This document shows positions 1 to 64,000 of a stretch of DNA of 64,000 bases, piece after piece. The translations under genes and the position numbers were made by a program. Each line of letters starts with the position of its first letter. Position 1 is the first letter of the stretch. The stretch is taken from the NCBI RefSeq assembly GCF_000024605.1, contig NC_013385.1, positions 1,297,501 to 1,361,500 of the forward strand. The letters are read 5' to 3'. Source of the stretch: Ammonifex degensii KC4. GTDB taxonomy: Bacteria > Bacillota > Desulfotomaculia > Desulfotomaculales > Ammonificaceae. Below the pieces are notes generated by a model, which was not told the DNA's origin, ran no database searches, and was given only the letters and a program-made list of their open reading frames with translations.

Positions 1-293
1 CTTTCCTTTATCCCCTTAAGAAAATCGGCCACCTTCGGGCGTCCTTGAGGATCGTGAAGGGTAGTGACCACACCCCGCGGCTTATGAAAGGCTAGATAAA
101 CCAAGCGCTCAGGCAACTTAACAGGTTTCCCGTCTACCTCGATCGAATCCCTTTCCGGATCCACTTTAACCCCTAGCTTGTCTACCACTTGACCGTTAAC
201 CTTTACCCTTCCGGCAACAATGAGTTCCTCGGCTTTGCGGCGTGAAGCTATCCCCGCTCGCGCCAGGACCTTCTGCAGGCGTTCTTCTGGCAA
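1..293 (-). CDS. rluB: RluB-family 23S rRNA pseudouridine synthase, partial (N-terminus only)
   Basis: The reading frame opens at a TTG (293-291) behind an AGGAAGGTGG ribosome site and runs off the left edge, so about 97 codons are visible. The first 60 residues form an S4 RNA-binding domain (QKVLARAGIASRRKAEEL, then a VKVNGQVV turn). The start of the pseudouridine synthase fold follows (YLAFHKPRGVVTT). The catalytic Asp lies beyond the edge. Enzymes of this family convert a specific uridine of large-subunit rRNA to pseudouridine. The gene follows spmB closely on the same strand, and spmA-spmB-rluB neighbourhoods are known in Firmicutes. RluB is preferred over other S4-type synthases because of this context, but the truncated sequence cannot separate the subfamilies. 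Confidence 0.8.
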   Translation of the reverse strand, partial: MPEERLQKVLARAGIASRRKAEELIVAGRVKVNGQVVDKLGVKVDPERDSIEVDGKPVKLPERLVYLAFHKPRGVVTTLHDPQGRPKVADFLKGIKE

Positions 294-321
294 AAAACAT
301 CACCACCTTCCTTCCCATAAT

Positions 322-855
322 TTAACCAAAGATCAGCCGCACGAAAAATACCGAGGCCAGGAAGGTGGTAATGTCTGCAATAAGCCCGGTAATGGGAGCA
401 TAGCGATACTTTTTTATTCCAACTGAACCAAAGTATAGAGAGAGAACATAGAAAGTGGTATCACTTGAACCTTGCATAGTGGAGACCAGGCGGCCCAGCA
501 TGCTGTCAGGGCCGTGGGTGCGAATGATGTCTGTAGCCACTCCTAGAGCAGCACTCCCGGAAAGAGGACGAAGCAAAGCGTGTGGCAAGACTTCTGGAGG
601 TATGCCTAGAGGAGAAAGAACAGGAGAGAGGAGCTTGACCAGGAGGTCAAGAGCTCCGGAGGCACGGAAAATGCTGACGGCCACCAGCATGGCCACGAGA
701 TAGGGGATGGTCTTTATCGCGATCTCAAAGCCGTCTTGAGCTCCGGCGATGAAGAGTTCGTAAACGGGAAGGCGGCGGCAGAGGGCCACCACTAGCACCA
801 GCAGAATAAGCCCCGGTATAATCCACTCTGCCAGGGCGATTATACCTTTTTCCAC
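322..855 (-). CDS. spmB: Spore maturation protein B (SpmB)
   Basis: This 177-residue membrane protein belongs to the nucleoside-recognition/Gate family. Hydrophobic helices fall near residues 8-26, 45-65 and 150-175, with the conserved PLSGSAALG stretch in the middle and a DTTFYVL motif at about residue 130. Its length is that of B. subtilis SpmB. SpmA and SpmB act in the sporangium in the dehydration of the spore core; the molecular activity is not established. The gene lies 45 bp downstream of a lytic transglycosylase and ahead of rluB. Its usual partner spmA is 2 kb upstream on the same strand, with two unrelated genes in between. That is an unusual split of a normally adjacent pair. Confidence 0.92.
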   Translation of the reverse strand: MEKGIIALAEWIIPGLILLVLVVALCRRLPVYELFIAGAQDGFEIAIKTIPYLVAMLVAVSIFRASGALDLLVKLLSPVLSPLGIPPEVLPHALLRPLSGSAALGVATDIIRTHGPDSMLGRLVSTMQGSSDTTFYVLSLYFGSVGIKKYRYAPITGLIADITTFLASVFFVRLIFG

Positions 856-900
856 CAGAGACTTCCATTCCCTTCTTGATGATTCCGGCTGTCCTAAGTT

Positions 901-1500
901 TTATTCAAGAGAATCGAGACCTAGAAACGAGCCAGCCACCGCCTGCCACAGAAGGACTTCCGCATAGGCCCGCGCGGCTGCCGCCCGAAAAGCCTCGGTA
1001 AGGTCGGCAGCCTGGCCGTAAGCAGGTGAAGCAGTTACCGGAGTGGTATCGAGCGGCTTTTCTTGCAGGAACCGCAGCACCTTTTCCACATAGGCCTGGG
1101 TTTCTGGATAGGGAGGAATACCCCGGTAGCGCTCCACAGCGCCGGGCCCAGCATTGTAAGCCGCCAGGGCAAGGCGCAAGTCTCCGCCGAAACGGTCAAG
1201 GAGTTGGCGAAGGTACCTGGCTCCCGCCTCCACGTTTTGGACCGGGTCGAAGGGGTCGGTCACGCCCAAAGCCCGCGCCGTACCGGGCATCAGCTGCATG
1301 AGCCCCATTGCTCCTGCTCTTGAGACTGCCCGCGGGTTTAATCCCGATTCTGCCCGGGCCACGGCCTCTACCAGTCCCGGAGGCAGCTGCAGGCGGGCCT
1401 CGACCTCGCGGAATAGAGCGGCAAAAGACTGGGTTTCGGCCTGCCGCATCGAAGCAGGCTTAGTTTGAGAAAAAGACTCGTCGATCTTTCCGACCTGCAT
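901..1500 (-). CDS. Lytic transglycosylase, SLT domain
   Basis: A 199-residue protein with a single soluble-lytic-transglycosylase domain. The catalytic Glu lies in [14 protein letters not shown] at about residue 48. The typical [19 protein letters not shown] and [12 protein letters not shown] motifs follow. Such enzymes cleave peptidoglycan glycan strands to 1,6-anhydro-muramyl products. No convincing signal peptide is visible, and the first 25 residues are polar and Gln/Ser-rich, so export may use another route or the protein may act in the forespore or mother cell. It is transcribed with spmB and rluB. A sporulation or germination role is inferred only from the neighbours. Confidence 0.88.
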
Positions 1501-1637
1501 GATTTTCCCTTCCCCGCTGTCGAACGATGTGTAAACTTTGGGAATTATTGTACCAGAAGTCGCCAGCGAGGTACAGTACCGGTTGAGTCAAGGTATTCTC
1601 TTTGCCAAAATCGAAAAGAAGGAAAGGAGCAAGATAC

Positions 1638-2948
1638 ATGCAACCCGGCCAGCAGATAGTCCTGGAAATAACCGATCTTAACCATGCCGGGGAAGGTGTA
1701 GGGCGGTTTTCCGGCCTGGTGGTCTTCATCCCCTTTGCCCTGCCCGGAGAAAGGGTGCGGGCAAGGGTGACGGAGATGAAGAAGAGCTACGCTCGGGCCC
1801 GTCTGGAAGAAATTCTTTCCCCGTCATCCGGCCGTGTTCTTCCTCCTTGTCCTTCCTTCGGCTCCTGCGGCGGCTGCCAGCTCCTGCACCTAGACTATGA
1901 GCACCAGCTGCACTTCAAAAACAAAGTGGTAGAAAATGTTCTTTTGCGGTTAGGCAAGCTTACGGAGGTCGAAGTCAAGCCCATCTTGGGCATGGAAAAC
2001 CCCTGGCATTACCGCAACAAAGTGCGCTTGCACGTGGCCTGGGAAGGCCGAAAGCCGGTCCTGGGGCTTTATGCCCCTAGTTCGCACGTTATAGGTCACC
2101 GGATAGACCGGAGCCCTTGCTATATCCTGGACGGGCAACTAAACGCTCTAGCCCGGGTTCTGGCCGGGCTGATAAAAAAACATGCCGAAATGCTTGCCGG
2201 GCTCACGGCGGTCAGCCTACGCCTGGCAGCCGCTACCGGTGAAACAATGGTGGTGCTGGAGGGAGCCAGCGAGCACTACAGCAGATGGAAACGACTCGTA
2301 GATGAGTTGACAGCTGCAGTACCGGTGACCACGGTGGTGAGGGTGGGAGCTCGGGGGAAAGAAGAGGTTTTGTACGGAGAAGGGCATATCACCGATTCCC
2401 TTGACGGTCTTAGTTTTCGCCTATCGGCCCTTTCTTTTTACCAGGTGAATCCCGTCCAGACCAGCAGGCTTTACCGTAAGGTTCTGGAGTACGCTTCTCT
2501 TTCAGGCCGGGAACGGGTGATCGATGCTTACTGCGGGGTGGGCACGATTACCCTTTTTTTGGCCCGGAAGGCGGCCCAGGTAATAGGTATAGAGATTTCG
2601 CCCGAAGCGGTGGCTTTAGCTTCGGTCAACGCCGCCCAAAACGGCTTAAGCCACGTTTCTTTTGTGAAGGGAGCTGCCGAAGAGGTGCTGCCGGAATTGC
2701 TGGCGCGAGAAGGAATGTTTGACTTGGTGGTGCTGGACCCACCTCGCCAGGGCGTGAAGCAGGCCGCGCTGGAGTCCCTGGTCAGGGCCCAAGTTCCGCG
2801 GGTGATCTACGTTTCCTGCAACCCTGCTACCTTAGCCCGGGATTTAGGGTTCTTATCCGCGCAAGGTTACCGGGTGCAGGAAGTACAGCCAGTGGACATG
2901 TTCCCCCACACCTACCACGTCGAGTGCGTGGCTTATCTTTGCCGGTAA
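1638..2948 (+). CDS. rlmD: 23S rRNA (uracil-5-)-methyltransferase, RlmD/TrmA family
   Basis: This 436-residue enzyme has an N-terminal TRAM domain (residues 1-60) and an iron-sulfur Cys cluster (CPSFGSCGGCQ, about residue 75, with a later Cys). The SAM-binding motif is VIDAYCGVGTITLF. The catalytic region DPPRQGVK...YVSCNPATLARDL carries the nucleophilic Cys. It should methylate C5 of a uridine in 23S rRNA, or possibly tRNA. The ATG at 1638 is chosen because AAAGGAG sits 8 nt before it; an upstream in-frame ATG at 1602 has no good ribosome site. It is the only plus-strand gene in this neighbourhood, and its 3' end overlaps the end of spmA by 16 bp. It therefore interrupts what is normally a contiguous spmA-spmB pair. 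Confidence 0.9.
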   Translation: MQPGQQIVLEITDLNHAGEGVGRFSGLVVFIPFALPGERVRARVTEMKKSYARARLEEILSPSSGRVLPPCPSFGSCGGCQLLHLDYEHQLHFKNKVVENVLLRLGKLTEVEVKPILGMENPWHYRNKVRLHVAWEGRKPVLGLYAPSSHVIGHRIDRSPCYILDGQLNALARVLAGLIKKHAEMLAGLTAVSLRLAAATGETMVVLEGASEHYSRWKRLVDELTAAVPVTTVVRVGARGKEEVLYGEGHITDSLDGLSFRLSALSFYQVNPVQTSRLYRKVLEYASLSGRERVIDAYCGVGTITLFLARKAAQVIGIEISPEAVALASVNAAQNGLSHVSFVKGAAEEVLPELLAREGMFDLVVLDPPRQGVKQAALESLVRAQVPRVIYVSCNPATLARDLGFLSAQGYRVQEVQPVDMFPHTYHVECVAYLCR

Positions 2949-3517
2949 AAGCGACGGAACAAAGCGTCGGTCACCACAGCCACTATCGTGCCGCAAGCGG
3001 TGGCCAGAACCGTAGTGCCGATGATGGCGGCAGGTTCTTGGGAGCCGTAAAGAGCTCTTACTCCGATTATGGTAGTGGGAATCAGGGTGACGCAGGCGGT
3101 ATTGAGGGCCAGGAAGGTGCACATGGCGGGAGTAGCCTCCTCCGGCCGCGGGTTTAGCTTCTGCATCTCCCGCATGGCCAGCAGGCCCGCCGGCGTAGCC
3201 GCGTTTCCCAGGCCCAAGAGGTTAGCGCTCAGGTTAAGAATTATGGCGCCCATGGCGGGGTGCTGGGGAGGAATGGAGGGAAAAAGGAAACGCAGGAAGG
3301 GCTTTAAAAGTCGGGCCAGGAAGGCCACAATACCCGCTGCCTCCGCTACCCGCATGACCCCCAGCCAAAAGGTTATGATGGCAATAAGGCCAAGGGAGGT
3401 TTCCACCGCCACTTTAGCCCCGTCCAGAATGGCGGTGGTTATGACCCCCGTCTTTCCCTGAACCATCGCCACGAGAATGCCGGAAACTACAAGCAGAAAC
3501 CAGAACCAGTTGACCAA
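2933..3517 (-). CDS. spmA: Spore maturation protein A (SpmA)
   Basis: A 194-residue integral membrane protein of the nucleoside-recognition/Gate family. It has an N-terminal helix, a helix around residues 38-60 (IAIITFWLGVMRVAEAAG), the conserved NLLGLGNAATPAGL motif and two C-terminal helices (VTLIPTTIIGVRAL and VLATACGTIVAVV). This matches SpmA in length and motif order. It works with SpmB in spore-core dehydration. It is transcribed after ytfJ on the same strand. Its last 16 bp overlap the end of the convergent rlmD, and no terminator hairpin was seen between them. Confidence 0.92.
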   Translation of the reverse strand: MVNWFWFLLVVSGILVAMVQGKTGVITTAILDGAKVAVETSLGLIAIITFWLGVMRVAEAAGIVAFLARLLKPFLRFLFPSIPPQHPAMGAIILNLSANLLGLGNAATPAGLLAMREMQKLNPRPEEATPAMCTFLALNTACVTLIPTTIIGVRALYGSQEPAAIIGTTVLATACGTIVAVVTDALFRRFYRQR

Positions 3518-3577
3518 GCCGAACTCCCCTCCCCTTCTACTCCCAGGTTATGCGATCAAGGGAGGGGTTTAGAAGTC

Positions 3578-3994
3578 TCAGCTCGGGTTGACTTCTGGCT
3601 GCAGCCGCTGCCGGTCCCGGTCGCGGCGGCGCACTTCCTCAATCTTCTCCAGCACCTGGGGAGCCAAGTCCACCAGACGCTCGGCCAAATGATTACCTTC
3701 TACGGGCAAAAGGCGCACATTATTCCCGTTTACCACCAGGAAGCCCACCGGCTGGACCGAAACCCCGGCGCCGCTACCACCGCCGAAAGGCAAATCTCCG
3801 CCGTATTCCGCGTGCCGACGCTCAGGAGTGAAGGCGCTTCCGCCGGCGGCAAAACCGCAGGCTACGCGCGACACGGGTATGATCACCGTCCCGTCGGGGG
3901 TTTCCACCGGGTCGCCTACTACTGTGTTCACTTCAATCATGCTCCTCAGGTTCTCCATGGCGGTGCGCATAAGGCCCTCAATCGGGTGCTCCAC
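3578..3994 (-). CDS. ytfJ: Sporulation protein YtfJ (GerW family)
   Basis: A 138-residue protein matching the YtfJ/GerW family. Residues 1-30 carry the HPIEGLMRTAMENLRSMI start typical of the family. A Gly-rich core (YGGDLPFGGGSGAGVSV, then QPVGFLVVNGNNVRLLPVEG) follows, and the tail is charged and helical. In Bacillus the protein is made in the forespore and is needed for normal germination; the biochemical role is unknown. It sits between the Mth938-like gene and spmA on the same strand. The DUF2953 gene further upstream matches the usual ytfI partner, so the set looks like a sporulation operon appended to trpS. Confidence 0.9.
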   Translation of the reverse strand: MEHPIEGLMRTAMENLRSMIEVNTVVGDPVETPDGTVIIPVSRVACGFAAGGSAFTPERRHAEYGGDLPFGGGSGAGVSVQPVGFLVVNGNNVRLLPVEGNHLAERLVDLAPQVLEKIEEVRRRDRDRQRLQPEVNPS

Positions 3995-4068
3995 CTTTCC
4001 CTCACCTCGGTAAAGGAAGCGTTGGCGTTATTAATATGACTCCGGTGGCGAAAGGGTATGCGTCGAAC

Positions 4069-4410
4069 TCAGCAGGTGAGGTGAAGGGCGGCTACTACCC
4101 GCTTACCCTGGGCTAAAAGCTCGTTGTACTTGCGGCAAGCTTCGGCCGTAGGGAGGGCGATAAGATCGATGCCATGCTCAGCCAGGGACTTCTTTACCTC
4201 CGGCAATACCCGGACTACACCGTAGGCCCCGGTGCCGATGACCAGAACTTCGGGATGGGCCTTGAGTGCCTCAGCGAGGTCGGCTAAAACCACTTCGTGT
4301 CCCCGCTGGCGCCACCAGGAAAGCACGCGGTCGGGAAGGATGAGAACGTCTTGGTGGTAAGTCTTGCCTTCAACGATTACTTCCCCGAAGTTATACCTAT
4401 CTACGCGCAT
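4069..4410 (-). CDS. Mth938/DUF498-like domain protein
   Basis: A 113-residue single-domain protein of the Mth938-like (DUF498, NDUFAF3-related) fold. Recognisable parts are the YNFGEVIVEGKTYHQDVLI start, the VLVIGTGAYG loop at about residue 57, and the LIALPTAEACRKYNELL helix followed by VVAALHLTC. Eukaryotic homologues help assemble complex I. The bacterial members have no fixed function, and no catalytic residues can be claimed. The gene overlaps the preceding DUF2953 gene by 14 bp, so the two are probably translationally coupled. It lies 74 bp before ytfJ. Confidence 0.8.
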   Translation of the reverse strand: MRVDRYNFGEVIVEGKTYHQDVLILPDRVLSWWRQRGHEVVLADLAEALKAHPEVLVIGTGAYGVVRVLPEVKKSLAEHGIDLIALPTAEACRKYNELLAQGKRVVAALHLTC

Positions 4411-4951
4411 CCCTCCCTCCCCCTTGGCGGAGACGTAGGAGCCACCACAAAAGCCTGAGTCCTTTAAGTAGTGGCAGACTGGCCGTGAGCTCGAAGCGCG
4501 TGGACCAGGTGCGAGCCAAGAAATCAGGAACTACTACCGTTTCGCAGTTAGGCTTTCCCGGCCGGAGGAAGTAGTTTAATAGAAAGCTCTGTCCCGCCCA
4601 TAGAAGGCCGGCTAGCCAGCTGGTGCTTGCTGCCTCCCCCGTCCCCACGGAGGTATGCCAGAGGCACTTTTCTACCTGCAGTTCCGGCAAAAGCTTCTTT
4701 ACAAGGCGAAGCCACTTTATAAAAAGCCTCCAGCTGCCCAGAGTAAAGCCTTCGGATTTTCTCTCCCCGACAGGGAAAGTAAAGCGGTAAAGCTTTATGC
4801 CTGCCGGGGCCTTCACGGTCAGGTTGAAATACGACCGTTCCTTCCCCTCGCAGAAGTCCAGCTGGAGGCGAAGACGACCTTTCAAAGAAAGGGCGACTGC
4901 CGCCGTTACCAAAACCAAAAGCCAAAGCTTGAGCAAAGGACTTCCCCTCAA
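4397..4951 (-). CDS. ytfI: DUF2953 (YtfI-like) membrane-anchored protein
   Basis: A 184-residue protein with one N-terminal membrane segment (LLKLWLLVLVTAAVALSL) followed by a mostly soluble domain. The family-like stretch GRLRLQLDF is near the start, the segment VEKCLWHTSVGTGEAASTSW is in the middle, and a Trp/Leu-rich basic tail ends it. DUF2953 proteins include B. subtilis YtfI, which sits beside ytfJ as here. Function is unknown. The family call rests on context and the overall pattern more than on a strong motif. The 3' end overlaps the Mth938-like gene by 14 bp, and the gene starts 3 bp after trpS ends. Confidence 0.68.
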   Translation of the reverse strand: MRGSPLLKLWLLVLVTAAVALSLKGRLRLQLDFCEGKERSYFNLTVKAPAGIKLYRFTFPVGERKSEGFTLGSWRLFIKWLRLVKKLLPELQVEKCLWHTSVGTGEAASTSWLAGLLWAGQSFLLNYFLRPGKPNCETVVVPDFLARTWSTRFELTASLPLLKGLRLLWWLLRLRQGGGRDARR

Positions 4952-4953
4952 GC

Positions 4954-5928
4954 TTAGAGGTTAAGCGCCTCCCGCACCCGCGCCAAAGTGGCGTTGGCCA
5001 CCGCCCTGGCCTTCTCTTTTCCTTCTTCCAAAACCTCCCGGAGGTAATCCGGCCGGGCCAGGATTTCTGCCCGCTTCTCTCTGATGGGAGCAAGGCGCCT
5101 ATCCAGAACCGCCGCCAGGTCCTTTTTGCAGGCCACGCAGCCTATCTCGCCCCGGCGACAAGCAGTTTCAATATCCTTGGCCCTCTCCGGCTGGTAGATT
5201 CGGTGGTACTGGAACACCGTGCAGACCTCCGGGTGCCCCGGGTCGTGCTTGTGGATACGGGCCGGGTCGGTGACCATCCGGTTCACCAGTTCAGCCAACT
5301 CCTCAGTGGAAGCGGTAAGCGGGATCACATTGCGGTAACTTTTGCTCATCTTTTGCCCGTCAATCCCCGGCACCAGCTTCACCTCGGCCAGTATACCCTG
5401 GGGTTCCGGGAAAATGGGGGCGTAGAGGTAGTTGAAGCGCCGGGCTATCTCCCGGCAGAGTTCTATGTGCGGCAGTTGATCCTCCCCTACCGGAACCCCT
5501 TCGGCCAGGTAGATCAGGATGTCCGCCGCCTGCAAAAGCGGGTAGCCCAGGAAGCCGTAAGTAGTAATATCCTTCCCCAGAGCCTTGAGTTTACGCACCT
5601 GGTCCTTGTAAGTGGGCACCCGCTCCAGCCAGGAAAGGGGGGTAAACATGGAGAAAATGAGGTGTAGCTCGGCATGGGCGGGCACCTGCGACTGGACGAA
5701 GATGACGCTCTTTTCCGGGTCAAGCCCTACCGCCAGCCAGTCGGCCACCATGGCGTAAGTGTACTCTTTAATGCTCCGGGGGTTTTCGTACTCGGTGGTT
5801 AGAGCGTGCCAGTCGGCCACGAAAAAGAAGCACTCGTGCTCTTTTTGCAGTTCCAGCCAGTTTTCCAGCACGCATAAGTGTCCCAAGTGCAGGTAACCGG
5901 TAGGACGCATGCCGCTTAGGATTCGCAA
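4954..5928 (-). CDS. trpS: Tryptophanyl-tRNA synthetase
   Basis: A 324-residue class I aminoacyl-tRNA synthetase that charges tRNA-Trp. The HIGH-type motif is PTGYLHLGHLC at residues 10-20, and the KMSKS loop is intact (GIDGQKMSKSYRN, about residue 195). GEDQLPHIELCREIARRFN and the AEILARPDYLREVL tail are also typical. Length is normal for bacterial TrpS. It lies between the site-2 protease and the DUF2953 gene in a long minus-strand run headed by trpB and lysA, with gaps under 25 bp. No T-box leader was found near it, so it is probably expressed from upstream. Confidence 0.95.
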   Translation of the reverse strand: MRILSGMRPTGYLHLGHLCVLENWLELQKEHECFFFVADWHALTTEYENPRSIKEYTYAMVADWLAVGLDPEKSVIFVQSQVPAHAELHLIFSMFTPLSWLERVPTYKDQVRKLKALGKDITTYGFLGYPLLQAADILIYLAEGVPVGEDQLPHIELCREIARRFNYLYAPIFPEPQGILAEVKLVPGIDGQKMSKSYRNVIPLTASTEELAELVNRMVTDPARIHKHDPGHPEVCTVFQYHRIYQPERAKDIETACRRGEIGCVACKKDLAAVLDRRLAPIREKRAEILARPDYLREVLEEGKEKARAVANATLARVREALNL

Positions 5929-5946
5929 CTCTCCTTAGCACCTCCG

Positions 5947-6570
5947 TCAAAAGCCGCTTATGGCTTGGGCTAGGCGGACAAAAAGATGGAGTACGGGTCT
6001 CACCATTATCTCCAGGTAAAGAGAAATCACGCCGGTTAAGATGAGCAGAAGCAAGATTATAACGCCGTACTGCTCATAGCGCAAAAGCCAGTTCATCTCC
6101 GTCGGCACGAGGCTTATTAGTACCTTGGAGCCGTCCAACGGCGGAACGGGCAGGAGGTTGAAAAGGGCCAAAACCACATTTATGGTGACTATTCCCTGCA
6201 GGACCAGCCCCAGAGGGTCGGTCTTCACTCCCCACAGTCCCCAGACCAGAGCCCCGAAGAAGGCGACCACCAGATTGGCCGCCGGGCCGGCCAAAGAGAC
6301 CCAGAACATACCCCAGCGCATACTGCCCCGGAAATAGTAGGGATTTACCGGCACTGGCTTGGCCCAGCCAAACCCGGCCAGGAAGAGCAAGATCAACCCT
6401 ATGGGATCAATGTGGGTCAGGGGATTCAGGGTAAGCCGGCCGGAGGCCCTGGGGGTAGGGTCTCCCAGAGCATCGGCTACCTTACCGTGAGCATACTCGT
6501 GCACGCTCAAGCCCAGCATGATTCCCGGAACGAGGGAGAGCATGTAGTGAAAGCTCGGAAGCGTGAACAA
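5947..6570 (-). CDS. Site-2 protease family protein (M50, integral membrane)
   Basis: A 207-residue membrane metalloprotease of the compact S2P/SpoIVFB-like group. The zinc motif HExxH appears as SVHEYAHGKVADALGD at about residue 24. The third-ligand motif is NLLPVPPLDGSKVL at about residue 140. Four to five hydrophobic segments surround these sites. The conserved RASGRLTLNPLTHIDPIG is typical of the YwhC-type group found beside trpS. It should cleave substrates inside the membrane, but the substrate is unknown. It fits between the nucleotidyltransferase-like fusion gene and trpS with gaps of 17-18 bp. Confidence 0.9.
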   Translation of the reverse strand: MFTLPSFHYMLSLVPGIMLGLSVHEYAHGKVADALGDPTPRASGRLTLNPLTHIDPIGLILLFLAGFGWAKPVPVNPYYFRGSMRWGMFWVSLAGPAANLVVAFFGALVWGLWGVKTDPLGLVLQGIVTINVVLALFNLLPVPPLDGSKVLISLVPTEMNWLLRYEQYGVIILLLLILTGVISLYLEIMVRPVLHLFVRLAQAISGF

Positions 6571-6587
6571 CTTATTCGGCCCCTTTC

Positions 6588-8897
6588 CTACGAAGTCACA
6601 TCCAGCACCCGCTTGAGCCAGCGACTCTCTGTTGGCAGGAGGTCGCCGGAAGGGTACCGCAAGAACGCCTTTATTTTATCGGTTAGTTCGGCCTCGAGGG
6701 CGTATCGCCGGCAAAATTCGGCGGCTTTCTCCTCTCCAGCCAGGTAGCAAAAGGCCAGAAGAAAGCAGAGCCACTTCTTCTTGCTTCCGGATTCTGCCAA
6801 TTCCCGCTCCAGCGCCACTGCCAAGGAACTTGCCCGGCCGTAGTCCAGCCCGGGGAAGAGCCGGGGCCAGACCCCCATCTCGGCCAGCCGACTCAGGAAG
6901 AGGGGTACATTGGGCCCTTCAAGCCCCAGTTTGATTTCCTCCCACAACTTCTCGCCCGGCACCTGCTCGAGCTTCCCTTCCCGCAGAGCCTCGCGCAAGA
7001 AGCGGGCGGTTTCCCTCTCGATGAGGAAGTTGAGTTCGGCCGCCAGGCGCAGGATGCGCAAGATGCGCAGCGGGTTTTCCCGGAAGCTGTAGCTGTGTAA
7101 AACGCGCAGGAGACCGTTTTTTAAGTCATTTTGCCCACCGAAGAAATCTATCAACACCCCGAAGCGGTGGGGTGTAAGGGCTATGGCTAAGGCGTCGATG
7201 GTGAAATCTTGCTGGTAAAGCTCTTGGCGCAGGAGGGAGTTGGGTAAGGGATTTCCGGTGGCGTCGTACTCCAGGAAGGAGGGCTTGAGCTGCCGGAGGT
7301 AAAAGCAGAAGCGCTCTTCCAGGCAAAGTCTGCCATCTTCCACTTGAGCCGACTTGCCCAGCTCCTCGTAGAGCTTTTCCACCTCGCCGTCGGCGGCCAA
7401 GTGGTAAACCAGCCGTTCCCTCCCCAACAGAAGATCGCGCACACTCTCCCCGACGAGATAAATTTCCATCCCTGCTTTTTCGGCCAATCTCCCTGCTTCC
7501 TCCAAGAAGCAAAGCACGGCCGGGGGGAGGTGCTTGCGCAGCACGGTGCGCGCGTCCCAGCGCTGGCCCAGCGGGGAAAGGGGGAGAAAGAGGTAAGAGA
7601 AAGCGGGCCGGAAGTCCCGGTGCAGCGTTTTAAGAATATCCGTCCGGGAAACGATCCCGACCAACCTGTCCCCTTCCACTACCGGCAAACGCCCGATATC
7701 GTGCTGCACCAGCAGCGCCTGGGCCTCGCGCACGGGAACCTGGGGAGAAACGGTAACCACCTGGCGACTCATGTAGCCTTTGACTGGGGCGTGCTCTAGG
7801 CCGCTTAGTTTCGCCTTCTCCACGTCCCGCCGGGAGATGATCCCTACCAGTCTCCCTCCTTCCACCACCGGCAGGCCACTATGTCCGTAGCGTAGCATTA
7901 TCTGCCCCGCCTCGGCCACTGAGGTTTCCGGCGTGACTGTCTTCACCGGGGAAGTCATTATCTCCCCCACGGTAAGAGGTGGCCGCAACTGCTGGTTAAG
8001 CCATGCCAGAAGTTTGAGCTTTATTTCCTCAGGATCCGCCCCCTTAATAGCGGCCGAAGCGGCCTGGGCGTGCCCACCTCCGCCCAGAGAACGGAGGATC
8101 TCCCCCACGTCGATCTCCGGTGAAGCCGCCCTCCCCACCACGTAGACCCGGTCTTCCATTTCCACTATCACGAAGGCCACATCTGGGCGCTCTATCTCGG
8201 CCAGGCGGTGCGTGAGCAAAGCTAAACCCTCGATGAATTCCCCCACTTTGGCCTTGGAAAGCAGCACCTTGAGACCGTTGATGGAGTGTCTTTCGGCGTT
8301 GAGCAGGAGGGCCTTAAAGAGGCGCTTCTGCTCTTCGGTTAGAGGGCGTCCCAGAAAGTTGGCCACTATGCCCAGGTTCCCTCCCTTTTCCAGCAGGAAG
8401 GTCACCGCACGCAGGTCCCGGACAGTGGTGCAGGGGAAGAGCAGGCTTCCCGTGTCCTCATAAATCCCCAGCAGGAGCACCGTGGCCTCAAAAGGAGAAA
8501 GGGGTATCTTTTCCCTTTCTATTTCCTCCACCAGCAGGGTGGTAGCCGCCCCCACCATGGCCACCACCTCTTTAGACCCTCGGACATCTCCCTCTGCGGC
8601 CGGATGGTGGTCGTAGATGTGGATCTCCAGCCCTGGGGAGTTAAAAAGCTTGGCCAAAGAGCCTAGACGGCGGGCGTTGCGGGTATCTACCAGGATGAGA
8701 CGCCGCACCTCACCAAACTTCAGCCCCCGCGCTTCTTCTATCCCCAGGGCATCCTTGTGCAGGGCCAGGAAAGCCTCCACTCCCGGCGCGGCCTTGCCGG
8801 GAAGCACCATCCGAGCACCGGGGTAGAGCTTGCTGGCCGCCACCATGGCCGCCAGACCGTCAAAATCGGTCATCTGGTGGGTGGTAATTACTTCCAT
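6588..8897 (-). CDS. DHH phosphoesterase - CBS pair - tRNA nucleotidyltransferase-like fusion
   Basis: A 769-residue multidomain protein. Residues 1-300 form a DHH/DHHA1 phosphoesterase (HQMTDFDGLAAM, LVDTRN, IYDHHPA, then GGGGHAQAASAAI). Residues 310-430 are two CBS domains (VGEIMTSPVKTV and VKGYMSRQVVTV). Residues 455-769 follow the class II CCA/polyA-polymerase head and neck. Similar fusions include A-adding enzymes of deep-branching bacteria. Here the catalytic site looks altered: after VRDLLLGR the usual D-x-D pair is replaced (ERLVYHLAADG), and the RRDFTINAL motif reads QQDFTIDAL. tRNA 3'-end activity is therefore doubtful, while the DHH domain looks complete. The start overlaps the end of lysA by 10 bp. 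Confidence 0.85.
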   Translation of the reverse strand: MEVITTHQMTDFDGLAAMVAASKLYPGARMVLPGKAAPGVEAFLALHKDALGIEEARGLKFGEVRRLILVDTRNARRLGSLAKLFNSPGLEIHIYDHHPAAEGDVRGSKEVVAMVGAATTLLVEEIEREKIPLSPFEATVLLLGIYEDTGSLLFPCTTVRDLRAVTFLLEKGGNLGIVANFLGRPLTEEQKRLFKALLLNAERHSINGLKVLLSKAKVGEFIEGLALLTHRLAEIERPDVAFVIVEMEDRVYVVGRAASPEIDVGEILRSLGGGGHAQAASAAIKGADPEEIKLKLLAWLNQQLRPPLTVGEIMTSPVKTVTPETSVAEAGQIMLRYGHSGLPVVEGGRLVGIISRRDVEKAKLSGLEHAPVKGYMSRQVVTVSPQVPVREAQALLVQHDIGRLPVVEGDRLVGIVSRTDILKTLHRDFRPAFSYLFLPLSPLGQRWDARTVLRKHLPPAVLCFLEEAGRLAEKAGMEIYLVGESVRDLLLGRERLVYHLAADGEVEKLYEELGKSAQVEDGRLCLEERFCFYLRQLKPSFLEYDATGNPLPNSLLRQELYQQDFTIDALAIALTPHRFGVLIDFFGGQNDLKNGLLRVLHSYSFRENPLRILRILRLAAELNFLIERETARFLREALREGKLEQVPGEKLWEEIKLGLEGPNVPLFLSRLAEMGVWPRLFPGLDYGRASSLAVALERELAESGSKKKWLCFLLAFCYLAGEEKAAEFCRRYALEAELTDKIKAFLRYPSGDLLPTESRWLKRVLDVTS

Positions 8898-10195
8898 AGG
8901 CGCTCCGGCACGCGGTCGTGGCTTATGAGATCCTCCAGGGTCTCGCGCGCCACGATGAGATCCACCTCTCCTCCTCGCACCAGTACCATAGCGGGCCGAG
9001 GGAGGCGATTGTAGTTCATGGACATGGAGTAGTTATAAGCGCCGGTGGCGAAGACGGCCAGGATGTCTCCCGGCTGCGGGCGGGGGAGCTTAATGGCTGG
9101 GATGAGAATATCTCCAGATTCGCAGCACTTTCCGGCCACCGCCACCTCCACGGCCGGAGGCTCCAGCATCCGGTTGGCCAGCACTGCCTCGTAGCGGGCC
9201 TGGTAGAGAGCCGGCCGGGGGTTATCCGCCATGCCTCCGTCCACTGCCACGTAGGTCCTCACCCCGGGAATTTCTTTTATGGCCCCCACGGTGTAGAGGG
9301 TGATTCCAGCCGGGCCCACGATGGACCGCCCCGGTTCCACCACTATCCGGGGAAGGGGCAGTCCTTCTTCCTGGCAGGCTTCTTCTACTGCCCTCAAGAT
9401 TGCCTGCACGTAGTCTTCTATCGCCGGAGGATCGTCCTCCGCCGTGTAACGGATGCCCAAGCCCCCGCCTAGATCAAGCTCCTCCATCACCCAGCCCGTT
9501 TTGCGCCTTATAGAAGCGGCAAAGGCCACCATCACCCGCGCCGCTTCTTGGAAGGGCTCCAGGCGCAAAATTTGCGAACCTATGTGACAGTGCAGCCCCA
9601 CCAACTCCAGATGGGGAGAGGACAAGGCGCGCCGGACTGCCTCCTCCGCCACCCCAGTGGCCAAAGGAAAGCCGAACTTAGAGTCGAGCTGGCCCGTGCG
9701 GATGTATTCGTGCGTGTGGGCCTCTATGCCCGGCGTCAGGCGCAAGAGAATAGCTGGTTTTTTCCCCAAAGCCCGCGCCCTTTCCTCCAGAAGCTCCAGT
9801 TCGTAGAAGTTATCCACCACGAAGCGCCCTACGCCCAACTCCAAGCCCATCTCTATCTCTTGCAGGGACTTGTTGTTGCCGTGAAAGTAGAGGCGCTCGG
9901 GCGGAAAGCCGGCTTTCACGGCGGTATAAAGCTCCCCCGCCGAGACCACGTCGAGGTAAAGGCCCTCTTCCTGGCAGATCCGGCAAATAGCTAGAGTGAG
10001 AAGGGCCTTGCCCGCGTAGGCTGCCCGGTTGCCAGGACCCAACGAGCAGAGGTAACGTCGGCAGTTGGCGCGGAAAACTTCCTCGTCAAGCACGTAAAGA
10101 GGAGTGCCGTACTCGCGGGCTAAGTGTACCGTATCCACTTCCCCGATCTCTAGGTGGCCAACTGCGTTTACCCGCAAGGACTCCGCAATCCTCAT
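8888..10195 (-). CDS. lysA: Diaminopimelate decarboxylase
   Basis: A 435-residue PLP enzyme of fold type III that makes lysine from meso-diaminopimelate. The Lys that binds PLP is in AYAGKALLTLA at about residue 62. HCHIGSQI, the Gly-rich phosphate loop (LDLGGGLGIRY), EPGRSIVGPAG and the C-terminal CESGDIL...FATGAYNYSM are all present. Its ATG overlaps the trpB stop (ATGA), so the two are translationally coupled. No lysine riboswitch was recognised upstream of trpB. The start codon keeps the full N-terminal barrel region. Confidence 0.95.
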   Translation of the reverse strand: MRIAESLRVNAVGHLEIGEVDTVHLAREYGTPLYVLDEEVFRANCRRYLCSLGPGNRAAYAGKALLTLAICRICQEEGLYLDVVSAGELYTAVKAGFPPERLYFHGNNKSLQEIEMGLELGVGRFVVDNFYELELLEERARALGKKPAILLRLTPGIEAHTHEYIRTGQLDSKFGFPLATGVAEEAVRRALSSPHLELVGLHCHIGSQILRLEPFQEAARVMVAFAASIRRKTGWVMEELDLGGGLGIRYTAEDDPPAIEDYVQAILRAVEEACQEEGLPLPRIVVEPGRSIVGPAGITLYTVGAIKEIPGVRTYVAVDGGMADNPRPALYQARYEAVLANRMLEPPAVEVAVAGKCCESGDILIPAIKLPRPQPGDILAVFATGAYNYSMSMNYNRLPRPAMVLVRGGEVDLIVARETLEDLISHDRVPERLWK

Positions 10196-11557
10196 GCCTT
10201 CCCCACCCGCGGTAAGCTGGAAAGGGATTCTTTAAGCTTTTCTTCCGGCAAAGCATAGTCTTCCAGTTGGCCTTCCAGATAAGCGGCGTAGGCGGCCAGG
10301 TCGAAGTGTCCGTGCCCGCTGAGGTTAAATAAGATCACCTTCTTTTCTCCAGCCTCGCGGGCCGCCAGAGCCTCGTCTATGGCTGCTTTAATGGCATGCG
10401 CCGACTCCGGGGCAGGCAATATACCCTCAGTCTGGGCAAAGAGCGCCGCCGCTTCGAAAACCTGGCGCTGCCCATAGGCCCGCGCTTCCACGATGCCGTC
10501 CGCCACCAACTGGCAGAGCAAGGGGGGCATCACCGTGGTAGCGCAGCCCTCCGGCATGTATGGCCGGGGGGATGAAACCCCTTCCCAAAGTGTACATGTA
10601 AAGAAGGGGAGTAAGACCCGCCACATCACCGTAGTCGTACGTCCTTATCCCTCTGGTCAGCGTGGGGCAGGCAGCCGGTTCCACTGCCAGGAAGCGGATC
10701 TTTTCACCTTTGGTGAGACGGTCGGCCACCCAGGGAAAGGCCAGGCCGGAAAAGTTCGAGCCTCCTCCCACACAACCTATCACCACATCGGGCTTCTCTC
10801 CAGCCTTCTCCATCTGCCGCTTGCTCTCCAGCCCGATGACCGTTTGGTGCAGGAGCACGTGGTTTAAAACGCTTCCTAGAGCGTAGTTGGTATCTTCATG
10901 GGTAGCTGCATCCTCTACCGCCTCGCTTATGGCGATACCCAGGCTGCCGGGCGAAGAGGGATCTTTCTCTAGAACCTCTTTACCGGAACGAGTGCGCGGA
11001 GAAGGGCTGGGCAGAACTTCCGCCCCGAAAAGCTGCATTAAGATACGCCGGTAAGGTTTCTGCTCGTAGCTCACCTTGACCATGTAAACGGTGCATTCAA
11101 GCCCGAAAAAGCGACAGGCCATGGCCAGGGCGCTGCCCCACTGGCCCGCTCCCGTTTCCGTGGCCAAACGTTTTATGCCCGCCTGTCGGTTGAAGTAAGC
11201 CTGCGGCACAGCAGTGTTCAGCTTATGGCTTCCCGCCGGGCTCACCCCTTCGTGCTTGTAATAAATGTGGGCCGGCGTGTCCAGGTACTTTTCTAAGCGA
11301 TAGGCCCGAAAAAGAGGGGTGGGGCGCCACAGGCGGTAGACCTCGCGCACTTCTTCGGGAATCGGTATCCAGCGCTCCCGTGTCATCTCTTGCTCGATGA
11401 GCGCCGGAGGGAATATGGGAGCCAGATCCTCGGGCTTCACCACTTCCCCCGTTACGGGATGCAAAGGAGGCTTAGGAAGTTGAGGTAGGTCGGCCTGCAA
11501 ATTGTACCAGGCCTCAGGAAGCTCGCGCTCGTCTAGAAGAATCTTATAGCTCACCAC
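10192..11557 (-). pseudogene. trpB: TrpB2-type tryptophan synthase beta chain, frameshifted
   Basis: Two overlapping frames together make one full TrpB2 of about 454 residues. Frame one (11557 to about 10527) covers the N-terminus, the PLP Lys in [33 protein letters not shown] and HAGGLRYHG. Frame two (about 10522 to 10192) carries [20 protein letters not shown] and FNLSGHGHFDL. The switch falls at six G on the plus strand (10522-10527). Removing one base gives HGDAPLLCQLV, matching the HGMAPLVSxL of the family. The enzyme joins indole and serine, and TrpB2 often acts without TrpA. Either the gene is broken or the base count of the run is wrong. It heads a long minus-strand run with lysA. Confidence 0.88.
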
Positions 11558-11597
11558 TCATCTCCTCTCTACCGGTAAGGTTTTCGGTATTAGCCCC

Positions 11598-11627
11598 ATT
11601 TTACGCTACTTGCACCCTCGTTAGCAA
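11598..11627 (-). promoter_or_regulatory. Probable sigma-A promoter of the trpB-lysA run
   Basis: On the minus strand TTGCTA (11627-11622), an 18-bp spacer and TAAAAT (11603-11598) lie about 40 bp before the trpB start. The -35 box touches the end of a TnpB remnant, so the insertion may have changed the original upstream region. Confidence 0.42.
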
Positions 11628-11926
11628 GCTCGGGCTCCGATCTGCGGCGGAAGTTCGCGCCAGGCGGCAAAGGACTTGAACTTTGCCTTGAGCTCCGCCT
11701 CTGTCGGCCAGCGGTTCTCCTGCCTGAAGGTCTCCCGGCTGTGCCAGGCGCAGGAGTTCCAGATGCGGTTTGCCGCCAGCATGACGGGCTGAAAGACCGG
11801 CAGTACTTCCAGGCCCAGCGGGAACTGCTTGGTCAGCAGGAGGCGGTGGGGGTGTGACTTACCGCTCCAGGCCACGCTTCTCACCTCCCTTCTTCTGGAA
11901 TGCGGTGCTCGGGTTAATTGTAGCAC
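11621..11926 (-). pseudogene. TnpB N-terminal remnant
   Basis: An open frame of 101 codons whose C-terminal half resembles the beginning of an IS605-family TnpB protein (LTKQFPLGLEVLP, VMLAANRIWNSCAWHSRET, WPTEAELKAKFKSFAAWREL). It ends abruptly before any RuvC motif, so it cannot encode a nuclease. A seven-base-pair hairpin at 11956-11975 lies on its upstream side and could be the old left end. The match rests on pattern recognition of the N-terminal region, so confidence is moderate. If real, it is a decayed copy of a different TnpB subfamily from the intact element at 20.7-22.1 kb. Confidence 0.5.
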
Positions 11927-12087
11927 AAAAAAACCAAGCCGCCGTGGTCGATCCGCCCGCCTTTATGGAGGCGGGTTGTCTTTGCTTACGGTTTTATAAA
12001 AAAGCCCTAAGCGGCGTATGCTAATAGCGGCTCCGCTAAAACTCTCTCTCCCCAGCCAGCGGGGAAAACCCGCTGGATTCTTTTTTC
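11927..12087. other. Gene-free gap with hairpins and a terminator-like structure
   Basis: No coding frame is supported between the TnpB remnant and the diguanylate cyclase promoter. The plus strand holds a hairpin at 11956-11975 (CCCGCCT/AGGCGGG), a possible hairpin near 12011-12040 (AGCGG repeats around AGCGGCTCCGCT), and an intrinsic-terminator shape at 12058-12090 (CCAGCGGG, loop GAAAA, CCCGCTGG, then a T-rich tract). No plus-strand gene precedes this terminator. It could end a small RNA or be a relic of the insertion element. No known riboswitch consensus was recognised. Confidence 0.4.
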
Positions 12088-12090
12088 TTG
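12058..12090 (+). terminator. Intrinsic terminator-like hairpin with T tract
   Basis: A perfect eight-base-pair stem CCAGCGGG/CCCGCTGG with loop GAAAA is followed by ATTCTTTTTTCTT. It lies just before the diguanylate cyclase promoter, whose -35 box begins in the T-rich tail. There is no upstream plus-strand gene for it to terminate. Confidence 0.6.
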
Positions 12091-12117
12091 TACAGACAGC
12101 AAGCTTAAGATTATAAT
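12088..12117 (+). promoter_or_regulatory. Probable sigma-A promoter of the diguanylate cyclase gene
   Basis: TTGTAC (12088-12093), an 18-bp spacer and a perfect TATAAT (12112-12117) lie about 60 bp before the start codon at 12179. Transcription would begin near 12125. Confidence 0.6.
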
Positions 12118-12178
12118 AGACTTACAAAGTGTTCTTCCCTCTTCCAGCGGTACAGGGGGCAGGGGTATTTTTACTTTT

Positions 12179-14026
12179 ATGTGGAAACCAAAATCGCTGC
12201 GATCAAGGATCCTCGGGTTACTGGTATTAAGCCTTATAACCTACGCCGTGGTGGCTTCCGTAGCCACTTCGGCCATATTGGTGCGCTGCGCCGAGGAAGG
12301 AGCCCTAAGCAAGGTCAAAGCAGACCTCAACCTGGCCGAAGCCCTTATAGACTCTCTTTACCCCGGTCCCTGGGAGAAAAGGGGAGACAAGCTTTATAAA
12401 GGCGATGTCCTGATGAACAATAACCCCATAGTCAACCGGATAACTGCCCTCACCGGCGATACCTGCACCATTTTTCTAGAAGATGTGCGGATAGCCACCA
12501 CCGTCCCTGGTCCTTCCGGCAAGCCAGCAGTGGGTACCAAGCTTTCCCCCGAAGTGGCCCAGGTGGTCCTAAACGAGGGAAAAGACTACTACGGTCCCGC
12601 CATTGTGGTGGGCAAGCCCTATCAAACCGCCTACCGTCCCTTGCGCAACTCCAAGGGTGAGATCGTAGGCATCCTTTACGTAGGTACTCCTCAGGCGCAG
12701 ATAAGGAGCATGGTCTACCGGCTCCTGGCCAGCAAAGCCCTATTGCTGGTAGGACTTCTGGTAGCTCTGGGCACGATCACCACCGTCACTTTCGCCCGCT
12801 GGTTTTCTCCCCTGGAAGAAATCTCTCAAGCCCTGCGAGCAGTAGCGCGGGAAGACTACAGCCGGCCCCTTACTCCCAGCCGCTACACCGAGTTCGAAGG
12901 AATCATAGATGCGGTAGAGCGCATGCGTCGCGACATCAAGCAAACCTTTAATCGGCTCAATGACCTTTCCAACTTCGGCATGCGGGCCGCCGCCTTAGTG
13001 ATGGAACCGGAGGCTATCGAACTTCTGGTCCATTACCTCAAGAGGCTGGGGGTAGACGAGATAGTGGTGGTTCTTATCGATGAGAAAACCGGCAAGGGAC
13101 GGCTGGTAGCTACCTACTCCTCCGCTACCGGCAGAACGGAGTACTTCGGTGAGCAGTGTTCCTATCCTCCCACGCCGGCCCTTAACGAGGTAAACCTCTG
13201 CTACGTGGTGCGCATCTTGGCTCCTTACTGCGTCGACGACGTGAACGAGGAGCTAGACTGTCGCTACGCCTGCCACGTGAACCCGGAGGTGAAAAGTTAC
13301 GTTTGCTACCCCATGGCCGTAGGAGGCCGTACTTTAGGCTGGGTGCGGGTGGGGAGCCGGCAGCCTTACTTCTTCGATGCCGAAACCAAGCGGAGCATCG
13401 AGGGTTACGTCTCCATCACCGCCGCCATGATTGCCAACCTGCGCCTAAGTGAACTTAACCGCCGCCTGTCCCTAATAGATCCGCTTACTCAGCTTTATAA
13501 CCGCCGTTTTCTGGAGGAGTACTTAACCCACCAGGTAGTAGAAGCCCAGCGCCTCAACCGTCCCTTCAGTATCCTCTTCATTGACGTGGATCAGTTCAAA
13601 AACGTCAACGACTTCTACGGCCACGAAGTGGGAGATATAGCCTTAACTCTACTGGCCCAGACTATCAAGCAGAACCTGCGCGAAGCCGATGCAGTGGTGC
13701 GTTATGGAGGGGAGGAATTTATCGCCGTCCTGCCCGGTACTGACTTAGAAGGAGCAGCGCAGGCAGCAGAGAAGGTGCGCCGTGCCGTAGCGGAGACCCC
13801 TATATGTTTGGAGTCAGGAGAGAACATCTTCCTCACGGTCAGCATAGGGGTGGCTCAGTACCGTATCGGTCTAAATCCGGAAGAGGTCATCCAACGCGCC
13901 GATGAGGCCATGTACCAAGCCAAGATAAAGGGGAAGAACCTAGTAGTGGCCTACCATGAGGGCGAGAATAAGTTTGTAGTAAAAACTCCTAAAAATACCA
14001 ACGATGCTCCCCTTTCTCCTCACTAG
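12179..14026 (+). CDS. Membrane-bound diguanylate cyclase with Cache, HAMP, Cys-rich GAF-like and GGDEF domains
   Basis: A 615-residue sensor enzyme. It has a membrane segment at residues 12-34, an extracytoplasmic single-Cache-like region to about 185 (GKPYQTAYRPLRNSKGEIVG), a second membrane helix at 190-208 and a HAMP linker. A GAF-like region follows (about 265-425), then GGDEF (430-600). The GGDEF site is intact (RYGGEEF), and an inhibitory RxxD (READ) lies five residues before it, so product feedback is likely. The GAF-like part has five Cys within about 55 residues (NLCYVV, APYCVDD, ELDCRYACH, SYVCYP), suggesting a metal, heme or redox site. It makes c-di-GMP at the membrane. It is a lone plus-strand gene, convergent with and overlapping the next gene by 4 bp. 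Confidence 0.88.
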   Translation: MWKPKSLRSRILGLLVLSLITYAVVASVATSAILVRCAEEGALSKVKADLNLAEALIDSLYPGPWEKRGDKLYKGDVLMNNNPIVNRITALTGDTCTIFLEDVRIATTVPGPSGKPAVGTKLSPEVAQVVLNEGKDYYGPAIVVGKPYQTAYRPLRNSKGEIVGILYVGTPQAQIRSMVYRLLASKALLLVGLLVALGTITTVTFARWFSPLEEISQALRAVAREDYSRPLTPSRYTEFEGIIDAVERMRRDIKQTFNRLNDLSNFGMRAAALVMEPEAIELLVHYLKRLGVDEIVVVLIDEKTGKGRLVATYSSATGRTEYFGEQCSYPPTPALNEVNLCYVVRILAPYCVDDVNEELDCRYACHVNPEVKSYVCYPMAVGGRTLGWVRVGSRQPYFFDAETKRSIEGYVSITAAMIANLRLSELNRRLSLIDPLTQLYNRRFLEEYLTHQVVEAQRLNRPFSILFIDVDQFKNVNDFYGHEVGDIALTLLAQTIKQNLREADAVVRYGGEEFIAVLPGTDLEGAAQAAEKVRRAVAETPICLESGENIFLTVSIGVAQYRIGLNPEEVIQRADEAMYQAKIKGKNLVVAYHEGENKFVVKTPKNTNDAPLSPH

Positions 14027-14469
14027 GGGGAGAAGGCCAAATCCACTGCCTCCGCGGGGGTGGAAGCAGGTATAACTCCCGGAACGTCGGGGAAAGAGAA
14101 GGCAAGCCCTATCACCTTCTTTCCCCGCTTCAGCGCCAGAGCCACTTCGGAGAGGGTGCCGTAACCGCCCCCCACGGCGATGAGCACATCGGCCGCGCAG
14201 GCAATCACGGCGTTGCGGGCCTCACCCAGCCCGGTAGGCAGAGAGAAGGAGAGGTGGGGGTTACCTTCGGTCCGGCTTGTTCCCGGGAGGATGCCGATCA
14301 CCACGCCCCCTTCCTCCCGGACTCCCCGGGCCACCTCGGCCATCACCCCTCCTCTCCCCCCGCACAGGACAACCGCATTCCGCCGGGCCAGTTCCTTACC
14401 TACTTCGTAAGCCAAGCTGCCTATTTCCGGCGAGCACTCGCCCGAACCCACCACTGCCACGTAGCGCAC
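14023..14469 (-). CDS. TIGR00725-family Rossmann protein (LOG/lysine-decarboxylase-like)
   Basis: A 148-residue single-domain protein with the nucleotide-binding loops of the LOG-like superfamily. The motifs are YVAVVGSGECS at the start, LCGGRGGVMAEVARG at about residue 36 and AVGGGYGTLSEVALAL at about residue 98. LOG enzymes release cytokinin bases from nucleotides. Short prokaryotic members such as this one have no proven substrate, but nucleotide binding is a fair expectation. It is 22 bp downstream of rex on the same strand, and its last codons overlap the end of the diguanylate cyclase gene. Confidence 0.85.
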   Translation of the reverse strand: MRYVAVVGSGECSPEIGSLAYEVGKELARRNAVVLCGGRGGVMAEVARGVREEGGVVIGILPGTSRTEGNPHLSFSLPTGLGEARNAVIACAADVLIAVGGGYGTLSEVALALKRGKKVIGLAFSFPDVPGVIPASTPAEAVDLAFSP

Positions 14470-14491
14470 CTAAAATTCGAACCCCCGAACC

Positions 14492-15154
14492 TTAGATGTT
14501 TGGCTCCAGCCAAGTCGCCGGGTGGGTTTCCCGGAAGTTAAGGTAGAAGGTGAGAATCTCCAGCTTGATAGTGAGGTCGATATTACGCACTATCACGTGT
14601 GGGGGCACTCGCACAGCCACCGAACCGAAGGTCAAAAGGGCCTCCACACCGCTTTTTACCAGGATATTGGCCACTTCCTGGACAGCCTGCTGGGGCACGG
14701 CAATTATCCCGATGCGCACCCCGTGCTCTTTTACTACCTCGGGTATCTTCTCCACCGGGAGCACTTCCAGGTCCTGGATACGCTTACCTATCTTAAGCAG
14801 ATCGTTATCGAAGACCCCTACAATGTGGAAGCCTCGGTCGCGAAAGCCCCGGTAGGCGCACAGGGCGGTACCAAGGTTACCTGCTCCTACTACCACTACC
14901 GGCCAGGGATGGGTGAGACCCAGGATGCGGTGTAGATAGCGAATGAGATCTTTAACGTTATAGCCCACCCCGCGGGTACCGAACTCACCGAAGTAGGCCA
15001 GATCTTTCCTGACCTGCGCCGGGCTTACTCCCACCCCTTTGGCGATCTCCCCAGAAGATATCGTGGTAACTCCGTTTTTATCCAGCTGCTCTAAATAGCG
15101 GGAGTAAACCGAAAGTCGCCCGATGGTTGCTTCCGGAACGCGCAAGACTTTCAA
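14492..15154 (-). CDS. rex: Redox-sensing transcriptional repressor Rex
   Basis: A 220-residue Rex. The N-terminal winged helix ([20 protein letters not shown], then [14 protein letters not shown]) is followed by a Rossmann domain with [12 protein letters not shown] at about residue 87 and a C-terminal swapped helix. Rex senses the NADH/NAD+ ratio and represses fermentative and anaerobic respiratory genes when NADH is low. The start is a TTG at 15154 with AAGGGGGA seven bases upstream. It has its own consensus promoter in the gap before it. No clear Rex operator palindrome was recognised in that gap, so autoregulation is not claimed. Confidence 0.95.
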
Positions 15155-15242
15155 TTTTCTTCCCCCTTACACCTTCCAATCATCCGTTTTGCAAGGTGCT
15201 TGCTCTTTTTTCTTAGCTCATTGTGGGTACTTACGCTCTTTC

Positions 15243-15271
15243 ATTATAAAAAAGCTTTTTTTGCCTGTCAA
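15243..15271 (-). promoter_or_regulatory. Consensus sigma-A promoter of rex
   Basis: The minus strand shows a perfect TTGACA (15271-15266), a 17-bp spacer and a perfect TATAAT (15248-15243). The rex start lies about 90 bp downstream, leaving an untranslated leader of roughly 80 nt. This is the strongest promoter match in the window. Confidence 0.85.
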
Positions 15272-15300
15272 TGCTTTTTGAGAAAAAAGGTGCAATCCCC

Positions 15301-15948
15301 TTAGATCGACTTGAACTCTTGAATAACGACACGGGGATCGGGGGCACCGAAAACCGCCGTGCCGGCCACCAGCACCGTGGCCCCCGCCTTCACCACCATA
15401 GGTGCCGTCTGCCGGTTTACTCCCCCATCCACAGCGATCTCCACGGCCAACCCTCGCTCTTCTATCCAGGAGCGCAAAAGGCTTATCTTGGGAAGAACGG
15501 CGGGTATGAAAGACTGACCGCCGAAGCCCGGATTCACCGACATCACCAACACCAGGTCCACTAGGTCCAGTACATACTCCACCGCCTGCGGCGGGGTGGC
15601 GGGGTTGAGGGCCACGCCGGCACGGCAGCCATTCTCTTTTATGGCGGTAAGGGTGCGGTGCAGGTGCCGGCAAGCTTCTACGTGCACCGTGATCAGGTCG
15701 GCGCCGGCGTCCACGAAATCTTTGATATACCTCTCCGGAGCCTCGATCATCAGGTGCACATCGAAAACCAAGTGGGATTGCGGGCGCAGGGCCGCTATGA
15801 CCGGCGGCCCAAAAGTTATGTTGGGAACGAAATGCCCGTCCATAACATCTAGATGAAGATAATCGGCGCCCGCCTCTTCTACCCGCTTTACATCTCGGAG
15901 AAGACAGGAAAAATCTGCTGAAAGAAGGGAAGGAGCTACTTTGATCAA
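15301..15948 (-). CDS. rpe: Ribulose-phosphate 3-epimerase
   Basis: A 215-residue TIM-barrel enzyme interconverting ribulose-5-phosphate and xylulose-5-phosphate. Family motifs are [10 protein letters not shown], the metal-binding [16 protein letters not shown] and [30 protein letters not shown] at about residue 138, and [11 protein letters not shown] plus VAGTAVFG near the end. The start overlaps the end of rsgA by 4 bp. It is the last gene of the rlmN-prpC-prkC-rsgA-rpe run, an order common in Firmicutes. Confidence 0.96.
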
Positions 15949-16823
15949 GAGAACTTTCTCCTTTCCCGCTCTAGAATTTCACCAAGGAAGACCAGGTAGT
16001 GCTGGTAGCGGAAGCGGGGGATCTTTCCTTCCGCCACCGCCTCCCGCACTGCGCAACCGGGCTCGGCCTGGTGCAGGCAGTCGCTGAAACGGCAACCGGC
16101 CCCGACCCGCGCGATTTCCGGAAAGTAGGCGGACAAGGAAGCTGGAGGAATGTCGGGAAGGTCGAGACTGGTAAAGCCGGGGGTATCCACTACCAACCCC
16201 CCTATGTCCAGGGGCAGAAGCTCCACCAGACGGGTGGTGTGGCGGCCGCGCCCCGTCTTGCGGCTGACCGGCGCCGTCTGCAACTTGAGCCCGGGCTGAA
16301 TGGCGTTGAGCAGGCTCGACTTGCCCACTCCCGAGGGACCGGCCAGCACCGTTACCCTGTGAGAGAGGTGCCGCTTCAGCTCTTCCAGTCCCTGGCCCGT
16401 CTTGGCGCTGACGGCAAGGAAGACGAACCCAGCTTCCTCATAAGCCCGCCTCTCCTCCTGGTAGAGGCCGGGAGAAGCCAGGTCGAGCTTGTTGAAGCAG
16501 ATGATCGGCTTTATCTTGGCGCTCTGGCTTAACACCAGAAAACGATCGAGAAGCTTGAAGTTGGGATCGGGCTCGGTAAAGGCAAAGACCAGAAGGGCCT
16601 GTTCCACGTTGGCCACCGGGGGACGATAAAGCTCCGTCTTGCGCGGCAGTACCTTTTCCAGCACACCCCTCTCCTCGTCCAGCGGAGAAAATTCTACCAG
16701 ATCTCCTACCAATATCTTTTCTTCAGCCAGTTTCCCCCGGCGCAGAGCCGTCCACACCTTACCCGTATCCGGGTCTCTTACGAAGGCGAATCCACCGTGA
16801 ATGCGGATGATCTGCCCTACCAA
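15945..16823 (-). CDS. rsgA: Ribosome small-subunit-dependent GTPase RsgA
   Basis: A 292-residue circularly permuted GTPase that helps mature the 30S subunit. An N-terminal OB domain (residues 1-65) is followed by the permuted G domain: G4 in CFNKLDLA, then G1 [12 protein letters not shown] at about residue 165, with G3 VVDTPGFTS further on. A C-terminal zinc knuckle ([16 protein letters not shown]) ends it. All key residues are present. It sits directly after the PASTA kinase with a 24-bp gap and overlaps rpe, as in many Firmicutes. Confidence 0.96.
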
Positions 16824-16847
16824 GGGAAGTCTCGCTCCCCCCTTTGC

Positions 16848-18602
16848 TTAAAGAGTTTGTTCCTTGACTAGGTTGCCGTCTACATAAACGCTGATTTTTG
16901 CCTTCCCGTAGTAAGTCACCGTTTGTCTTAGGTGCTCCCCGGGCTGGCACGTTCCCTGGTAAGCCTCTACCGTCCCTCTGGCGTCCTGCACCACTATTTT
17001 GACCTCGTGCGTCTTGCCGTCGGGAGGTAGCACCAAATTTACTGTGGCTTGCCGGGGAACGGGGCCCGGGCCGTCGCTAACGGTGAGCTGGACCTTATCC
17101 CCCCGGCGTAAGATGGTCCCAGGCGGAGGCTGCTGGTCGCAAACGTAACCCGGCAAGTACTCGTTGCTGGAGGTGTGCAACACCTGGTCGTCAACGGTGA
17201 AGCCTGCTGCCAAAAGCTTGTCTTTCGCCGCTTCCAGAGTCATTCCCCGCACATCGGGCACCGCCTGGGTGGGCACTTCTGGTCCCCGACTCAAAACCAG
17301 GTTCACCCGTGTTCCTTTGGGCCGGGAAACGCCCGGCAGGGGGTCCTGATCCACTACTGTACCCGCCGGCCGGGGATCGTAAGTCCACTGGGTTTGCCCC
17401 ACCACGAACCCCTCGGCCTTCAGCACGGTTTCCGCCTCGGCCAAGGTCCGGTTGCGCACATCAGGCACAGTGCGCATCTCCGGCCCCAGGCTCACAAGTA
17501 AGGTGATAAGCCGCCCTTTTTTCACCTTGGTACCGGGATCGACGTCCTGCTTTATCACCCTGCCCCTTTCCACTTCGCTGTTATGGGTCTCCTCTATCTG
17601 CACCCGCAGGCCGAGATCGGTCAGCATCTGCTTGGCCACCTCTACCGGCTTGCCACGCACATCGGGCACCGTCACTTCAGGTACGCTGGTGTAGTGCTTG
17701 AGCCACCACCAGCCCCCCACTAGGGCCAGGGAAAGCACCAGCAAAGGCAGCAAAAGGTAGTAAGGCCATTTAATAGAACGAGAAGCCTTCTTCAAGTCCA
17801 ACGCCTCCAAATCCCGGGCCAGCGCGGCCGCCGAAGGATAGCGGGCAGCGGGATTCTTGGCCATGGCCCGGGCCACTATCCGCTCCAGCGCCGGCGGCAC
17901 ACGGGGGTTAAGCTGCGATAGGGGAGGGGGCTGCTCCTCCACATGCTTAAGTGCCACCGCCACCGGGTTGTCCCCCGTAAAAGGAGGCCTGCCGGCCAGC
18001 ATCTCGTAAAGTACCGCTCCCAGGGAATAAATGTCGGAGCGCGCATCTGCCGGCTCCCCGCGCGCCTGCTCCGGGGAGATATACTCCACCGAGCCCAGAA
18101 AGGCGCGGGTGGCGGCGATGGTAGTCCCCCTCAAGGTACGAGCAATGCCGAAGTCGGCTAGCTTGGCCTCCCCCTCAGGAGTTATTAGGATGTTGTGGGG
18201 TTTGACGTCCCGGTGAACTATTCCCCGCCGGTGCGCGTGCTCCAGCGCCGCGCAGATATCCTTCGCTATTTTGATGGCCCAAGGGATGGTGATCTTTCCT
18301 TCCTGGATGAGGGTCTTTAGATCCTTACCCTCCACATACTCCATTACCAGGTAGTGGGTGCCGTTGTCCTCACCCACATCGTAAAGGCTCACTATGTGCG
18401 GATGAGAAAGGCTGGCCACCGCCAGTGCCTCCTGGCGGAAGCGCTGCACAAACTCAGGGTCCCGGGCAAACTCCTCGCGCAAGACTTTCACTGTAACGGG
18501 GCGGTCGAGCACCAGGTCCCGCCCCTCATAAACTACCGCCATCCCCCCGCTACCAATTTCGCGCACCAGCCGGTAGCGGTTGCCGAGTACCCGGTCAGTC
18601 AT
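16848..18602 (-). CDS. prkC: Ser/Thr protein kinase with three PASTA domains (PrkC type)
   Basis: A 584-residue membrane kinase. The cytoplasmic kinase domain (residues 10-270) has the Gly loop IGSGGMAVVYEG, the Lys in TVKVL, HRDVKPHN and DFGIAR. A membrane helix spans residues 280-300. Three PASTA repeats, each opening with a VPDVR-like motif, lie outside at about 312-510. They are followed by a small beta-rich tail. PASTA repeats bind peptidoglycan fragments, and PrkC in Bacillus triggers spore germination in response to muropeptides, which fits the spore genes here. Its start overlaps the phosphatase gene by 8 bp. The cognate phosphatase directly upstream supports a kinase/phosphatase pair. 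Confidence 0.95.
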   Translation of the reverse strand: MTDRVLGNRYRLVREIGSGGMAVVYEGRDLVLDRPVTVKVLREEFARDPEFVQRFRQEALAVASLSHPHIVSLYDVGEDNGTHYLVMEYVEGKDLKTLIQEGKITIPWAIKIAKDICAALEHAHRRGIVHRDVKPHNILITPEGEAKLADFGIARTLRGTTIAATRAFLGSVEYISPEQARGEPADARSDIYSLGAVLYEMLAGRPPFTGDNPVAVALKHVEEQPPPLSQLNPRVPPALERIVARAMAKNPAARYPSAAALARDLEALDLKKASRSIKWPYYLLLPLLVLSLALVGGWWWLKHYTSVPEVTVPDVRGKPVEVAKQMLTDLGLRVQIEETHNSEVERGRVIKQDVDPGTKVKKGRLITLLVSLGPEMRTVPDVRNRTLAEAETVLKAEGFVVGQTQWTYDPRPAGTVVDQDPLPGVSRPKGTRVNLVLSRGPEVPTQAVPDVRGMTLEAAKDKLLAAGFTVDDQVLHTSSNEYLPGYVCDQQPPPGTILRRGDKVQLTVSDGPGPVPRQATVNLVLPPDGKTHEVKIVVQDARGTVEAYQGTCQPGEHLRQTVTYYGKAKISVYVDGNLVKEQTL

Positions 18603-19305
18603 CGATCCTCACCATCACCAGCGTTATGTTGTCCTCCCCTCCCCGCTCCAAGGCTTCGGCCAGAAGCTTTTCCCCTCCTGCCGGCAGGGATTCTGCTTCG
18701 CGCACCAAACGAAGAATTTCTTCCGGAGCCAGGTGGAGGGTAAGACCGTCGGTACAGAGAAGAATAATATCTCCTTGTTCTAGAACGAAGCTACCCGCGT
18801 CCACTTCTACCGTAGCTTCTATCCCCAAAGCCCGGCTCAGCACGTGCCGGTAGGGGTGGTACTTTACCTCTTCCGGGGAGATTTCTCCCTCCCGCAAAAG
18901 TTCAGCCACCAGGGTGTGATCCCGAGTGAACTGGCTTATTTCTTCACCCCGTAATAGATAGCCTCGGCTATCCCCCACGTGGGCCCAAAGAAGTTCTTTT
19001 TCCTTAAGAAGACATACGGTAAGCGTGGTGCCCATGCCCATACATTCGGGCCGGGCCAAGGAAGCGCGGTAAACGGCCTCGTTGGCCGCCTTGACCGCCG
19101 CCACCAGTTTCTCCAAAGAGACCTCCCTCTCCTCCTGCCAGAATTGTGCCACGGTAGATACCGCTAGCTGACTAGCCACCTCGCCGGCCTGATGTCCCCC
19201 TAAGCCGTCGGCCACGGCAAAAAGCCCTTTATCCGGCAGGACCAGGTAAGCATCCTCGTTCCGGGGCCGTATGAGGCCCTGGTCACTCTTGGCTACCCAT
19301 TCCAT
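18595..19305 (-). CDS. prpC: PP2C-type protein phosphatase (PrpC/Stp1)
   Basis: A 236-residue metal-dependent phosphatase partnering the adjacent PASTA kinase. Motifs include QGLIRPRNEDA, the metal-binding VADGLGGHQAGEVAS, AHVGDSRGYLL, LLCTDGLTLHL and the terminal EDNITLVMV. It should dephosphorylate Ser/Thr targets of the kinase, including the kinase itself. The ATG at 19305 is preferred, with GGTGAGG nine bases upstream; a GTG five codons earlier is also possible. The 5' end overlaps the end of rlmN, consistent with coupled translation. Confidence 0.94.
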   Translation of the reverse strand: MEWVAKSDQGLIRPRNEDAYLVLPDKGLFAVADGLGGHQAGEVASQLAVSTVAQFWQEEREVSLEKLVAAVKAANEAVYRASLARPECMGMGTTLTVCLLKEKELLWAHVGDSRGYLLRGEEISQFTRDHTLVAELLREGEISPEEVKYHPYRHVLSRALGIEATVEVDAGSFVLEQGDIILLCTDGLTLHLAPEEILRLVREAESLPAGGEKLLAEALERGGEDNITLVMVRIDD

Positions 19306-20365
19306 TTTCCTCGGCCTCACCCGTCAATAACCCCTCTTCCTCGTAGCGGTAGCGTAGCTGCCCGCAGGCTGCCTCTATCTCTTCACCCCGGCTGCGCCTC
19401 ACTGTCGCCGGAATGCCGTTTTCCTCCAAGATGCGGCAAAAAGCCTCTATCCTGGCGGGAGAAGGGGGCCGAAAGCGGCGCTCGTTCACCAAGTTAAAAG
19501 GTATGAGGTTGACGTGGCAAAGTAGCCCCTTAAGTAACCTGGCCAACTCTCTTGCCTCTTCCTGACCATCGTTAATGCCGGCTATCATGGTGTAGGCAAA
19601 GGTTATCCGGCGGTGGGTGGCCTCCACATACTCCCAGCAGGCGGCCAGAAGCTCTTTTAAGGGATAGCGGCGGTTTATGGGTAGAAGCCAGCTTCTCAGC
19701 TCGTCGCGAGGAGCGTGCAGGGAAACAGCCAGACCGAACTGCCGCTTAAGCTGGGCGAGCGCCCTTATCCCCGGCACCACCCCGCAGGTGGAAATGGTTA
19801 TTTTGCGCGCCCCTATATTCAAACCTGCCGGGTGGGTGATGTTCTCCAAAAAGCGAAAGGTTGCTTCTTGGTTGTCAAAAGGCTCCCCCATGCCCATGAG
19901 AACTACGTGGGTTACTCTCTCGCCCAGTTCTACCTGGGTGCGAAGAACCTGCTCGTAGATCTCCCCCGCACTCAAATTGCGCTTGAGCCCCTTCGCACCG
20001 GAAGCGCAGAAGCGACAACCCATGCGGCAACCCACCTGAGTGGAAACGCAGACGGTACGCCCCCAGGGATGACGCATGAAAACCGTCTCGATACCCGCCC
20101 CGTCCCGGGCCAGGTAGAGAAACTTTATCGTCCTTCCGTCACGGGAGCACCTTTTCACCCGCACGCTTAAATAAGTTATAGAAGCTATTTCCTCCAAGCG
20201 TTCGCGCAAGGTCTTGGGTAGGTTGGTCATTTCCCGAAAGGAAGTTACCCCTTTGACGAAAAGCCAGTCGATAAGCTGCTGGGCCCGGTACCGGGGCTCC
20301 TTTAGTTCCTCGGTCACCCAGCTTTCTATTTCCGGGAAGCGCAAGGATTTGAGGTCCAGTTTCAA
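19283..20365 (-). CDS. rlmN: 23S rRNA (adenine-C2)-methyltransferase RlmN
   Basis: A 360-residue radical-SAM enzyme that methylates C2 of A2503 in 23S rRNA and A37 in some tRNAs. The radical-SAM cluster motif CxxxCxxC is GCRMGCRFCASG at about residue 112. VLMGMGEPFDN and the Cys in TISTCGVVPG follow. The second conserved Cys near the C-terminus is in IEAACGQLRYRY. It heads the rlmN-prpC-prkC-rsgA-rpe run. Upstream lies a psiE-like gene broken by an insertion sequence, so its expression may have changed. Confidence 0.95.
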   Translation of the reverse strand: MKLDLKSLRFPEIESWVTEELKEPRYRAQQLIDWLFVKGVTSFREMTNLPKTLRERLEEIASITYLSVRVKRCSRDGRTIKFLYLARDGAGIETVFMRHPWGRTVCVSTQVGCRMGCRFCASGAKGLKRNLSAGEIYEQVLRTQVELGERVTHVVLMGMGEPFDNQEATFRFLENITHPAGLNIGARKITISTCGVVPGIRALAQLKRQFGLAVSLHAPRDELRSWLLPINRRYPLKELLAACWEYVEATHRRITFAYTMIAGINDGQEEARELARLLKGLLCHVNLIPFNLVNERRFRPPSPARIEAFCRILEENGIPATVRRSRGEEIEAACGQLRYRYEEEGLLTGEAEENGMGSQE

Positions 20366-20454
20366 CCAGAACCACTTCCTTTAGGAGTCGCGGGATGAGT
20401 CCCATGGCTTTAGTGTAGCATTACGCCGAAAGAGAGGCAATTAACCTTAACCTT

Positions 20455-20712
20455 TCACCCCTCCTTTTTGCGGGAAAAGGGCTGGCAGGTAAGGGCCCAG
20501 CGAACTAGTCCCAGGACCACCAGGGCGGCTAGGTTCACCAGCTTCGCTTCTACGCTGGTGTTTTCGATGTCGCCTATGAGAAGCTTTCTCAGTGTAGCCG
20601 CGATGGCCACGTCCACGAAGACCGCTACCTGCACCCGCTCCCCGCCCAGGCAGCGGATTTCGGTGGCGATAAGCTCGGATATGGTCCACAAGATCAAAAG
20701 GGTACGTGACGT
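20455..20712 (-). pseudogene. PsiE-like membrane protein, C-terminal fragment cut off by an insertion sequence
   Basis: The frame opens inside the flank of the TnpB element with no start codon of its own kind (TSRTLLILWTISELIA). It continues through a second helix (VQVAVFVDVAIAATLRKLLI) and a third (LVNLAALVVLGLVRWAL) to a Lys-rich end. This is the second half of a PsiE-like membrane protein; the first half is at 22,070-22,307. Joining the two halves gives a protein of about the right length and helix order. Proteins of this family have no firm function beyond phosphate-starvation induction in E. coli. Confidence 0.65.
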
Positions 20713-20715
20713 CCT

Positions 20716-20753
20716 CCCCTCAATGAATTGAGGGGCATCCCTTTAAAGGGATG
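20716..20753. repeat. Tandem hairpins at the tnpB 3' end (right end of the element)
   Basis: Two palindromes lie back to back: CCCCTCAATGAATTGAGGGG (20716-20735) and the perfect CATCCCTTTAAAGGGATG (20736-20753). The second contains the tnpB stop codon. The first recurs at the other end of the element. Such structures are the recognition hairpins of IS200/IS605 elements and would form the 3' part of the guide RNA. Confidence 0.75.
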
Positions 20754-21975
20754 TACGCAAGGTCTTTTCCTTGCGCTTTGGTTCGTGGACTCCGTGCCAC
20801 CCCAGATGGAGCGACAGGACCACGGGCCGCGCCACACGGCCACTACTCCCCTTGACGGGAGATACCTCGTACGCCCTCTCGAAAATGTTCAAAGAGCCGT
20901 TCACGTCCGCCTGCGCCCTCCACCCACAGGAACACACGTAAAGCCCCCTGTGTTTCCGGTTGGAAGGCAGTACACGCCCGCAGGCGTGACAGCGCGCAGA
21001 CGTGTTCTTCTCGTCCACACCGTCCCGGACCACAATTCCCGCCAGAGCACCCTTGTACTTGAGCATGTTGATGAGCTTCCGGTACGGCCAGGCGTGCAGC
21101 CTCTGGTTGAGCCGATCACCATAGTCGATGCTCTCGCGGATGCCCGTGATCGCCCCAATGGCTATCTCTCCCACACCCCGCTTCACGCACTCCTCTATGA
21201 AGTGGGACGTGGCCACATGGAGCAGGTGCTCCACCTGAAGCTTTTCCCGGTGGGCTACCTCCTTCCACCTGCGGGAGTTCTGCTTAAGGCTTGCCCGCAC
21301 CTTCTGCCAGTACCGCCTCACCGACTTGATAAACCTGCCGGAGTAAAGCATCACGATCCCGTCCTCAAAGGCGGCCGCCATGAGGATGGTCTCCCCCAGG
21401 TCCAGGGCAACCCTCAGTCTGCCGGGACACGGGTTCGCCTTCACCTCCACCACCAGACGGGCTTCGATTCGCCCGGACACCTTGTCGTAGGTGATGGAGA
21501 GCTCCCGCACCCGCTCGTACTCCACGCCGGGGCGGTGGGAAATGCGGAAGGAAACTTCCCTCACCCCGTCTTCTCGGCCGGTGCCCAGGGAAAGTCGAAC
21601 TTTATCTCCCTCCACCTTGAAGCCGCTCTGGACGTACTTGAGCGGGGAGAGATAACCTTTCCGGCGAAATCCTGGAGCCTCGTGCTGCGTGAGACCCTTT
21701 TTCTTGAGGGCAAAGAAGGACTTATACGCTTCCCGCACCTCGTCCCGCGTGAGTTGCACGGACATCGAGTAGTAGCCCTTCGCCCGGGGGAGCCCTTTCA
21801 AGATGCGGTTGAGGTTTTTGCGGGAAATATCTACCTTCCCGGTCTCTTCGTATTCTTTCCGCAGGTGCCAGAGGAGGCCGTTGTAGACCTTGGTGGCGCA
21901 GAACATGGCGTCCTTGAGGACGGCCAAGGTCTTAGGATCGGCGTGAACCTGGGCTCTGATGGTGATGAGGGGCAC
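20743..21975 (-). CDS. tnpB: RNA-guided endonuclease TnpB (IS200/IS605 family)
   Basis: A 410-residue TnpB that looks complete. The N-terminal region (residues 1-150) is followed by the RuvC core: catalytic Asp in VALDLGETILMAAA at about residue 192, the Glu region VGEIAIGAITGI at about 272, and the last Asp in QADVNGSLNIFERA at about 370. The zinc ribbon lies between (CHACGRVLPSNRKHRG, then CSCGW). TnpB proteins cut DNA guided by an RNA made from the element's own right end, which helps keep the element in place. The guide would come from the host sequence beyond 20,716, inside the psiE fragment. The 3' end of the gene lies in the terminal hairpin. Confidence 0.92.
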   Translation of the reverse strand: MPLITIRAQVHADPKTLAVLKDAMFCATKVYNGLLWHLRKEYEETGKVDISRKNLNRILKGLPRAKGYYSMSVQLTRDEVREAYKSFFALKKKGLTQHEAPGFRRKGYLSPLKYVQSGFKVEGDKVRLSLGTGREDGVREVSFRISHRPGVEYERVRELSITYDKVSGRIEARLVVEVKANPCPGRLRVALDLGETILMAAAFEDGIVMLYSGRFIKSVRRYWQKVRASLKQNSRRWKEVAHREKLQVEHLLHVATSHFIEECVKRGVGEIAIGAITGIRESIDYGDRLNQRLHAWPYRKLINMLKYKGALAGIVVRDGVDEKNTSARCHACGRVLPSNRKHRGLYVCSCGWRAQADVNGSLNIFERAYEVSPVKGSSGRVARPVVLSLHLGWHGVHEPKRKEKTLRTSL

Positions 21976-22045
21976 TCACGGTTCACCCCCTTTCCCTGGA
22001 CCTTTGTGCCATTATACCACCGTACTGCGAGGGGCTTTCGACGAT

Positions 22046-22065
22046 CCCCTCAATGAATTGAGGGG
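22046..22065. repeat. Left-end palindrome of the TnpB element
   Basis: CCCCTCAATGAATTGAGGGG is identical to the palindrome at 20716-20735 at the opposite end. It lies 71 bp upstream of the tnpB start. Identity at both ends supports an intact element. Confidence 0.75.
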
Positions 22066-22069
22066 GTAG

Positions 22070-22307
22070 ACTTTCCCCTCGCGCTCCCCCATTTTTCTAA
22101 AGCGTGCAGAAGCCCGTAGATCAGTTGATCGGGATGAATCAGGGCATAGTAAATGTCCCGGAAAAAGATCCAGAAGGTAAGCCCCGCCACTACCACCAGG
22201 CTTATACCTAAAAAGAGGTGCAAGAAGCGGTTGAAGAGTCGGAAAGCCCGGAAAAAGGAAACCGAAAAGCCGTTCACACTGCAAACGTCCCGGTTACTTT
22301 CCTCCAT
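22070..22307 (-). pseudogene. PsiE-like membrane protein, N-terminal fragment
   Basis: The start (ATG at 22307, behind GGAGGGAGAGG) opens a frame with one amphipathic stretch and a membrane helix (LFLGISLVVVAGLTFWIFF). It continues DIYYALIHPDQLIYGLLHAL and then runs into the palindrome of the TnpB element and stops at 22050. The remaining helices of the PsiE-like fold are found beyond the element at 20,455-20,712. The break falls near residue 78, shortly before the second helix. It overlaps the end of the 70-residue gene upstream. Confidence 0.65.
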
Positions 22308-22506
22308 CCTCTCCCTCCTCGCCAAGCTTACGCAAGAACCAGCGGAAAACTAAGAAGGAGACCACGTAAAAGACACCCAGAAAAACGAAAAGGTATTTCA
22401 AAATCAAAAAGATTTTAGCCTGCTCCCCACTAAAGTGCAAGATGAGGGCCACCAGCAAGAAAAGAAAAGCGGTTACCAGTTTCAGCCACTGCCAGTTATC
22501 TTTCAT
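22294..22506 (-). CDS. Small two-helix membrane protein, unknown function
   Basis: A 70-residue protein with two hydrophobic helices (LVTAFLFLLVALILHF and LFVFLGVFYVVSFLVF), a short loop and a charged, Glu/Gly-rich tail. No family is recognised. Its start overlaps the pdp stop by 4 bp and its end overlaps the start of the broken psiE-like gene, so all three were probably co-translated. The tight coupling makes it likely to be a real gene despite its size. Confidence 0.6.
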   Translation of the reverse strand: MKDNWQWLKLVTAFLFLLVALILHFSGEQAKIFLILKYLFVFLGVFYVVSFLVFRWFLRKLGEEGEDGGK

Positions 22507-23804
22507 GAGACCACCTCGTGAATGAGCGGTTTCGGAGGCGGGGGTTGAGCGCTAAAGGTGAAAGCCCGCGCCACCAGAGCCTCCGCCTCTTCCACACCCT
22601 TCTCTCTTACCCGCAGCCGGGCCAGAGGCGCTCCCCTCTCCACCCAATCCCCCACTTTTGCCTCCAGGATCACCCCTACCGCCGGATCTATCGGATCCCC
22701 CTTGCGCTCCCGGCCCGCGCCTAAGATACGCGCTGCCTCGCCTATGGCCAGAGCGTCCACGGCCTCCACAAAGCCGGTGTCCGGACTGGTGATCACTAAC
22801 TCCTTAGGAGCCTGGGGAAGAAGCGAGGGATCTTCCACTGCCTCCACTTTCCCTCCCTGTGCCTTGACCCACTCCTTAAACTTCTCCCAGGCCCTACCTT
22901 CCTCCCAGACGTGCCTCAGCTTCTCGCGCGCCTCCTTCTCGCTTTCCGCCAGCCCGGCAAGCTCCAGGAGTTGACTACCCAAGGAAAGACAAAGCTCTAC
23001 CAGGTCTTCAGGACCGTTACCTTGCAAAGTGGCTATGGCCTCTTCTACCTCCAGGGCATTCCCCACCGCCCGCCCTAGAGGCTTTTCCATATCGGAGATT
23101 ACCGCCCGGACCTTTCTCCCCGCCCGCTTCCCTATGTCCACCATGAGCGAGGCTAACTCCCGGGCCATCTTCAGGTCCTTGGCTAACGCCCCTTTACCCA
23201 CCTTGACGTCGAGCACCAGGGCGTCGGTACGCAGGGCCAGCTTTTTGCTCATAACGCTGGCGGCGATCAAAGGCACGCTTTCTACCGTTGCCGTCACGTC
23301 GCGCAAGGCGTAGAGCTTGCGGTCGGCGGGCACCAAGGCAAAAGACTGAGAGGTGACAGCCACTCCTACTTCTTCTAGCTGGCTCAGGAAATCCTCAATG
23401 GTAAGCTCAGTGCGGAAACCGGGGATAGATTCCAGCTTGTCGATGGTTCCTCCCGTGTGCCCCAGCCCGCGCCCTGACATTTTGGCCACTTTAAGCCCGG
23501 CAGCCGCCAGCCAGGGAGCCAAGACCAGGGTGGTCTTGTCCCCCACGCCGCCGGTGGAGTGCTTGTCTACCTTTACTCCCGGTATCCCGCTGAGATCGAG
23601 GAATTTGCCCGTGCGCACCATGGCGCCGGTGAGGTGCGCGGTTTCTTCCGCGTCAAGTCCCCGGAAGTAGACCGCCATGAGCCAGGCGGCCATCTGGTAG
23701 TCGGGAACCTCTCCCTCCAGGTAGGAGAAAATCAGCCACTCCAGCTCCTCGGCGCTCAGCTTCTCTCCGTCGCGCTTGCGCCGGATCAGGTCGTAGGCCC
23801 GCAA
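22503..23804 (-). CDS. pdp: Pyrimidine-nucleoside phosphorylase
   Basis: A 433-residue phosphorylase that splits uridine, thymidine or deoxyuridine with phosphate. It has the family start [17 protein letters not shown], the signature [17 protein letters not shown] at about residue 80, the conserved [16 protein letters not shown], and [15 protein letters not shown]. The C-terminal PYNP domain contains [10 protein letters not shown]. Length is normal. It overlaps deoB by 19 bp, and the xerD-deoB-pdp order is a standard clostridial salvage operon. The sugar phosphate it frees is the substrate of DeoB. Pdp and DeoA are hard to separate by sequence; the broad-specificity type is likelier in Firmicutes. 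Confidence 0.94.
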
Positions 23805-24976
23805 AGCTTTTCACCTCGCCTTTGCCAGGGTAAGAGGTCGGCAAAGCTCTTTCCCACCGGCCAGGAAAAACCGAAAAGGTTGGCTACAGTCGCCGCCAGG
23901 TCGGCAAAGGTCTCGCGCACCCCCAGGTTTACTCCCCGTCCAAGCCGCGATCCTCCCCATACCAGTAAAGGAACGTATTCGCGCGAGTGATCGGTGCTGG
24001 GAGTGGTGGGGTCACAGCCGTGATCGGCAGTGACGAAAAGAATTCCGTCTTCCGGCAGGGCCTCGGCCAGGCGAGGTAAGGCAGCGTCGAACTCCCGCAA
24101 AGCCCGGGCAAAGCCCTGGAGGTCGTTGCGGTGCCCATAGAGGGTGTCGAAGTCCACCAGGTTGGTGAAGACCAGGCCCGGCGCCATATTCTTCACCGCT
24201 TTGATGGTCACCTGCAAGTTCTCCTGGTTGTCCTTGGCCGGCAAGGAGCGGGTTATCCCCCTCCCGGCAAAGATGTCCGGTATTTTCCCTATCCCCACCA
24301 CTTCGTAGCCCCGCTCCACCAAGGCGTCCAGCAAGGTGGGACGGGGCGGGGGAAGAGAGAAATCGTGGCGGCGCGGGGTGCGGCGGAAACTTCCCGGCTT
24401 CCCCGTGAAGGGGCGGGCGATGACCCGCGCCACGGCGTGCTCACCGGTGAGGATCTCCCTGGCTATACGGCACATCCGGTAAAGCTCCTCTACCGGGATG
24501 ACTTCTTCATGGGCAGCTATCTGGAAAACGCTGTCGGCCGAGGTATAGACTATGGGGTAACCGGTTTCCAAGTGCAGTGGCCCGAGTTCCTCGATAATGA
24601 CCGTACCGGAGGCAGGTTTGTTCCCCAGAACCTTGCGCCCTATGCGCTCCTCAAAGGTCCGGATGATCTCGGGTGGAAACCCCTGGGGATAGACGGGAAA
24701 AGGGCGTTCTAGGATGACTCCCATCAGTTCCCAGTGGCCGGTGGTGGTATCCTTGCCCGGTGAAGCCTCAGCCATCTTGCCGTAAGAGGCCAGCGGCTCC
24801 TCCACCGGGTCAACACCCAGGATTTCTCCTATGTTTCCCAACCCCCAGGCCGTAAGGTGGGGAAGATCAAGTCCCCCTACCGCTCGCGCCAGGTTGCCCA
24901 GAGTATTGCTTCCTTCGTCCCTGTAGCGGTGGGCATCCGGTAAGGCCCCGATACCCACCCCGTCCAGCACTACCAC
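23786..24976 (-). CDS. deoB: Phosphopentomutase
   Basis: A 396-residue alkaline-phosphatase-superfamily enzyme converting (deoxy)ribose-1-phosphate to the 5-phosphate. Metal and phosphate sites are visible: [14 protein letters not shown], the Thr in [14 protein letters not shown] at about residue 73, [12 protein letters not shown], and [11 protein letters not shown] with [13 protein letters not shown]. The first canonical start is a GTG at 24976. However, conserved hydrophobic residues ([12 protein letters not shown]) continue upstream in frame with no ATG, GTG or TTG before them. The true start may therefore be non-standard, or the 5' end may hold an error. The gene is downstream of xerD and overlaps pdp. 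Confidence 0.93.
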
Positions 24977-25011
24977 TACTACCCGCTCTACTTTCGTAAA
25001 ACCATCCCCTT

Positions 25012-25920
25012 TTAAGGCTCCGTTTTCCGGGAACGCGGGTGGGCCCGCCGGTACACCTCACGCACCCTGGTCGAAGTGAGATGAGTGTAAATTTGAGTAG
25101 TACTGATGGAAACGTGGCCCAAGAGCTCCTGGACCACCCGCAGATCGGCCCCGTTCTCTAAAAGATGGGTGGCAAAGGAGTGGCGTAAAGTGTGAGGAGA
25201 AGGGGCCGAAGTCAGGCCAGCCTGGCGGGCATAATCTTTTAAAAGCTTGAAGACCGCTTGCCGGGTGAGCCTTCCGCCCCGGCGATTAACAAAGAGGGCG
25301 GAAGTGCGACGATCTTTCACCAGGCGGGGCCAGGCCTTCTCTAGGTATTCCCTCAGGTAATGCTGCGCCACCCTCCCTACCGGCACTATCCGCTCCTTTC
25401 CTCCCTTGCCTAAAACACGCACGTAGCCCGCCTCCAGGTTAAGGTGGTCCACATCCAGCCCCACAAGCTCCGACACCCGCATCCCTGTGGCGTAGGCCAG
25501 CTCCAGCAAAGCCCTATCTCTCAACCCCTGAGGAGTGTTGGTCCGGGGAGCGGTGAGCAGGCGCTCCACTTCCTCCGGGCGCAGCACCTTGGGCAGCCGC
25601 TCGGGGATCTTGGGAGAGGAAAGTTCTTCTGCCGGATCCCAGGGCAGGTAGCCAGCCTGGGTCGCCAAGTAGGCGCAGAAAGATTTGAGGGCCGCCAAGC
25701 GCCGAGCCACCGTGGAAGCCAGATATCCGGCGGCATTAAGTTCGTAAAGGTAGCAAAGGCAGGCGTCGCGCAAAGAAGAGGGATCCAGGGAAAACTGGCG
25801 CCGGGCCACGAAAGCGCAAAAGTGCTTGAGGTCGGTACGGTAGGCGGCTATGGTGTTATCTGCCAGGCCCCGCTCCACCCGCAAAAACTCCAAAAACTCC
25901 TCCAGCCACTTCTCCAGCAT
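25012..25920 (-). CDS. xerD: Tyrosine recombinase XerD
   Basis: A 302-residue site-specific recombinase that resolves chromosome dimers. The N-terminal SAM-like domain ([19 protein letters not shown]) is followed by the catalytic domain with all residues in place: Arg in ATGMRVSEL, Lys in [26 protein letters not shown], His in [14 protein letters not shown], where the Tyr nucleophile also lies. The ATG at 25920 is chosen for GGGAGGG eight bases upstream; the frame stays open 174 bp further but has no family similarity there. It starts the xerD-deoB-pdp run after spoIIM and a YqzK-like gene. Confidence 0.94.
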
Positions 25921-25979
25921 ACCCCACCCTCCCGTTAGAGGAGAAATTCGCCACCTATAAGCCTTGCTCCTGCCAAGTT

Positions 25980-26189
25980 TCAGTGCCGATAGTAATCCCG
26001 CAGCTTCTCCACCAGCCAGTCGAGAAGGCCTGTCCGCTCTTCCAAGGTGGTCGGTCCGGCTGTCGGGCAAGTCTTTTCCCGGAAGCTGGACCAAGTTCCT
26101 ACTATCGCCAGCAGGACCAGGAGCAGGCCGAGCACGATCTTAGCCAGCCTAAGCCAAGCGGATCTAGGCCAGAAGCAGACAAGCTTCAT
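25980..26189 (-). CDS. Short membrane protein, DUF4227/YqzK-like
   Basis: A 69-residue protein with one membrane helix (LAKIVLGLLLVLLAIVG) and a soluble tail ending LLDWLVEKLRDYYRH. The size, single helix and aromatic end resemble YqzK/DUF4227, which sits just upstream of xerD in Bacillus as this gene does. Sequence similarity alone is weak. The ATG at 26189 is chosen over 26207 because GGGAGGGTAGGGAG precedes it. Function is unknown. Confidence 0.55.
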   Translation of the reverse strand: MKLVCFWPRSAWLRLAKIVLGLLLVLLAIVGTWSSFREKTCPTAGPTTLEERTGLLDWLVEKLRDYYRH

Positions 26190-26193
26190 CTCC

Positions 26194-26829
26194 CTACCCT
26201 CCCGCAAGCAAGAGCCTTACCAGCCAGGGGACCAGGTAAACTTCTACCAGCGCCGCTCCCACCGAAAGACATCCCCAGCACAACATAAGCCCAGTGTAGC
26301 GCCAGAACCAGGGCTCCGCAGTAAAAGCAGGCGTTTTACCCTGCTGCTGGCGGAAGAAGGCTAAGGAGAAAGAAGTGGCGGCTGCCAAAAGCAAGGCCAG
26401 GAACAAGGGCAAATTATGAGGAAGAAAGGCCACCAGCAGCACTTTAGTTCCTGGAAGCTCGCTTTGCCGCAGAAGAAAGGCAGCGGTAAAGCCCCAGGCG
26501 TACCCTTGAAGCATTAAAACCAGGACTATAAGCGGCGTGGTGTAGATACTCAAACCCGCCAGATAGCAAACCCCCAGGGGCAAAAGGTGATAAAGGGCCG
26601 CCTGCGGGAGCTTCGCCCCGTCCTTTTGTGCTACCGCGAGTAACTGGGCCGTGTACTGGGTTAGCTCCTGGATTTCCCGGCCCTCCAGCCGCTCTGCTAC
26701 GCTTATACCCCAGGCCGCCGCGGCCATTACCAGAAAAAAGGAAAAGAGTAGCGGAAGCCAGAAGCGGCGGAGCAAAAGAAAAAACCAGGCTCGGGTGAAC
26801 ACCAGGTAGTAAATTACCGGCTGCCGCAT
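26194..26829 (-). CDS. spoIIM: Stage II sporulation protein M
   Basis: A 211-residue multi-pass membrane protein of the SpoIIM family. Helices are visible near residues 20-45, 80-105 (LLPLGVCYLAGLSIYTTPLI), 115-135, 140-160 (LLVAFLPHNLPLFLALLLAAA) and 185-205. The HNLPLF segment between helices is typical. SpoIIM is part of the SpoIIDMP machine that degrades septal peptidoglycan and drives engulfment. The ATG at 26829 with GGGGG upstream is preferred to a TTG five codons earlier. It precedes the YqzK-like gene and xerD. Confidence 0.87.
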   Translation of the reverse strand: MRQPVIYYLVFTRAWFFLLLRRFWLPLLFSFFLVMAAAAWGISVAERLEGREIQELTQYTAQLLAVAQKDGAKLPQAALYHLLPLGVCYLAGLSIYTTPLIVLVLMLQGYAWGFTAAFLLRQSELPGTKVLLVAFLPHNLPLFLALLLAAATSFSLAFFRQQQGKTPAFTAEPWFWRYTGLMLCWGCLSVGAALVEVYLVPWLVRLLLAGG

Positions 26830-26898
26830 CTTGATAACCCCCAACCTGCATCCCCCTCAATTCCTTTTCAGGAAAAGATTACTCCTCAAGGAAGAAAA

Positions 26899-27996
26899 TT
26901 ATGAAAGGGAGAGCAGGTGAACGGCCCATAGCCCGGCCGCTCCGGCGGCCAAGAAAAACTCTCGGTCTTCTTCCAGGCCCCTCCCCATGGTGGAAACCTG
27001 GATTTCCAAGGCTTCCAGGGCGGCCAAGGCCGGCGTGGCGTCTAGAGCCACCACCCGGTGCCTGGCCGGTATTTCGGTTTCGCTCAACTGCTGCCACACC
27101 AGGGCTTCCTTGGGAGGAGGTAGCCAGGGAAGGGGAACCCAGCAAGGAGCCAGACTGACCCGCTGCAGCACGGTCAAAGTGTGGTGGCTTACTCCCCGGT
27201 GCCGGGGGCGGGGATCGGCGAAGCTCAGGCGCAAAGGAACTATTGGCCTGCCCCCTAGGGCCCAGGCAGCGTTGGCTATCTCCCCCTGCCCTACCGCCGT
27301 GGTTCCTAGAGGCGTCCCGGTACCCACAACGCCGGGGCCGATCCCGGCCACAATGATGTCGGCCCGGGTCACGTGCTTGGCCGCCAGCAAGCCGCTGTGC
27401 AAAGTTACTGCTTCCAGATCACCCCCGAAGGCATGCCCCACCGTGACGGTGGCCGCCAGCAGTCTTCTCCCCCGGAGCTCGGCTACCGTCCGGGAAAGAG
27501 AAAGGGGTAAAGCACCCCCGTCGGTCATGACGTAGACCAGACGGAGCCGGCCCTTGCCCGCTCGCCAGACAGCGGCGGCCACTGGTGCCAACTGGCTGTG
27601 TAGTTCCAGGGCCACCACCGGCGTGCCCTCAAGGCTTACAGCCTGACGCATGACGGTATGATAAGGGCTGTCCGGCTCTTCCACCGCCAGCACCTTTATC
27701 TGGGCCGGAGTATAACGGAGCTTCATGATGTGTCCTGGCTCCGGCGGGTCCAGGACCACCCGGCGCAGGTTGGCTACCACGAAGTGGTAGCCGCCGCTAC
27801 CCAGCCCCTTGGCCACCGCCGTGGTGTTGAGCAGCACTGGGTCTCCTACGGCCACTTCCCCGGTGAAGCTTTCCAGGATTATGGCCTTCTCCTCTCTTCC
27901 CTCTACTTCCACCAGGACTTCTACCAAGTCGGCGCGCTTATCCAGTATACGCAGAACTTTGCCCGGTCGCAGGCGCAGGCGGGCGTTTGATACCAT
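26899..27996 (-). CDS. DUF3866 family protein
   Basis: A 365-residue protein matching the DUF3866 family found in Firmicutes and Actinobacteria. It has an N-terminal beta-rich part (residues 1-90), a Rossmann-like core with VYVMTDGGALPLSLS at about residue 155, VTVGHAFGGDLEAVT and VAGIGPGVVGTGTPLG. The C-terminal part includes RHRGVSHHTLT. The conserved DGGALP and GHAFGGD patterns suggest a binding site, but no activity is known. The ATG at 27996 has AAGGAG about twelve bases before it; the longer in-frame extension to 28,245 covers the divergent rqcH gene and is rejected. It shares a 69-bp divergent region with rqcH. Confidence 0.85.
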   Translation of the reverse strand: MVSNARLRLRPGKVLRILDKRADLVEVLVEVEGREEKAIILESFTGEVAVGDPVLLNTTAVAKGLGSGGYHFVVANLRRVVLDPPEPGHIMKLRYTPAQIKVLAVEEPDSPYHTVMRQAVSLEGTPVVALELHSQLAPVAAAVWRAGKGRLRLVYVMTDGGALPLSLSRTVAELRGRRLLAATVTVGHAFGGDLEAVTLHSGLLAAKHVTRADIIVAGIGPGVVGTGTPLGTTAVGQGEIANAAWALGGRPIVPLRLSFADPRPRHRGVSHHTLTVLQRVSLAPCWVPLPWLPPPKEALVWQQLSETEIPARHRVVALDATPALAALEALEIQVSTMGRGLEEDREFFLAAGAAGLWAVHLLSLS

Positions 27997-28065
27997 TGTC
28001 CGCCAACTCCTTTTCTCCTTATACTTTAAAAAGCCAAGCTTTTTGCCCTTGTGGGAGGAAAGAAG

Positions 28066-29796
28066 TTGCCCTTCGACGGTCTCACCCTCAACCGCATAGT
28101 ACAGGAACTGAAGCAAGAGCTCGTGGGTGGCCGCATCGAGCGGATCTATCAGCCCACTGAGCTGGAGCTCCTCTTTGTCGTGCGCTGCCAGGGAAAAAAG
28201 CAAAACCTGTGGCTTTCGGCCCAGGCTAACGCCCCCCGCGTGCACCTCACCGCCCTCAAAGAGCGGCCAAACTCCCGGTCGTCTGCTTTCTTAACTCTCC
28301 TGCGCCGCTATTTAGAAGGTGGGCGCATAGCCGCTTTAGAGCAGCCCGGGCTGGAAAGGATCCTTCACCTTAATATCACCACCACCGACGAACTAAGGCG
28401 CCCGGTCAACTACCGGTTGGTAGTAGAGATTATGGGCAAGCACAGCAATATTATCCTTTTGGAGCCGGAAGAGGGCAAGATCCTGGATGGGATCAAGCGC
28501 TACAGCCACGCTTTAAGCCGCTACCGGGAAGTACTGCCCGGGCGCCCCTACCGCACCCCCCAGACGGACAAACTCGATCCCCGCAGCTTGGCCGAAGAAG
28601 ACTTTTTCGCCGCGACTTTGAGCTCCCTTCCTCCTGCCACCCCTCTGGCTAAAGCTATCCAGCAGCGCTTCCAGGGGTTAGGGCTGCCCACCGCCCGGGA
28701 GGTAGTGCTGCGGGCCGGGCTGAAAGAGGAACTTCTTTTGGAGGAGTGCGGCCTTTACGAGCTCCGGAAGCTCTTCTTGGCCTTGAAAGAGTTGGTGGCA
28801 GAGGTGACCGAGGGGAAGAGCCTGCCCACCCTGGTGCTGGAGGGAGGAAAGCCCGTAGAGTTTTTCCCTTTCGCTCCCCTTTCCTTCCCCAACCAGCGAG
28901 AGCACGGCAGTATGAACGAAGTGGTGGACCGCTTTTATACCCTGCGCACCGAAGCCCAGCGTCTGGATCTGCTCCGGCAGCAACTGGCCCGGAAAGTAGG
29001 TCGGCGCATAGAGCAGGCGGAAAAACGGCTGGGGGCTTTGAACGCCCTCTTGGAAGAAAAGGAGCCGGAGAAGTTCCGGCTCTGGGGAGAACTCATCCTG
29101 GCCAACCTGCACCGCTTGGTCCCCGGAATGGAAGAGGCAGTGCTGGAGAATTATCACGAGCCAGACTCTCCGCCGGTGACCGTGCCCTTGGATCCTTCTC
29201 TTACCCCGGTGGAGTGCGCCCAGCGCTACTTCGAGCTTTACCGCCGGGCCAAGAAAGCCCGGGACACTGCCCAGGCAGAAAAAGAGAGGCTGGAAGAGGA
29301 GCTGGCTTACCTAGCCTCGGTAGCCACGGCCCTTTCTCAGGCCGAAAGACTGGAGGAGTTGGAAGAGATAGCCGCCGAGATAGAAGAGGAGGAGACGGGT
29401 CGTCCGGCTCCTTCTCGCCCGGAAGCTCCGCGCCCCTTAAAGTTCGTCTCTCCTAGCGGCTTTACCGTCTGGGTGGGGAAGAACAATCGGCAAAACGAAT
29501 ACGTCACCTTCAAGCTGGCTTCCCCGGATGACCTTTGGCTCCACGCCCGTGGGGTGCCGGGCGCGCACGTAGTGCTCAAGACCGGGGGGAAAGACCCCGC
29601 GCCGGAAGACCTGCGCTTTGCCGCTACTTTGGCCGCCTACTTCAGCCAGGCCCGGCAAAGTACCTACGTGCCGGTAGACTACACCCGGCGGGCCAACGTC
29701 AGGCGCCCGGCCGGAAGCCGCCCCGGCCTGGTGATCTACACGCAAGAGCAAACCCTTTTCGTGAAACCGGAGGAAGCTAGAAAATACCTTTTCTAA
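28066..29796 (+). CDS. rqcH: Rqc2 homologue RqcH (NFACT protein, FbpA)
   Basis: A 576-residue NFACT protein. Residues 1-200 are NFACT-N (PFDGLTLNRIVQEL, a GRIERIYQP turn and VVEIMGKHSNIIL). A helical HhH/coiled-coil middle follows (about 200-430), then NFACT-R (WVGKNNRQNEYVTFKLA, DLWLHARGVPGAHVVLK). RqcH binds obstructed 50S subunits and recruits tRNA-Ala to add C-terminal alanine tails that mark stalled peptides for degradation. The TTG at 28066 is chosen since GGGAGGAAAG lies just upstream and family members begin MPFDG. Its 3' end overlaps the next, convergent gene by 4 bp. Confidence 0.92.
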   Translation: MPFDGLTLNRIVQELKQELVGGRIERIYQPTELELLFVVRCQGKKQNLWLSAQANAPRVHLTALKERPNSRSSAFLTLLRRYLEGGRIAALEQPGLERILHLNITTTDELRRPVNYRLVVEIMGKHSNIILLEPEEGKILDGIKRYSHALSRYREVLPGRPYRTPQTDKLDPRSLAEEDFFAATLSSLPPATPLAKAIQQRFQGLGLPTAREVVLRAGLKEELLLEECGLYELRKLFLALKELVAEVTEGKSLPTLVLEGGKPVEFFPFAPLSFPNQREHGSMNEVVDRFYTLRTEAQRLDLLRQQLARKVGRRIEQAEKRLGALNALLEEKEPEKFRLWGELILANLHRLVPGMEEAVLENYHEPDSPPVTVPLDPSLTPVECAQRYFELYRRAKKARDTAQAEKERLEEELAYLASVATALSQAERLEELEEIAAEIEEEETGRPAPSRPEAPRPLKFVSPSGFTVWVGKNNRQNEYVTFKLASPDDLWLHARGVPGAHVVLKTGGKDPAPEDLRFAATLAAYFSQARQSTYVPVDYTRRANVRRPAGSRPGLVIYTQEQTLFVKPEEARKYLF

Positions 29797-30524
29797 CTGC
29801 CCTTGGGATAAAAGACATGCGGTGGGGGCTCGATCTTTTTCTTGTGCCCGAAGTCGGCCAGTTTCAGCCCCACCTTAAGCTGAGTGGGAGACTTCTTACC
29901 TTTAGCCCCCACCTCCACCCGAGTTATGTACCGGGTAGAAGGGTCTATCCCTATCCGGTAGCGGAAATCGGTAAACTGGGTAGCCAACTCAGGATGGCGC
30001 GGAACGGCAGGGAAGCACTCCAGCACCCAAAGCCCCTTCTCTTCCGGCCCGGCCCGCGCCCAGCGGGCGGCCGGAGGTGAGGCGAAGTCGAGCAAAACAA
30101 GGGGATCGAGCTCCGCCGTAAACACCCGTGTTTCTCCCAGCCTCTCCCCAGGAAAGGCCAGCCACTTGGGGCCGAAAGGGTCCTTGATGTAGGCGGTCTC
30201 CCCTACCCGGATGATCTCCACCGGGGCGTTGAAGAGCTTGCCCCGGGCGTATACCCGGTCGGGCAGCGTCTTTAGCCCCTGAAGTTCGCTCAAAAGCCTC
30301 GTCCCTTGAGGGGTCAAAAGCTTGGTGGTTAAAGAGTAGGAGTACGAGGGAGCCTGCCGCGTCCGTTCCAGGGCCTGCTGCAAGAGATCGGCCGGAGGAG
30401 GAAGGCGCAATTTTGATCTCCCCTCCCCCAGGCGGTTTACCAGCAGCCCCACCAGAACCAGCAGCGCCAAAACCAGGGATATTACCAGGGTAAGCCTTTT
30501 GCGTTGCAAAAAAATCCAGCGCAA
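29793..30524 (-). CDS. Membrane-anchored LppX/LolA-like fold protein
   Basis: A 243-residue protein with one N-terminal membrane helix (LTLVISLVLALLVLVGLLV) and an extracytoplasmic domain. The pattern of strands (SYSYSLTTKLLT, RVYARGKLFNAPVEIIRVGETAYIKD, GLKLADFGHKK) resembles the LolA/LppX half-barrel fold used by many exported proteins that bind hydrophobic ligands. No lipobox is present, so it is held by the helix. The exact family is unknown. It is a lone minus-strand gene whose start overlaps no neighbour and faces away from the MazG-like gene. Confidence 0.55.
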   Translation of the reverse strand: MRWIFLQRKRLTLVISLVLALLVLVGLLVNRLGEGRSKLRLPPPADLLQQALERTRQAPSYSYSLTTKLLTPQGTRLLSELQGLKTLPDRVYARGKLFNAPVEIIRVGETAYIKDPFGPKWLAFPGERLGETRVFTAELDPLVLLDFASPPAARWARAGPEEKGLWVLECFPAVPRHPELATQFTDFRYRIGIDPSTRYITRVEVGAKGKKSPTQLKVGLKLADFGHKKKIEPPPHVFYPKGS

Positions 30525-30617
30525 TCCCGAAACCCCCTTCTTTTAAGAAGCTATGCCCTTTTTCCCGCCTTGAGAACGGGCTTGTGTGGTAAAATGTTGG
30601 GCGATGGAGGTGGAGGA

Positions 30618-30950
30618 ATGGAGCTCAAGAAGATGCAGGAGGAAGTAGACCGGTGGATAACCCAGTTTGCCGAGGGCTACTGGCACCCTCTGAGCATCCT
30701 GGCCCGCCTCATCGAGGAAGTAGGGGAGCTGGCGCGGGAAATAAACCACCAGTTCGGCGAAAAGCCCAAAAAGGCGGACGAGCCCCCCGGAGACATAGCC
30801 CTGGAGCTGGGTGACATCCTCTTCATCCTGCTCTGTTACGCCAACCTGCTCAACATAGACCTGGAGAAGGCTTTCCGGGCCACGATGGAGAAATATCGTC
30901 AGCGAGACCTTAACCGCTGGACCAGGCTTAAAGTCGAAGGAGAGGATTAG
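30618..30950 (+). CDS. MazG-like nucleotide pyrophosphohydrolase
   Basis: A 110-residue single-domain all-alpha NTP pyrophosphatase. The metal-binding motifs are LARLIEEVGELARE (EExxE) and LELGDILFILLCYANLL (ExxD). The PPGDIALELGD sequence is typical of the short MazG-like family. It should split (d)NTPs or modified nucleotides to monophosphates; the substrate is unknown. The ATG at 30618 is preceded by GGAGGTGGAGGA. An upstream in-frame start at 30504 lies in the divergent promoter area and is rejected. The DUF1015 gene follows after 2 bp. Confidence 0.85.
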   Translation: MELKKMQEEVDRWITQFAEGYWHPLSILARLIEEVGELAREINHQFGEKPKKADEPPGDIALELGDILFILLCYANLLNIDLEKAFRATMEKYRQRDLNRWTRLKVEGED

Positions 30951-30952
30951 GC

Positions 30953-32191
30953 TTGCCGATAATCGCTCCTTTGCGCGGCTGGCGCTACCACAATTTCCCC
31001 CTCGCCTTAGTCATCTCGCCCCCTTATGACGTGGTGGACGAGCGCAAAGCTCAGGAACTGCGCTCCCGCCACCCCTACAACATCATCCACCTGGAGGAAA
31101 GCCGGGAAGGCAAGGGTCCCGAGGCTTATACCGCCGCCGCCCTTCTCTGGCAGAGGTGGCGTCAGGAAGGAGTTTTAAAGCCAGAAAGTTCCCCGGCCCT
31201 TTACTTTTACGCCCAGAGCTTCCACTGGCAAGAAAAGACTTACACCCGGCGCGGCTTTTTCTGCCTGCTCAAGCTCGAACCCTACGGTCGAGGTATCTTA
31301 CCCCATGAGGAGACACTGGCCCGCGCCCGCTCCGACCGGTGGGAACTCCTTCGGGCCTGCCGGGCCCACTTCTCCCCCATCTTCGGCCTTTACCTGGGAG
31401 AAGAAGAGGAAACCGAAGCCCTGTGGCGGGAAATTTTAAGACTACCTGCCGATCTCGACTTTTCCGACCCAGAAGGGCAGGGGCATAAGCTCTGGGTAGT
31501 CAAGGAGAAAAGCTTAATCGAAAAGGCGCAGGCCCTCCTGGCCAACCGGGTAGTCCTGCTGGCCGATGGGCATCACCGTTTTGAGACCGCCCTCCGCTAC
31601 CGGGAGTTCTTTGAGGAAGAAGGAGCCCACGACTGGATCTTGGCCTACCTCGCCTCCGCTCGGGATCCGGGGATTCTCATCCTTCCCACCCACCGGCTAC
31701 TCCGCCTGCCCCTCAAGGCCAGGTTGCAGGAGTTGCTGGCCAGGGCGGAAGAGACCTTCTTCACCGTGAGGCGAATATCCGCCCTCTCTCTCCTTCACCC
31801 CTTGCCTGCCGAAACTATAGGACTTTACGCCGGCAAGGAAGAAGCTTTCCTCTTCTCCTTACGCCCGGGAGTGGACCCGGCCCGGGTCCTGCCGGGGGAG
31901 CACCCCCCTGCCTGGAAGCGGCTAACGGTAACGGTGTTGCATCGTCTTTTGCTCGAAAGGAGCTGGGGGCTATCTTGGAAAGAGGAAGAGATGAGCTACA
32001 CCCACGAGGCGGCAGAAGCACTGGCTAGGGTGGACCAGGGAGAATATGAGCTTGCCTTTTTGCTCCCCCCGCCAAGCATGGAGGAGATAGCGGCCGTGGC
32101 CACCAGCGGGGCCAAAATGCCCCAAAAGTCCACCTACTTTTACCCCAAAGTACCGGCTGGGCTGGTGATCTTTTCGCTGGATAACGGGTAA
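30953..32191 (+). CDS. DUF1015 family protein
   Basis: A 412-residue protein of the DUF1015 family. It opens PIIAPLRGWRYH with SPPYDVVDERKAQELRSRHPYN, both characteristic. The central signature is VVLLADGHHRFETALRYR at about residue 200, and the C-terminus carries SGAKMPQKSTYFYPKVPAGLV. The family has been linked to serine kinase-like activity (SbnI-related) in some members, but this protein has no demonstrated role. The start is TTG at 30953 with AAGGAGAGG upstream. It follows the MazG-like gene by 2 bp, so the two are probably co-expressed. Confidence 0.9.
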   Translation: MPIIAPLRGWRYHNFPLALVISPPYDVVDERKAQELRSRHPYNIIHLEESREGKGPEAYTAAALLWQRWRQEGVLKPESSPALYFYAQSFHWQEKTYTRRGFFCLLKLEPYGRGILPHEETLARARSDRWELLRACRAHFSPIFGLYLGEEEETEALWREILRLPADLDFSDPEGQGHKLWVVKEKSLIEKAQALLANRVVLLADGHHRFETALRYREFFEEEGAHDWILAYLASARDPGILILPTHRLLRLPLKARLQELLARAEETFFTVRRISALSLLHPLPAETIGLYAGKEEAFLFSLRPGVDPARVLPGEHPPAWKRLTVTVLHRLLLERSWGLSWKEEEMSYTHEAAEALARVDQGEYELAFLLPPPSMEEIAAVATSGAKMPQKSTYFYPKVPAGLVIFSLDNG

Positions 32192-32252
32192 TCAGCTGTG
32201 GTATAAACTTTTTGAGGCATATGTTCTAAACTCGAAGAGGAGGTCGACCCCC

Positions 32253-33161
32253 GTGAGCGACGACAAGAAAGAAAAGTGCGCCGAAGAAGGCAAGACTTGC
32301 TCCTCGTGCGCCGAAAGAGGCACTTGCGAGCACGCCAAGGACAAGCCCGCCTTTGACCCCCCTCATCCCCTTTCTAAGATCAAGCATGTCATCGCCATAA
32401 TGAGCGGTAAGGGCGGGGTGGGGAAATCCACGGTGACCGCCCTGCTAGCCGTGGCGCTCACCCGCGACGGCAACCAGGTAGGCATACTCGACGCCGACGT
32501 AACCGGGCCCAGCATACCCAAACTCTTCGGGCTTAAAGGCAAGCCCGAGGCTTCGGAGTTAGGAATCTTCGCTCCCCGTACCAATCTCCTGGGCATACGG
32601 GCCATATCCATGAACCTCTTCCTGGAGCGGGAAGATGAACCGGTGATCTGGCGGGGCCCCATTATCTCCAACGTGATCCGCCAGTTCTGGACCGAGGTCA
32701 TCTGGGGCGATCTCGACTACCTGCTGGTAGACCTGCCCCCGGGAACGGGAGACGCGCCGCTTACCGTGATGCAGTCTTTACCTCTGGACGGGGTGATCAT
32801 CGTCTCCTCCCCGCAGGAGCTGGCGGTGATGGTGGTGAAGAAGGCCATACGCATGGCCGAAATCGTCAACATCCCCATCCTGGGCCTCATAGAGAACATG
32901 GCCTACGCCGTCTGCCCGCACTGCGGCCAGAGATTCTTCCCCTTCGGCGAGCCCAAAGGAGAAAAGGTGTCCATGGAGGTAGGCATCCCCTTCCTGGGCT
33001 ACCTGCCCATAAACCCGGAGCTCTCGCAACTGGGAGATGAAGGAAAGATCGAGGAAGTGGAACACACAGGCCTAGGGGAAGTTCCCAAGACTTTAAGCGA
33101 GCAACTCTCCCGCTACTCGCGCACTGCCCAGCTCCTCTTCAAGAGCCAGCAGCCGCAATAA
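32253..33161 (+). CDS. Mrp/NBP35-type Fe-S cluster carrier ATPase
   Basis: A 302-residue P-loop ATPase of the Mrp/ApbC group. The deviant Walker A is IMSGKGGVGKSTVTAL at about residue 49, and the family motif DLPPGTGDAPLTVMQ is at about 163. A CPHCG pair at about 223 is the usual bridging-cluster site. The N-terminus carries an extra Cys-rich stretch (CAEEG, CSSCAERGTCEH), as in NBP35-like proteins, which can bind a second 4Fe-4S cluster. It should carry and deliver Fe-S clusters, fitting the Fe-S-rich Hdr/Flx operon that faces it. Start is GTG with AGAGGAGG upstream. A shared terminator follows. Confidence 0.9.
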   Translation: MSDDKKEKCAEEGKTCSSCAERGTCEHAKDKPAFDPPHPLSKIKHVIAIMSGKGGVGKSTVTALLAVALTRDGNQVGILDADVTGPSIPKLFGLKGKPEASELGIFAPRTNLLGIRAISMNLFLEREDEPVIWRGPIISNVIRQFWTEVIWGDLDYLLVDLPPGTGDAPLTVMQSLPLDGVIIVSSPQELAVMVVKKAIRMAEIVNIPILGLIENMAYAVCPHCGQRFFPFGEPKGEKVSMEVGIPFLGYLPINPELSQLGDEGKIEEVEHTGLGEVPKTLSEQLSRYSRTAQLLFKSQQPQ

Positions 33162-33170
33162 AAAGCCTTC

Positions 33171-33194
33171 AGGCCGCCTTTGATAAGGCGGCCT
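33171..33194. terminator. Bidirectional intrinsic terminator
   Basis: A perfect ten-base-pair stem (AGGCCGCCTT, loop TGAT, AAGGCGGCCT) lies between the convergent ends of the mrp-type gene and flxA. T-rich tracts follow on both strands (TTAAAATCTCTCTTTT rightwards, GAAGGCTTTTTATT leftwards). Confidence 0.85.
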
Positions 33195-34028
33195 TTAAAA
33201 TCTCTCTTTTTCCTCTTTGAGTTCCGCCCAGCTAAAGACCGGGCCGGAAAGGCAGACGAACTTTGCTCCCAGGTTGCAGCGCCCGCATTTTCCTATCCCG
33301 CACTTCATGCGCATCTCTAGGGTAGTGTAGATGCGCTCCGGCGGGAAGCCCTGCTTTTCCAGCCAGGCTATTGTCTTTTCAATCATTATCGGAGGTCCGC
33401 AGACCACGGCGTACTTTCCTTCGGGAGAGGGCTTGAGTTCGGCCACGTAGTCGGGGACAAAACCCACGTGCCCCTCCCAGCCCTCCTCGGGGCAGTCTAT
33501 GGTCAGGTAAACTTGGGTATCGGGAGCCTGGGGCCAGAGGAAAAAAATCTCTTCCCGGAAGCAGAACTGACGCGAGGAACGGGCGCCATAAACGATCTCC
33601 AGCCGGCCATAGTCTTCCCGCCGGGCCAGCACGTAATTGACCAGCGAACGCAGAGGAGCCATTCCTATTCCCCCGCCAATCACCAAAAGATCGTGGCCCC
33701 GGAAGAGCTCACAAGGGAAGCCCCGTCCAAAAGGCCCCCTTATCCCTACTTTGGCCCCCGGCTCCAGCTGGTGCAGGGCGGTGGTGACCTTGCCCATGCG
33801 CCGGATGCTGAACTCCAGCCACCCCTGCCCCAGCGGAGCAGATGATAGAGAAAAGGCCGCCTCCCCCACGCCGAAGAGGGAAAGCAGGGCTATTTGCCCC
33901 GGCAGGTACTGCCAGGCGCTCGATACTTCCGGGTCATCAAAAGCCAGGCGAAAGGTCTTTATGTCCTCCGTTTCCTCCCTCACTTCCAAAAGGGTGGCGA
34001 GATGAGGGAGGTAAGGATTAAGTGCCAC
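33195..34028 (-). CDS. FlxA-like FAD/NAD(P)-binding oxidoreductase subunit
   Basis: A 277-residue ferredoxin-reductase-type protein. The FAD domain has the FSLSSAP motif at about residue 60, and the NAD(P) domain has LLVIGGGIGMAPLRSLV at about 115 and VVCGPPIMIEKTI. A C-terminal 2Fe-2S site has four Cys (CGIGKCGRCNLGAKFVC). It resembles AsrB and hydrogenase gamma subunits. The position at the end of an hdr/mvhD operon with two dicluster ferredoxin-type genes matches the flxABCD-hdrABC sets of anaerobes. It would exchange electrons between NAD(P)H and the complex. It overlaps flxB by 11 bp. Confidence 0.82.
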   Translation of the reverse strand: MALNPYLPHLATLLEVREETEDIKTFRLAFDDPEVSSAWQYLPGQIALLSLFGVGEAAFSLSSAPLGQGWLEFSIRRMGKVTTALHQLEPGAKVGIRGPFGRGFPCELFRGHDLLVIGGGIGMAPLRSLVNYVLARREDYGRLEIVYGARSSRQFCFREEIFFLWPQAPDTQVYLTIDCPEEGWEGHVGFVPDYVAELKPSPEGKYAVVCGPPIMIEKTIAWLEKQGFPPERIYTTLEMRMKCGIGKCGRCNLGAKFVCLSGPVFSWAELKEEKERF

Positions 34029-35070
34029 TCGAACCCCTCCTCCTTACCTCGGCCATGACTTCCCTTATGTCGATGTTCACCGGACAGAGGGTCACGCAGC
34101 GCCCGCAGCCCACGCACCCTTCCACCCCGTAACGCTCGTAGTGGTAAAGGAGCTTGTGGTAGAAGCGGTTGCGCAGGCGGGCGGAAAGGGAAGCCCTTGG
34201 GTTATGGCCGCTGGTGTGTAAAGTAAACTCCTTGAAAAGGCAGGTGTCCCAGCAGCGCAGCCTCTCTCCCTCTTCTTCTCCCCGGTCGAAGATGTCGAAG
34301 CAGTGGCAGGTAGGACAGAGAAAGGTGCAGATGCCGCACCCCAGGCAGCGCCAGGCCAGCTCCTCCCAGTAAGGGTCGTGGTAAAGGGAAGGGAGCTTTT
34401 CCTTCACCCCTGTAAGCTGAGGAGGGGTTACGAACTTGGCCAGCAGGCTGGCCTCTTTACTCTGCTTGGCCTCCAGCGCCCCCGCCGTTTCCTCGGCAAA
34501 AAAAGAAGCGTAGTCCTCCACCAGTTTTTTACCTTTAGGCGTGAGCACCTCCACCAGGTAAAACTTGCCCAAAAGAGTGAAGTGCAAGTCCGCCCCTTCG
34601 CCGGTGGTCGGCGAGTAGCCGTAGGTGACGCAGAAACACCCGGGCCCCACTTCCGGGCAGCTCATCCCCAGAAGCAGGGTGTTTTCCCTCCGGGCGGCGT
34701 AGTAAGGGTCGGGTAGGGAACCCAGAAACACGGCGTCTAGGGCTTTGAGGCTTTGCAGATCGCAGGGGCGCAGGCCGAAAAGGATAAGCGGCCGGGAGTC
34801 CTGCTCAACAGAAGAAACTTCCCAGCTCTCCCCTTCCCGGCGGTAGCGTAAGAGAGGCTCCGTGGGCGGGAAGAAAAAGACCTTGAGCGGTATCCGGCTC
34901 GGCTTGGGTCCCAGGTAAACCTGGCTCGGCTCCTCCAGAAGGCGGAAGTATACCTCGCCTTCTTCCTCCACGGGCGCCGCCAGGCGGAAGCTTTGCCGGA
35001 GGGCGTTGAGAAAAAGGGATAGCTTTTCCTGAGTGATCACCCGGTAGTCCAAAATAATGTCCCCCCTCAA
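34018..35070 (-). CDS. FlxB-like 4Fe-4S dicluster subunit
   Basis: A 350-residue Fe-S protein related to AsrA and hydrogenase beta subunits. The N-terminal two thirds are the DUF362-free HycB/AsrA-like region with a CxxxxxxCFCV cluster (CPEVGPGCFCVTYG). Two C-terminal ferredoxin motifs follow: CLGCGICTFLCPTCHCFD at about residue 238 and CVGCGRCVTLCPVNIDI at about 320. It would relay electrons between the FlxA flavin and HdrA. It overlaps flxA and flxC by a few bases, so the Flx subunits are translationally coupled. The same family is used in sulfite reductase complexes, but no AsrC-like gene is present here. Confidence 0.8.
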   Translation of the reverse strand: MRGDIILDYRVITQEKLSLFLNALRQSFRLAAPVEEEGEVYFRLLEEPSQVYLGPKPSRIPLKVFFFPPTEPLLRYRREGESWEVSSVEQDSRPLILFGLRPCDLQSLKALDAVFLGSLPDPYYAARRENTLLLGMSCPEVGPGCFCVTYGYSPTTGEGADLHFTLLGKFYLVEVLTPKGKKLVEDYASFFAEETAGALEAKQSKEASLLAKFVTPPQLTGVKEKLPSLYHDPYWEELAWRCLGCGICTFLCPTCHCFDIFDRGEEEGERLRCWDTCLFKEFTLHTSGHNPRASLSARLRNRFYHKLLYHYERYGVEGCVGCGRCVTLCPVNIDIREVMAEVRRRGSSGT

Positions 35071-36023
35071 TGGGGTTCAGGATCGTTCAGGCTGTAGCTT
35101 GCCAGTACTCCCGGTTCTACTTCGGGGAGACTCTGCATCTCTTTGGCCAGCTTCCTTGCTAGGAGCATGAGCGGGATCTTCACCGGGCATACCCGCTCGC
35201 ACTCACCGCACTCCCCGCAGCGCCCCGCCACGTGCAGGGCCCTGGTCAAGTGGTACTGGTAGATCTCAGGCAGGTAGCAGGCCTTGCTCATCCAGTCGAC
35301 CGTTCTCTGCCAGCCGGGCAAGGGCGGGTCGAAACAGCACTCGTGGCAGGAGCAGGCGGGGCAAACCTCCCGGCAGGCATAGCAGCGGAGGCAGCGTTTG
35401 AAGGCCCGGTCCCAAAACTCCTTCCGCTCTTCCGCCGGCCTCTCCTCTAGGTAAGAAACCCCAGCGTAAGGATCTATTTCCAAGGGCGGAAGAGAAGCGG
35501 AGAAATCGAGCCGGATATCCTCCTCCGGTTCAAGGCCCACGCTCTCCTGCGGGCAACCAAAGCAACGCGGGTAAAGATAAATTTGCTTAGCTAAAACCTT
35601 TTCTTCCTCCCCCACCCGCACCACGTACTCCTTGCCCCGGTCGGCAATAAACTCCAAGGATTGGCCCGAAAACTCCTTCTGGAGCTTAGTCGGGTCGAGC
35701 AACCCTCCGCAGGGAACCCCTACCAGCTTTATTTTCTCCCGCTCCAGGTTCCGGTCGGCCAGCAGCTGCCGGAAAGAAGAGATCTCACATCTCTTTACCA
35801 CCACGGCCACCCGTCTTCCCTCGAAACGCAGAAGGTACTTCACCAGGTTGGGAAGGCAGAGGGGATTGAAGATGAGCGCTTCCACCTGTTCCGGCCTGGT
35901 AGCAAAACAAGGGCGCACCACCAGGGGTAAAGTCCCCCAGGAGTAGCCCAGAAAGAGCTCCACCTCTCCTTCCCGCAGCAGGCGGTAAGCCAGTTCCCGT
36001 AAAGCCTCAGTCAGCTCACGCAA
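35067..36023 (-). CDS. FlxC-like 4Fe-4S dicluster subunit
   Basis: A 318-residue Fe-S protein. The C-terminal half carries two cluster motifs, CLRCYACREVCPACSCHECC at about residue 214 and CGECGECERVCPVKIPL at about 275. The N-terminal half resembles the coenzyme F420 hydrogenase/AsrA-like region (VVVKRCEISSFRQLLADRN), with a CFGCPQES site. It pairs with FlxB as a second electron-relay subunit. The overlap with flxB is 4 bp and with mvhD 13 bp. The assignment rests on gene order and the Cys pattern. Confidence 0.78.
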   Translation of the reverse strand: MRELTEALRELAYRLLREGEVELFLGYSWGTLPLVVRPCFATRPEQVEALIFNPLCLPNLVKYLLRFEGRRVAVVVKRCEISSFRQLLADRNLEREKIKLVGVPCGGLLDPTKLQKEFSGQSLEFIADRGKEYVVRVGEEEKVLAKQIYLYPRCFGCPQESVGLEPEEDIRLDFSASLPPLEIDPYAGVSYLEERPAEERKEFWDRAFKRCLRCYACREVCPACSCHECCFDPPLPGWQRTVDWMSKACYLPEIYQYHLTRALHVAGRCGECGECERVCPVKIPLMLLARKLAKEMQSLPEVEPGVLASYSLNDPEPH

Positions 36024-36451
36024 ATATCTTTCACCTCTTGAAAAAGCCGGTTAGGGCCGAGGACCCTAACCTCTTCCACCATCTCCTTTATCGTCTCGGC
36101 GAACTTGGCCCCCTCGGCTCCCGATATCCAGTGCACCTGGAAGCGGGCGGGCTCCATTCCCACGAACTCCAAAAGCTTTTGCAAAATCCAGAGCCGCCGG
36201 CGGGCGTAATAGTTGCCCTTCACGTAGTGGCAGTCGCCTGGGTGGCAGCCGGCCACCAGCACCCCGTCGGCCCCCTCGGCGAAGGCCCGCAGGACGAACT
36301 GGGGGTTCACCCGGCTGGAGCAGGGCACCCGGATGATGCGCACGTTAGGTGGGTAAGAGAAGCGGCTTACCCCTGCCAGATCGGCTGCGGCGTAACTGCA
36401 CCAGTGGCAAAGAAAGGCAATAATCTTAGGCTCCCACTCTTTCACCGACAC
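36011..36451 (-). CDS. mvhD: MvhD/FlxD-like 2Fe-2S electron-transfer subunit
   Basis: A 146-residue MvhD-family protein. It carries the conserved CHWCSYAAADLAG at about residue 15, VPCSSRVNP at about 43, and VAGCHPGDCHYVKGN at about 68, which bind one 2Fe-2S cluster. MvhD links the partner oxidoreductase (hydrogenase in methanogens, Flx here) to HdrA. The gene lies between hdrA and flxC and overlaps both. No hydrogenase genes accompany it, which supports NAD(P)H rather than H2 as electron donor or acceptor. Confidence 0.92.
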   Translation of the reverse strand: MSVKEWEPKIIAFLCHWCSYAAADLAGVSRFSYPPNVRIIRVPCSSRVNPQFVLRAFAEGADGVLVAGCHPGDCHYVKGNYYARRRLWILQKLLEFVGMEPARFQVHWISGAEGAKFAETIKEMVEEVRVLGPNRLFQEVKDICVS

Positions 36452-38400
36452 AAGGCCTCGACCTCCGCCAAGATTTGCCCGTTGCTAAAGCCTTTGAGCT
36501 CCATGGCTCCAGGCCGGCAGGCCACCGTGCAGGAGCCGCACCCCTGACAGAGTTCCTCCTTCACCCGCGCCCGCCTCCGTCCTCCCTCCGTGACCACCTC
36601 GATGGCCTGGTAAGGGCAGACGACCTGGCAGTGCAGGCAACCGGTACACAGGGCCTGGTTGACCCAGGCCACCAGGGGGCTTACCGCCATCTCCTCACGC
36701 AAGAGCAGGCCCACGGCCTTGGCCGCCGCCGCGCTGGCCTGGGAAACGGTATCGGGGATGTCCTTGGGCCCCTGGCAGGCACCGGCTAAGAAAATGCCCG
36801 CCGTGTGGGTCTCCACCGGCCGGAGCTTGGGGTGCGCCTCCTGAAAGAACCCATCTTTATCCACGGAAATCCCTAAAGTGCGCGCCAATTCCTCTGCCCC
36901 CTTTGCCGGCACCACGCCGGTGGCCAGCACCACCAGGTCAGCCACTATCGTTACCGGCTCGCCCAGGAGCGTGTCGGCTCCCTTGACGATGAGCTTGTCT
37001 CCCTCCTGGTAGATCTTGGAGACGCGCCCCCGCAGGTAGATTACCCCTTCGTCCTGCACCCGCCGGTAAAACTCCTCGTAGCCTTTGCCGAAGGTGCGGA
37101 TGTCGATGTAGAAAACGTAGACCTTGGCCTCCGGCAGGCGCTCCTTGACCTGGTGGGCGTGCTTGGCTGTATACATGCAGCAGATTCGGGAGCAGTACTC
37201 CCGGCCCTTTAGCTCGTCCCGTGAGCCCACGCAGTGCACAAAGACCACCGTGCGGGGCTCCCGCCCGTCCGAAGGACGGACGATGCGCCCTCCCGTCGGT
37301 CCGGAGGCGTTGACCAGCCGCTCAAAAGCCAGACCGGTTATGACATCGGGGTAGCGGCCGTAGCCGTACTCCCCGTAAGCTTTCTCCCAAGGGAAGAGAT
37401 CAAAACCGGTGGCCACGATGATGGCCCCCACTTCTTCTTCGTGTAAAGAGTCCTGCTGGGTGTAGTCTATGGCCCCTGCCGGGCAGACCTTCTGGCAGAC
37501 GCCGCACTTCCCTTTAGTAAGCTGCCGGCAGTGACGAGCATCGATTACCGGCTTGTTGGGTACCGCCTGCGGGAAGGGAAGGTAAATGGCCGGCCGGGTG
37601 CTGAGCCTAAAATTGAGTTCGTCCGGTACCTTTACCGGGCACTTTTCCCAGCAGGTGCCACAGCCCGTGCACTTGGTATGATCGACGTAGCGGGCTTTCT
37701 GTCTTATGATGACCCGGTAATTGCCCAGGCTTCCCTCCACTTTTTCTACTTCGGCGTAGGTGTAAAGCCGAATGAGGGGGTGCTTGGCCACCGCTGCCAT
37801 CTTGGGCGTGCTTATGCAGGCCGAGCAATCCAAGGTGGGGAAGGTCTTGTCTAAGAGCACCATCTTGCCCCCTAGGCTCGGCTCCCTTTCTACCAGCACC
37901 ACCTCTATACCGGCATCGGCCACATCCAAAGCCGCCTGAATCCCGGCGATCCCCCCACCTATTACCAGGCAGCGCCGGGTGATCTTCACGCGTCCCGGGT
38001 GAAGGGGGATAAGCCTTAATGCCTTGGCCACTGCCCGCCGGATGAGGCTTAGAGCCTTGGCCTGGGCCAGCTCCTTCTCGCCGGCGTGGACCCAGGAGCA
38101 GTGCTCGCGCAGGTTGGTCATCTCCAAAAGGTAAGGGTTGAGCCCCGCCCGCGCCAGCACCTCGCGAAAAGTGTCTTCGTGCAGCCGGGGGGAGCAGGCG
38201 GCCACCACCACCCGGTCCAGTCGGTGCTCCTTTATGGCCTCGGCTATGAGCTTTTGGCCGGGATCGGAGCACATGTACTGGTAGTCGGTGGCGTAAACCA
38301 CCCCGGGAAATGTCGCCGCTGCCCGGGCCAAAGCCGGACAGTCCAGCACCCCCCCGATGTTAGAGCCGCACCAGCAAACGAATACCCCTACCCTCGGCAT
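36442..38400 (-). CDS. hdrA: Heterodisulfide reductase subunit A (HdrA-like, FAD and Fe-S)
   Basis: A 652-residue HdrA. The FAD-binding site is CLVIGGGIAGIQAALDVADAG at about residue 145. The N-terminal domain has Cys pairs, the CSACISTPKM motif is near 192, and a ferredoxin motif is CTGCGTCWEKCP near 240. Two more ferredoxin motifs end the protein (CTGCLHCQVVCP and CQGCGSCTVACRPG). In methanogens and acetogens HdrA carries the bifurcating flavin that splits electrons between ferredoxin and a disulfide. All features for that role are visible. It overlaps mvhD by 10 bp and is preceded by hdrB. Confidence 0.93.
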   Translation of the reverse strand: MPRVGVFVCWCGSNIGGVLDCPALARAAATFPGVVYATDYQYMCSDPGQKLIAEAIKEHRLDRVVVAACSPRLHEDTFREVLARAGLNPYLLEMTNLREHCSWVHAGEKELAQAKALSLIRRAVAKALRLIPLHPGRVKITRRCLVIGGGIAGIQAALDVADAGIEVVLVEREPSLGGKMVLLDKTFPTLDCSACISTPKMAAVAKHPLIRLYTYAEVEKVEGSLGNYRVIIRQKARYVDHTKCTGCGTCWEKCPVKVPDELNFRLSTRPAIYLPFPQAVPNKPVIDARHCRQLTKGKCGVCQKVCPAGAIDYTQQDSLHEEEVGAIIVATGFDLFPWEKAYGEYGYGRYPDVITGLAFERLVNASGPTGGRIVRPSDGREPRTVVFVHCVGSRDELKGREYCSRICCMYTAKHAHQVKERLPEAKVYVFYIDIRTFGKGYEEFYRRVQDEGVIYLRGRVSKIYQEGDKLIVKGADTLLGEPVTIVADLVVLATGVVPAKGAEELARTLGISVDKDGFFQEAHPKLRPVETHTAGIFLAGACQGPKDIPDTVSQASAAAAKAVGLLLREEMAVSPLVAWVNQALCTGCLHCQVVCPYQAIEVVTEGGRRRARVKEELCQGCGSCTVACRPGAMELKGFSNGQILAEVEALCR

Positions 38401-38407
38401 CTACTCC

Positions 38408-39268
38408 TCAACTCCCCACCATGCGCAAGGCCCGCCGGGGATCCACGAAGTGCGATCCTAGCCCCAGATCCCGCAGATTGAGCCCCATGGCTATCCCCAG
38501 AAGCTGCGAAAGATAAAAGACCGGTATGGCAAAGTTGGTGCCGAAGAAACGGTTAACTTCCTTCTGGCGAAGGTCCAGATTGGCATGGCAGAGCGGGCAG
38601 GCGGTCACCAAGGCGTGCGCGCGAACCTGGGCCGCCGCGTGCAAGATGTTCTTTATAAGGTTAAGGGCCACCTCACGGGCGCCGAAAATGAGTGAGGCCC
38701 CGCAGCACTCGTTTTTGCCTCCCCAGTCTAAGGTATCCACTTTGGTAGGAGCCAGAATCTTCTCCATGAGCTGGGGCTGCTCCGGATCGTCGCAAGAGGT
38801 TAAAGGAGGACGCACCAGAAGGCAGCCGTAATAGCAGGCTACCTGCATACCCTTTAGAGGACGCACTACCTGCGCGGCCAGGGCCTCCTCCCCCAGCTGG
38901 GCCAGGGCCTCCAGTAAAGAAAACACCCGCACCCGACCTTCAAAGGTGCGCCCGAGCGCGCCCTCCACCTGCCTTTTGAGCTCCGGATCGCGCTTTAGTT
39001 CCTCTTGAGCGGCCCGCAACCGCTGATAACAGGCTGCGCAAGGGGACAAGATGTCAAGCCCCATGTCCTCGGCCAGGGCCAGGACCCGGGCGGGCAGAGC
39101 CACCGCTAGAAAGTGGGAGGTAGAGTGGGCCGCCGTAGCGCCACAGCAGTTCCAGTCCGGTATCTCCACCAACTCCAGGCCCAGGTGCCGGGCCACCAGA
39201 CGGGTGGAAAGGTCGTATTCCCGTGCCGTCCCCTTGAGAGAGCAGCCGGGGTAGTAGGCCAGTTTCAC
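38408..39268 (-). CDS. hdrB: Heterodisulfide reductase subunit B (HdrB-like)
   Basis: A 286-residue HdrB with two CCG domains: PDWNCCGATAAHS at about residue 42 and GGKNECCGASLIFGA at about 190. Further Cys residues lie at SPCAACYQRL and TACPLCHANLDLRQ. HdrB uses two non-cubane 4Fe-4S clusters to reduce disulfides; the natural substrate in bacteria is uncertain (DsrC-like or a small thiol). It overlaps hdrC by 4 bp and is followed by hdrA. Confidence 0.92.
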   Translation of the reverse strand: MKLAYYPGCSLKGTAREYDLSTRLVARHLGLELVEIPDWNCCGATAAHSTSHFLAVALPARVLALAEDMGLDILSPCAACYQRLRAAQEELKRDPELKRQVEGALGRTFEGRVRVFSLLEALAQLGEEALAAQVVRPLKGMQVACYYGCLLVRPPLTSCDDPEQPQLMEKILAPTKVDTLDWGGKNECCGASLIFGAREVALNLIKNILHAAAQVRAHALVTACPLCHANLDLRQKEVNRFFGTNFAIPVFYLSQLLGIAMGLNLRDLGLGSHFVDPRRALRMVGS

Positions 39269-39798
39269 CGGGCCCCCTCCTTTTCCGCCGAGAAGATCTG
39301 GGCCACTTCCTTCCGGTTCTCCACCGGCTCGGGTAGCAGGCGAATCTTACGCCGGGAAAGCATAAAGTGCCCTAGGTCTAGATCGCGCCAGACCTTGCGC
39401 TCCTTGAGGTTGAACTGGAGGGTGAGCCCGAGTTCGTACACCCGCCCGTAGCGCTTAACCGAGCGCAAAAAGACCTCGTTGAAAAGGGGCATTCCGTGCC
39501 TGGTGACCTGAGGGAAGGCTTGTCGGGAGAAAAAGCGCAAAGCATCGATCAAGCGCGCCAGATCTATGTGGCAAGGGCAGCGGGTGGTACAGGTCTGGCA
39601 GCTACTGCAAACCCAAAGGGCACGGGAGGAAAGCAGTTCCTCGCCGCGCCCCAACTGCAACAGGCGCAGGATTTGGTGAGGCTTGTAGTCCATGGCGAAA
39701 GCGACCGGGCAACCGGCCGTGCACTTGCCACACTGGTAGCAATGGGTTATCTTCTGCCCCGCAGCCCGATTTACCTCCGACCAAAAATTTTCGTTCAT
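39265..39798 (-). CDS. hdrC: Heterodisulfide reductase subunit C (HdrC-like)
   Basis: A 177-residue HdrC with two ferredoxin motifs, CYQCGKCTAGCPVAFAMD at about residue 18 and CSSCQTCTTRCPCHIDL at about 65. It relays electrons from HdrA to the HdrB active site. It is the first gene of the seven-gene operon that ends with flxA. A promoter lies about 40 bp upstream. No DsrC or sulfur-oxidation genes are nearby, so this set is of the catabolic/bifurcating type rather than the sHdr type. Confidence 0.92.
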   Translation of the reverse strand: MNENFWSEVNRAAGQKITHCYQCGKCTAGCPVAFAMDYKPHQILRLLQLGRGEELLSSRALWVCSSCQTCTTRCPCHIDLARLIDALRFFSRQAFPQVTRHGMPLFNEVFLRSVKRYGRVYELGLTLQFNLKERKVWRDLDLGHFMLSRRKIRLLPEPVENRKEVAQIFSAEKEGAR

Positions 39799-39840
39799 TA
39801 CCCGCGCTCCCTGAAGGCTTTACTCACCCTCTAGCTTCTA

Positions 39841-39869
39841 AGTATACCGGAGTAGGGCTATGGGGTAAA
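39841..39869 (-). promoter_or_regulatory. Promoter of the hdrCBA-mvhD-flxCBA operon
   Basis: On the minus strand TTTACC (39869-39864), a 17-bp spacer and TATACT (39846-39841) lie about 43 bp before the hdrC start. The spacing is ideal for sigma-A, and the -10 box differs from consensus at one base. Confidence 0.62.
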
Positions 39870-39901
39870 CCTGTAAACTTCTCCTCCTCCGGCAAGACCT
39901 A

Positions 39902-39965
39902 TTTACCCAGCCAGCGGCGGAGAAGGAAGCGCAGGAACCCCGGCACTTTGATGAAAAGCGTCCGG
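39902..39965 (-). pseudogene. Possible C-terminal stub of a gene cut by the integrase element
   Basis: Between the integrase stop and the hdr promoter the minus strand reads LFIKVPGFLRFLLRRWLGK and then a stop (39904-39902). This looks like the amphipathic tail of a longer protein whose body is missing. It may be the chromosomal 3' end of a gene into which the island integrated, making this the island's left boundary. No start codon or ribosome site is visible, and no family can be named. Confidence 0.35.
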
Positions 39966-39971
39966 CGGGCG

Positions 39972-41147
39972 TCACTCCCGCTTCCCGCCTGGCCCTTCAG
40001 TCGCGGTTGTCAATCCGCTGTCAATCCGGCGGTCCAGGAGCTCGGCCACGGCCCTCACGGCGGGCTCCTGCGCCCCCGGCAGGAGGTGCGAGTAGAGGTC
40101 GAGGGTGGTCTTCACGCTGGCGTGGCCCAGCCTCTCCTGCACCACCTTCGGGTGCACGTTCTGCCGCAAAAGCAGGCTCGCGTGAGTGTGCCGGAGGTCG
40201 TGGAAGCGGATCCCGGGCACTCCCGCTTCCCGACAGGCCCGCCTCAGCGCCCTCAGCAGGTCGTCCCTGTCGACCACCGTCCCCTTCCTGGTGGTGAAGA
40301 CCAGGCCTTCACGGTCGGCCCACCCCTCCCCCGCCCTCAGCCTCTCCTCCAGCTGCTCCTTCCTCCACTCCCTGAGCCAGGCGGTGGTCACGGGGTCTAT
40401 GGGTATCCTGCGCCTGGCCTTTTTCGTCTTCGGCTCGTGGAAGCACTTCCCGGCCTCGGAGTAGGTGCGCCGGACGCAGACCTCTCCCCTCTTGAGGTCC
40501 ACGTCCTGCCACCTGAGGGCCTGGAGTTCCCCGAGCCTCATCCCGGTCGCCAGCGCCAGGCGGAAGAAGGCCTTGTACGCCTTCCTCATCCGGGCCTTTT
40601 CCAGGTACTCCAGGAAGCGGGCCGCCTCCTCTCCCGTCCAGGGGGTGATTTCCTGGGTCTCGCCCCTCGGCGCGGGCACCCCTTCCGTCGGGTCGTGGTG
40701 GAGCAGCTTCCTCTTCCTGGCCCACCTCAGCGCCTGGCGGAAGGAGCTGAACACCTCCTTGGCGGTGGAAGGGGCGTACTCCTCCGCCAGCCTCGCCAGG
40801 GCCAGCTCTACGTCGGCCGGGGTGAGCCTCTCCACCTCCAGGTGGCCTATCAGCCTCCCCCACGCCCTGGCCGCCGTCCGCTTGTTCGCCAGGGTGTTGG
40901 GGCGCCACGAGCGCCTGTGGGCTTCTACCCAGGCGTTCAGGAGCCCGGCCACCGTCAGGCCCCTCGGCGCCCTCCCTAGCTCCCCCCGGTGCGCCTTCAC
41001 TAGGAGCTCGGCCAGCGCCCTCTCGGCGTCCTGCCTGGTGCCCCTGACGGTCTGGCTCCTGTAGAGCTTCTTGCCGTTCTCGTCTTTGCCAAGGTACACT
41101 ATGACCTGCCAGCTGTCTTTGCCGCGCCTCCTCACGTGGCCGCGCAA
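39972..41147 (-). CDS. Tyrosine-type site-specific integrase
   Basis: A 391-residue phage/ICE-type integrase. It begins with an arm-binding AP2-like domain (SWQVIVYLGKDENGKKLY). A core-binding SAM-like domain (residues 65-165) follows, then the catalytic domain with Arg in ATGMRLGELQALRW, HDLRHTHASLLLRQ, and the His of LGHASVKTTLDLYSH, in which the Tyr nucleophile also lies. The start is TTG at 41147 with GGGAGGTGAG upstream. It most likely mobilised the island to its right; its own end lies next to the presumed attachment region at 39.9 kb. Confidence 0.92.
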   Translation of the reverse strand: MRGHVRRRGKDSWQVIVYLGKDENGKKLYRSQTVRGTRQDAERALAELLVKAHRGELGRAPRGLTVAGLLNAWVEAHRRSWRPNTLANKRTAARAWGRLIGHLEVERLTPADVELALARLAEEYAPSTAKEVFSSFRQALRWARKRKLLHHDPTEGVPAPRGETQEITPWTGEEAARFLEYLEKARMRKAYKAFFRLALATGMRLGELQALRWQDVDLKRGEVCVRRTYSEAGKCFHEPKTKKARRRIPIDPVTTAWLREWRKEQLEERLRAGEGWADREGLVFTTRKGTVVDRDDLLRALRRACREAGVPGIRFHDLRHTHASLLLRQNVHPKVVQERLGHASVKTTLDLYSHLLPGAQEPAVRAVAELLDRRIDSGLTTATEGPGGKRE

Positions 41148-41172
41148 GGCCTCTCACCTCCCAAAAAGAGTG

Positions 41173-41219
41173 AAAGGCCGCGCGGGGCAGGTTGAGACTT
41201 CTACCCCGCGGCGGCCTTT
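41173..41219. terminator. GC-rich inverted repeat with flanking A/T runs
   Basis: AAAGGCCGCGCGGGG pairs, with one bulge, with CCCCGCGGCGGCCTTT around a 16-nt loop. On the minus strand it is followed by CACTCTTTTTGG, so it could stop transcripts arriving from the vapBC side before they reach the integrase gene. Confidence 0.5.
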
Positions 41220-41532
41220 CCCTTCAGGGCGGTGATTATTTCCCGACCTCCTGGCTGCCTTAAAGCTTCCCGCGTATCTGTACTGCTGCGCCGTTCCTCC
41301 CACCAGGCGCTTTTTCCCAGGCGCAACACCCGGGCAAGTCTTCCAGAAAAAAAGACCGGGAAAGCCTTCTCGGCCCCGGCGGCTTAAACGGTGTCACGGA
41401 GCATCTGCTACCCTATGGGACGACAGGCAGATCTCCCCGGCAAGAAACATCAGCAGCGGGGTCACCAGAACTGGAGGGCAGAGGACGGATCGCGCGTGAC
41501 CCACTTCCTGCTTCAATGTTTTTAGTCTTGAG
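41220..41532. other. Gene-free gap
   Basis: About 310 bp between the hairpin upstream of the integrase and vapC. No supported reading frame, RNA gene or repeat is recognised. It may carry the integrase promoter or attachment-arm sites, but none can be identified by eye. Confidence 0.4.
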
Positions 41533-41922
41533 TTACCACTTTTCCAGCTTCAGATCTTCTACTTCCCCAAAGTGATCATCCCGAGTGACCAGAACAAGGC
41601 CTTGCTGCCGTGCGACAGCCGCAATCCAGATATCGTTCTCCGGGATTGGCCGTCCTTTCGCCCGCAATTGATTTTTGATTACACCGTATTCGCGTGCCGT
41701 TCCGGCGTTGCAGGCCAACACAGCAATGTTTCCCACAAACTCTTCGATCCGCGACAGATTCCTCTCAGCTTGGCCGGACTTATAGGCACCGTAGTACAAT
41801 TCTCCCAGGACGATAGCGGGTATGAATACCTTTTCCGCTTTCGCCAGGTTTCTCCGAACACTGGCGTCTCCTTTAAACAAAGCGATAACAATGTTCGTGT
41901 CCAGCAAAAAGCTACCACTCAT
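41533..41922 (-). CDS. vapC: VapC-type PIN-domain ribonuclease toxin
   Basis: A 129-residue PIN-domain protein with the full set of acidic residues: LLDTNIVIALFKGD at the start, the Glu of LGELYYGAYKSG at about residue 42, NDIWIAAVARQQ with its Asp at about 97, and TRDDHFGEV near the end. VapC toxins cut tRNA or rRNA unless bound by the antitoxin. It overlaps the upstream antitoxin gene by 11 bp, the classical arrangement. The pair is AT-richer than the integrase, suggesting a separate origin. Confidence 0.9.
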   Translation of the reverse strand: MSGSFLLDTNIVIALFKGDASVRRNLAKAEKVFIPAIVLGELYYGAYKSGQAERNLSRIEEFVGNIAVLACNAGTAREYGVIKNQLRAKGRPIPENDIWIAAVARQQGLVLVTRDDHFGEVEDLKLEKW

Positions 41923-42151
41923 CCAAATCCACTCGCTCGCAGCCTTCCTCGATGGCTTGCTCCATCAACTCGGCCTCTTCCGGCGTCAGGATACCAGCAA
42001 AACGAAGTAGTTCCTTGCCAGGTACGCCTTTAGAAATAGAAGAGCCCAATGCCCGGACAAAGTCGAGTACCTGACGCTGCAACTCGGGCGGAAGACGATC
42101 AAGTTCTTCCAAAATCTCTTCCTTGATCGGATTTACACTCACTTCGATCAC
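41912..42151 (-). CDS. vapB: DUF2281/VapB-like antitoxin
   Basis: A 79-residue protein with a helical N-terminal part (IKEEILEELDRLPPELQRQV) typical of DUF2281, followed by the acidic toxin-binding tail (ILTPEEAELMEQAIEEG). It overlaps the vapC toxin gene that follows it by 11 bp. DUF2281 proteins are common partners of PIN toxins and usually autoregulate the operon through DNA binding. No operator was identified. Confidence 0.82.
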   Translation of the reverse strand: MIEVSVNPIKEEILEELDRLPPELQRQVLDFVRALGSSISKGVPGKELLRFAGILTPEEAELMEQAIEEGCERVDLDEW

Positions 42152-42239
42152 CCATCGCTTCCGTTTCCGCCTTCAGTATATCACGGCCTGGTTCCTCGGA
42201 CAACGCGCAACTCTACAATCCTCCACTTACGGCTGCAAT

Positions 42240-42389
42240 GCCAGTTTTATGATCCCAACCACCATCAGTACATCTCTACCAAATGTTGACCATCGAGCAG
42301 TAACCGTTAGGCTTGCGGAACAAAATTTCCACAACGTCTACACTATTGATCCCAATCATTGGCACCCTGTCCCTCAAGGAACGACATAG
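42240..42389 (+). pseudogene. Possible PIN-domain C-terminal remnant
   Basis: A short plus-strand frame ends DHRAVTVRLAEQNFHNVYTI followed by DPNHWHPVPQG. The pattern (small helix, then V-T-x-D and an aromatic His) resembles the last 40 residues of PIN-domain toxins. The upstream residues match nothing and there is no start signal, so if real it is a relic. It could equally be a chance frame. Confidence 0.25.
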
Positions 42390-43726
42390 ACCAGCGCACC
42401 TCTTCCCCGGTACTCCGGTGGAACCTGACCAACTGACCAGTTAGGTGCAGTAGACTCAAGGTAGAAATACCTCACTCCGTCCTTCAGGTAGTAGCTCCCC
42501 CAGCAGTCCGGGCATTCCACTCCTACTGCCATGTGACCAGGGTTATCGTCAAAGACCAAGAGCGCCACCCTGTAGCCCATCGTCCTGAGGAGCGCGGCGA
42601 GCAGGATGGACTTGTCCTCGCAGTCCCCGCCCTCTACCAGCGTTTCGACCGGATACCTGGGATACTCCCCTTCCTCGCTCACGTAGGGTATCGCTTCCTG
42701 GACGAACGCCGCCACAAACTCCACCCTTTCCCTGGGATCCAGGGGCGCTTTCCCAGCAAGGCTCTCGGCCAGAGTCCTCACCAGCCGACCATTTCCTTCT
42801 TCCGTCACATAAGGCACATACCCTTCGCTCATCTCACGGTATCTCGCCTCTCGGTACCACCGCTCCAGGTTCTGGTACTCCGACTGGATCCGGTTCAGTT
42901 CCTCCATGGCTTCGTAGTACTTGCTCACGTACAGTTGATACTTCCGCCATGCTTCGTAGTAGGAATCGTCCGAGGAGATCCTGCACTGCTGGTACCAGAA
43001 GTCCATGTAGCGCTTGAGTTCTTCCAACTTTTGCCTTAGGCTGTTAAGCCGCTCCAGGTACTCCTTCAGAATACGCTCGTGGATTCTGAGCTGATTCCTG
43101 TAGTAACGATACATCTCTTCCGGGATGGACACCCGCCACGTCCACTCGTTGCCCCACCGGTCGTGCCACCTGTATTCTTTTACGATCGCGTTGCGGTCGT
43201 CGGTGGCGGGTTCCTGAGCGGTTGTTTCATCTCGCTTGCTGCTTTTGCCTGCTCCGGCGGGACTCCTGATGGTGATGGTCTGGGATACCGGGTCCCACAC
43301 TACGATCGCGTCCAGGGCGACCGCCAGCCACCTGACCGGCAGGAAGAAGCGCCCGTCTTTGATCACCGCCTTGACGTCCATGGCGATCTGGGTGCCGTTG
43401 ACCACCAGGATGTTGGAGTCGGCGGTCACCTGGACCACCCGGTCACCCTTGACGAGGGTGAGGGTCCGGGTAGCCGGATTCCACAGGATGTTTTCCGGCG
43501 TTACCCCGCAGGCGTAGGCTGCGTAGCGGAACGGAGCGAAGGCGCGGCCGTCCTCGACGTAAACGGCAGCGTCCATCAGATACTCTTCGCCGTCGACGGT
43601 GTACCTGGCCTCGCCGACCTTAAAAACTGCGGTGCTCCCGGTATTGCCCCAGGCAAAAGGAGCGAAAAGGACAAGCGCGGCCGCCACCGCGAGCAGGGCA
43701 ACAGGTATCTTGCTCGCCCCTGTCAT
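42374..43726 (-). CDS. Exported transglutaminase-like protein with copper-amine-oxidase-type stalk domain and coiled coil
   Basis: A 450-residue exported protein. A signal peptide (VALLAVAAALVLFAPFAWG) is followed by a copper-amine-oxidase N-terminal-like domain (residues 30-150: GRAFAPFRYAAYACG, FFLPVRWLAVALDA). A long Arg/Glu/Tyr-rich helical region (190-310) follows. The transglutaminase-like domain ends the protein with a candidate triad: Cys in EGGDCEDKSILLAALLR, His in NPGHMAVGVECP, acidic residue in FYLESTAPN. Such cysteine-active folds act as cross-linkers or peptidases. The ATG at 43726 follows GGAGGGACG. It is followed on the opposite side by a coiled-coil protein and an exported nuclease. 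Confidence 0.82.
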   Translation of the reverse strand: MTGASKIPVALLAVAAALVLFAPFAWGNTGSTAVFKVGEARYTVDGEEYLMDAAVYVEDGRAFAPFRYAAYACGVTPENILWNPATRTLTLVKGDRVVQVTADSNILVVNGTQIAMDVKAVIKDGRFFLPVRWLAVALDAIVVWDPVSQTITIRSPAGAGKSSKRDETTAQEPATDDRNAIVKEYRWHDRWGNEWTWRVSIPEEMYRYYRNQLRIHERILKEYLERLNSLRQKLEELKRYMDFWYQQCRISSDDSYYEAWRKYQLYVSKYYEAMEELNRIQSEYQNLERWYREARYREMSEGYVPYVTEEGNGRLVRTLAESLAGKAPLDPRERVEFVAAFVQEAIPYVSEEGEYPRYPVETLVEGGDCEDKSILLAALLRTMGYRVALLVFDDNPGHMAVGVECPDCWGSYYLKDGVRYFYLESTAPNWSVGQVPPEYRGRGALVYVVP

Positions 43727-43764
43727 AAACACTCGTCCCTCCTACCAGGCGGCGCAAAGATTTT

Positions 43765-43971
43765 TCAGCTCTGGTTTCTGCCGCCTTCCAGCCGCGCGAT
43801 CCTCTCCTTGACCCGCTCCAACTCCTCCTCCAGCCAGCGCCTGTACTCCCGGAGCACCTCAAGCTCTTCCTCCACGCTCACGCTCCCCCACCAGCCGAAG
43901 GGGAAGCCGAAGGAAAAACCAAAGCCGAAAGGACCAAAGGAACCGAACCACCAGCGCTTCACAAGTCCCAC
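43765..43971 (-). CDS. Small Gly/Phe-rich coiled-coil protein (DUF5320-like)
   Basis: A 68-residue protein with a remarkable N-terminus, rich in Gly, Phe and Trp (WWFGSFGPFGFGFSFG), and a C-terminal coiled coil (VEEELEVLREYRRWLEEELE). This two-part build resembles DUF5320 proteins of anaerobes, whose function is unknown. It lies between an exported nuclease gene (19-bp gap) and the exported transglutaminase-like gene (38-bp gap), so the three may form one unit. The aromatic stretch could insert into a membrane or self-associate. Confidence 0.6.
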   Translation of the reverse strand: MGLVKRWWFGSFGPFGFGFSFGFPFGWWGSVSVEEELEVLREYRRWLEEELERVKERIARLEGGRNQS

Positions 43972-43990
43972 CTCCCGGGAAAGCCAGTGT

Positions 43991-44806
43991 CTAAGGGTTG
44001 CACACCTTGCACGGCCTGTAGCCCGCCTCCAGCGCTTCCTCCTTGTTCCTGAACTCCACCCGGTTCCGCGGGCTTATCTTCTGTGCCCATTCGCAGTCCG
44101 GCCGGTGGAAGACCTTCGACCTGGCGTTGCCGATGTATTTGGTCTCCTTGCCGGTCGGAGGCGCGGCCGGGGCCAGGCCCCACAGCCCCTTCCCCCGCTC
44201 CCTCGCCTCCCGCTGGAACTTGACAAACTGGTCGGCGTACTTCACGTTGGGTTGGATCGTCATGACCTGGGCGTAGCCGTCCAGCAAGAGCCGCGCGTTG
44301 AACATCTTCGCCCGGACTTCTTCCTCGGAGCCGGAAGAAGGCGGCTCAAGCCACACGTAGGCCAAGAGCCTGCCGTACCTGTCCCTCTGCTGGACGTCGA
44401 ACTCCAGCCAGACCTTCTTTCCGAGGAGCTGCTTCGCGGTGTATTCCTTAGCTTCCCGGCCGTAGGGCTGCTCCTTTATGCCCAGGTCCGGGTGGCTTAC
44501 CTCCGGGCAGTTGACGCCGATCATCCGCACCCGCTCGTCGCGGCCGTCGAGGTTCACGTGGACGGTGTCCCCGTCGGAGACGGAGGTGACCAGGGCTTCG
44601 ATTACCCGGAGTCCCGGCCTGACTGATTGCTCCGGCGAACCGGTCTGTGAGGGCGCCTGGTTAGCGAGCTGCTCCTGAACTGCCTGAGTCGTCTGGCCTT
44701 TGCTTGAATTGACCTGCGGCTGCCCGCCGCAGCCCGCGAGCAGGAGAAAGGCGAAAACCAGCATCAGCAGGCGGGCAAAACTCGTCAGACCGAACCGACT
44801 CCGCAA
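43991..44806 (-). CDS. Thermonuclease (SNase) lipoprotein with Ada-like metal-binding tail
   Basis: A 271-residue exported nuclease. The N-terminal lipobox is LLLAGCGGQ, so it should be a membrane-tethered lipoprotein. A staphylococcal-nuclease domain follows (SVSDGDTVHVNLDGRDERV, RMIGVNCPE, then GREAKEYTAKQLLGKKVWLE and DRYGRLLAYVW). The C-terminal 45 residues hold a Cys/His module (FHRPDCEWAQKI, YRPCKVCNP) like the Ada metal-binding domain. It would degrade DNA or RNA outside the cell in a Ca-dependent way. The TTG at 44806 is preferred because GAGGAGG lies nine bases upstream. Part of its tail is repeated 17.9 kb away. Confidence 0.88.
   Translation of the reverse strand: MRSRFGLTSFARLLMLVFAFLLLAGCGGQPQVNSSKGQTTQAVQEQLANQAPSQTGSPEQSVRPGLRVIEALVTSVSDGDTVHVNLDGRDERVRMIGVNCPEVSHPDLGIKEQPYGREAKEYTAKQLLGKKVWLEFDVQQRDRYGRLLAYVWLEPPSSGSEEEVRAKMFNARLLLDGYAQVMTIQPNVKYADQFVKFQREARERGKGLWGLAPAAPPTGKETKYIGNARSKVFHRPDCEWAQKISPRNRVEFRNKEEALEAGYRPCKVCNP
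43996..44056. repeat. Direct repeat copy 1 (Ada-like tail of the nuclease)
   Basis: About 60 bp coding for EEALEAGYRPCKVCNP recurs in the same orientation at 61,885-61,945 with only a few mismatches. The other copy has no intact gene around it. Confidence 0.7.
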
Positions 44807-44969
44807 GGATATCAACCTCCTCAAAGACTTTCAAGAGCCTGTTCGACTTCAGGCTGCTCTTGTCCTCTTCCGAGCGCAGTAGTACTATTACCAGCCCAAT
44901 GACAGCGCCGAACTCACCTCCCAAATCATTCTGTTCCTAAAGAAAAACTCGTAGGACAAGCCCAAAGAC

Positions 44970-46601
44970 TCAGAACTTCCGGAACATCTTATCTAACCAT
45001 TTCACAGTTTCCGGTGTGGCACGATGGGGGTACGTCATAATGAACAGAAGCATCAAAATCGGATCCTGCCTCAGGATTGTAGGAAGGCTACTGTCCTGAC
45101 AGTCAAATGCTTCTTTCTGGAGATCTTTCCAATGCTTGGTTAGCGGCGGATATTCACATACGTTGATACCGTGCCCGGATCGCCACAGGTAATACTGCCA
45201 GGGCTCTGCTGGCTCGAACTTCAGGAATGCTAGCCGGGTCAGGTCGGGCCATATGCCTCGCAGATGTTGTTTCCAGTTCCGCTTGGCTACCAAGTGTAGG
45301 AGTCCTTTAGCCATGTAAGAGACACCGGATGGTTCAGCTAAATCCTTACCCTCCTTTTCTGAGAAGCCCAAGACCTCTAGTAAGGCGCCCTCGATGTTCT
45401 GGTAGGGATCCGCAAGCGAAGGTCCCTGCTTACCGTTTCGGGTTGCAATGAGTTTCAGTAAGCGCATAAGCATAAAATCGCTGTTGGAAGATCCATCAAC
45501 CTCCTTGAGGAACCAGTAATAGGCCAGAAACTGTGGAACCGCCCCTTCACCCCATACTACCATCTGAGACCCCATCGTGAGGCAGAAATTGCGAACGAAT
45601 TCGAAGTGCTCCTCGTTTTGCTGGCCATAAATTCTTTGCCATAGGCCGTAGACGCTCATCAGGCCGACCAGTTGGGTTACACGTACCTTACGTAACAGCG
45701 GAAGATCAGCTAACGCGTCCCCTTCTACTAGATGCGATCGCATGCGCAGTTCCTCACATAGCTTGCCGAGCAAACGAAAGATCGTGTCTTTTGCTGTTTC
45801 CAAGTTATTGTATATCTCACACCGGGTAATTCCCCACCGTTCACAGGCCGCCAGCAAGGCGGCGATGTATATCACCCATGCTTCGATCTCAGCGGCGTAG
45901 TTCTCCGCTCGTGACCACGGTGATGTAGCAAGCGCGCAGAGCAAGGCGGAACTTGCTGCTGTCCGAACCAACTGAGTTTTGGACGGTACCGCGTTACTGT
46001 ACAACCCCATGGTGGTCTCTAGGAGATGGGAGACCTTAGCCTTGGGTAGTGGTCCCTGACCATTGTCAAGAAAAAGTTCTAGTAAGATGTTCACATCCGC
46101 AAACTCCGTCGGCCAAGGTGTATGATCTAGCGCCATCCTCAACAATTGGCCCCGCACAATTGTCTCCAGCCGAATTTCCGGGAGGCCCCGATTTTCCCAG
46201 CCCCGGTTTAGATCATCGATCGCCCGGGCCACTTCCTCATCCAGGTCTCGGTTTGTGACCAAATACGAGCGGTGACGCGTGGAAGGTGGAAAAGAGGGGT
46301 GCACAATCTTACCCAGCATAAGGTCATGGATCTGAGGAGCGATTTCATTCCGCCACTGGGTTAGTGTAATCCTTTTACCAGGAGACGACTTGAGCTGGAA
46401 CGCACAGGGAACCCCTTGGGGGTCAATAGCGATAATATCCTTACCCATTTCGATGTTACTGTGGCGCGTCAGGTGAATTACAGTATACCCTTGAGAGAGA
46501 AGCATGAAGCAAAAGGGTGCCTCAAGGGTTCTTTCGTTACAGCTATCCAACCAATTTTCGAGAATTCTCTCTTTCACGCCACTCAGTCCTCTTCTTCTCA
46601 A
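44970..46601 (-). CDS. Large protein with N-terminal PD-(D/E)XK-like nuclease domain, otherwise unknown
   Basis: A 543-residue protein. Residues 30-110 look like a restriction-endonuclease-like fold: an early Glu (APFCFMLLSQGYTVIH with E27 before it), GKDIIAIDPQGVPCAFQLKSS with the D-x(n)-Q-x-K signature seen in Mrr and HJC-type nucleases, then a helix. The remaining 430 residues are helical and match no family I can name; they may sense or bind a partner. The TTG at 46601 is given; a GTG at 46577 is an alternative. It overlaps the upstream unknown gene by 59 bp, so the two are coupled. Base composition is AT-richer than the defence module to its right. A role in defence is inferred from location. 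Confidence 0.55.
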   Translation of the reverse strand: MRRRGLSGVKERILENWLDSCNERTLEAPFCFMLLSQGYTVIHLTRHSNIEMGKDIIAIDPQGVPCAFQLKSSPGKRITLTQWRNEIAPQIHDLMLGKIVHPSFPPSTRHRSYLVTNRDLDEEVARAIDDLNRGWENRGLPEIRLETIVRGQLLRMALDHTPWPTEFADVNILLELFLDNGQGPLPKAKVSHLLETTMGLYSNAVPSKTQLVRTAASSALLCALATSPWSRAENYAAEIEAWVIYIAALLAACERWGITRCEIYNNLETAKDTIFRLLGKLCEELRMRSHLVEGDALADLPLLRKVRVTQLVGLMSVYGLWQRIYGQQNEEHFEFVRNFCLTMGSQMVVWGEGAVPQFLAYYWFLKEVDGSSNSDFMLMRLLKLIATRNGKQGPSLADPYQNIEGALLEVLGFSEKEGKDLAEPSGVSYMAKGLLHLVAKRNWKQHLRGIWPDLTRLAFLKFEPAEPWQYYLWRSGHGINVCEYPPLTKHWKDLQKEAFDCQDSSLPTILRQDPILMLLFIMTYPHRATPETVKWLDKMFRKF

Positions 46602-47133
46602 TCAACTCGTTATACCGACGTGCAAGCTCAGGCTCATCATGCAGACGTTGGAGTTCTGCCTTTATGCGAGGTGCCATGTTAGGTGAACAAACCAAGGCGA
46701 GTTCGTGAGGAGTCCCGTCTTCATAGAAGTCCAGTTGAACCTTTTCAAGGACCTCCAGGTACATTTCTGCAGTGAACGGCCTTCCTCCGGCGTCGATCAC
46801 GTTTCCTACTCCCTCGGCGCTTTTCGATATCTCTCCGTAGAAGTGCCGGGCCACTTGCGATTCTATTTCCTCTGCTGCGGTATCGATCCTGGCAATTATG
46901 TCTTTCGTGGTGATGCTATCCCACTGCGACAAATCTAACGAGATTTTGCTTGAAGCCTCTTTGAATTCGTCCTCAACCACTGAACCATCAGCCCTGACAA
47001 TGCGATAGCGATGTCCTTCGTGATAACGTAAGTGTTTGGCTCTTTGAAAGAGCCATGGCATCGAGCGGGTCTGTATTCGCTTACTGAGAGCTTCAAGGAT
47101 CTTCTCTTTAACCTTGGGAAAATCAGGTAGCAT
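46543..47133 (-). CDS. Unknown protein coupled to the PD-(D/E)XK-like gene
   Basis: A 196-residue soluble protein with no recognised family. It has an amphipathic start (LPDFPKVKEKILEALSKRI), a beta-rich middle (YRIVRADGSVVEDEF), a region rich in acidic helices (TAAEEIESQVARHF), and a C-terminal part (VQLDFYEDGTPHELALVCSP) that ends in a long basic helix. The ATG at 47133 with GGGAGGG nine bases upstream is chosen over 47151. It overlaps the nuclease-like gene that follows. It could be an antitoxin, adaptor or recognition subunit; nothing in the sequence decides. Confidence 0.55.
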   Translation of the reverse strand: MLPDFPKVKEKILEALSKRIQTRSMPWLFQRAKHLRYHEGHRYRIVRADGSVVEDEFKEASSKISLDLSQWDSITTKDIIARIDTAAEEIESQVARHFYGEISKSAEGVGNVIDAGGRPFTAEMYLEVLEKVQLDFYEDGTPHELALVCSPNMAPRIKAELQRLHDEPELARRYNELIEKKRTEWRERENSRKLVG

Positions 47134-47231
47134 ACTGGCGATCCCTCCCATCGAATTCTACAGTTTTAATGACTTTATACTCCGCTTTCGCCCGCACCTC
47201 AAATAGAGGTATGCCTCCTATGCCTCCTTTC

Positions 47232-48287
47232 TTACCCGAACAATTTGTCCCACGCTTCGAGCACCAGACGCTTTGTTCGGTATTCGCCGTACTGGCGCTC
47301 TTCTTTTTCTTTGAGTACGCGAAAAGTCTCGCCGGGGAAGTCGGGGCCAAAGACATCCCTGGGGTCGAGGATGTAGCGCAGTTCATCCCGGGTCAGCCCG
47401 TAGAGCTTGGCGTAGTAGGCGTCGAGCTCGGCGCGGATGACGGCGCGGCGCTCGGAATCCCAGCGGAAGGGTGGTATCGCTTCGGCGTCCGGGTGGACCT
47501 TTGGTGACCTGCCGCGGCATTCCTGCCAGCGGCGGGCGATTTCTTGGCGCAGCTCCCGCGGGCACTCTTGCCAAACCTCCCGCGCAAATGCTTCTAGGTC
47601 CCAGGCGGTATAAATTAGCTCTAGCACGCGGGGAACGATGAAGGAGAGGTCGGATTCGGTATAGGCATCGGGCGGGAGGACGGGAAGTTGTTTAAAAGTT
47701 ACATACTTTAAATGTACACCTGGAATCTTTTGACGTGCAGTATAATCGAAAACAAATGTGTTAAAATTAGCCATTAGACAACATACTTCTCTTGTAGGTT
47801 TTGGTGGAAACATTAGCAAGAAGGTATCCCCGCACCCCAAACGAGGAGCAACAGCAGCTACAACGGTACGTTCATTGGTGGCGTTTGTTATGTCCCGCCA
47901 GCCCATCAGCCAACCCCGCTCCCACTTCCAGAGGAGCTGCGTACCGTCGCGGCTCCATTGCTCAAGCCGCTCCTCCACCTCCTCCGCCGGTACCCAATAG
48001 CGCGGCAGGACGAAGTAATGCGGGTCGGCGTACTCTTCCTCCCGCGGCGTGGGGAGGTGAGTGCTGGAGGTGTTTGGCGGCACGCCCTTATAAGTGCCGA
48101 AGCGGTGGTCGAACTGCCAGATCATCTTGGCCTCGTAGAGGGGCAGCCAGATCTCGTCCCCGCGCACGTAACAGAGTCCGTCGGGCCGGCCGAGCTCCCG
48201 GCCGCGCACGAGCACGTATCCCTGGTCCTCCAGCTCCTGCGTCGTGCGGAAGAGGTGGCTGTCGTTGGACATATCAAACATCCTCAT
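47232..48287 (-). CDS. DISARM-like DNA methyltransferase, C-terminal part (split by frameshift)
   Basis: A 351-residue frame that continues the methyltransferase upstream. It carries the target-recognition part of Eco57I/PglX-like enzymes (MFDMSNDSHLFRTTQELE, LPLYEAKMIWQFDHRFGTY, GWRDITNATNERTVVAAV, FNTFVFDYTARQKIPGVHL). In homologues these motifs follow the catalytic part without a break. In this frame the upstream sequence reads NPWGVRFMRMFDMSND, the expected junction. The break lies at TTTTCCCCCC on the plus strand (48307-48316), where one extra base would account for it. Alone, this part has no SAM site. Confidence 0.8.
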   Translation of the reverse strand: MRMFDMSNDSHLFRTTQELEDQGYVLVRGRELGRPDGLCYVRGDEIWLPLYEAKMIWQFDHRFGTYKGVPPNTSSTHLPTPREEEYADPHYFVLPRYWVPAEEVEERLEQWSRDGTQLLWKWERGWLMGWRDITNATNERTVVAAVAPRLGCGDTFLLMFPPKPTREVCCLMANFNTFVFDYTARQKIPGVHLKYVTFKQLPVLPPDAYTESDLSFIVPRVLELIYTAWDLEAFAREVWQECPRELRQEIARRWQECRGRSPKVHPDAEAIPPFRWDSERRAVIRAELDAYYAKLYGLTRDELRYILDPRDVFGPDFPGETFRVLKEKEERQYGEYRTKRLVLEAWDKLFG

Positions 48288-51231
48288 AAACCTTACGCCC
48301 CACGGGTTTTCCCCCCGTCTGCTCGTTGACCAGCACCGGCACGCGCCGGTAGATTTTCTTGGTCAGCTCAGCGTCTTCGCGGGTGCGGAAGACGGGACAG
48401 GTGCGGGTGTTGGGGTTAAAGAGGGCCAAGTCCTCCGGGCTCATCTCAAAGACGCGGCGGCCGTCGCGCAATTGCTCGGTGCGGGTGAGGAAGAAGGCAA
48501 AGCGCAGCGGAGTTTTTTCTTCCCCTTGGCCCCGCATGGTAAGGAGGGAGAACTTATAGCGACTGTCGACTGCCGGGAAAATTCCCTCGCGGTTTTCGAA
48601 GTCATAAAGGCTCACCAGCCGCCCGGTCTCCACCAGGTGGGCGAAGAAGTGCTTGTTGGTGTCGTCGGTGGCGATGCCCGTGGGGAGCACCACGCCGGTG
48701 CGTCCGCCCGGGCGGAGGAGCTGGGAGAAAAGCTCGGCAAAGACGCTGTAAGTGTTGATGTCGCCGCGGGCGGTAAGCGGAAAGCGGCCGCTGGCCCGCA
48801 GGAATTTGCTTTGAGCCTCGGCGGCGTGCTTGGCCTCCTGATATTCCTCCCAGAGGGCAGGGTTGGTGGCCGGCAGGGCTTTAATGAGCCGCCGGCGCTC
48901 CGCCTTATTGAGGGCGTTGGCAATCTTCGGATCCCGGGTGGCAAAGAACTCTTCCTCCTGGAGCTTGATGCGCTCCCAGGGCGGGTTGCAGAGCACCACG
49001 TCGAAGCCGCCCTGCTCAAAGACTTCGGGGAACTCCAGGGGCCAGTGGAAGAAGCGGTGCTTTCGCGCCAGGTTCTTGGCGGCTTCGGCCACGCGCGAAC
49101 CAAGGCTTCGTCCCTCCAGATAAGAGAGGAGAGCATCGTTGGTCGGGATCCTTCCCTCTTCAAAGGCCTGCCGGGTGAGGCGGGCGAAGAAGGCGGCGGT
49201 GAAGATGTCGCACGCCGTGCGCCAGTACTCCTTAGCCTTCTCCAGCCCGGCGTAAAACTCGGCCTTGAGGCGGACACTCTCCACCATGTCGTCGGACAGC
49301 TCGGACAGCCGCCGGTGCTCTTCCGCGAGCCGGCCGACCGGATCGGCAACCGCAGGGGAGCCGAAGGAGATGTAGGACTGGTCTTTCTCCCTCCGGTTCA
49401 GCCTCTTGAGCTGCTGCGCCAGTTTCCTCTCGTCCCCTTCGACCGGGTCGAAGGCCTCCTCGGGGATGCCCTTCCGCAGCACCCCCAGGTCGAGGACCCC
49501 CACCAGGGAGTCCCCGCACTTGATGCGGTGATCGAGGAAAGTGAGGGGCTTTCCGGGCAGGTGCCCCTCAATCCATAAGGCCACCTTGCAGAGCTCCACG
49601 GCCATCGGGTTTTTGTCCACGCCGTAGAGGCAGTGGGTAATGACCTCCCGCACGGCCTCACGTACTTCCTCCGGCGCCGGCTCGTCCGCCCCGGTGCGCA
49701 CCCGGGCCAGCTCCGCCCCCAGCCGGCGCGCCGCCGTCAGCAGGAAGTGGCCAGAGCCGCAAGCCGGGTCGCAGACTTTTATCGACAGGAGGGCCCTTTC
49801 CTTCTCCTCGGGCGAGCCTGCCTCCTTGAGCCTCTCCTCCATCACAGGCACGAGGGCGCTTTTCACCAGTTCCTCGACCAGTTCGCGCGGGGTGTAGTAG
49901 GAGCCGGTGGACTTGCGCTCCGTCCCGGGGGCGAGGTCGAAGTCGGCTTGGCCGGGGAAGACGGGACAGTAGTCCAGCAGGCTCTCGTAGACGCTGCCCA
50001 GTTCCTCCACGTCCAGAGCCGCGTAGTTGACCCGGCGCCAGGGAGAGCGATCGTCCTCCCGGTACACGGAGAGGTGCCAGAGAGCTTCCAGGAGCGACCG
50101 GTTGCTCAGGCTGAGGCCGGCCAGGTCGGCCAGGGCCTGGGACTCGAAGAGGGGCCCGTTGAGCGGGGGCAGTCCCAGGTGCTTCCCCAACTCTTCCTCC
50201 TCCAGGAGGCGGAAGGTGACCTTGAGCCCTTCCCAGAGATCGCCGTGCTCGGTGTAGGCCCGCCGGTTCTCGCACAGCCGACGCAGCCGGGTGACGCTGT
50301 AGTGCTCCCGGTAGACCCGGTTGGCGGTGAGCAGGTCGCGCTCCTCCGCCACCAAGAGGAAAAGGAGCCGGTAGACCAGGCGCAGGAGCTGCCGGTAGTA
50401 GTCGGCGGCCGAGAGTTCGCCGGAGGCGATTTTGTCTCTGAGAAGCTGGTTGTCCGGGTGCCGGAGAAAGCCCCGCCCCAGGATCTTTATCGCCTTCTCC
50501 ACCCCGTCCCGCAGGCGGTCGCGGACACGGCCGCCCTGCTCTATCGTGTCAAGGTAGTACCTCTCCAGCCAGCAGTCGGCGGGGGGCCCTCCTTCCCGTG
50601 GCAGGCGGGAGCGGTGGGCCAGGCGGTAAAAGAGGACAAAGTCGGCGAAGTTCCGCCCCTCCATCATCTCCCGCAGGTCGAACTCTATGTAGGCAGGCCT
50701 GGTGAGGCAAGGGGAGGCCCGGAGGATGCGGAAGGCAAAGCCGTTGGTGACCACGCCCCAGAGGTGCTCCGAGCGGTTGAGGTACTCCTGGACCAGGGAG
50801 TGGGGAGCGAGCCGCGGCCTACCCGCGGGCGGGCGGCGGTCCAGCGGCTGGCGGCAGCCCACGATGTGCACCGGAGGGGCGTCGTCACTCGTGCCAGCGC
50901 GGTGGGAGATGGCGTAGGTCTTCCCTTCCACCTCTGCAGCCCGGGGCATGTAGACCAGTTCGTACCCCAGGAGGCTCAGCAGCGGGATCACCCACTGGTC
51001 CCGGGTAGCGCTGGTAGCAGGGTCAGACTCGGGAAGGCGGTCCAGGCGGTGCAGGAAGGCCTGCCAGTGCTCCAACGCCTCCTGCCAGGCCGCGGCAGCT
51101 TCGCTCTCTACCCTTCCCTTCTCCAGCCCGAAGTCCTCCGGGCGCTGGCCCTCAGCCACGCCGTCGTAGATCCGGTCGACGAGGTCTGCGGCCAAAACGC
51201 CTCCCTCAATCCTCAGGCAGGAAAAGCGCAC
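48274..51231 (-). CDS. DISARM-like adenine-specific DNA methyltransferase (PglX/DrmMI-like), N-terminal part
   Basis: A 985-residue frame with a helical N-terminal region and a complete catalytic core. Motif I is DPACGSGHFLLTAARRL at about residue 430, motif IV is NPPWERI at about 700, with GVDKNPMAVELCKVALW between. The enzyme should methylate adenine-N6 to mark host DNA. GTG at 51231 is the start; its G is shared with the stop of the SNF2 helicase gene (TAGTG), so they are tightly coupled. The frame ends GRKVYEDV after a one-base slip; the rest continues in the next entry, giving about 1,330 residues in all. The size and gene order fit class 1 DISARM-related modules. Confidence 0.82.
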   Translation of the reverse strand: MRFSCLRIEGGVLAADLVDRIYDGVAEGQRPEDFGLEKGRVESEAAAAWQEALEHWQAFLHRLDRLPESDPATSATRDQWVIPLLSLLGYELVYMPRAAEVEGKTYAISHRAGTSDDAPPVHIVGCRQPLDRRPPAGRPRLAPHSLVQEYLNRSEHLWGVVTNGFAFRILRASPCLTRPAYIEFDLREMMEGRNFADFVLFYRLAHRSRLPREGGPPADCWLERYYLDTIEQGGRVRDRLRDGVEKAIKILGRGFLRHPDNQLLRDKIASGELSAADYYRQLLRLVYRLLFLLVAEERDLLTANRVYREHYSVTRLRRLCENRRAYTEHGDLWEGLKVTFRLLEEEELGKHLGLPPLNGPLFESQALADLAGLSLSNRSLLEALWHLSVYREDDRSPWRRVNYAALDVEELGSVYESLLDYCPVFPGQADFDLAPGTERKSTGSYYTPRELVEELVKSALVPVMEERLKEAGSPEEKERALLSIKVCDPACGSGHFLLTAARRLGAELARVRTGADEPAPEEVREAVREVITHCLYGVDKNPMAVELCKVALWIEGHLPGKPLTFLDHRIKCGDSLVGVLDLGVLRKGIPEEAFDPVEGDERKLAQQLKRLNRREKDQSYISFGSPAVADPVGRLAEEHRRLSELSDDMVESVRLKAEFYAGLEKAKEYWRTACDIFTAAFFARLTRQAFEEGRIPTNDALLSYLEGRSLGSRVAEAAKNLARKHRFFHWPLEFPEVFEQGGFDVVLCNPPWERIKLQEEEFFATRDPKIANALNKAERRRLIKALPATNPALWEEYQEAKHAAEAQSKFLRASGRFPLTARGDINTYSVFAELFSQLLRPGGRTGVVLPTGIATDDTNKHFFAHLVETGRLVSLYDFENREGIFPAVDSRYKFSLLTMRGQGEEKTPLRFAFFLTRTEQLRDGRRVFEMSPEDLALFNPNTRTCPVFRTREDAELTKKIYRRVPVLVNEQTGGKPVGRKVYEDV

Positions 51232-54092
51232 TAGCGCGTCACCCCCTTGGGCACGGGAAGCAGAACCAGGAGCCCGAGCAGGTCGGGAGGGAGTTGCGGG
51301 CGCACCGCCAGGCCCCGCCGGAGCAGGCCGGCGGCTGCCCTCACCCGCCGGTGAGCCTCCTCCAGCCGCCGAGCCCTCTCCCGAACCACGGCCTCGACCC
51401 GGGGCAGGAAACCCTCCCAGCGGCCCAGCATCTCGGACAGCACCTCGCGGCGCTCCTCCGCAGTGACGGGCGCTTCGGGGCCGGCCTCTGCGAGAAGCGA
51501 GAGGGCTTCTCCTTCCTCCAGCACCGTGACCTGATCCGGGAGGGTCCCACGAAAGCCTGCGACTAGCACCTCCTCGGCCAGCAGGCTCCGCTCCCGGCCA
51601 GGCTCGTCCAGCAGGTAGCGCACCCGCAGGAGCGTGAGGACCGTACGGCGCCGCACCTTGGTCGTGCGCACGACACCGCAGCGCGCCGCCGGCACGTTGC
51701 CCGCCCCGGCGAGGGCGCCTTCCAGCAGGTACCGGGCCAGGGCGGTGACAAAGGGGTGGTTCCGCCCCAGGTACGTCGCCCCTTCGGGAGCAGGAGTCTC
51801 GAAGGCCACCCGCCACGGGTTCTCCGGCAGCGCCTGGCGCACGACAAAGGGGAGGTCGACGCCGCGGGGGACGTAAAGGCTGAAGCTACCGTCTCTATCC
51901 TGGCGGACCCCGCAACCCAGACGCTGCCAGGTGCTCAGCACGAACCGGCGCACCGCCCCGGGGTCGCCCAGGACCCTGTCGGTCTCCTCCAGCTCCCGCT
52001 GCACCTCCTCGGGCTTGATGGACCGCTGGGCGAAGCGGGTGCGGGTCTCCTTCTCCCTGCCGGCGGCTTCGTCCCACCGTTTGTGAAACTCCTGCACGCG
52101 GGGGTCGCCGAAAAGGCTCAGCTGCACGTAACCGCGTCCCCCGTCCCTCGCGCGGGCGAAGAGGGCTCGCAGGACGGCCTCCATGACCGACTCGCTGTCC
52201 TCGGGGACGGGCACCGACACCCCCAGGCTCCGGCGTATCTCTCTGGCCTTGCGCAGGAGCACGTCCAGCACCGCGCCGTCCACCGGGTTGTCCCGGCCGT
52301 AGAGGAGGACGGCCTTGACTTTCTTCGCCCGCTGCCCGAAGCGGTCCACCCTCCCCTCCCTCTGCTCCAGCCGGTTGGGGTTCCAGGGAAGGTCGTAGTG
52401 GACCACGGCGGTGAAGTAGTCCTGCAGGTTGACGCCCTCGCTCAGGCAGTCGGTGGCCACAAGGACGCGGCGCGGGTGGCGGGAAAGGGCCAGGACCGCC
52501 CCGCGCCGGTCCTCCTCCGGCCGGGCACCGGTCACCGCTTCCACAGCCAGGTCGGGAAAAGCGGGAGCCAGGCGGCGCCTGAGTTCCCCGGCCACGTACT
52601 CGGCTGTGGCCACGTACCGGCACCAGACCACGGGCTGGTACCCCTCCCGCAAAAGCTCGGACACCACCTGGGCGCACCGCACTACCTTGGTGTCCTCCTC
52701 GCTCCCGCACAGGGCTTGAGCCTGCCGGGCAAACTGGCGGAGCCTCTGCCGCTGAGCCTCCGAGAGTTCGCTCCCCCCTTCCTCCACCGCGTGAGCCGGC
52801 TCCGCGTCCACGGGCTCCTCGTCGGGCAGGTCGTAGACGAAGGGAGCGTAGGCAGCGTCCCCTACCTCCTTCTCCCCCTCGGGACGGCCTGAAGCCTGCT
52901 TCAGCAGGGCGGCCACGGCGGCGGCAGGACTTGACATAACACACCGCAGCAAGGAGAGGGCCGCCCAGAAGCAGATGCGCCGGCGCCAGCCGGTGAGGGC
53001 CTCGCCGGCGCGCACGAGCTCCCGGCTGAAGCTGTAGACACGCTGGAAGAGGTCCCGGTACGCCGGGGATAGCTCGTAAGTTTCCTCCACGCTCTCCCGC
53101 TCCGGAAAGCAGGTGTGCTCGCCCAGCCAGCGTGCTATGTCCGGGCGGCGCCTCTGCACGAAGTGGCGCGCCACTTCCTCCCGTTCTTTATCCGTGAGGC
53201 TGCGGAAGCTTAGTCTGGCGAAAGAGGGGCGCAGCAGTGCCAGCAGAGAGACAAAGGACTCCTCAATGCCGCTGTGGGGGGTAGCGGTGAGGAGCACGAG
53301 GTGCCTCCCGGGGTCGGCTGCCAGGGCTTTGAGCAACTCGTGGCGCTGCTGCTGGGCGCGGGAGGCACTGCCCGGCTGGGCCGCCCCGTGAGCCTCGTCC
53401 ACGATCACGAAGCGGGGGCAGTGGATGAGAAAGTCCGCCCGGTGCCGCTCCGACTTGGCGTAGTCTATGCTGACCACCAGGTGCTCGTAGTAGCTGAAGA
53501 TGCTGGGCTCGCCGGGGGGCAAGCCGCGCTCCAGCCGGCTCACCGTGCCCGAGCGCACGACCTCCGCGTGGATGTGAAACTTCTCCGCCAGCTCCCTCTG
53601 CCACTGGTCGCAGAGGTAGGGCGGGCACAGCACACAGACGCGGTCTATCTCCCCCCGGTCGAGGAGTTCCCTGGCGATAAGCAGGGCCTCTATGGTCTTG
53701 CCCACACCCACGTCGTCGGCTATTAAGATACGCACCGGGTCGAGCCGCAGGGCCATCAGGAGAGGCACCAGTTGGTAGGCGCGGGGCCGCACCGAAATTC
53801 GGCCTAGACAGCGTAAAGGCGTGGCCCCGTCCCGCAACAGGAGCCGGGCGGCGTTCCACAGAAGTTCCACGCCGAGAACTTCCCCGGCTTCCTCCGGGGC
53901 GGGAAGGGGAAACGCCGCCGGCTCAAGCTTCTCCAGGCCCGCTTCGACCAGGGGGCGGTACACACCGCACTCCTCTTCCTCGTCCCCAACCAAGGGACGG
54001 AGCCTGATGACCTCCGGCGAACTCGAGGGCAGCACCACCCACTCGCGCCCCCGACAGCGCACGATACTGCCCGGTGCCGCTACCACGCCCAC
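51231..54092 (-). CDS. SNF2-like helicase (DrmD-like) of a DISARM-related system
   Basis: A 953-residue SNF2-family ATPase. Walker A is IADDVGVGKTIEA, motif II is VIVDEAHGA, motif III is LLTATPHSG. Motifs V and VI are DCLSEGVNLQDY and RLEQREGRVDRFGQ. An N-terminal and a long C-terminal region flank the motor, as in DrmD. It should translocate on DNA, probably to find unmethylated or phage DNA for its partners. The GTG at 54092 is chosen; GGGGGAGGGAAG lies just upstream, and the frame beyond it is a non-homologous extension over the helicase end. It begins 2 bp after the upstream helicase stop. Confidence 0.85.
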   Translation of the reverse strand: MGVVAAPGSIVRCRGREWVVLPSSSPEVIRLRPLVGDEEEECGVYRPLVEAGLEKLEPAAFPLPAPEEAGEVLGVELLWNAARLLLRDGATPLRCLGRISVRPRAYQLVPLLMALRLDPVRILIADDVGVGKTIEALLIARELLDRGEIDRVCVLCPPYLCDQWQRELAEKFHIHAEVVRSGTVSRLERGLPPGEPSIFSYYEHLVVSIDYAKSERHRADFLIHCPRFVIVDEAHGAAQPGSASRAQQQRHELLKALAADPGRHLVLLTATPHSGIEESFVSLLALLRPSFARLSFRSLTDKEREEVARHFVQRRRPDIARWLGEHTCFPERESVEETYELSPAYRDLFQRVYSFSRELVRAGEALTGWRRRICFWAALSLLRCVMSSPAAAVAALLKQASGRPEGEKEVGDAAYAPFVYDLPDEEPVDAEPAHAVEEGGSELSEAQRQRLRQFARQAQALCGSEEDTKVVRCAQVVSELLREGYQPVVWCRYVATAEYVAGELRRRLAPAFPDLAVEAVTGARPEEDRRGAVLALSRHPRRVLVATDCLSEGVNLQDYFTAVVHYDLPWNPNRLEQREGRVDRFGQRAKKVKAVLLYGRDNPVDGAVLDVLLRKAREIRRSLGVSVPVPEDSESVMEAVLRALFARARDGGRGYVQLSLFGDPRVQEFHKRWDEAAGREKETRTRFAQRSIKPEEVQRELEETDRVLGDPGAVRRFVLSTWQRLGCGVRQDRDGSFSLYVPRGVDLPFVVRQALPENPWRVAFETPAPEGATYLGRNHPFVTALARYLLEGALAGAGNVPAARCGVVRTTKVRRRTVLTLLRVRYLLDEPGRERSLLAEEVLVAGFRGTLPDQVTVLEEGEALSLLAEAGPEAPVTAEERREVLSEMLGRWEGFLPRVEAVVRERARRLEEAHRRVRAAAGLLRRGLAVRPQLPPDLLGLLVLLPVPKGVTR

Positions 54093-54093
54093 C

Positions 54094-54885
54094 TTAATCT
54101 TCCCTCCCCCTGCCGAAAATGTCGGGGTAAGCCCGGACCTGCTCCTCCAGGTCCCGGTCGGAGCGGATGACCACCACCCGGTAACCCAGTTCCCTGAGTT
54201 CCGCACGGCAGGCCTCGTCCCGCCGCCGCATCGCGTCCGCGTCGTGAACCGGACCATCGCAGAAGACGCAGATGTTGGGCTCGTAGAAGAAGTCGGGAAT
54301 GGCCGGGTAGTCCGCCAAAGCTTTCTGGGCCTCGTCCGGAAGCCTCCGCCCGGTGCGGTAGAGGTGATCCAGAAAGCGGCGCTCCAGCTCCGAGCGTGAG
54401 TCGGTGAGGGAGCGAAGCCAGCGGTAGTGCTCATCGTAGGGACGCTCCGCCTTCTCCTCCCTGGTGAAGCCGGAGGCCAAGCGGGTCAGGGCCTCATACA
54501 CGAGGTGGCGGTTGAGGCGGTGATGATCGAGTTGGTTGGTGTAGGAGAGAAGGCAACCGTAGCAGGCCCGCGCGCAGCCCTCCTCGGCACCAAAGTGGCA
54601 GCGCTTCAGGGCCGCGCGGGCCACCCTCGCCAGCGCCCCGCGGTCGCGCACCAACTGGCGCAGCACCCCTACCCCTCCCTCTGCAGCCTCCCAGTAGAGG
54701 ATGGCGCGTGACTCCCCCTCCCCGATACGCTCGGAGGCGATCTCGGCCTCCTCCACCTGGAAGACCTGCTCCATGCCCCGCTGAAGGGCGTACTGTAGAG
54801 TAGCCAAGAAGTCTTCTTCCCGCCAGGATGGGTCAAGGGGATAGACCAGCAGGAGGTTCTGGGTGTCCCTCACGACCAGGCGCAC
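54094..54885 (-). CDS. DUF1998 and nuclease-like C-terminal part of the large helicase (after frameshift)
   Basis: A 264-residue continuation of the large helicase in another frame. It begins at VRLVVRDTQNLLLVYP and contains the DUF1998 metal motif (CHFGAEEGCARACYGCLLSY). It ends in a compact nuclease-like domain (IPDFFYEPNICVFCDGPVHD, then AELRELGYRVVVIR) of the Vsr/DUF559 pattern, where Asp of PDF and Asp of CDG with the following His are candidate active-site residues. The preceding residues in this frame are low-complexity Gly/Arg and are not real. Fusion of a DUF1998 helicase to such a nuclease would put recognition, translocation and cleavage in one chain. Confidence 0.75.
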   Translation of the reverse strand: MRLVVRDTQNLLLVYPLDPSWREEDFLATLQYALQRGMEQVFQVEEAEIASERIGEGESRAILYWEAAEGGVGVLRQLVRDRGALARVARAALKRCHFGAEEGCARACYGCLLSYTNQLDHHRLNRHLVYEALTRLASGFTREEKAERPYDEHYRWLRSLTDSRSELERRFLDHLYRTGRRLPDEAQKALADYPAIPDFFYEPNICVFCDGPVHDADAMRRRDEACRAELRELGYRVVVIRSDRDLEEQVRAYPDIFGRGRED

Positions 54886-57800
54886 CGCTCGTGCCTGGCA
54901 GAAGAGGCAGCAGGAAGGTCCTCCGCCACCTCCTCCTCTCCCTTTCCCACGAACTCTCCCGTAACGGGGTCGATCAGGAAGTGCTCCGCGGGCGGGCGGT
55001 GGCGCCAGCCGCTGTTCACGCGGTACAGAAAAGCCGAAGGGGCATAAACCAGGCGGAGGAGTTGCCCGCCGGCCTCGTCGCAAACCACGGCGGATGCGCG
55101 CCGGAACTTACCACCGGGGGCGGGGGCAAAGCGGAAGTGGGTCGACACCCGGTAGCCGCGGCGCACCCTTTCCTCCTCGCCGCAGGTGATGCGCTCCCGC
55201 CGCCTGGTCCTGACGTTGGGCATGTCCAGAAGCACCGCCACTTCGCTGTTGTGGGCGTCCAGCACGGTCCCGCAGTTGGCGCAGACGTCCGCCTTCTCGT
55301 CGTCGTGGTAGAAGCCGCACTTGAGGCAGAGCTTGGCCCTCCCCAGCCGTTCCTCAAAGCCGCCGGGCGGGAACGTGGCGCCCACCACCTGGTACTTGGC
55401 CCCGTCATGGTAGATGATGTTGAACGGACCGAACTCGGTGAGGGCCAGGAAGCGCGGCCTGGCGATGTACTCCCCCTCCCCACGCGGGACAAAAGCCCGC
55501 AGGGGGAGTCGGGGGAAGTTGTACCCGGGCAGGAAGCCCTCGCTGGCCAGGTAGCGGTAGGGATAGAAGTCGGCCTCCTCCCGGGCGTCGGTCTCGTTTA
55601 GCAACAGGCGGCGTTGCCGGTCGAGTTCCTGCATGATCCTGCGCGCCTCTTCCTGCTCATCCCGACGGCGGGAGCGGTAGTGCCTCTCCTGGGTCTCCCG
55701 CAGCCGCAGCATGGTCGCACGGTAAAGCTCGCGCCAGCGCCCGAAGGCCTCATCAAATGTGCGCGGGGCACGGCGCAGGACGTTCTCCAGCCACTCCTCG
55801 GAATACCAGTCGCTGTCCCGAAGGTCGGGGTCGCAAGTAGACAAGACGGCCCGGGCCTCCTCCAGGCACTCCTCAAGCCGCCTCTCCGAAAGCTCTATCT
55901 GGGCCCGCACCTCCTCCCGGAGAGGAAGGTTTTCAAGATCGTCTATGTCTATCCAGTCCTCGATAGAACCCGTTTCCGCGCGAAGCCCTACCTTGGCCAG
56001 CCAGATGGCGTGGACGTGCGCCCGGATAAGATCCTCGTTACCTAAGTCGATGCGAGGGCACTGGACCGCCCCGGCGACCATGTCCGCCCGGTGCCGGAAG
56101 AAGTACCGGTCGTGGCCGCTGCGCGCTGCGCAGTAGGTGAGTACCAGCGCGGGACCGCCGCGGCGGCCGGCCCGGCCGCTGCGCTGGGCGTAGTTGGCCG
56201 GCGTGGGAGGAACGTTGCGCAGGTGGACCACCCGCAGCTCGGCAATGTCGATACCGAGTTCCATGGTGGGAGAGCAGAAGAGACACTTGAGCTTCCCCGT
56301 CCTGAACCGCTCTTCGCGCTCCATCCGTCTCTCGTAGGGGATCTGTGCCGTGTGCTCCCTACCCTCGACCCCGCGCAGCTGGCTCGCCGCTTCCTGGTAG
56401 AACCTGCGGAAGAACTCGTTGACCTTCCGGCGTGCCTCGGTGTAGACCGGGCTTTCCACCCGCCGGGTGTACACGGGATCCGGCGGGGGCGGGTTCCCCT
56501 CACCCCGGCGCCACACCAGAGAGGAGGCATCGAGCTGCAGGTACACCCCATCCCTGTCGGAGTACCTGACCAGGTAGCCCCAGCTACAGAGGAGCCCCGC
56601 CAGCTGCAGGAGAAACTCGCGGTAGTCAGCGGGGGAAAGCTGGAGTTCCCGGCACAGGTAGCGGCCAATCCGGCTGCGCTCGCTCAGACTCCTCTTCCTG
56701 TGCCTGAGGTCCGCCGTGCCCTCGAGGACAAACCTGGAGGCGGGCCGGAACCAGTCCTCCTCTTCCCACCACTGCTCGTTTATCTCCTGGCTTATCTTCC
56801 GGCGCAGGCGTTGCTGGTGCTCCTCCTGGAGGCAGGGGGCGTTAATGGCCAGGTGGTGCCGGAAGTAGTCGAGGAAGGCCTTGACAAGACGGTAGCGCTC
56901 CTCCGGGGAAAGAAACGCCAGCGGCCCGCAGGCACGCCACCTATCCCCGTCCTCGCAGAGTTCCCTCAGGCCCCGGTAGTCAACCTCGAGGAGGCCGCAC
57001 TGCTCCAGGTTGGGCTGAACAACGCGCCAGCTGCGCTGAAGATCTTCGTAGAGGCGGTACTCCACCAGGTCGCGGAAGGTCCGCCACACGTCGCGCCCCC
57101 GCGGGGTGCTTGGGTCGAGGTCCGGGTTCTGGGCCACATCCTGCACCTCAAGGCCCAAGAAGGAGATCACCTTGTCCGTGAGTTCGTCATAGCGAAGTTC
57201 GCCGTGGGCTTCGAGGGCGCGGTAAAGGGCCGCCCGGAGCAGGGAGAGGCGGACGAAGTCGTTGAAGTGTCCCGCCTGGAGCGAGGCGTCCTGGCGGTTG
57301 TCGGTGAAGCTCAGGACTTTGCGCTCCTTCTCCTCCAGGCCCGCCTCCTCGGCGTGCAGCAGGGCCGAAACTGTGAGGACAGTGGTCGCACTGCTGCGCC
57401 CCTCGCTGGAGAGGCGGGTCAGCTTGCGGAACTCTCTGTCCCGGCGGGTGTATACTTCCCCGCAGCCGAGGCAGAGGAGGAAAGGCTTGGGCTGAAAGAA
57501 AGCCTTGACGGCGCCGGGGGCCGGCTCTTCAACAAACCTGCCGTCGGGGTAGACCCAAACCTCCCTGGGAACCGCGTCCCGGTACGACCTCTTCACCCTC
57601 CCCCTGTCGTCAAGCCACTCCGGAGGGAGGTGCTCGGGATCGGGCGCCCACCCTCCCAGTTCCTCCTCCAGGGCCAGATACCCGGGAGTGACCGCCCCCG
57701 CCGGGTCGAAGAACTCTCCCTCCGGCTCGCGGGGAAGGAAGCGCCTCTCTGCCTCGTCAAGCCACACGTCATAGTATGCTTGCCCGCACAGACGGCAGAA

Positions 57801-59162
57801 CTCGAGGGGATAAAGAACCCGCGCACCGTCCTCGCCCGGCGCGTAGTACTGGCCCTCAAGGGTCAAGTAGCGGGAGGAGGGGGACTCCAAAGTGGCGTAC
57901 ACCGCCTGCCCCTGGCCGATGAACTGGTGAAGCTTCAGATTGAAGATGGGATTTCCGTCCGATCCACGTAGCCTGCTGCCACGGAGGAAGAACTCGCGAA
58001 GGCGCTCGCAGCACAGAGCCTCGTCCGCGCCCGTCTCCTCCGCCAGCCTCTTCGCCCCCTCCGCCAGGGTGATGGGCCTGCACCTCTCCATGCCACCCTC
58101 GGGATCGGGACGGACTCCGTAGTTCCGCTCGATCCACCAGGTGAGGGGATGCCGCAGAAACTCCTCCGCCGTCTCGGGGAGAGGCCCTTCCAGAGAAGCC
58201 CGCAGTTCCACCGGCGACACTTCGCTCAGCCGGGAGAGGGGGCGGAAGTACTCCTCGATGACGTTGTCCGGCGGGACCGTGACGCCGAAGACCTTGCTGG
58301 CAAACTCCGCCACTACCCGCCGCCGCTCAGCAACGCCTACTTCGCCGCCGCTCACCATCGTGGCGCTGGTGCCCACGCAGACGAGATCGGGGTTCCCGCA
58401 ACGCGCACGCAGCCGCCTTATGAGCAGGGCCACATCTGCCCCCTGCCTGCCCCGGTAAGTGTGCAGCTCGTCAAAAACCAGAAACTCCACATGCGAAGTG
58501 CCCCGCTCGATGAAGAGCCGCTCCCGGGGGCGGAGCAGCATCAGTTCCAGCATCACGTAGTTGGTGAGCAGGACGTGGGGAGGCTTCTCGAGCAGAGAGT
58601 TTCTCTCCGCTTCCTTCTCCTGCCCCGTGTACCTACCGAAGCACACGGGGAAGTCCTGGCCGGTCCGCGCGCGGAAAGCCTCGGCGTACCTCTCCAAGGC
58701 CTCGTACTGCGAGTTGACGAGGGCGTTCATCGGGTACACGATTATCGCCCGCACTCCGGCCCGCGCCGGATCGCCCCGGAGAACGGCGTCGAAAATGGGG
58801 ATTAGGTAGGTCAGGGTCTTGCCCGAGCCGGTGCCGCTGGTCACCACGAACGGCTCGCGGCGCAGGGCGCACTCGACGGCGGCCTGCTGGTGGCGGAAAA
58901 GCCGCAGGGGCTGACCGTTTTCCTGTCGAAAGATCTCGGCGCAAAGGGGATGGAGGAGGCCTTTTCGGCACAGCTCTTCTACAGTGGAGGCCGTTTCATA
59001 AGCCGGGTTCAGTTGCAGCAGGGCCTCGGGCCAGAGAGCGTTGTTCTCGAAAAGCTCCCGCTCCACGCGCTCGCGCACCCGCTCATCGGCTATGTTGAAG
59101 AAGCTGCGCACATAGTTCTTGTAGTCCTCCAGTATGGATGAGGCGTATCGGAAAACGCTCAC
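54870..59162 (-). CDS. Large DEAD/DEAH helicase of a DISARM/Druantia-related system, N-terminal and middle part
   Basis: A 1,430-residue frame. Walker A is TSGTGSGKTLTYLIP at about residue 100, motif II is VFDELHTYRGRQG, motif III is GTSATM. The second RecA-like domain has FCSPTMELGIDIAELR and NYAQRSGRAGRRG far downstream, separated by a large insertion with zinc-binding pairs (CRLCGQAY, CLGCGEVY). Another zinc ribbon follows (CLKCGFYHDDEKADVCANCG). This layout is that of very large DUF1998 helicases of phage-defence islands. GTG at 59162 is the start, behind GGGGAGGG. The C-terminal DUF1998 and nuclease-like parts are in another frame, the slip lying at 54,886-54,945. With it the protein would be about 1,690 residues. 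Confidence 0.82.
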   Translation of the reverse strand: MSVFRYASSILEDYKNYVRSFFNIADERVRERVERELFENNALWPEALLQLNPAYETASTVEELCRKGLLHPLCAEIFRQENGQPLRLFRHQQAAVECALRREPFVVTSGTGSGKTLTYLIPIFDAVLRGDPARAGVRAIIVYPMNALVNSQYEALERYAEAFRARTGQDFPVCFGRYTGQEKEAERNSLLEKPPHVLLTNYVMLELMLLRPRERLFIERGTSHVEFLVFDELHTYRGRQGADVALLIRRLRARCGNPDLVCVGTSATMVSGGEVGVAERRRVVAEFASKVFGVTVPPDNVIEEYFRPLSRLSEVSPVELRASLEGPLPETAEEFLRHPLTWWIERNYGVRPDPEGGMERCRPITLAEGAKRLAEETGADEALCCERLREFFLRGSRLRGSDGNPIFNLKLHQFIGQGQAVYATLESPSSRYLTLEGQYYAPGEDGARVLYPLEFCRLCGQAYYDVWLDEAERRFLPREPEGEFFDPAGAVTPGYLALEEELGGWAPDPEHLPPEWLDDRGRVKRSYRDAVPREVWVYPDGRFVEEPAPGAVKAFFQPKPFLLCLGCGEVYTRRDREFRKLTRLSSEGRSSATTVLTVSALLHAEEAGLEEKERKVLSFTDNRQDASLQAGHFNDFVRLSLLRAALYRALEAHGELRYDELTDKVISFLGLEVQDVAQNPDLDPSTPRGRDVWRTFRDLVEYRLYEDLQRSWRVVQPNLEQCGLLEVDYRGLRELCEDGDRWRACGPLAFLSPEERYRLVKAFLDYFRHHLAINAPCLQEEHQQRLRRKISQEINEQWWEEEDWFRPASRFVLEGTADLRHRKRSLSERSRIGRYLCRELQLSPADYREFLLQLAGLLCSWGYLVRYSDRDGVYLQLDASSLVWRRGEGNPPPPDPVYTRRVESPVYTEARRKVNEFFRRFYQEAASQLRGVEGREHTAQIPYERRMEREERFRTGKLKCLFCSPTMELGIDIAELRVVHLRNVPPTPANYAQRSGRAGRRGGPALVLTYCAARSGHDRYFFRHRADMVAGAVQCPRIDLGNEDLIRAHVHAIWLAKVGLRAETGSIEDWIDIDDLENLPLREEVRAQIELSERRLEECLEEARAVLSTCDPDLRDSDWYSEEWLENVLRRAPRTFDEAFGRWRELYRATMLRLRETQERHYRSRRRDEQEEARRIMQELDRQRRLLLNETDAREEADFYPYRYLASEGFLPGYNFPRLPLRAFVPRGEGEYIARPRFLALTEFGPFNIIYHDGAKYQVVGATFPPGGFEERLGRAKLCLKCGFYHDDEKADVCANCGTVLDAHNSEVAVLLDMPNVRTRRRERITCGEEERVRRGYRVSTHFRFAPAPGGKFRRASAVVCDEAGGQLLRLVYAPSAFLYRVNSGWRHRPPAEHFLIDPVTGEFVGKGEEEVAEDLPAASSARHERCAWS

Positions 59163-59230
59163 ACATCTCGCCCTCCCCGAAAAAAGCCGACGGTTAAGCC
59201 TGCGGCAACACCACTGCCCGGCCCCAGAAG

Positions 59231-59641
59231 CTACCGCAGCTCGCCCACCGCCGCAGCAAAGGGTATTCCCAGCTCCGTGCACACTCGGGCAGTGTCGTAC
59301 TTCCCGCTGTCCAGAAACTCGATGGCGTGCACGGGAGAACCCGCAAGCGCCCGGAGGATCTCCGGCCCGTCGCCCACAAAGGCCACCTGAGAGAAGTCGC
59401 CGATACCGCATTCCCGCGCGAACTCCTCGACACGCGCAAGCTTCTCCTCGCCCCCCGCCGGGTGCCGTGGGAACCCGGTAGAAGGACCGGACGGGCTACT
59501 CCAGGAACTCCCTCGCTCTTTTCTCGGAGTGCCTGGTCACCACCGCCAGGCGGCGCCCGTTGGCGTGCAGGTTCCTCACCAACTCGGCCGCCCCCGGCAG
59601 GGACCCGCTTCCGCGGTGGTCAACGAGCACCCCCGGCGAGT
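59231..59641 (-). pseudogene. HAD-like hydrolase remnant
   Basis: Two short frames on the minus strand line up like one HAD phosphatase. The first has VLVDHRGSGSLPGAAELVRN and LHANGRRLAVVTRHSEKRAR, then a stop at 59496-59498. The second has EEKLARVEEFARECG, VAFVGDGPEILRALAG and ELGIPFAAAVGEL. A frame change and a stop lie between them, and the DxD nucleophile motif is not preserved (DHRG). The gene is dead or badly decayed. It fills the gap between the large helicase and the membrane protein gene. Confidence 0.5.
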
Positions 59642-59648
59642 CAGCAAC

Positions 59649-60434
59649 CTACCTGATCGCCGTGTGCCGAGAGGCCTTTTCTGACTTGGTTCTGCTCACG
59701 TATATAGCGAAGCCTGCCTCTCTTTCCCTATGCCAGAGAAAGGTGAGGATAAATACCTGGGTGATAAGTCCCAGGCCTGCACTTGCCGCCGCAGCGCCCT
59801 GAGGCAGGAGTTCCGGCGAGGAGTTAAGAACCGTCTGTATTACTCGCCCTACTCCCCAGCCGACCAGCCATCCCGCAACGGCCGCCGCAGCAGCAAAGGC
59901 GACCGCCCCGTACACGAAGTGCCGCACCCGACCTCCCTCACCCCTCCGAACATCCGCCTCCGTGCGGGCCGCGACCCGCCCGGCCAGATACTGAAAGTGC
60001 TCGTACGCGGTGGGATCACCAGACTCTCGACGTATCTCTTCGACGTACTCCCTTATGCTGGGGTGCTCCCATGCGGCCTCGACATAGTAACCGAAGAGGT
60101 CGTTCACATCCTCGAAAAACACCGTTCTGCGGCGAACCAGCGCCCCCAGCAATTCGAAGTACCCCAGGTACTCGTCCAGATCCGCGTCATCCAACTCTCC
60201 CGGGAGCGGGGAGTCCTTAAGGTCCACCCAGAATTTGTGGTATTTCCCTGTTTCCCTTTGTCTCGCGATTTCTCGGAGAATTCTGCGGCACTCTTCTCTG
60301 GTGAAAAACCTCTCGTATATGTCCAGGACGATTCTCCGCGCTTCCGCCCTGCTGACGCTCCTCTGCACAAGCCAGCACAGTAGAGTTGCTATTGCGGTGA
60401 AGAGCGTCGCAGCTGCAGTGAACCAGTCACTCAC
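59649..60434 (-). CDS. Membrane protein of unknown function upstream of the defence module
   Basis: A 261-residue protein with a short N-terminal helix (FTAAATLFTAIATLLCWLV) and a soluble, helix-rich middle (residues 25-165). Two membrane helices lie near the C-terminus (YGAVAFAAAAAVAGWLVG and GLGLITQVFILTFLW). The N-terminal part recalls DUF4760-like proteins (helix followed by ARRIVLDIYERFFTREECRRIL), but I cannot assign a family firmly. It starts with GTG and has no clear ribosome site. It is not known in DISARM sets. A membrane effector is conceivable. Confidence 0.5.
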   Translation of the reverse strand: MSDWFTAAATLFTAIATLLCWLVQRSVSRAEARRIVLDIYERFFTREECRRILREIARQRETGKYHKFWVDLKDSPLPGELDDADLDEYLGYFELLGALVRRRTVFFEDVNDLFGYYVEAAWEHPSIREYVEEIRRESGDPTAYEHFQYLAGRVAARTEADVRRGEGGRVRHFVYGAVAFAAAAAVAGWLVGWGVGRVIQTVLNSSPELLPQGAAAASAGLGLITQVFILTFLWHREREAGFAIYVSRTKSEKASRHTAIR

Positions 60435-60460
60435 AACCGATCACCGCTAAAGTCCTCTCT

Positions 60461-61411
60461 CTATTCTCGAGTTCCCAGTCCTTTTGGTAGGGCTGCGATG
60501 CGATCCCGGAAGACCCTGGCGAACCTACCCAGCATTTCGACCGCCCAATCCTGCAGTTGGTTTAAGCGTTCTGGTGGCTCCTCGACGGTCCCGTCGGTGT
60601 AAACCGCTATCCGTCGCGCCCGCGGCAACTCCTCCCAGGATAACGCCTGCCCCACCTCCTTTTCTATCTCCTCTCGCTGGGCATACAAAAGGTCAAACGC
60701 TTCTTTGTTATGCTCAAGAGACCCCAGGTCGATGCAGAGCTCGACTCTGAGCTTCCCATCCCGCGCAAAAGCTACCGCAAAGTTAAAGCCCGTCCGCCCG
60801 GCCCCTATGCTCAACCAACTCTGCGGCAACCCTTTTCTGGCCGCGGTAAGTCCGGGAAACCTTTCTCTAAGCTTCTCCAGGACACCGGTGAAAAACTGCC
60901 GGTAGGCTTCTTGCCTGGGAGAAGGCCTTGGTGCCTGCTGCTGCTTCACCCAGCCGCTTGGCTGCACTACCACGTTGAAGTTGGGCGCGGGCAGCGAGTC
61001 GCCGATCTTGAACACCTCGACCTGGACGCCGAAGAAAAGCCGCTCCTCAGTGGATATGGAATTCAGTCACTCGAGCGCCTGGCGGTGCTCATCGCGAAAG
61101 TCCGTCGCCACCCAGATAACCACCCCTGCATCTTTTCCAGCAGCGTAGGTCAAAAGCTTACCCAGGTGGTCATGATCGGTGGGCCCGAGTTGGTTTTCGA
61201 TCACCACCGGGCGTCCTGAGCCAACATCTTTCCCTACCATATCGACCCAGAAGTCGCCGACAACATCCTCGGTCTCAACAATCTCAAGATCTAGCCCCAA
61301 GGCCTCTGAAAGTTCCTGGATGTTATCCCTCAGCCACGGGGTGAAGTCCCACGCCTCATTGGGCCAGACTTCGCGCGGGTCGATCTTTTCGAGCCGTCCC
61401 AACTGCTTCAT
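60461..61411 (-). pseudogene. DUF4268 family protein, interrupted by one in-frame TGA
   Basis: Two adjoining frames in the same phase. The upstream part (61411-61067) has the nuclease-like pattern WVDMVGKDVGSGRPVVIENQ and TDHDHLGKLLTYAAGKDAG. It ends DEHRQALE followed by TGA (61069-61067). The downstream part continues LNSISTEERLFFGVQVEV and then the DUF4268 domain (GRTGFNFAVAFARDGKLRV). Relatives have Trp (ALEWLN) at the stop, so TGG became TGA by one change. The intact protein would have 316 residues. DUF4268 proteins look like restriction-endonuclease-fold enzymes often found near defence genes. Either a pseudogene or a sequence error. Confidence 0.75.
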
Positions 61412-61501
61412 GAAACCCCCAACCTTCTGAATTAAAGCCTAGTGACTGCCGTGTTGGCAGTTCGCCAAACCTTGCCCGTTTTCCTCTTCCTTAGCCGAAG
61501 C

Positions 61502-61810
61502 TTAGCCCGCTTCCAGAGGCCGCTTCTTAACGAAGCCATATTCAAACGCATAGCGCATGTCGTCATCGGACTCGTAGAAGGCCCACTTCCGAGCAACCAT
61601 TTCGCCTATGTGTACCACGGATACACGGCAGGGGGAGCCGGTCAACCACTCGAAGTACTGCACTACGTAATAGCCGTTACCGAGACTACTCAAGACAACT
61701 CCTTGACTTTGGACATAACCTTCTTCGTCAAAAGAATGGAAAAACTTTCCGACCAGAGACTTCCACTTTTCCTTTTCCTCTTCTAACCGCTTTTCCTTCT
61801 CCTTCCTCAT
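61502..61810 (-). CDS. Hypothetical protein with charged N-terminal helix
   Basis: A 102-residue protein. Residues 1-25 form a very basic/acidic helix (MRKEKEKRLEEEKEKWKSLV). The rest is compact and beta-rich (GYVQSQGVVLSSLGNGYYVV, CRVSVVHIGEMVARKWAFY). No family is recognised. A ribosome site (GGGAGGGAGG) lies just before the ATG, which supports it as real. It lies between the broken DUF4268 gene and a remnant-filled gap. Confidence 0.55.
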   Translation of the reverse strand: MRKEKEKRLEEEKEKWKSLVGKFFHSFDEEGYVQSQGVVLSSLGNGYYVVQYFEWLTGSPCRVSVVHIGEMVARKWAFYESDDDMRYAFEYGFVKKRPLEAG

Positions 61811-61879
61811 ACATCCTCCCTCCCAGCAATTGATCCTTTCGGGAAGGCTCTATTTGCTTGTCCCTGTATCTTGGAGCTT

Positions 61880-61945
61880 TCAGGGATTGCACACCTTGCA
61901 CGGCCTGCAGCCCGCCTCCAGCGCTTCCTCCCTGCTCCTGAGTCT
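61880..61945 (-). pseudogene. Degenerate copy of the Ada-like tail of the thermonuclease
   Basis: The minus strand reads SREEALEAGCRPCKVCNP and stops. This matches the last residues of the nuclease at 43,991 (EEALEAGYRPCKVCNP) and its DNA is about 90% identical over 60 bp. Further upstream only frameshifted traces remain. It is a partial duplicate. Confidence 0.65.
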
Positions 61946-62276
61946 TCCTATGCCCAGAAGCTCTCCTCGTTCTTACTTCTCCGTCCGGCAGGACAGCAGA
62001 CCTTTTCCCCTTCCGAATGCCTCTCCGCCCAGCGGGACGGCAAATCCCCCGCCTCCCTCCCGTGCCTGGCAAGGCACGCTTGTCTTTTCCCCGAAGCCCT
62101 TGTCCGACAGGACGAGAAGCCACCACGCCCCTCCATGACTCCCGGAACGGCCCGGTGCCGAACCCGCATGCTCTCAGACTCAGAGGAGCCTGTTTGGCCC
62201 CGGCTCCTCTACAAGTCGGCCGCGCAACTTCACGTACCGCGCGGCGTGGAACTCAAACTCGACAATGTGACCTCCT

Positions 62277-62297
62277 CCCACCTCTAAAGGAGGTGGG
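62277..62297. repeat. TnpB-element hairpin
   Basis: CCCACCTC, loop TAAAG, GAGGTGGG forms an eight-base-pair stem just past the 3' side of the TnpB remnant. Position and form fit the right-end hairpin of an IS605-family element. It resembles the hairpin at 11,956-11,975. Confidence 0.6.
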
Positions 62298-62320
62298 CTT
62301 CCCCTTTCACAGAAGAAAGC

Positions 62321-62629
62321 TTATGCGAATGTAGGGGTTGCTCCCCAGTATCTGCGCAGCGGCTTTCCTCTCCGGGGGCTTGAGTTCGGGCAGGGGCCTG
62401 ACCCTACGGCCTGATCAGGGCCCAGGCCAAGCCCTTTCCTCAAGACGACCAGGGCGGCGTTGAGGTCCCTGTCACAACTCCAGCCACAGCCACACCTGAT
62501 GGTTCTGTCCGAAAGGGAAAGTCCGTGCCTCTTCCCGCAGGCGTAGCACTCCTGGCCGGTAGGCTCGAACCTCTCCACGGGGACGGACGCCCCGAGGCTG
62601 TCCTTCAACCCCGACTTCAGTCCGCCCAT
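62321..62629 (-). pseudogene. TnpB C-terminal remnant with zinc ribbon
   Basis: A 102-codon frame containing only the end of a TnpB protein. The GLKSGLKDSLG helix is joined directly to PVERFEPTGQECYACGKRHG, with about 35 residues missing between, and the zinc ribbon (CYACG, then CGCGW) and CDRDLNAALVVLRKG follow. The first two RuvC acids are absent. It is decayed. Its right-end hairpin survives at 62,277-62,297. It belongs to a TnpB subfamily different from the intact copy at 20.7 kb. Confidence 0.75.
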
Positions 62630-62637
62630 CCCTAACG

Positions 62638-63111
62638 CTATCCTTCTTCCTCGCCTGCCTCCTTCAAAGCCTCCGCCCGCAACTGCTCCGAAATCCAGAA
62701 GCCCATAGCTGCCAGCCGGTCGAGGTCGGCCCTCAGTGAAGGGATGATCCCCCGCTTTTTAGCTGCCAGCAAAAGCCCTACCGTCCCGATCGGTTCCAAG
62801 CCCAAGCGGCGGGCAACCCGCCGCGCATCCAGGTCGTCCAGCACCACTGAGGTCACTTTCCGTTCGAGTGCCTGGACAATTACTTCCCGTTCACCCGCCC
62901 CTAAGTCCGGTAATAACTTCAAGAACTCCGGGTTAGTTAGCGAGCATTCTGCTAACCAGGTGCCAAGCATAGCCTGGATCGGCCCAAGCGCCGGGTCGGG
63001 CTTCTGCCGGATCTCTGCCAGCACAGCCACAGGAACATATATCTGATCCGCACCCAACAGCAGCAAATCGAGGCGGCCGGGGCGCGCCAGGAAAAGCAGT
63101 GGCCCGGCGTC
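62638..63111 (-). CDS. DUF3368-type PIN-like toxin
   Basis: A PIN-fold protein of the DUF3368 family. The body has IYVPVAVLAEIRQKPD, LGAGEREVIVQALERK, VVLDDLDARRVARRLGL and GTVGLLLAAKKRGII, all typical. The conserved first motif, VVDAGPLLFLARPGRLDLLL, is in frame up to about 63,115, but no standard start codon precedes it. The first usable start, TTG at 63,066, would delete the catalytic Asp. The start therefore lies upstream by an unusual codon, or the gene is damaged. It overlaps the end of the UPF0175 gene, its likely antitoxin. Confidence 0.72.
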   Translation of the reverse strand, partial: DAGPLLFLARPGRLDLLLLGADQIYVPVAVLAEIRQKPDPALGPIQAMLGTWLAECSLTNPEFLKLLPDLGAGEREVIVQALERKVTSVVLDDLDARRVARRLGLEPIGTVGLLLAAKKRGIIPSLRADLDRLAAMGFWISEQLRAEALKEAGEEEG

Positions 63112-63395
63112 TACGACCCGTGCCCTCGTCCTTCCCCCAGCTTCCGCGCCGCCTCTATCTCCCGGGTTACCTCCTCGTCGCGGAGGTTGATCGCCGGCGC
63201 ACCATACCGGGCCAGGGAAGCAAGAAAGGTCAGCCGGTCAAGGTCCGCAAGTTCTGCCGCCAGCCCTGCCGACACCCGCCCCAACTCGTAAAGTTTGGCC
63301 GCCAACAAAAACCGCACCTCGGCAGCAAACTCGGCCTCCGACATTTTCAGCGCCTCCGGCAGTCCTTCCGGTACCGGTATCCGCATCTCGCGCAT
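63111..63395 (-). CDS. UPF0175-family antitoxin-like protein
   Basis: A 94-residue protein of the UPF0175 family. It carries the recognisable MRIPVPEGLPEALKMSEAEF start, a FLLAAKLYELGRVSAG helix and LARYGAPAINL near the end. UPF0175 proteins usually precede DUF3368 PIN-like toxins as the DNA-binding antitoxin, exactly as here. The ATG at 63395 with GGGTGGTGA upstream is used; the longer frame to 63,467 overlaps the next gene and is not supported. Confidence 0.82.
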   Translation of the reverse strand: MREMRIPVPEGLPEALKMSEAEFAAEVRFLLAAKLYELGRVSAGLAAELADLDRLTFLASLARYGAPAINLRDEEVTREIEAARKLGEGRGHGS

Positions 63396-63399
63396 GGGG

Positions 63400-63801
63400 T
63401 CACCACCCTTCTGCTTCCATGTATACCCTTCTTCCACCGCCCAAGAAACATTCCCGGAGACGGCCATACCCGCGAGTGTCTCCCGTCACGGTGACAATGC
63501 TGCCTTTCTCCAGGTCTGCCCCATATCTGGACAGGATCACGCTAAGGATCTGCTTCCTTTCGCTCAGAGGAACGTCGGGCAGGCGGACTATGCTGGCCCT
63601 AACTTCGCCGGAAGCGACCACCATCTGTCCGAAGTCCTTGTCCAGCGTGATTACAACCCGCCGCTCTCTAGCTGCCCACCGCAGGACCTCTTCGTCTGCC
63701 ATGCGGCTGTCCACATCCCTCACTTCCGCCACGTCGTGGCCCATCTCCCGGAGCCACCTAGCCAGCCCGGTGCCGGCGCACACGTCAACGAGAAACTTCA
63801 C
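63400..63801 (-). CDS. DUF5615 PIN-like toxin
   Basis: A 133-residue PIN-like protein of the DUF5615 family. It opens VKFLVDVCAGTGLARWLRE, with MGHDVAEVRDVD next, and the second acidic patch is VVITLDKDFGQMV at about residue 52. GTG at 63801 is the start, overlapping the stop of the upstream DUF433 gene (GTGA), and GGAGG lies just before. The DUF433/DUF5615 pair is a common toxin-antitoxin arrangement. Confidence 0.85.
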   Translation of the reverse strand: MKFLVDVCAGTGLARWLREMGHDVAEVRDVDSRMADEEVLRWAARERRVVITLDKDFGQMVVASGEVRASIVRLPDVPLSERKQILSVILSRYGADLEKGSIVTVTGDTRGYGRLRECFLGGGRRVYMEAEGW

Positions 63802-64000
63802 CGCGTCGCCTCCAGCCGGACCTCGCTCAGTTCTTCGTTGGCTACCAGGCACCTTGCGTAGGCCACGCAGGCCCTGATGTCGTCGGGTTCAAGGTCGGGG
63901 TACTCCTCCAGGATCTCCTGCACGGTGGCCCCCTGCTCCAGGAGGGCCAGCACATTCTCTACCTTTATCCTCAGCCCGCAGATGGTGGGCTTTCCCTGAA
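63798..64000 (-). CDS. DUF433-family antitoxin, partial at window edge
   Basis: The frame enters from the right edge and ends TGA at 63800-63798. The visible 66 residues read GKPTICGLRIKVENVLALLE, then VQEILEEYPDLEPDDIRACV, the complete DUF433 helix-turn-helix signature. Only the N-terminal 10-15 residues are likely missing. It is the antitoxin of the following DUF5615 gene and overlaps it by two bases. Confidence 0.85.
   Translation of the reverse strand, partial: QGKPTICGLRIKVENVLALLEQGATVQEILEEYPDLEPDDIRACVAYARCLVANEELSEVRLEATR

Follow-up and report, generated by a model that had tools for sequence, protein, structure and literature searches.

Three tightly coupled genes on the minus strand of the Ammonifex degensii KC4 window (the whole 64,000-nucleotide stretch analysed here) very probably form an ARMADA Type I anti-phage operon whose function has recently been lost in this genome. 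ARMADA was defined in September 2025 (Bell et al. 2025, PMC12458937) by three components: a YprA helicase that carries DUF1998 and, at its C-terminus, a Vsr-type nuclease in one chain; a helicase of BrxHII/RapA type; and a methyltransferase resembling PglX. Since the published ARMADA Type I combines these genes, in this order, with a Vsr nuclease fused to the helicase (PMC12458937), the trio is neither a minimal DISARM nor a new system but belongs to a family already described; of the two options left by a first-pass annotation of this DNA, a minimal DISARM variant or a related but separate system, it is the second that held.

The operon spans 59162-47232 and runs from a YprA/DUF1998-type helicase through a RapA/DrmD-like SNF2 helicase to a PglX/DrmMI-like adenine methyltransferase, the helicase-first arrangement of ARMADA Type I. 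Its open reading frames lie head to tail and are tightly spaced, as the first-pass annotation had described them. The TAGTG at 51231 shared by the SNF2 stop and the methyltransferase GTG start is an exact overlap, as it had also reported, but the gap between helicase and SNF2 gene is 1 base (stop 54096-54094, GTG 54092-54090) rather than 2. GTG at 59162 is a plausible start for the helicase, since in the related locus L010 the homologue starts at the corresponding residue (MSVFQY in L010, VSVFRY in the window). L010, whose trio is intact (1692, 954 and 1347 aa), served as the frame reference for the operon genes. Features are listed in Table 1.

Table 1. Coordinates of the operon features and of the neighbouring PDC-S11 gene within the window.
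Feature	Coordinates	Strand	Basis
YprA/DUF1998-family DEAD/DEAH helicase, portion in frame 0: RecA1, insert (two invariant CxxC pairs), RecA2 and beginning of the C-terminal canopy	54870..59162	-	early stop; start aligned with L010
Helicase C-terminal part, -1 frame: MZB (DUF1998) zinc domain, then predicted Vsr-type PD-(D/E)XK nuclease	54094..54891	-	MZB E=2.1e-10; fold pLDDT 92; MrfA Z 10.5, Vsr Z 8.2
Helicase frame-break zone, including GGGAAAG and hairpin	54885..54948	-	comparison with L010
RapA/BrxHII/DrmD-like SNF2 helicase, intact, 953 aa	51231..54092	-	profile and structure matches
PglX/DrmMI-like N6-adenine methyltransferase, N-terminal part to frame break, with GxG (DPACGSGHF) and NPPW motifs	48274..51231	-	profile matches
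Methyltransferase C-terminal 351 residues, +1 frame; probable target-recognition part	47232..48287	-	79.7% identity to L010
Six-G run, one G more than in intact L010; methyltransferase break site	48311..48316	-	comparison with L010
PDC-S11/DUF4268 candidate defence gene, in-frame TGA (61069-61067) where L016 has Trp	60461..61411	-	comparison with L016

Profile searches of the three proteins with PADLOC models returned DruE as the best match for the helicase (4e-89), followed by Brx and DpdJ, with DrmA far lower (1e-12). The SNF2 helicase matched the DpdE model best (1e-198) and then DrmD (3e-87), RapA being the solved protein nearest to it, and the methyltransferase matched DrmMI best (2e-95). 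Helicase identity is 67% to L010 and 42% to Deinococcus radiodurans, both over the full length, and over short stretches 29% to Druantia III DruE and 36% to E. coli ARMADA II ArmC. ARMADA Type I helicases have a beta-barrel insert in which two or more CxxC zinc motifs are conserved; in the window helicase the insert after RecA1 has two invariant pairs (C190/C193 and C298/C301) within a strand-rich region, although a fold search of that region did not match the beta-barrel fold itself. A candidate BrxA-like insert after RecA1 is helical and gave weak winged-helix-like matches only, none of them clear, in the fold search. Of the OB-CON-DUF1998 portion of the Type I helicase chain we found the MZB domain, which in relatives lies in the same gene as the helicase and in the window is separated from it by the frame break. 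One further DUF1998 helicase occurs in the genome, and its size and match led us to class it as MrfA-like.

The first-pass annotation had read a single helicase chain ending in a PDFFY...CDGPVHD pattern like that of Vsr/DUF559 nucleases. The pattern is present, but no single open frame encodes the chain: frame 0 stops at 54870. We modelled the native 264-residue tail with AlphaFold2 using 57 relatives, and the confidently predicted structure bears out the guess of a Vsr-like nuclease: residues 1-139 resemble MrfA (6znp, as scored in Table 1) and DrmB (7s9v_B, Z 8.5), and residues 162-259 resemble I-Bth0305I (3r3p, Z 9.3), Vsr (1cw0, 24% identity) and NGO0050 (Z 7.7). A PDB profile search of the nuclease tail found the same three families, weakly, and most members of the tail family matched the DUF559/MTES_1575 nucleases in Pfam. 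In an alignment of 44 tails from many phyla, chosen as full-length homologues, L29, S37, E40, P55, Q59, D70, D82-G83, H86 and D95 are invariant; an ungapped text search of 80 loci found deviations from the motif in a few. Judged from these alignments the motif is conserved and not a chance pattern, and the tail is predicted to comprise a zinc (MZB) domain of MrfA type and, C-terminal to it, a PD-(D/E)XK nuclease of Vsr type with its active-site pattern. Vsr and I-Bth0305I share the fold of the last 100 residues, but the window nuclease is fused to a helicase and is only 18-24% identical to them in sequence.

The helicase and the methyltransferase are each split across two frames, which the first-pass annotation had overlooked. 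In the helicase, the MZB domain and nuclease (54891-54094) follow in the -1 frame, and loss of a single base near 54890 is the most parsimonious cause (the window reads GAG-CGG, whereas GAG-GCG-G is implied by L010). In the methyltransferase a stop falls at 48274, and the C-terminal quarter of the protein (48287-47232) is encoded in the +1 frame; the G run here (48316-48311) counts six in the window and five in L010. The main product of the helicase gene would be missing the MZB domain and nuclease, and the methyltransferase its C-terminal part. In addition, the neighbouring PDC-S11/DUF4268 gene reads ALE-TGA-LN, and its counterpart in Desulfofundulus thermobenzoicus (L016) reads ALDWLN. Identity to L010 is 67% before and 70% after the helicase break, and 68% before and 80% after the methyltransferase break; the parts beyond the breaks are therefore as conserved as those preceding them, indicating that the breaks are recent. 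Because the homologues are intact, this looks like the recent decay of a defence island in which two of the three operon genes and the adjoining PDC-S11 gene have been disabled, and the window copy has probably lost its function.

Both indels are single bases and one lies in the G run, so the operon might instead be intact and its frame breaks errors of sequencing or assembly, a reading with which the conservation downstream of the breaks and the lack of further stops in the trio also agree. The lesion in the PDC-S11 gene, however, is a substitution-type stop. Moreover, a control over 800 kb of the genome, taken in stretches and restricted to non-overlapping open reading frames but with a few apparent shadow frames remaining, flagged 5 of 68 orthologue comparisons (∼78 kb), several of them apparently spurious overlapping frames, as against three of four genes here. 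We regard the intact-operon explanation as unlikely, and error at the two indels as less likely than recent decay. Phase variation in a G tract, known from S. coelicolor pglX, where G8 changes to G7 (PMC4365076), is possible in kind and was rejected: six Gs make a short run, and neither the helicase lesion nor that of the PDC-S11 gene lies in a tract of this kind. The methyltransferase of D. radiodurans R1 plasmid MP1 is annotated as two genes (L103:17946-21497), and broken copies may therefore be common.

A programmed -1 frameshift at GGGAAAG would yield two helicase forms, with and without the MZB-nuclease tail, and would mean that the nuclease is rationed. This heptamer is the only A/T-type slippery one in the 1514 helicase codons, is in register, lies 26 codons before the frame-0 stop with the -1 frame open, and has a hairpin on its 3' side (-25.6 kcal/mol, z -1.7). 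That hairpin is nevertheless weak relative to shuffled sequences, and 77 full-length homologues are encoded in one frame and need no shift, although sampling through a helicase search may miss broken copies. Frame-0 similarity to L010 moreover seems to run on beyond the heptamer, which indicates a later deletion. We consider such frameshifting in the helicase highly improbable, and as the main account of both breaks it was rejected, since the methyltransferase would need +1 and not -1.

A helicase-based scan of contigs identified at least 552 relatives, from which we took 80 loci and added six stretches of related genomes to give 86. The 80 loci span Chloroflexota, Cyanobacteriota, Actinomycetota, Acidobacteriota, Planctomycetota, Deinococcota, archaea and others. 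The trio is complete in 47 of the 86: 36 in the window order, nine as SNF2-methyltransferase-helicase, one rotated (L023, methyltransferase-helicase-SNF2) and one on mixed strands (L075), so that 45 have the genes on a single strand in one of the two published orders. In the remaining 39 we did not find one or two of the genes, many of these loci being cut by contig or flank ends, and 47 of 86 is therefore not a frequency of the trio. In a quick 43-row tree built with our own references and without the published Type I reference WP_108720193.1, the window helicase groups with L010, L016 and L018 (SH-aLRT 100) inside helicases of the same type and apart from DISARM; the ARMADA II, Druantia and MrfA rows of this tree are long branches whose positions are unsure. 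The window operon resembles ARMADA Type I in gene set and order, in its one-chain helicase-DUF1998-Vsr nuclease, in its RapA/BrxHII-like SNF2 helicase and PglX-like methyltransferase and in the broad phyletic spread of its family, and differs in its broken helicase and methyltransferase frames.

The Type II system has homologous helicase, SNF2 and methyltransferase genes (E. coli; L102), but these are 24-36% identical to those of the window over partial lengths and are ordered SNF2-methyltransferase-helicase with a GajB-like fourth gene (PMC12458937). That gene, ArmD, has no match within the window, and the window gene order is likewise not that of Type II. Our Type II references were E. coli ArmC, which 518 of the 5426 complete genomes of that species carry, and a plasmid copy that neighbours a Druantia III-like pair and Zorya II. 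The models that match the window helicase best are those of Druantia III DruE (L105), but DruE is a 2104 aa protein with PLD domains (PMC12458937) and its partner DruH has no match in the window or the 86 related loci.

DISARM class 1 (L107, L108) shares with the window a DrmD-like SNF2 helicase and a DrmMI-like methyltransferase, and the DrmB fold recurs in the first part of the tail, but it has separate DrmA and DrmB proteins and a PLD nuclease, DrmC, none of which occurs in the window. Among 299 genomes of the same phylum neither DISARM and Dpd references nor the controls gave hits, and the reference DrmA, DrmB and DrmC proteins were taken from plasmids; they matched neither the window nor any of the 86 loci. 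BLAST at E 1e-3 matches the window helicase to neither DrmA nor DrmB, and DruE models outscore DrmA models for it by ∼250 bits. No PLD-type drmC is found at the locus, the genome's single PLD match lying ∼1.2 Mb away. The proposal that one protein here merges DrmA-, DrmB- and DrmC-like tasks in a minimal DISARM is barely credible, given that a motor and DUF1998 in one chain are the usual YprA-family layout, which the DISARM lineage splits (PMC12458937), and that the tail nuclease is of the Vsr PD-(D/E)XK type rather than a phospholipase D like DrmC.

In the paper that defined ARMADA, anti-phage activity was assayed for the Type II system only; its defence is non-abortive and depends on each of the four genes, on the helicase Walker motifs (in the case of Walker B in ArmD only in part) and on the NPPW motif of the methyltransferase (PMC12458937). 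By homology, mainly with Type II, the target and mode of action of an intact Type I copy would be as follows. The PglX-like methyltransferase would mark host DNA or gate self from non-self, the RapA-like SNF2 and YprA-like helicases would then load onto foreign DNA and translocate along it, and the fused Vsr-type nuclease of the YprA helicase would cut that DNA, so that the phage is stopped while the host survives. The window adds one more genome to the map of ARMADA Type I, and the intact Type I relative in Desulfofundulus thermobenzoicus (L016) is suited to testing. A gene-presence survey would score the probably dead copy described here as a defence system.

The operon is flanked by a phage-type integrase gene (41147-39972), PIN, DUF3368 and DUF5615 genes, an SNase gene and two further genes (47151-44970); no tRNA genes lie within the 64-kb window. 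The two genes at 44970-47151, directly downstream of the methyltransferase, have no confident family match, and the N-terminus of the larger resembles Mrr-type nucleases by eye (GKDIIA...CAFQLKS). L016 likewise has the PDC-S11/DUF4268 gene immediately upstream of ARMADA. A 58-nt direct repeat (93%; 43995-44052 and 61884-61941), corresponding to the 3' end of an SNase gene, brackets the ARMADA/PDC-S11 block, and SNase copies also stand on both sides of ARMADA in L016; these arrangements suggest that the SNase-flanked site may be an insertion hot spot. Among the relatives, GajB-like genes, thought typical of ARMADA II, occur near ARMADA-I-type helicases (L085, L064, L068, L040-L043, L057 and L086), and GmrSD type IV restriction genes adjoin ARMADA I in three related genomes (L010:14222-15916, L011:16953-18629 and L012:16106-17782).
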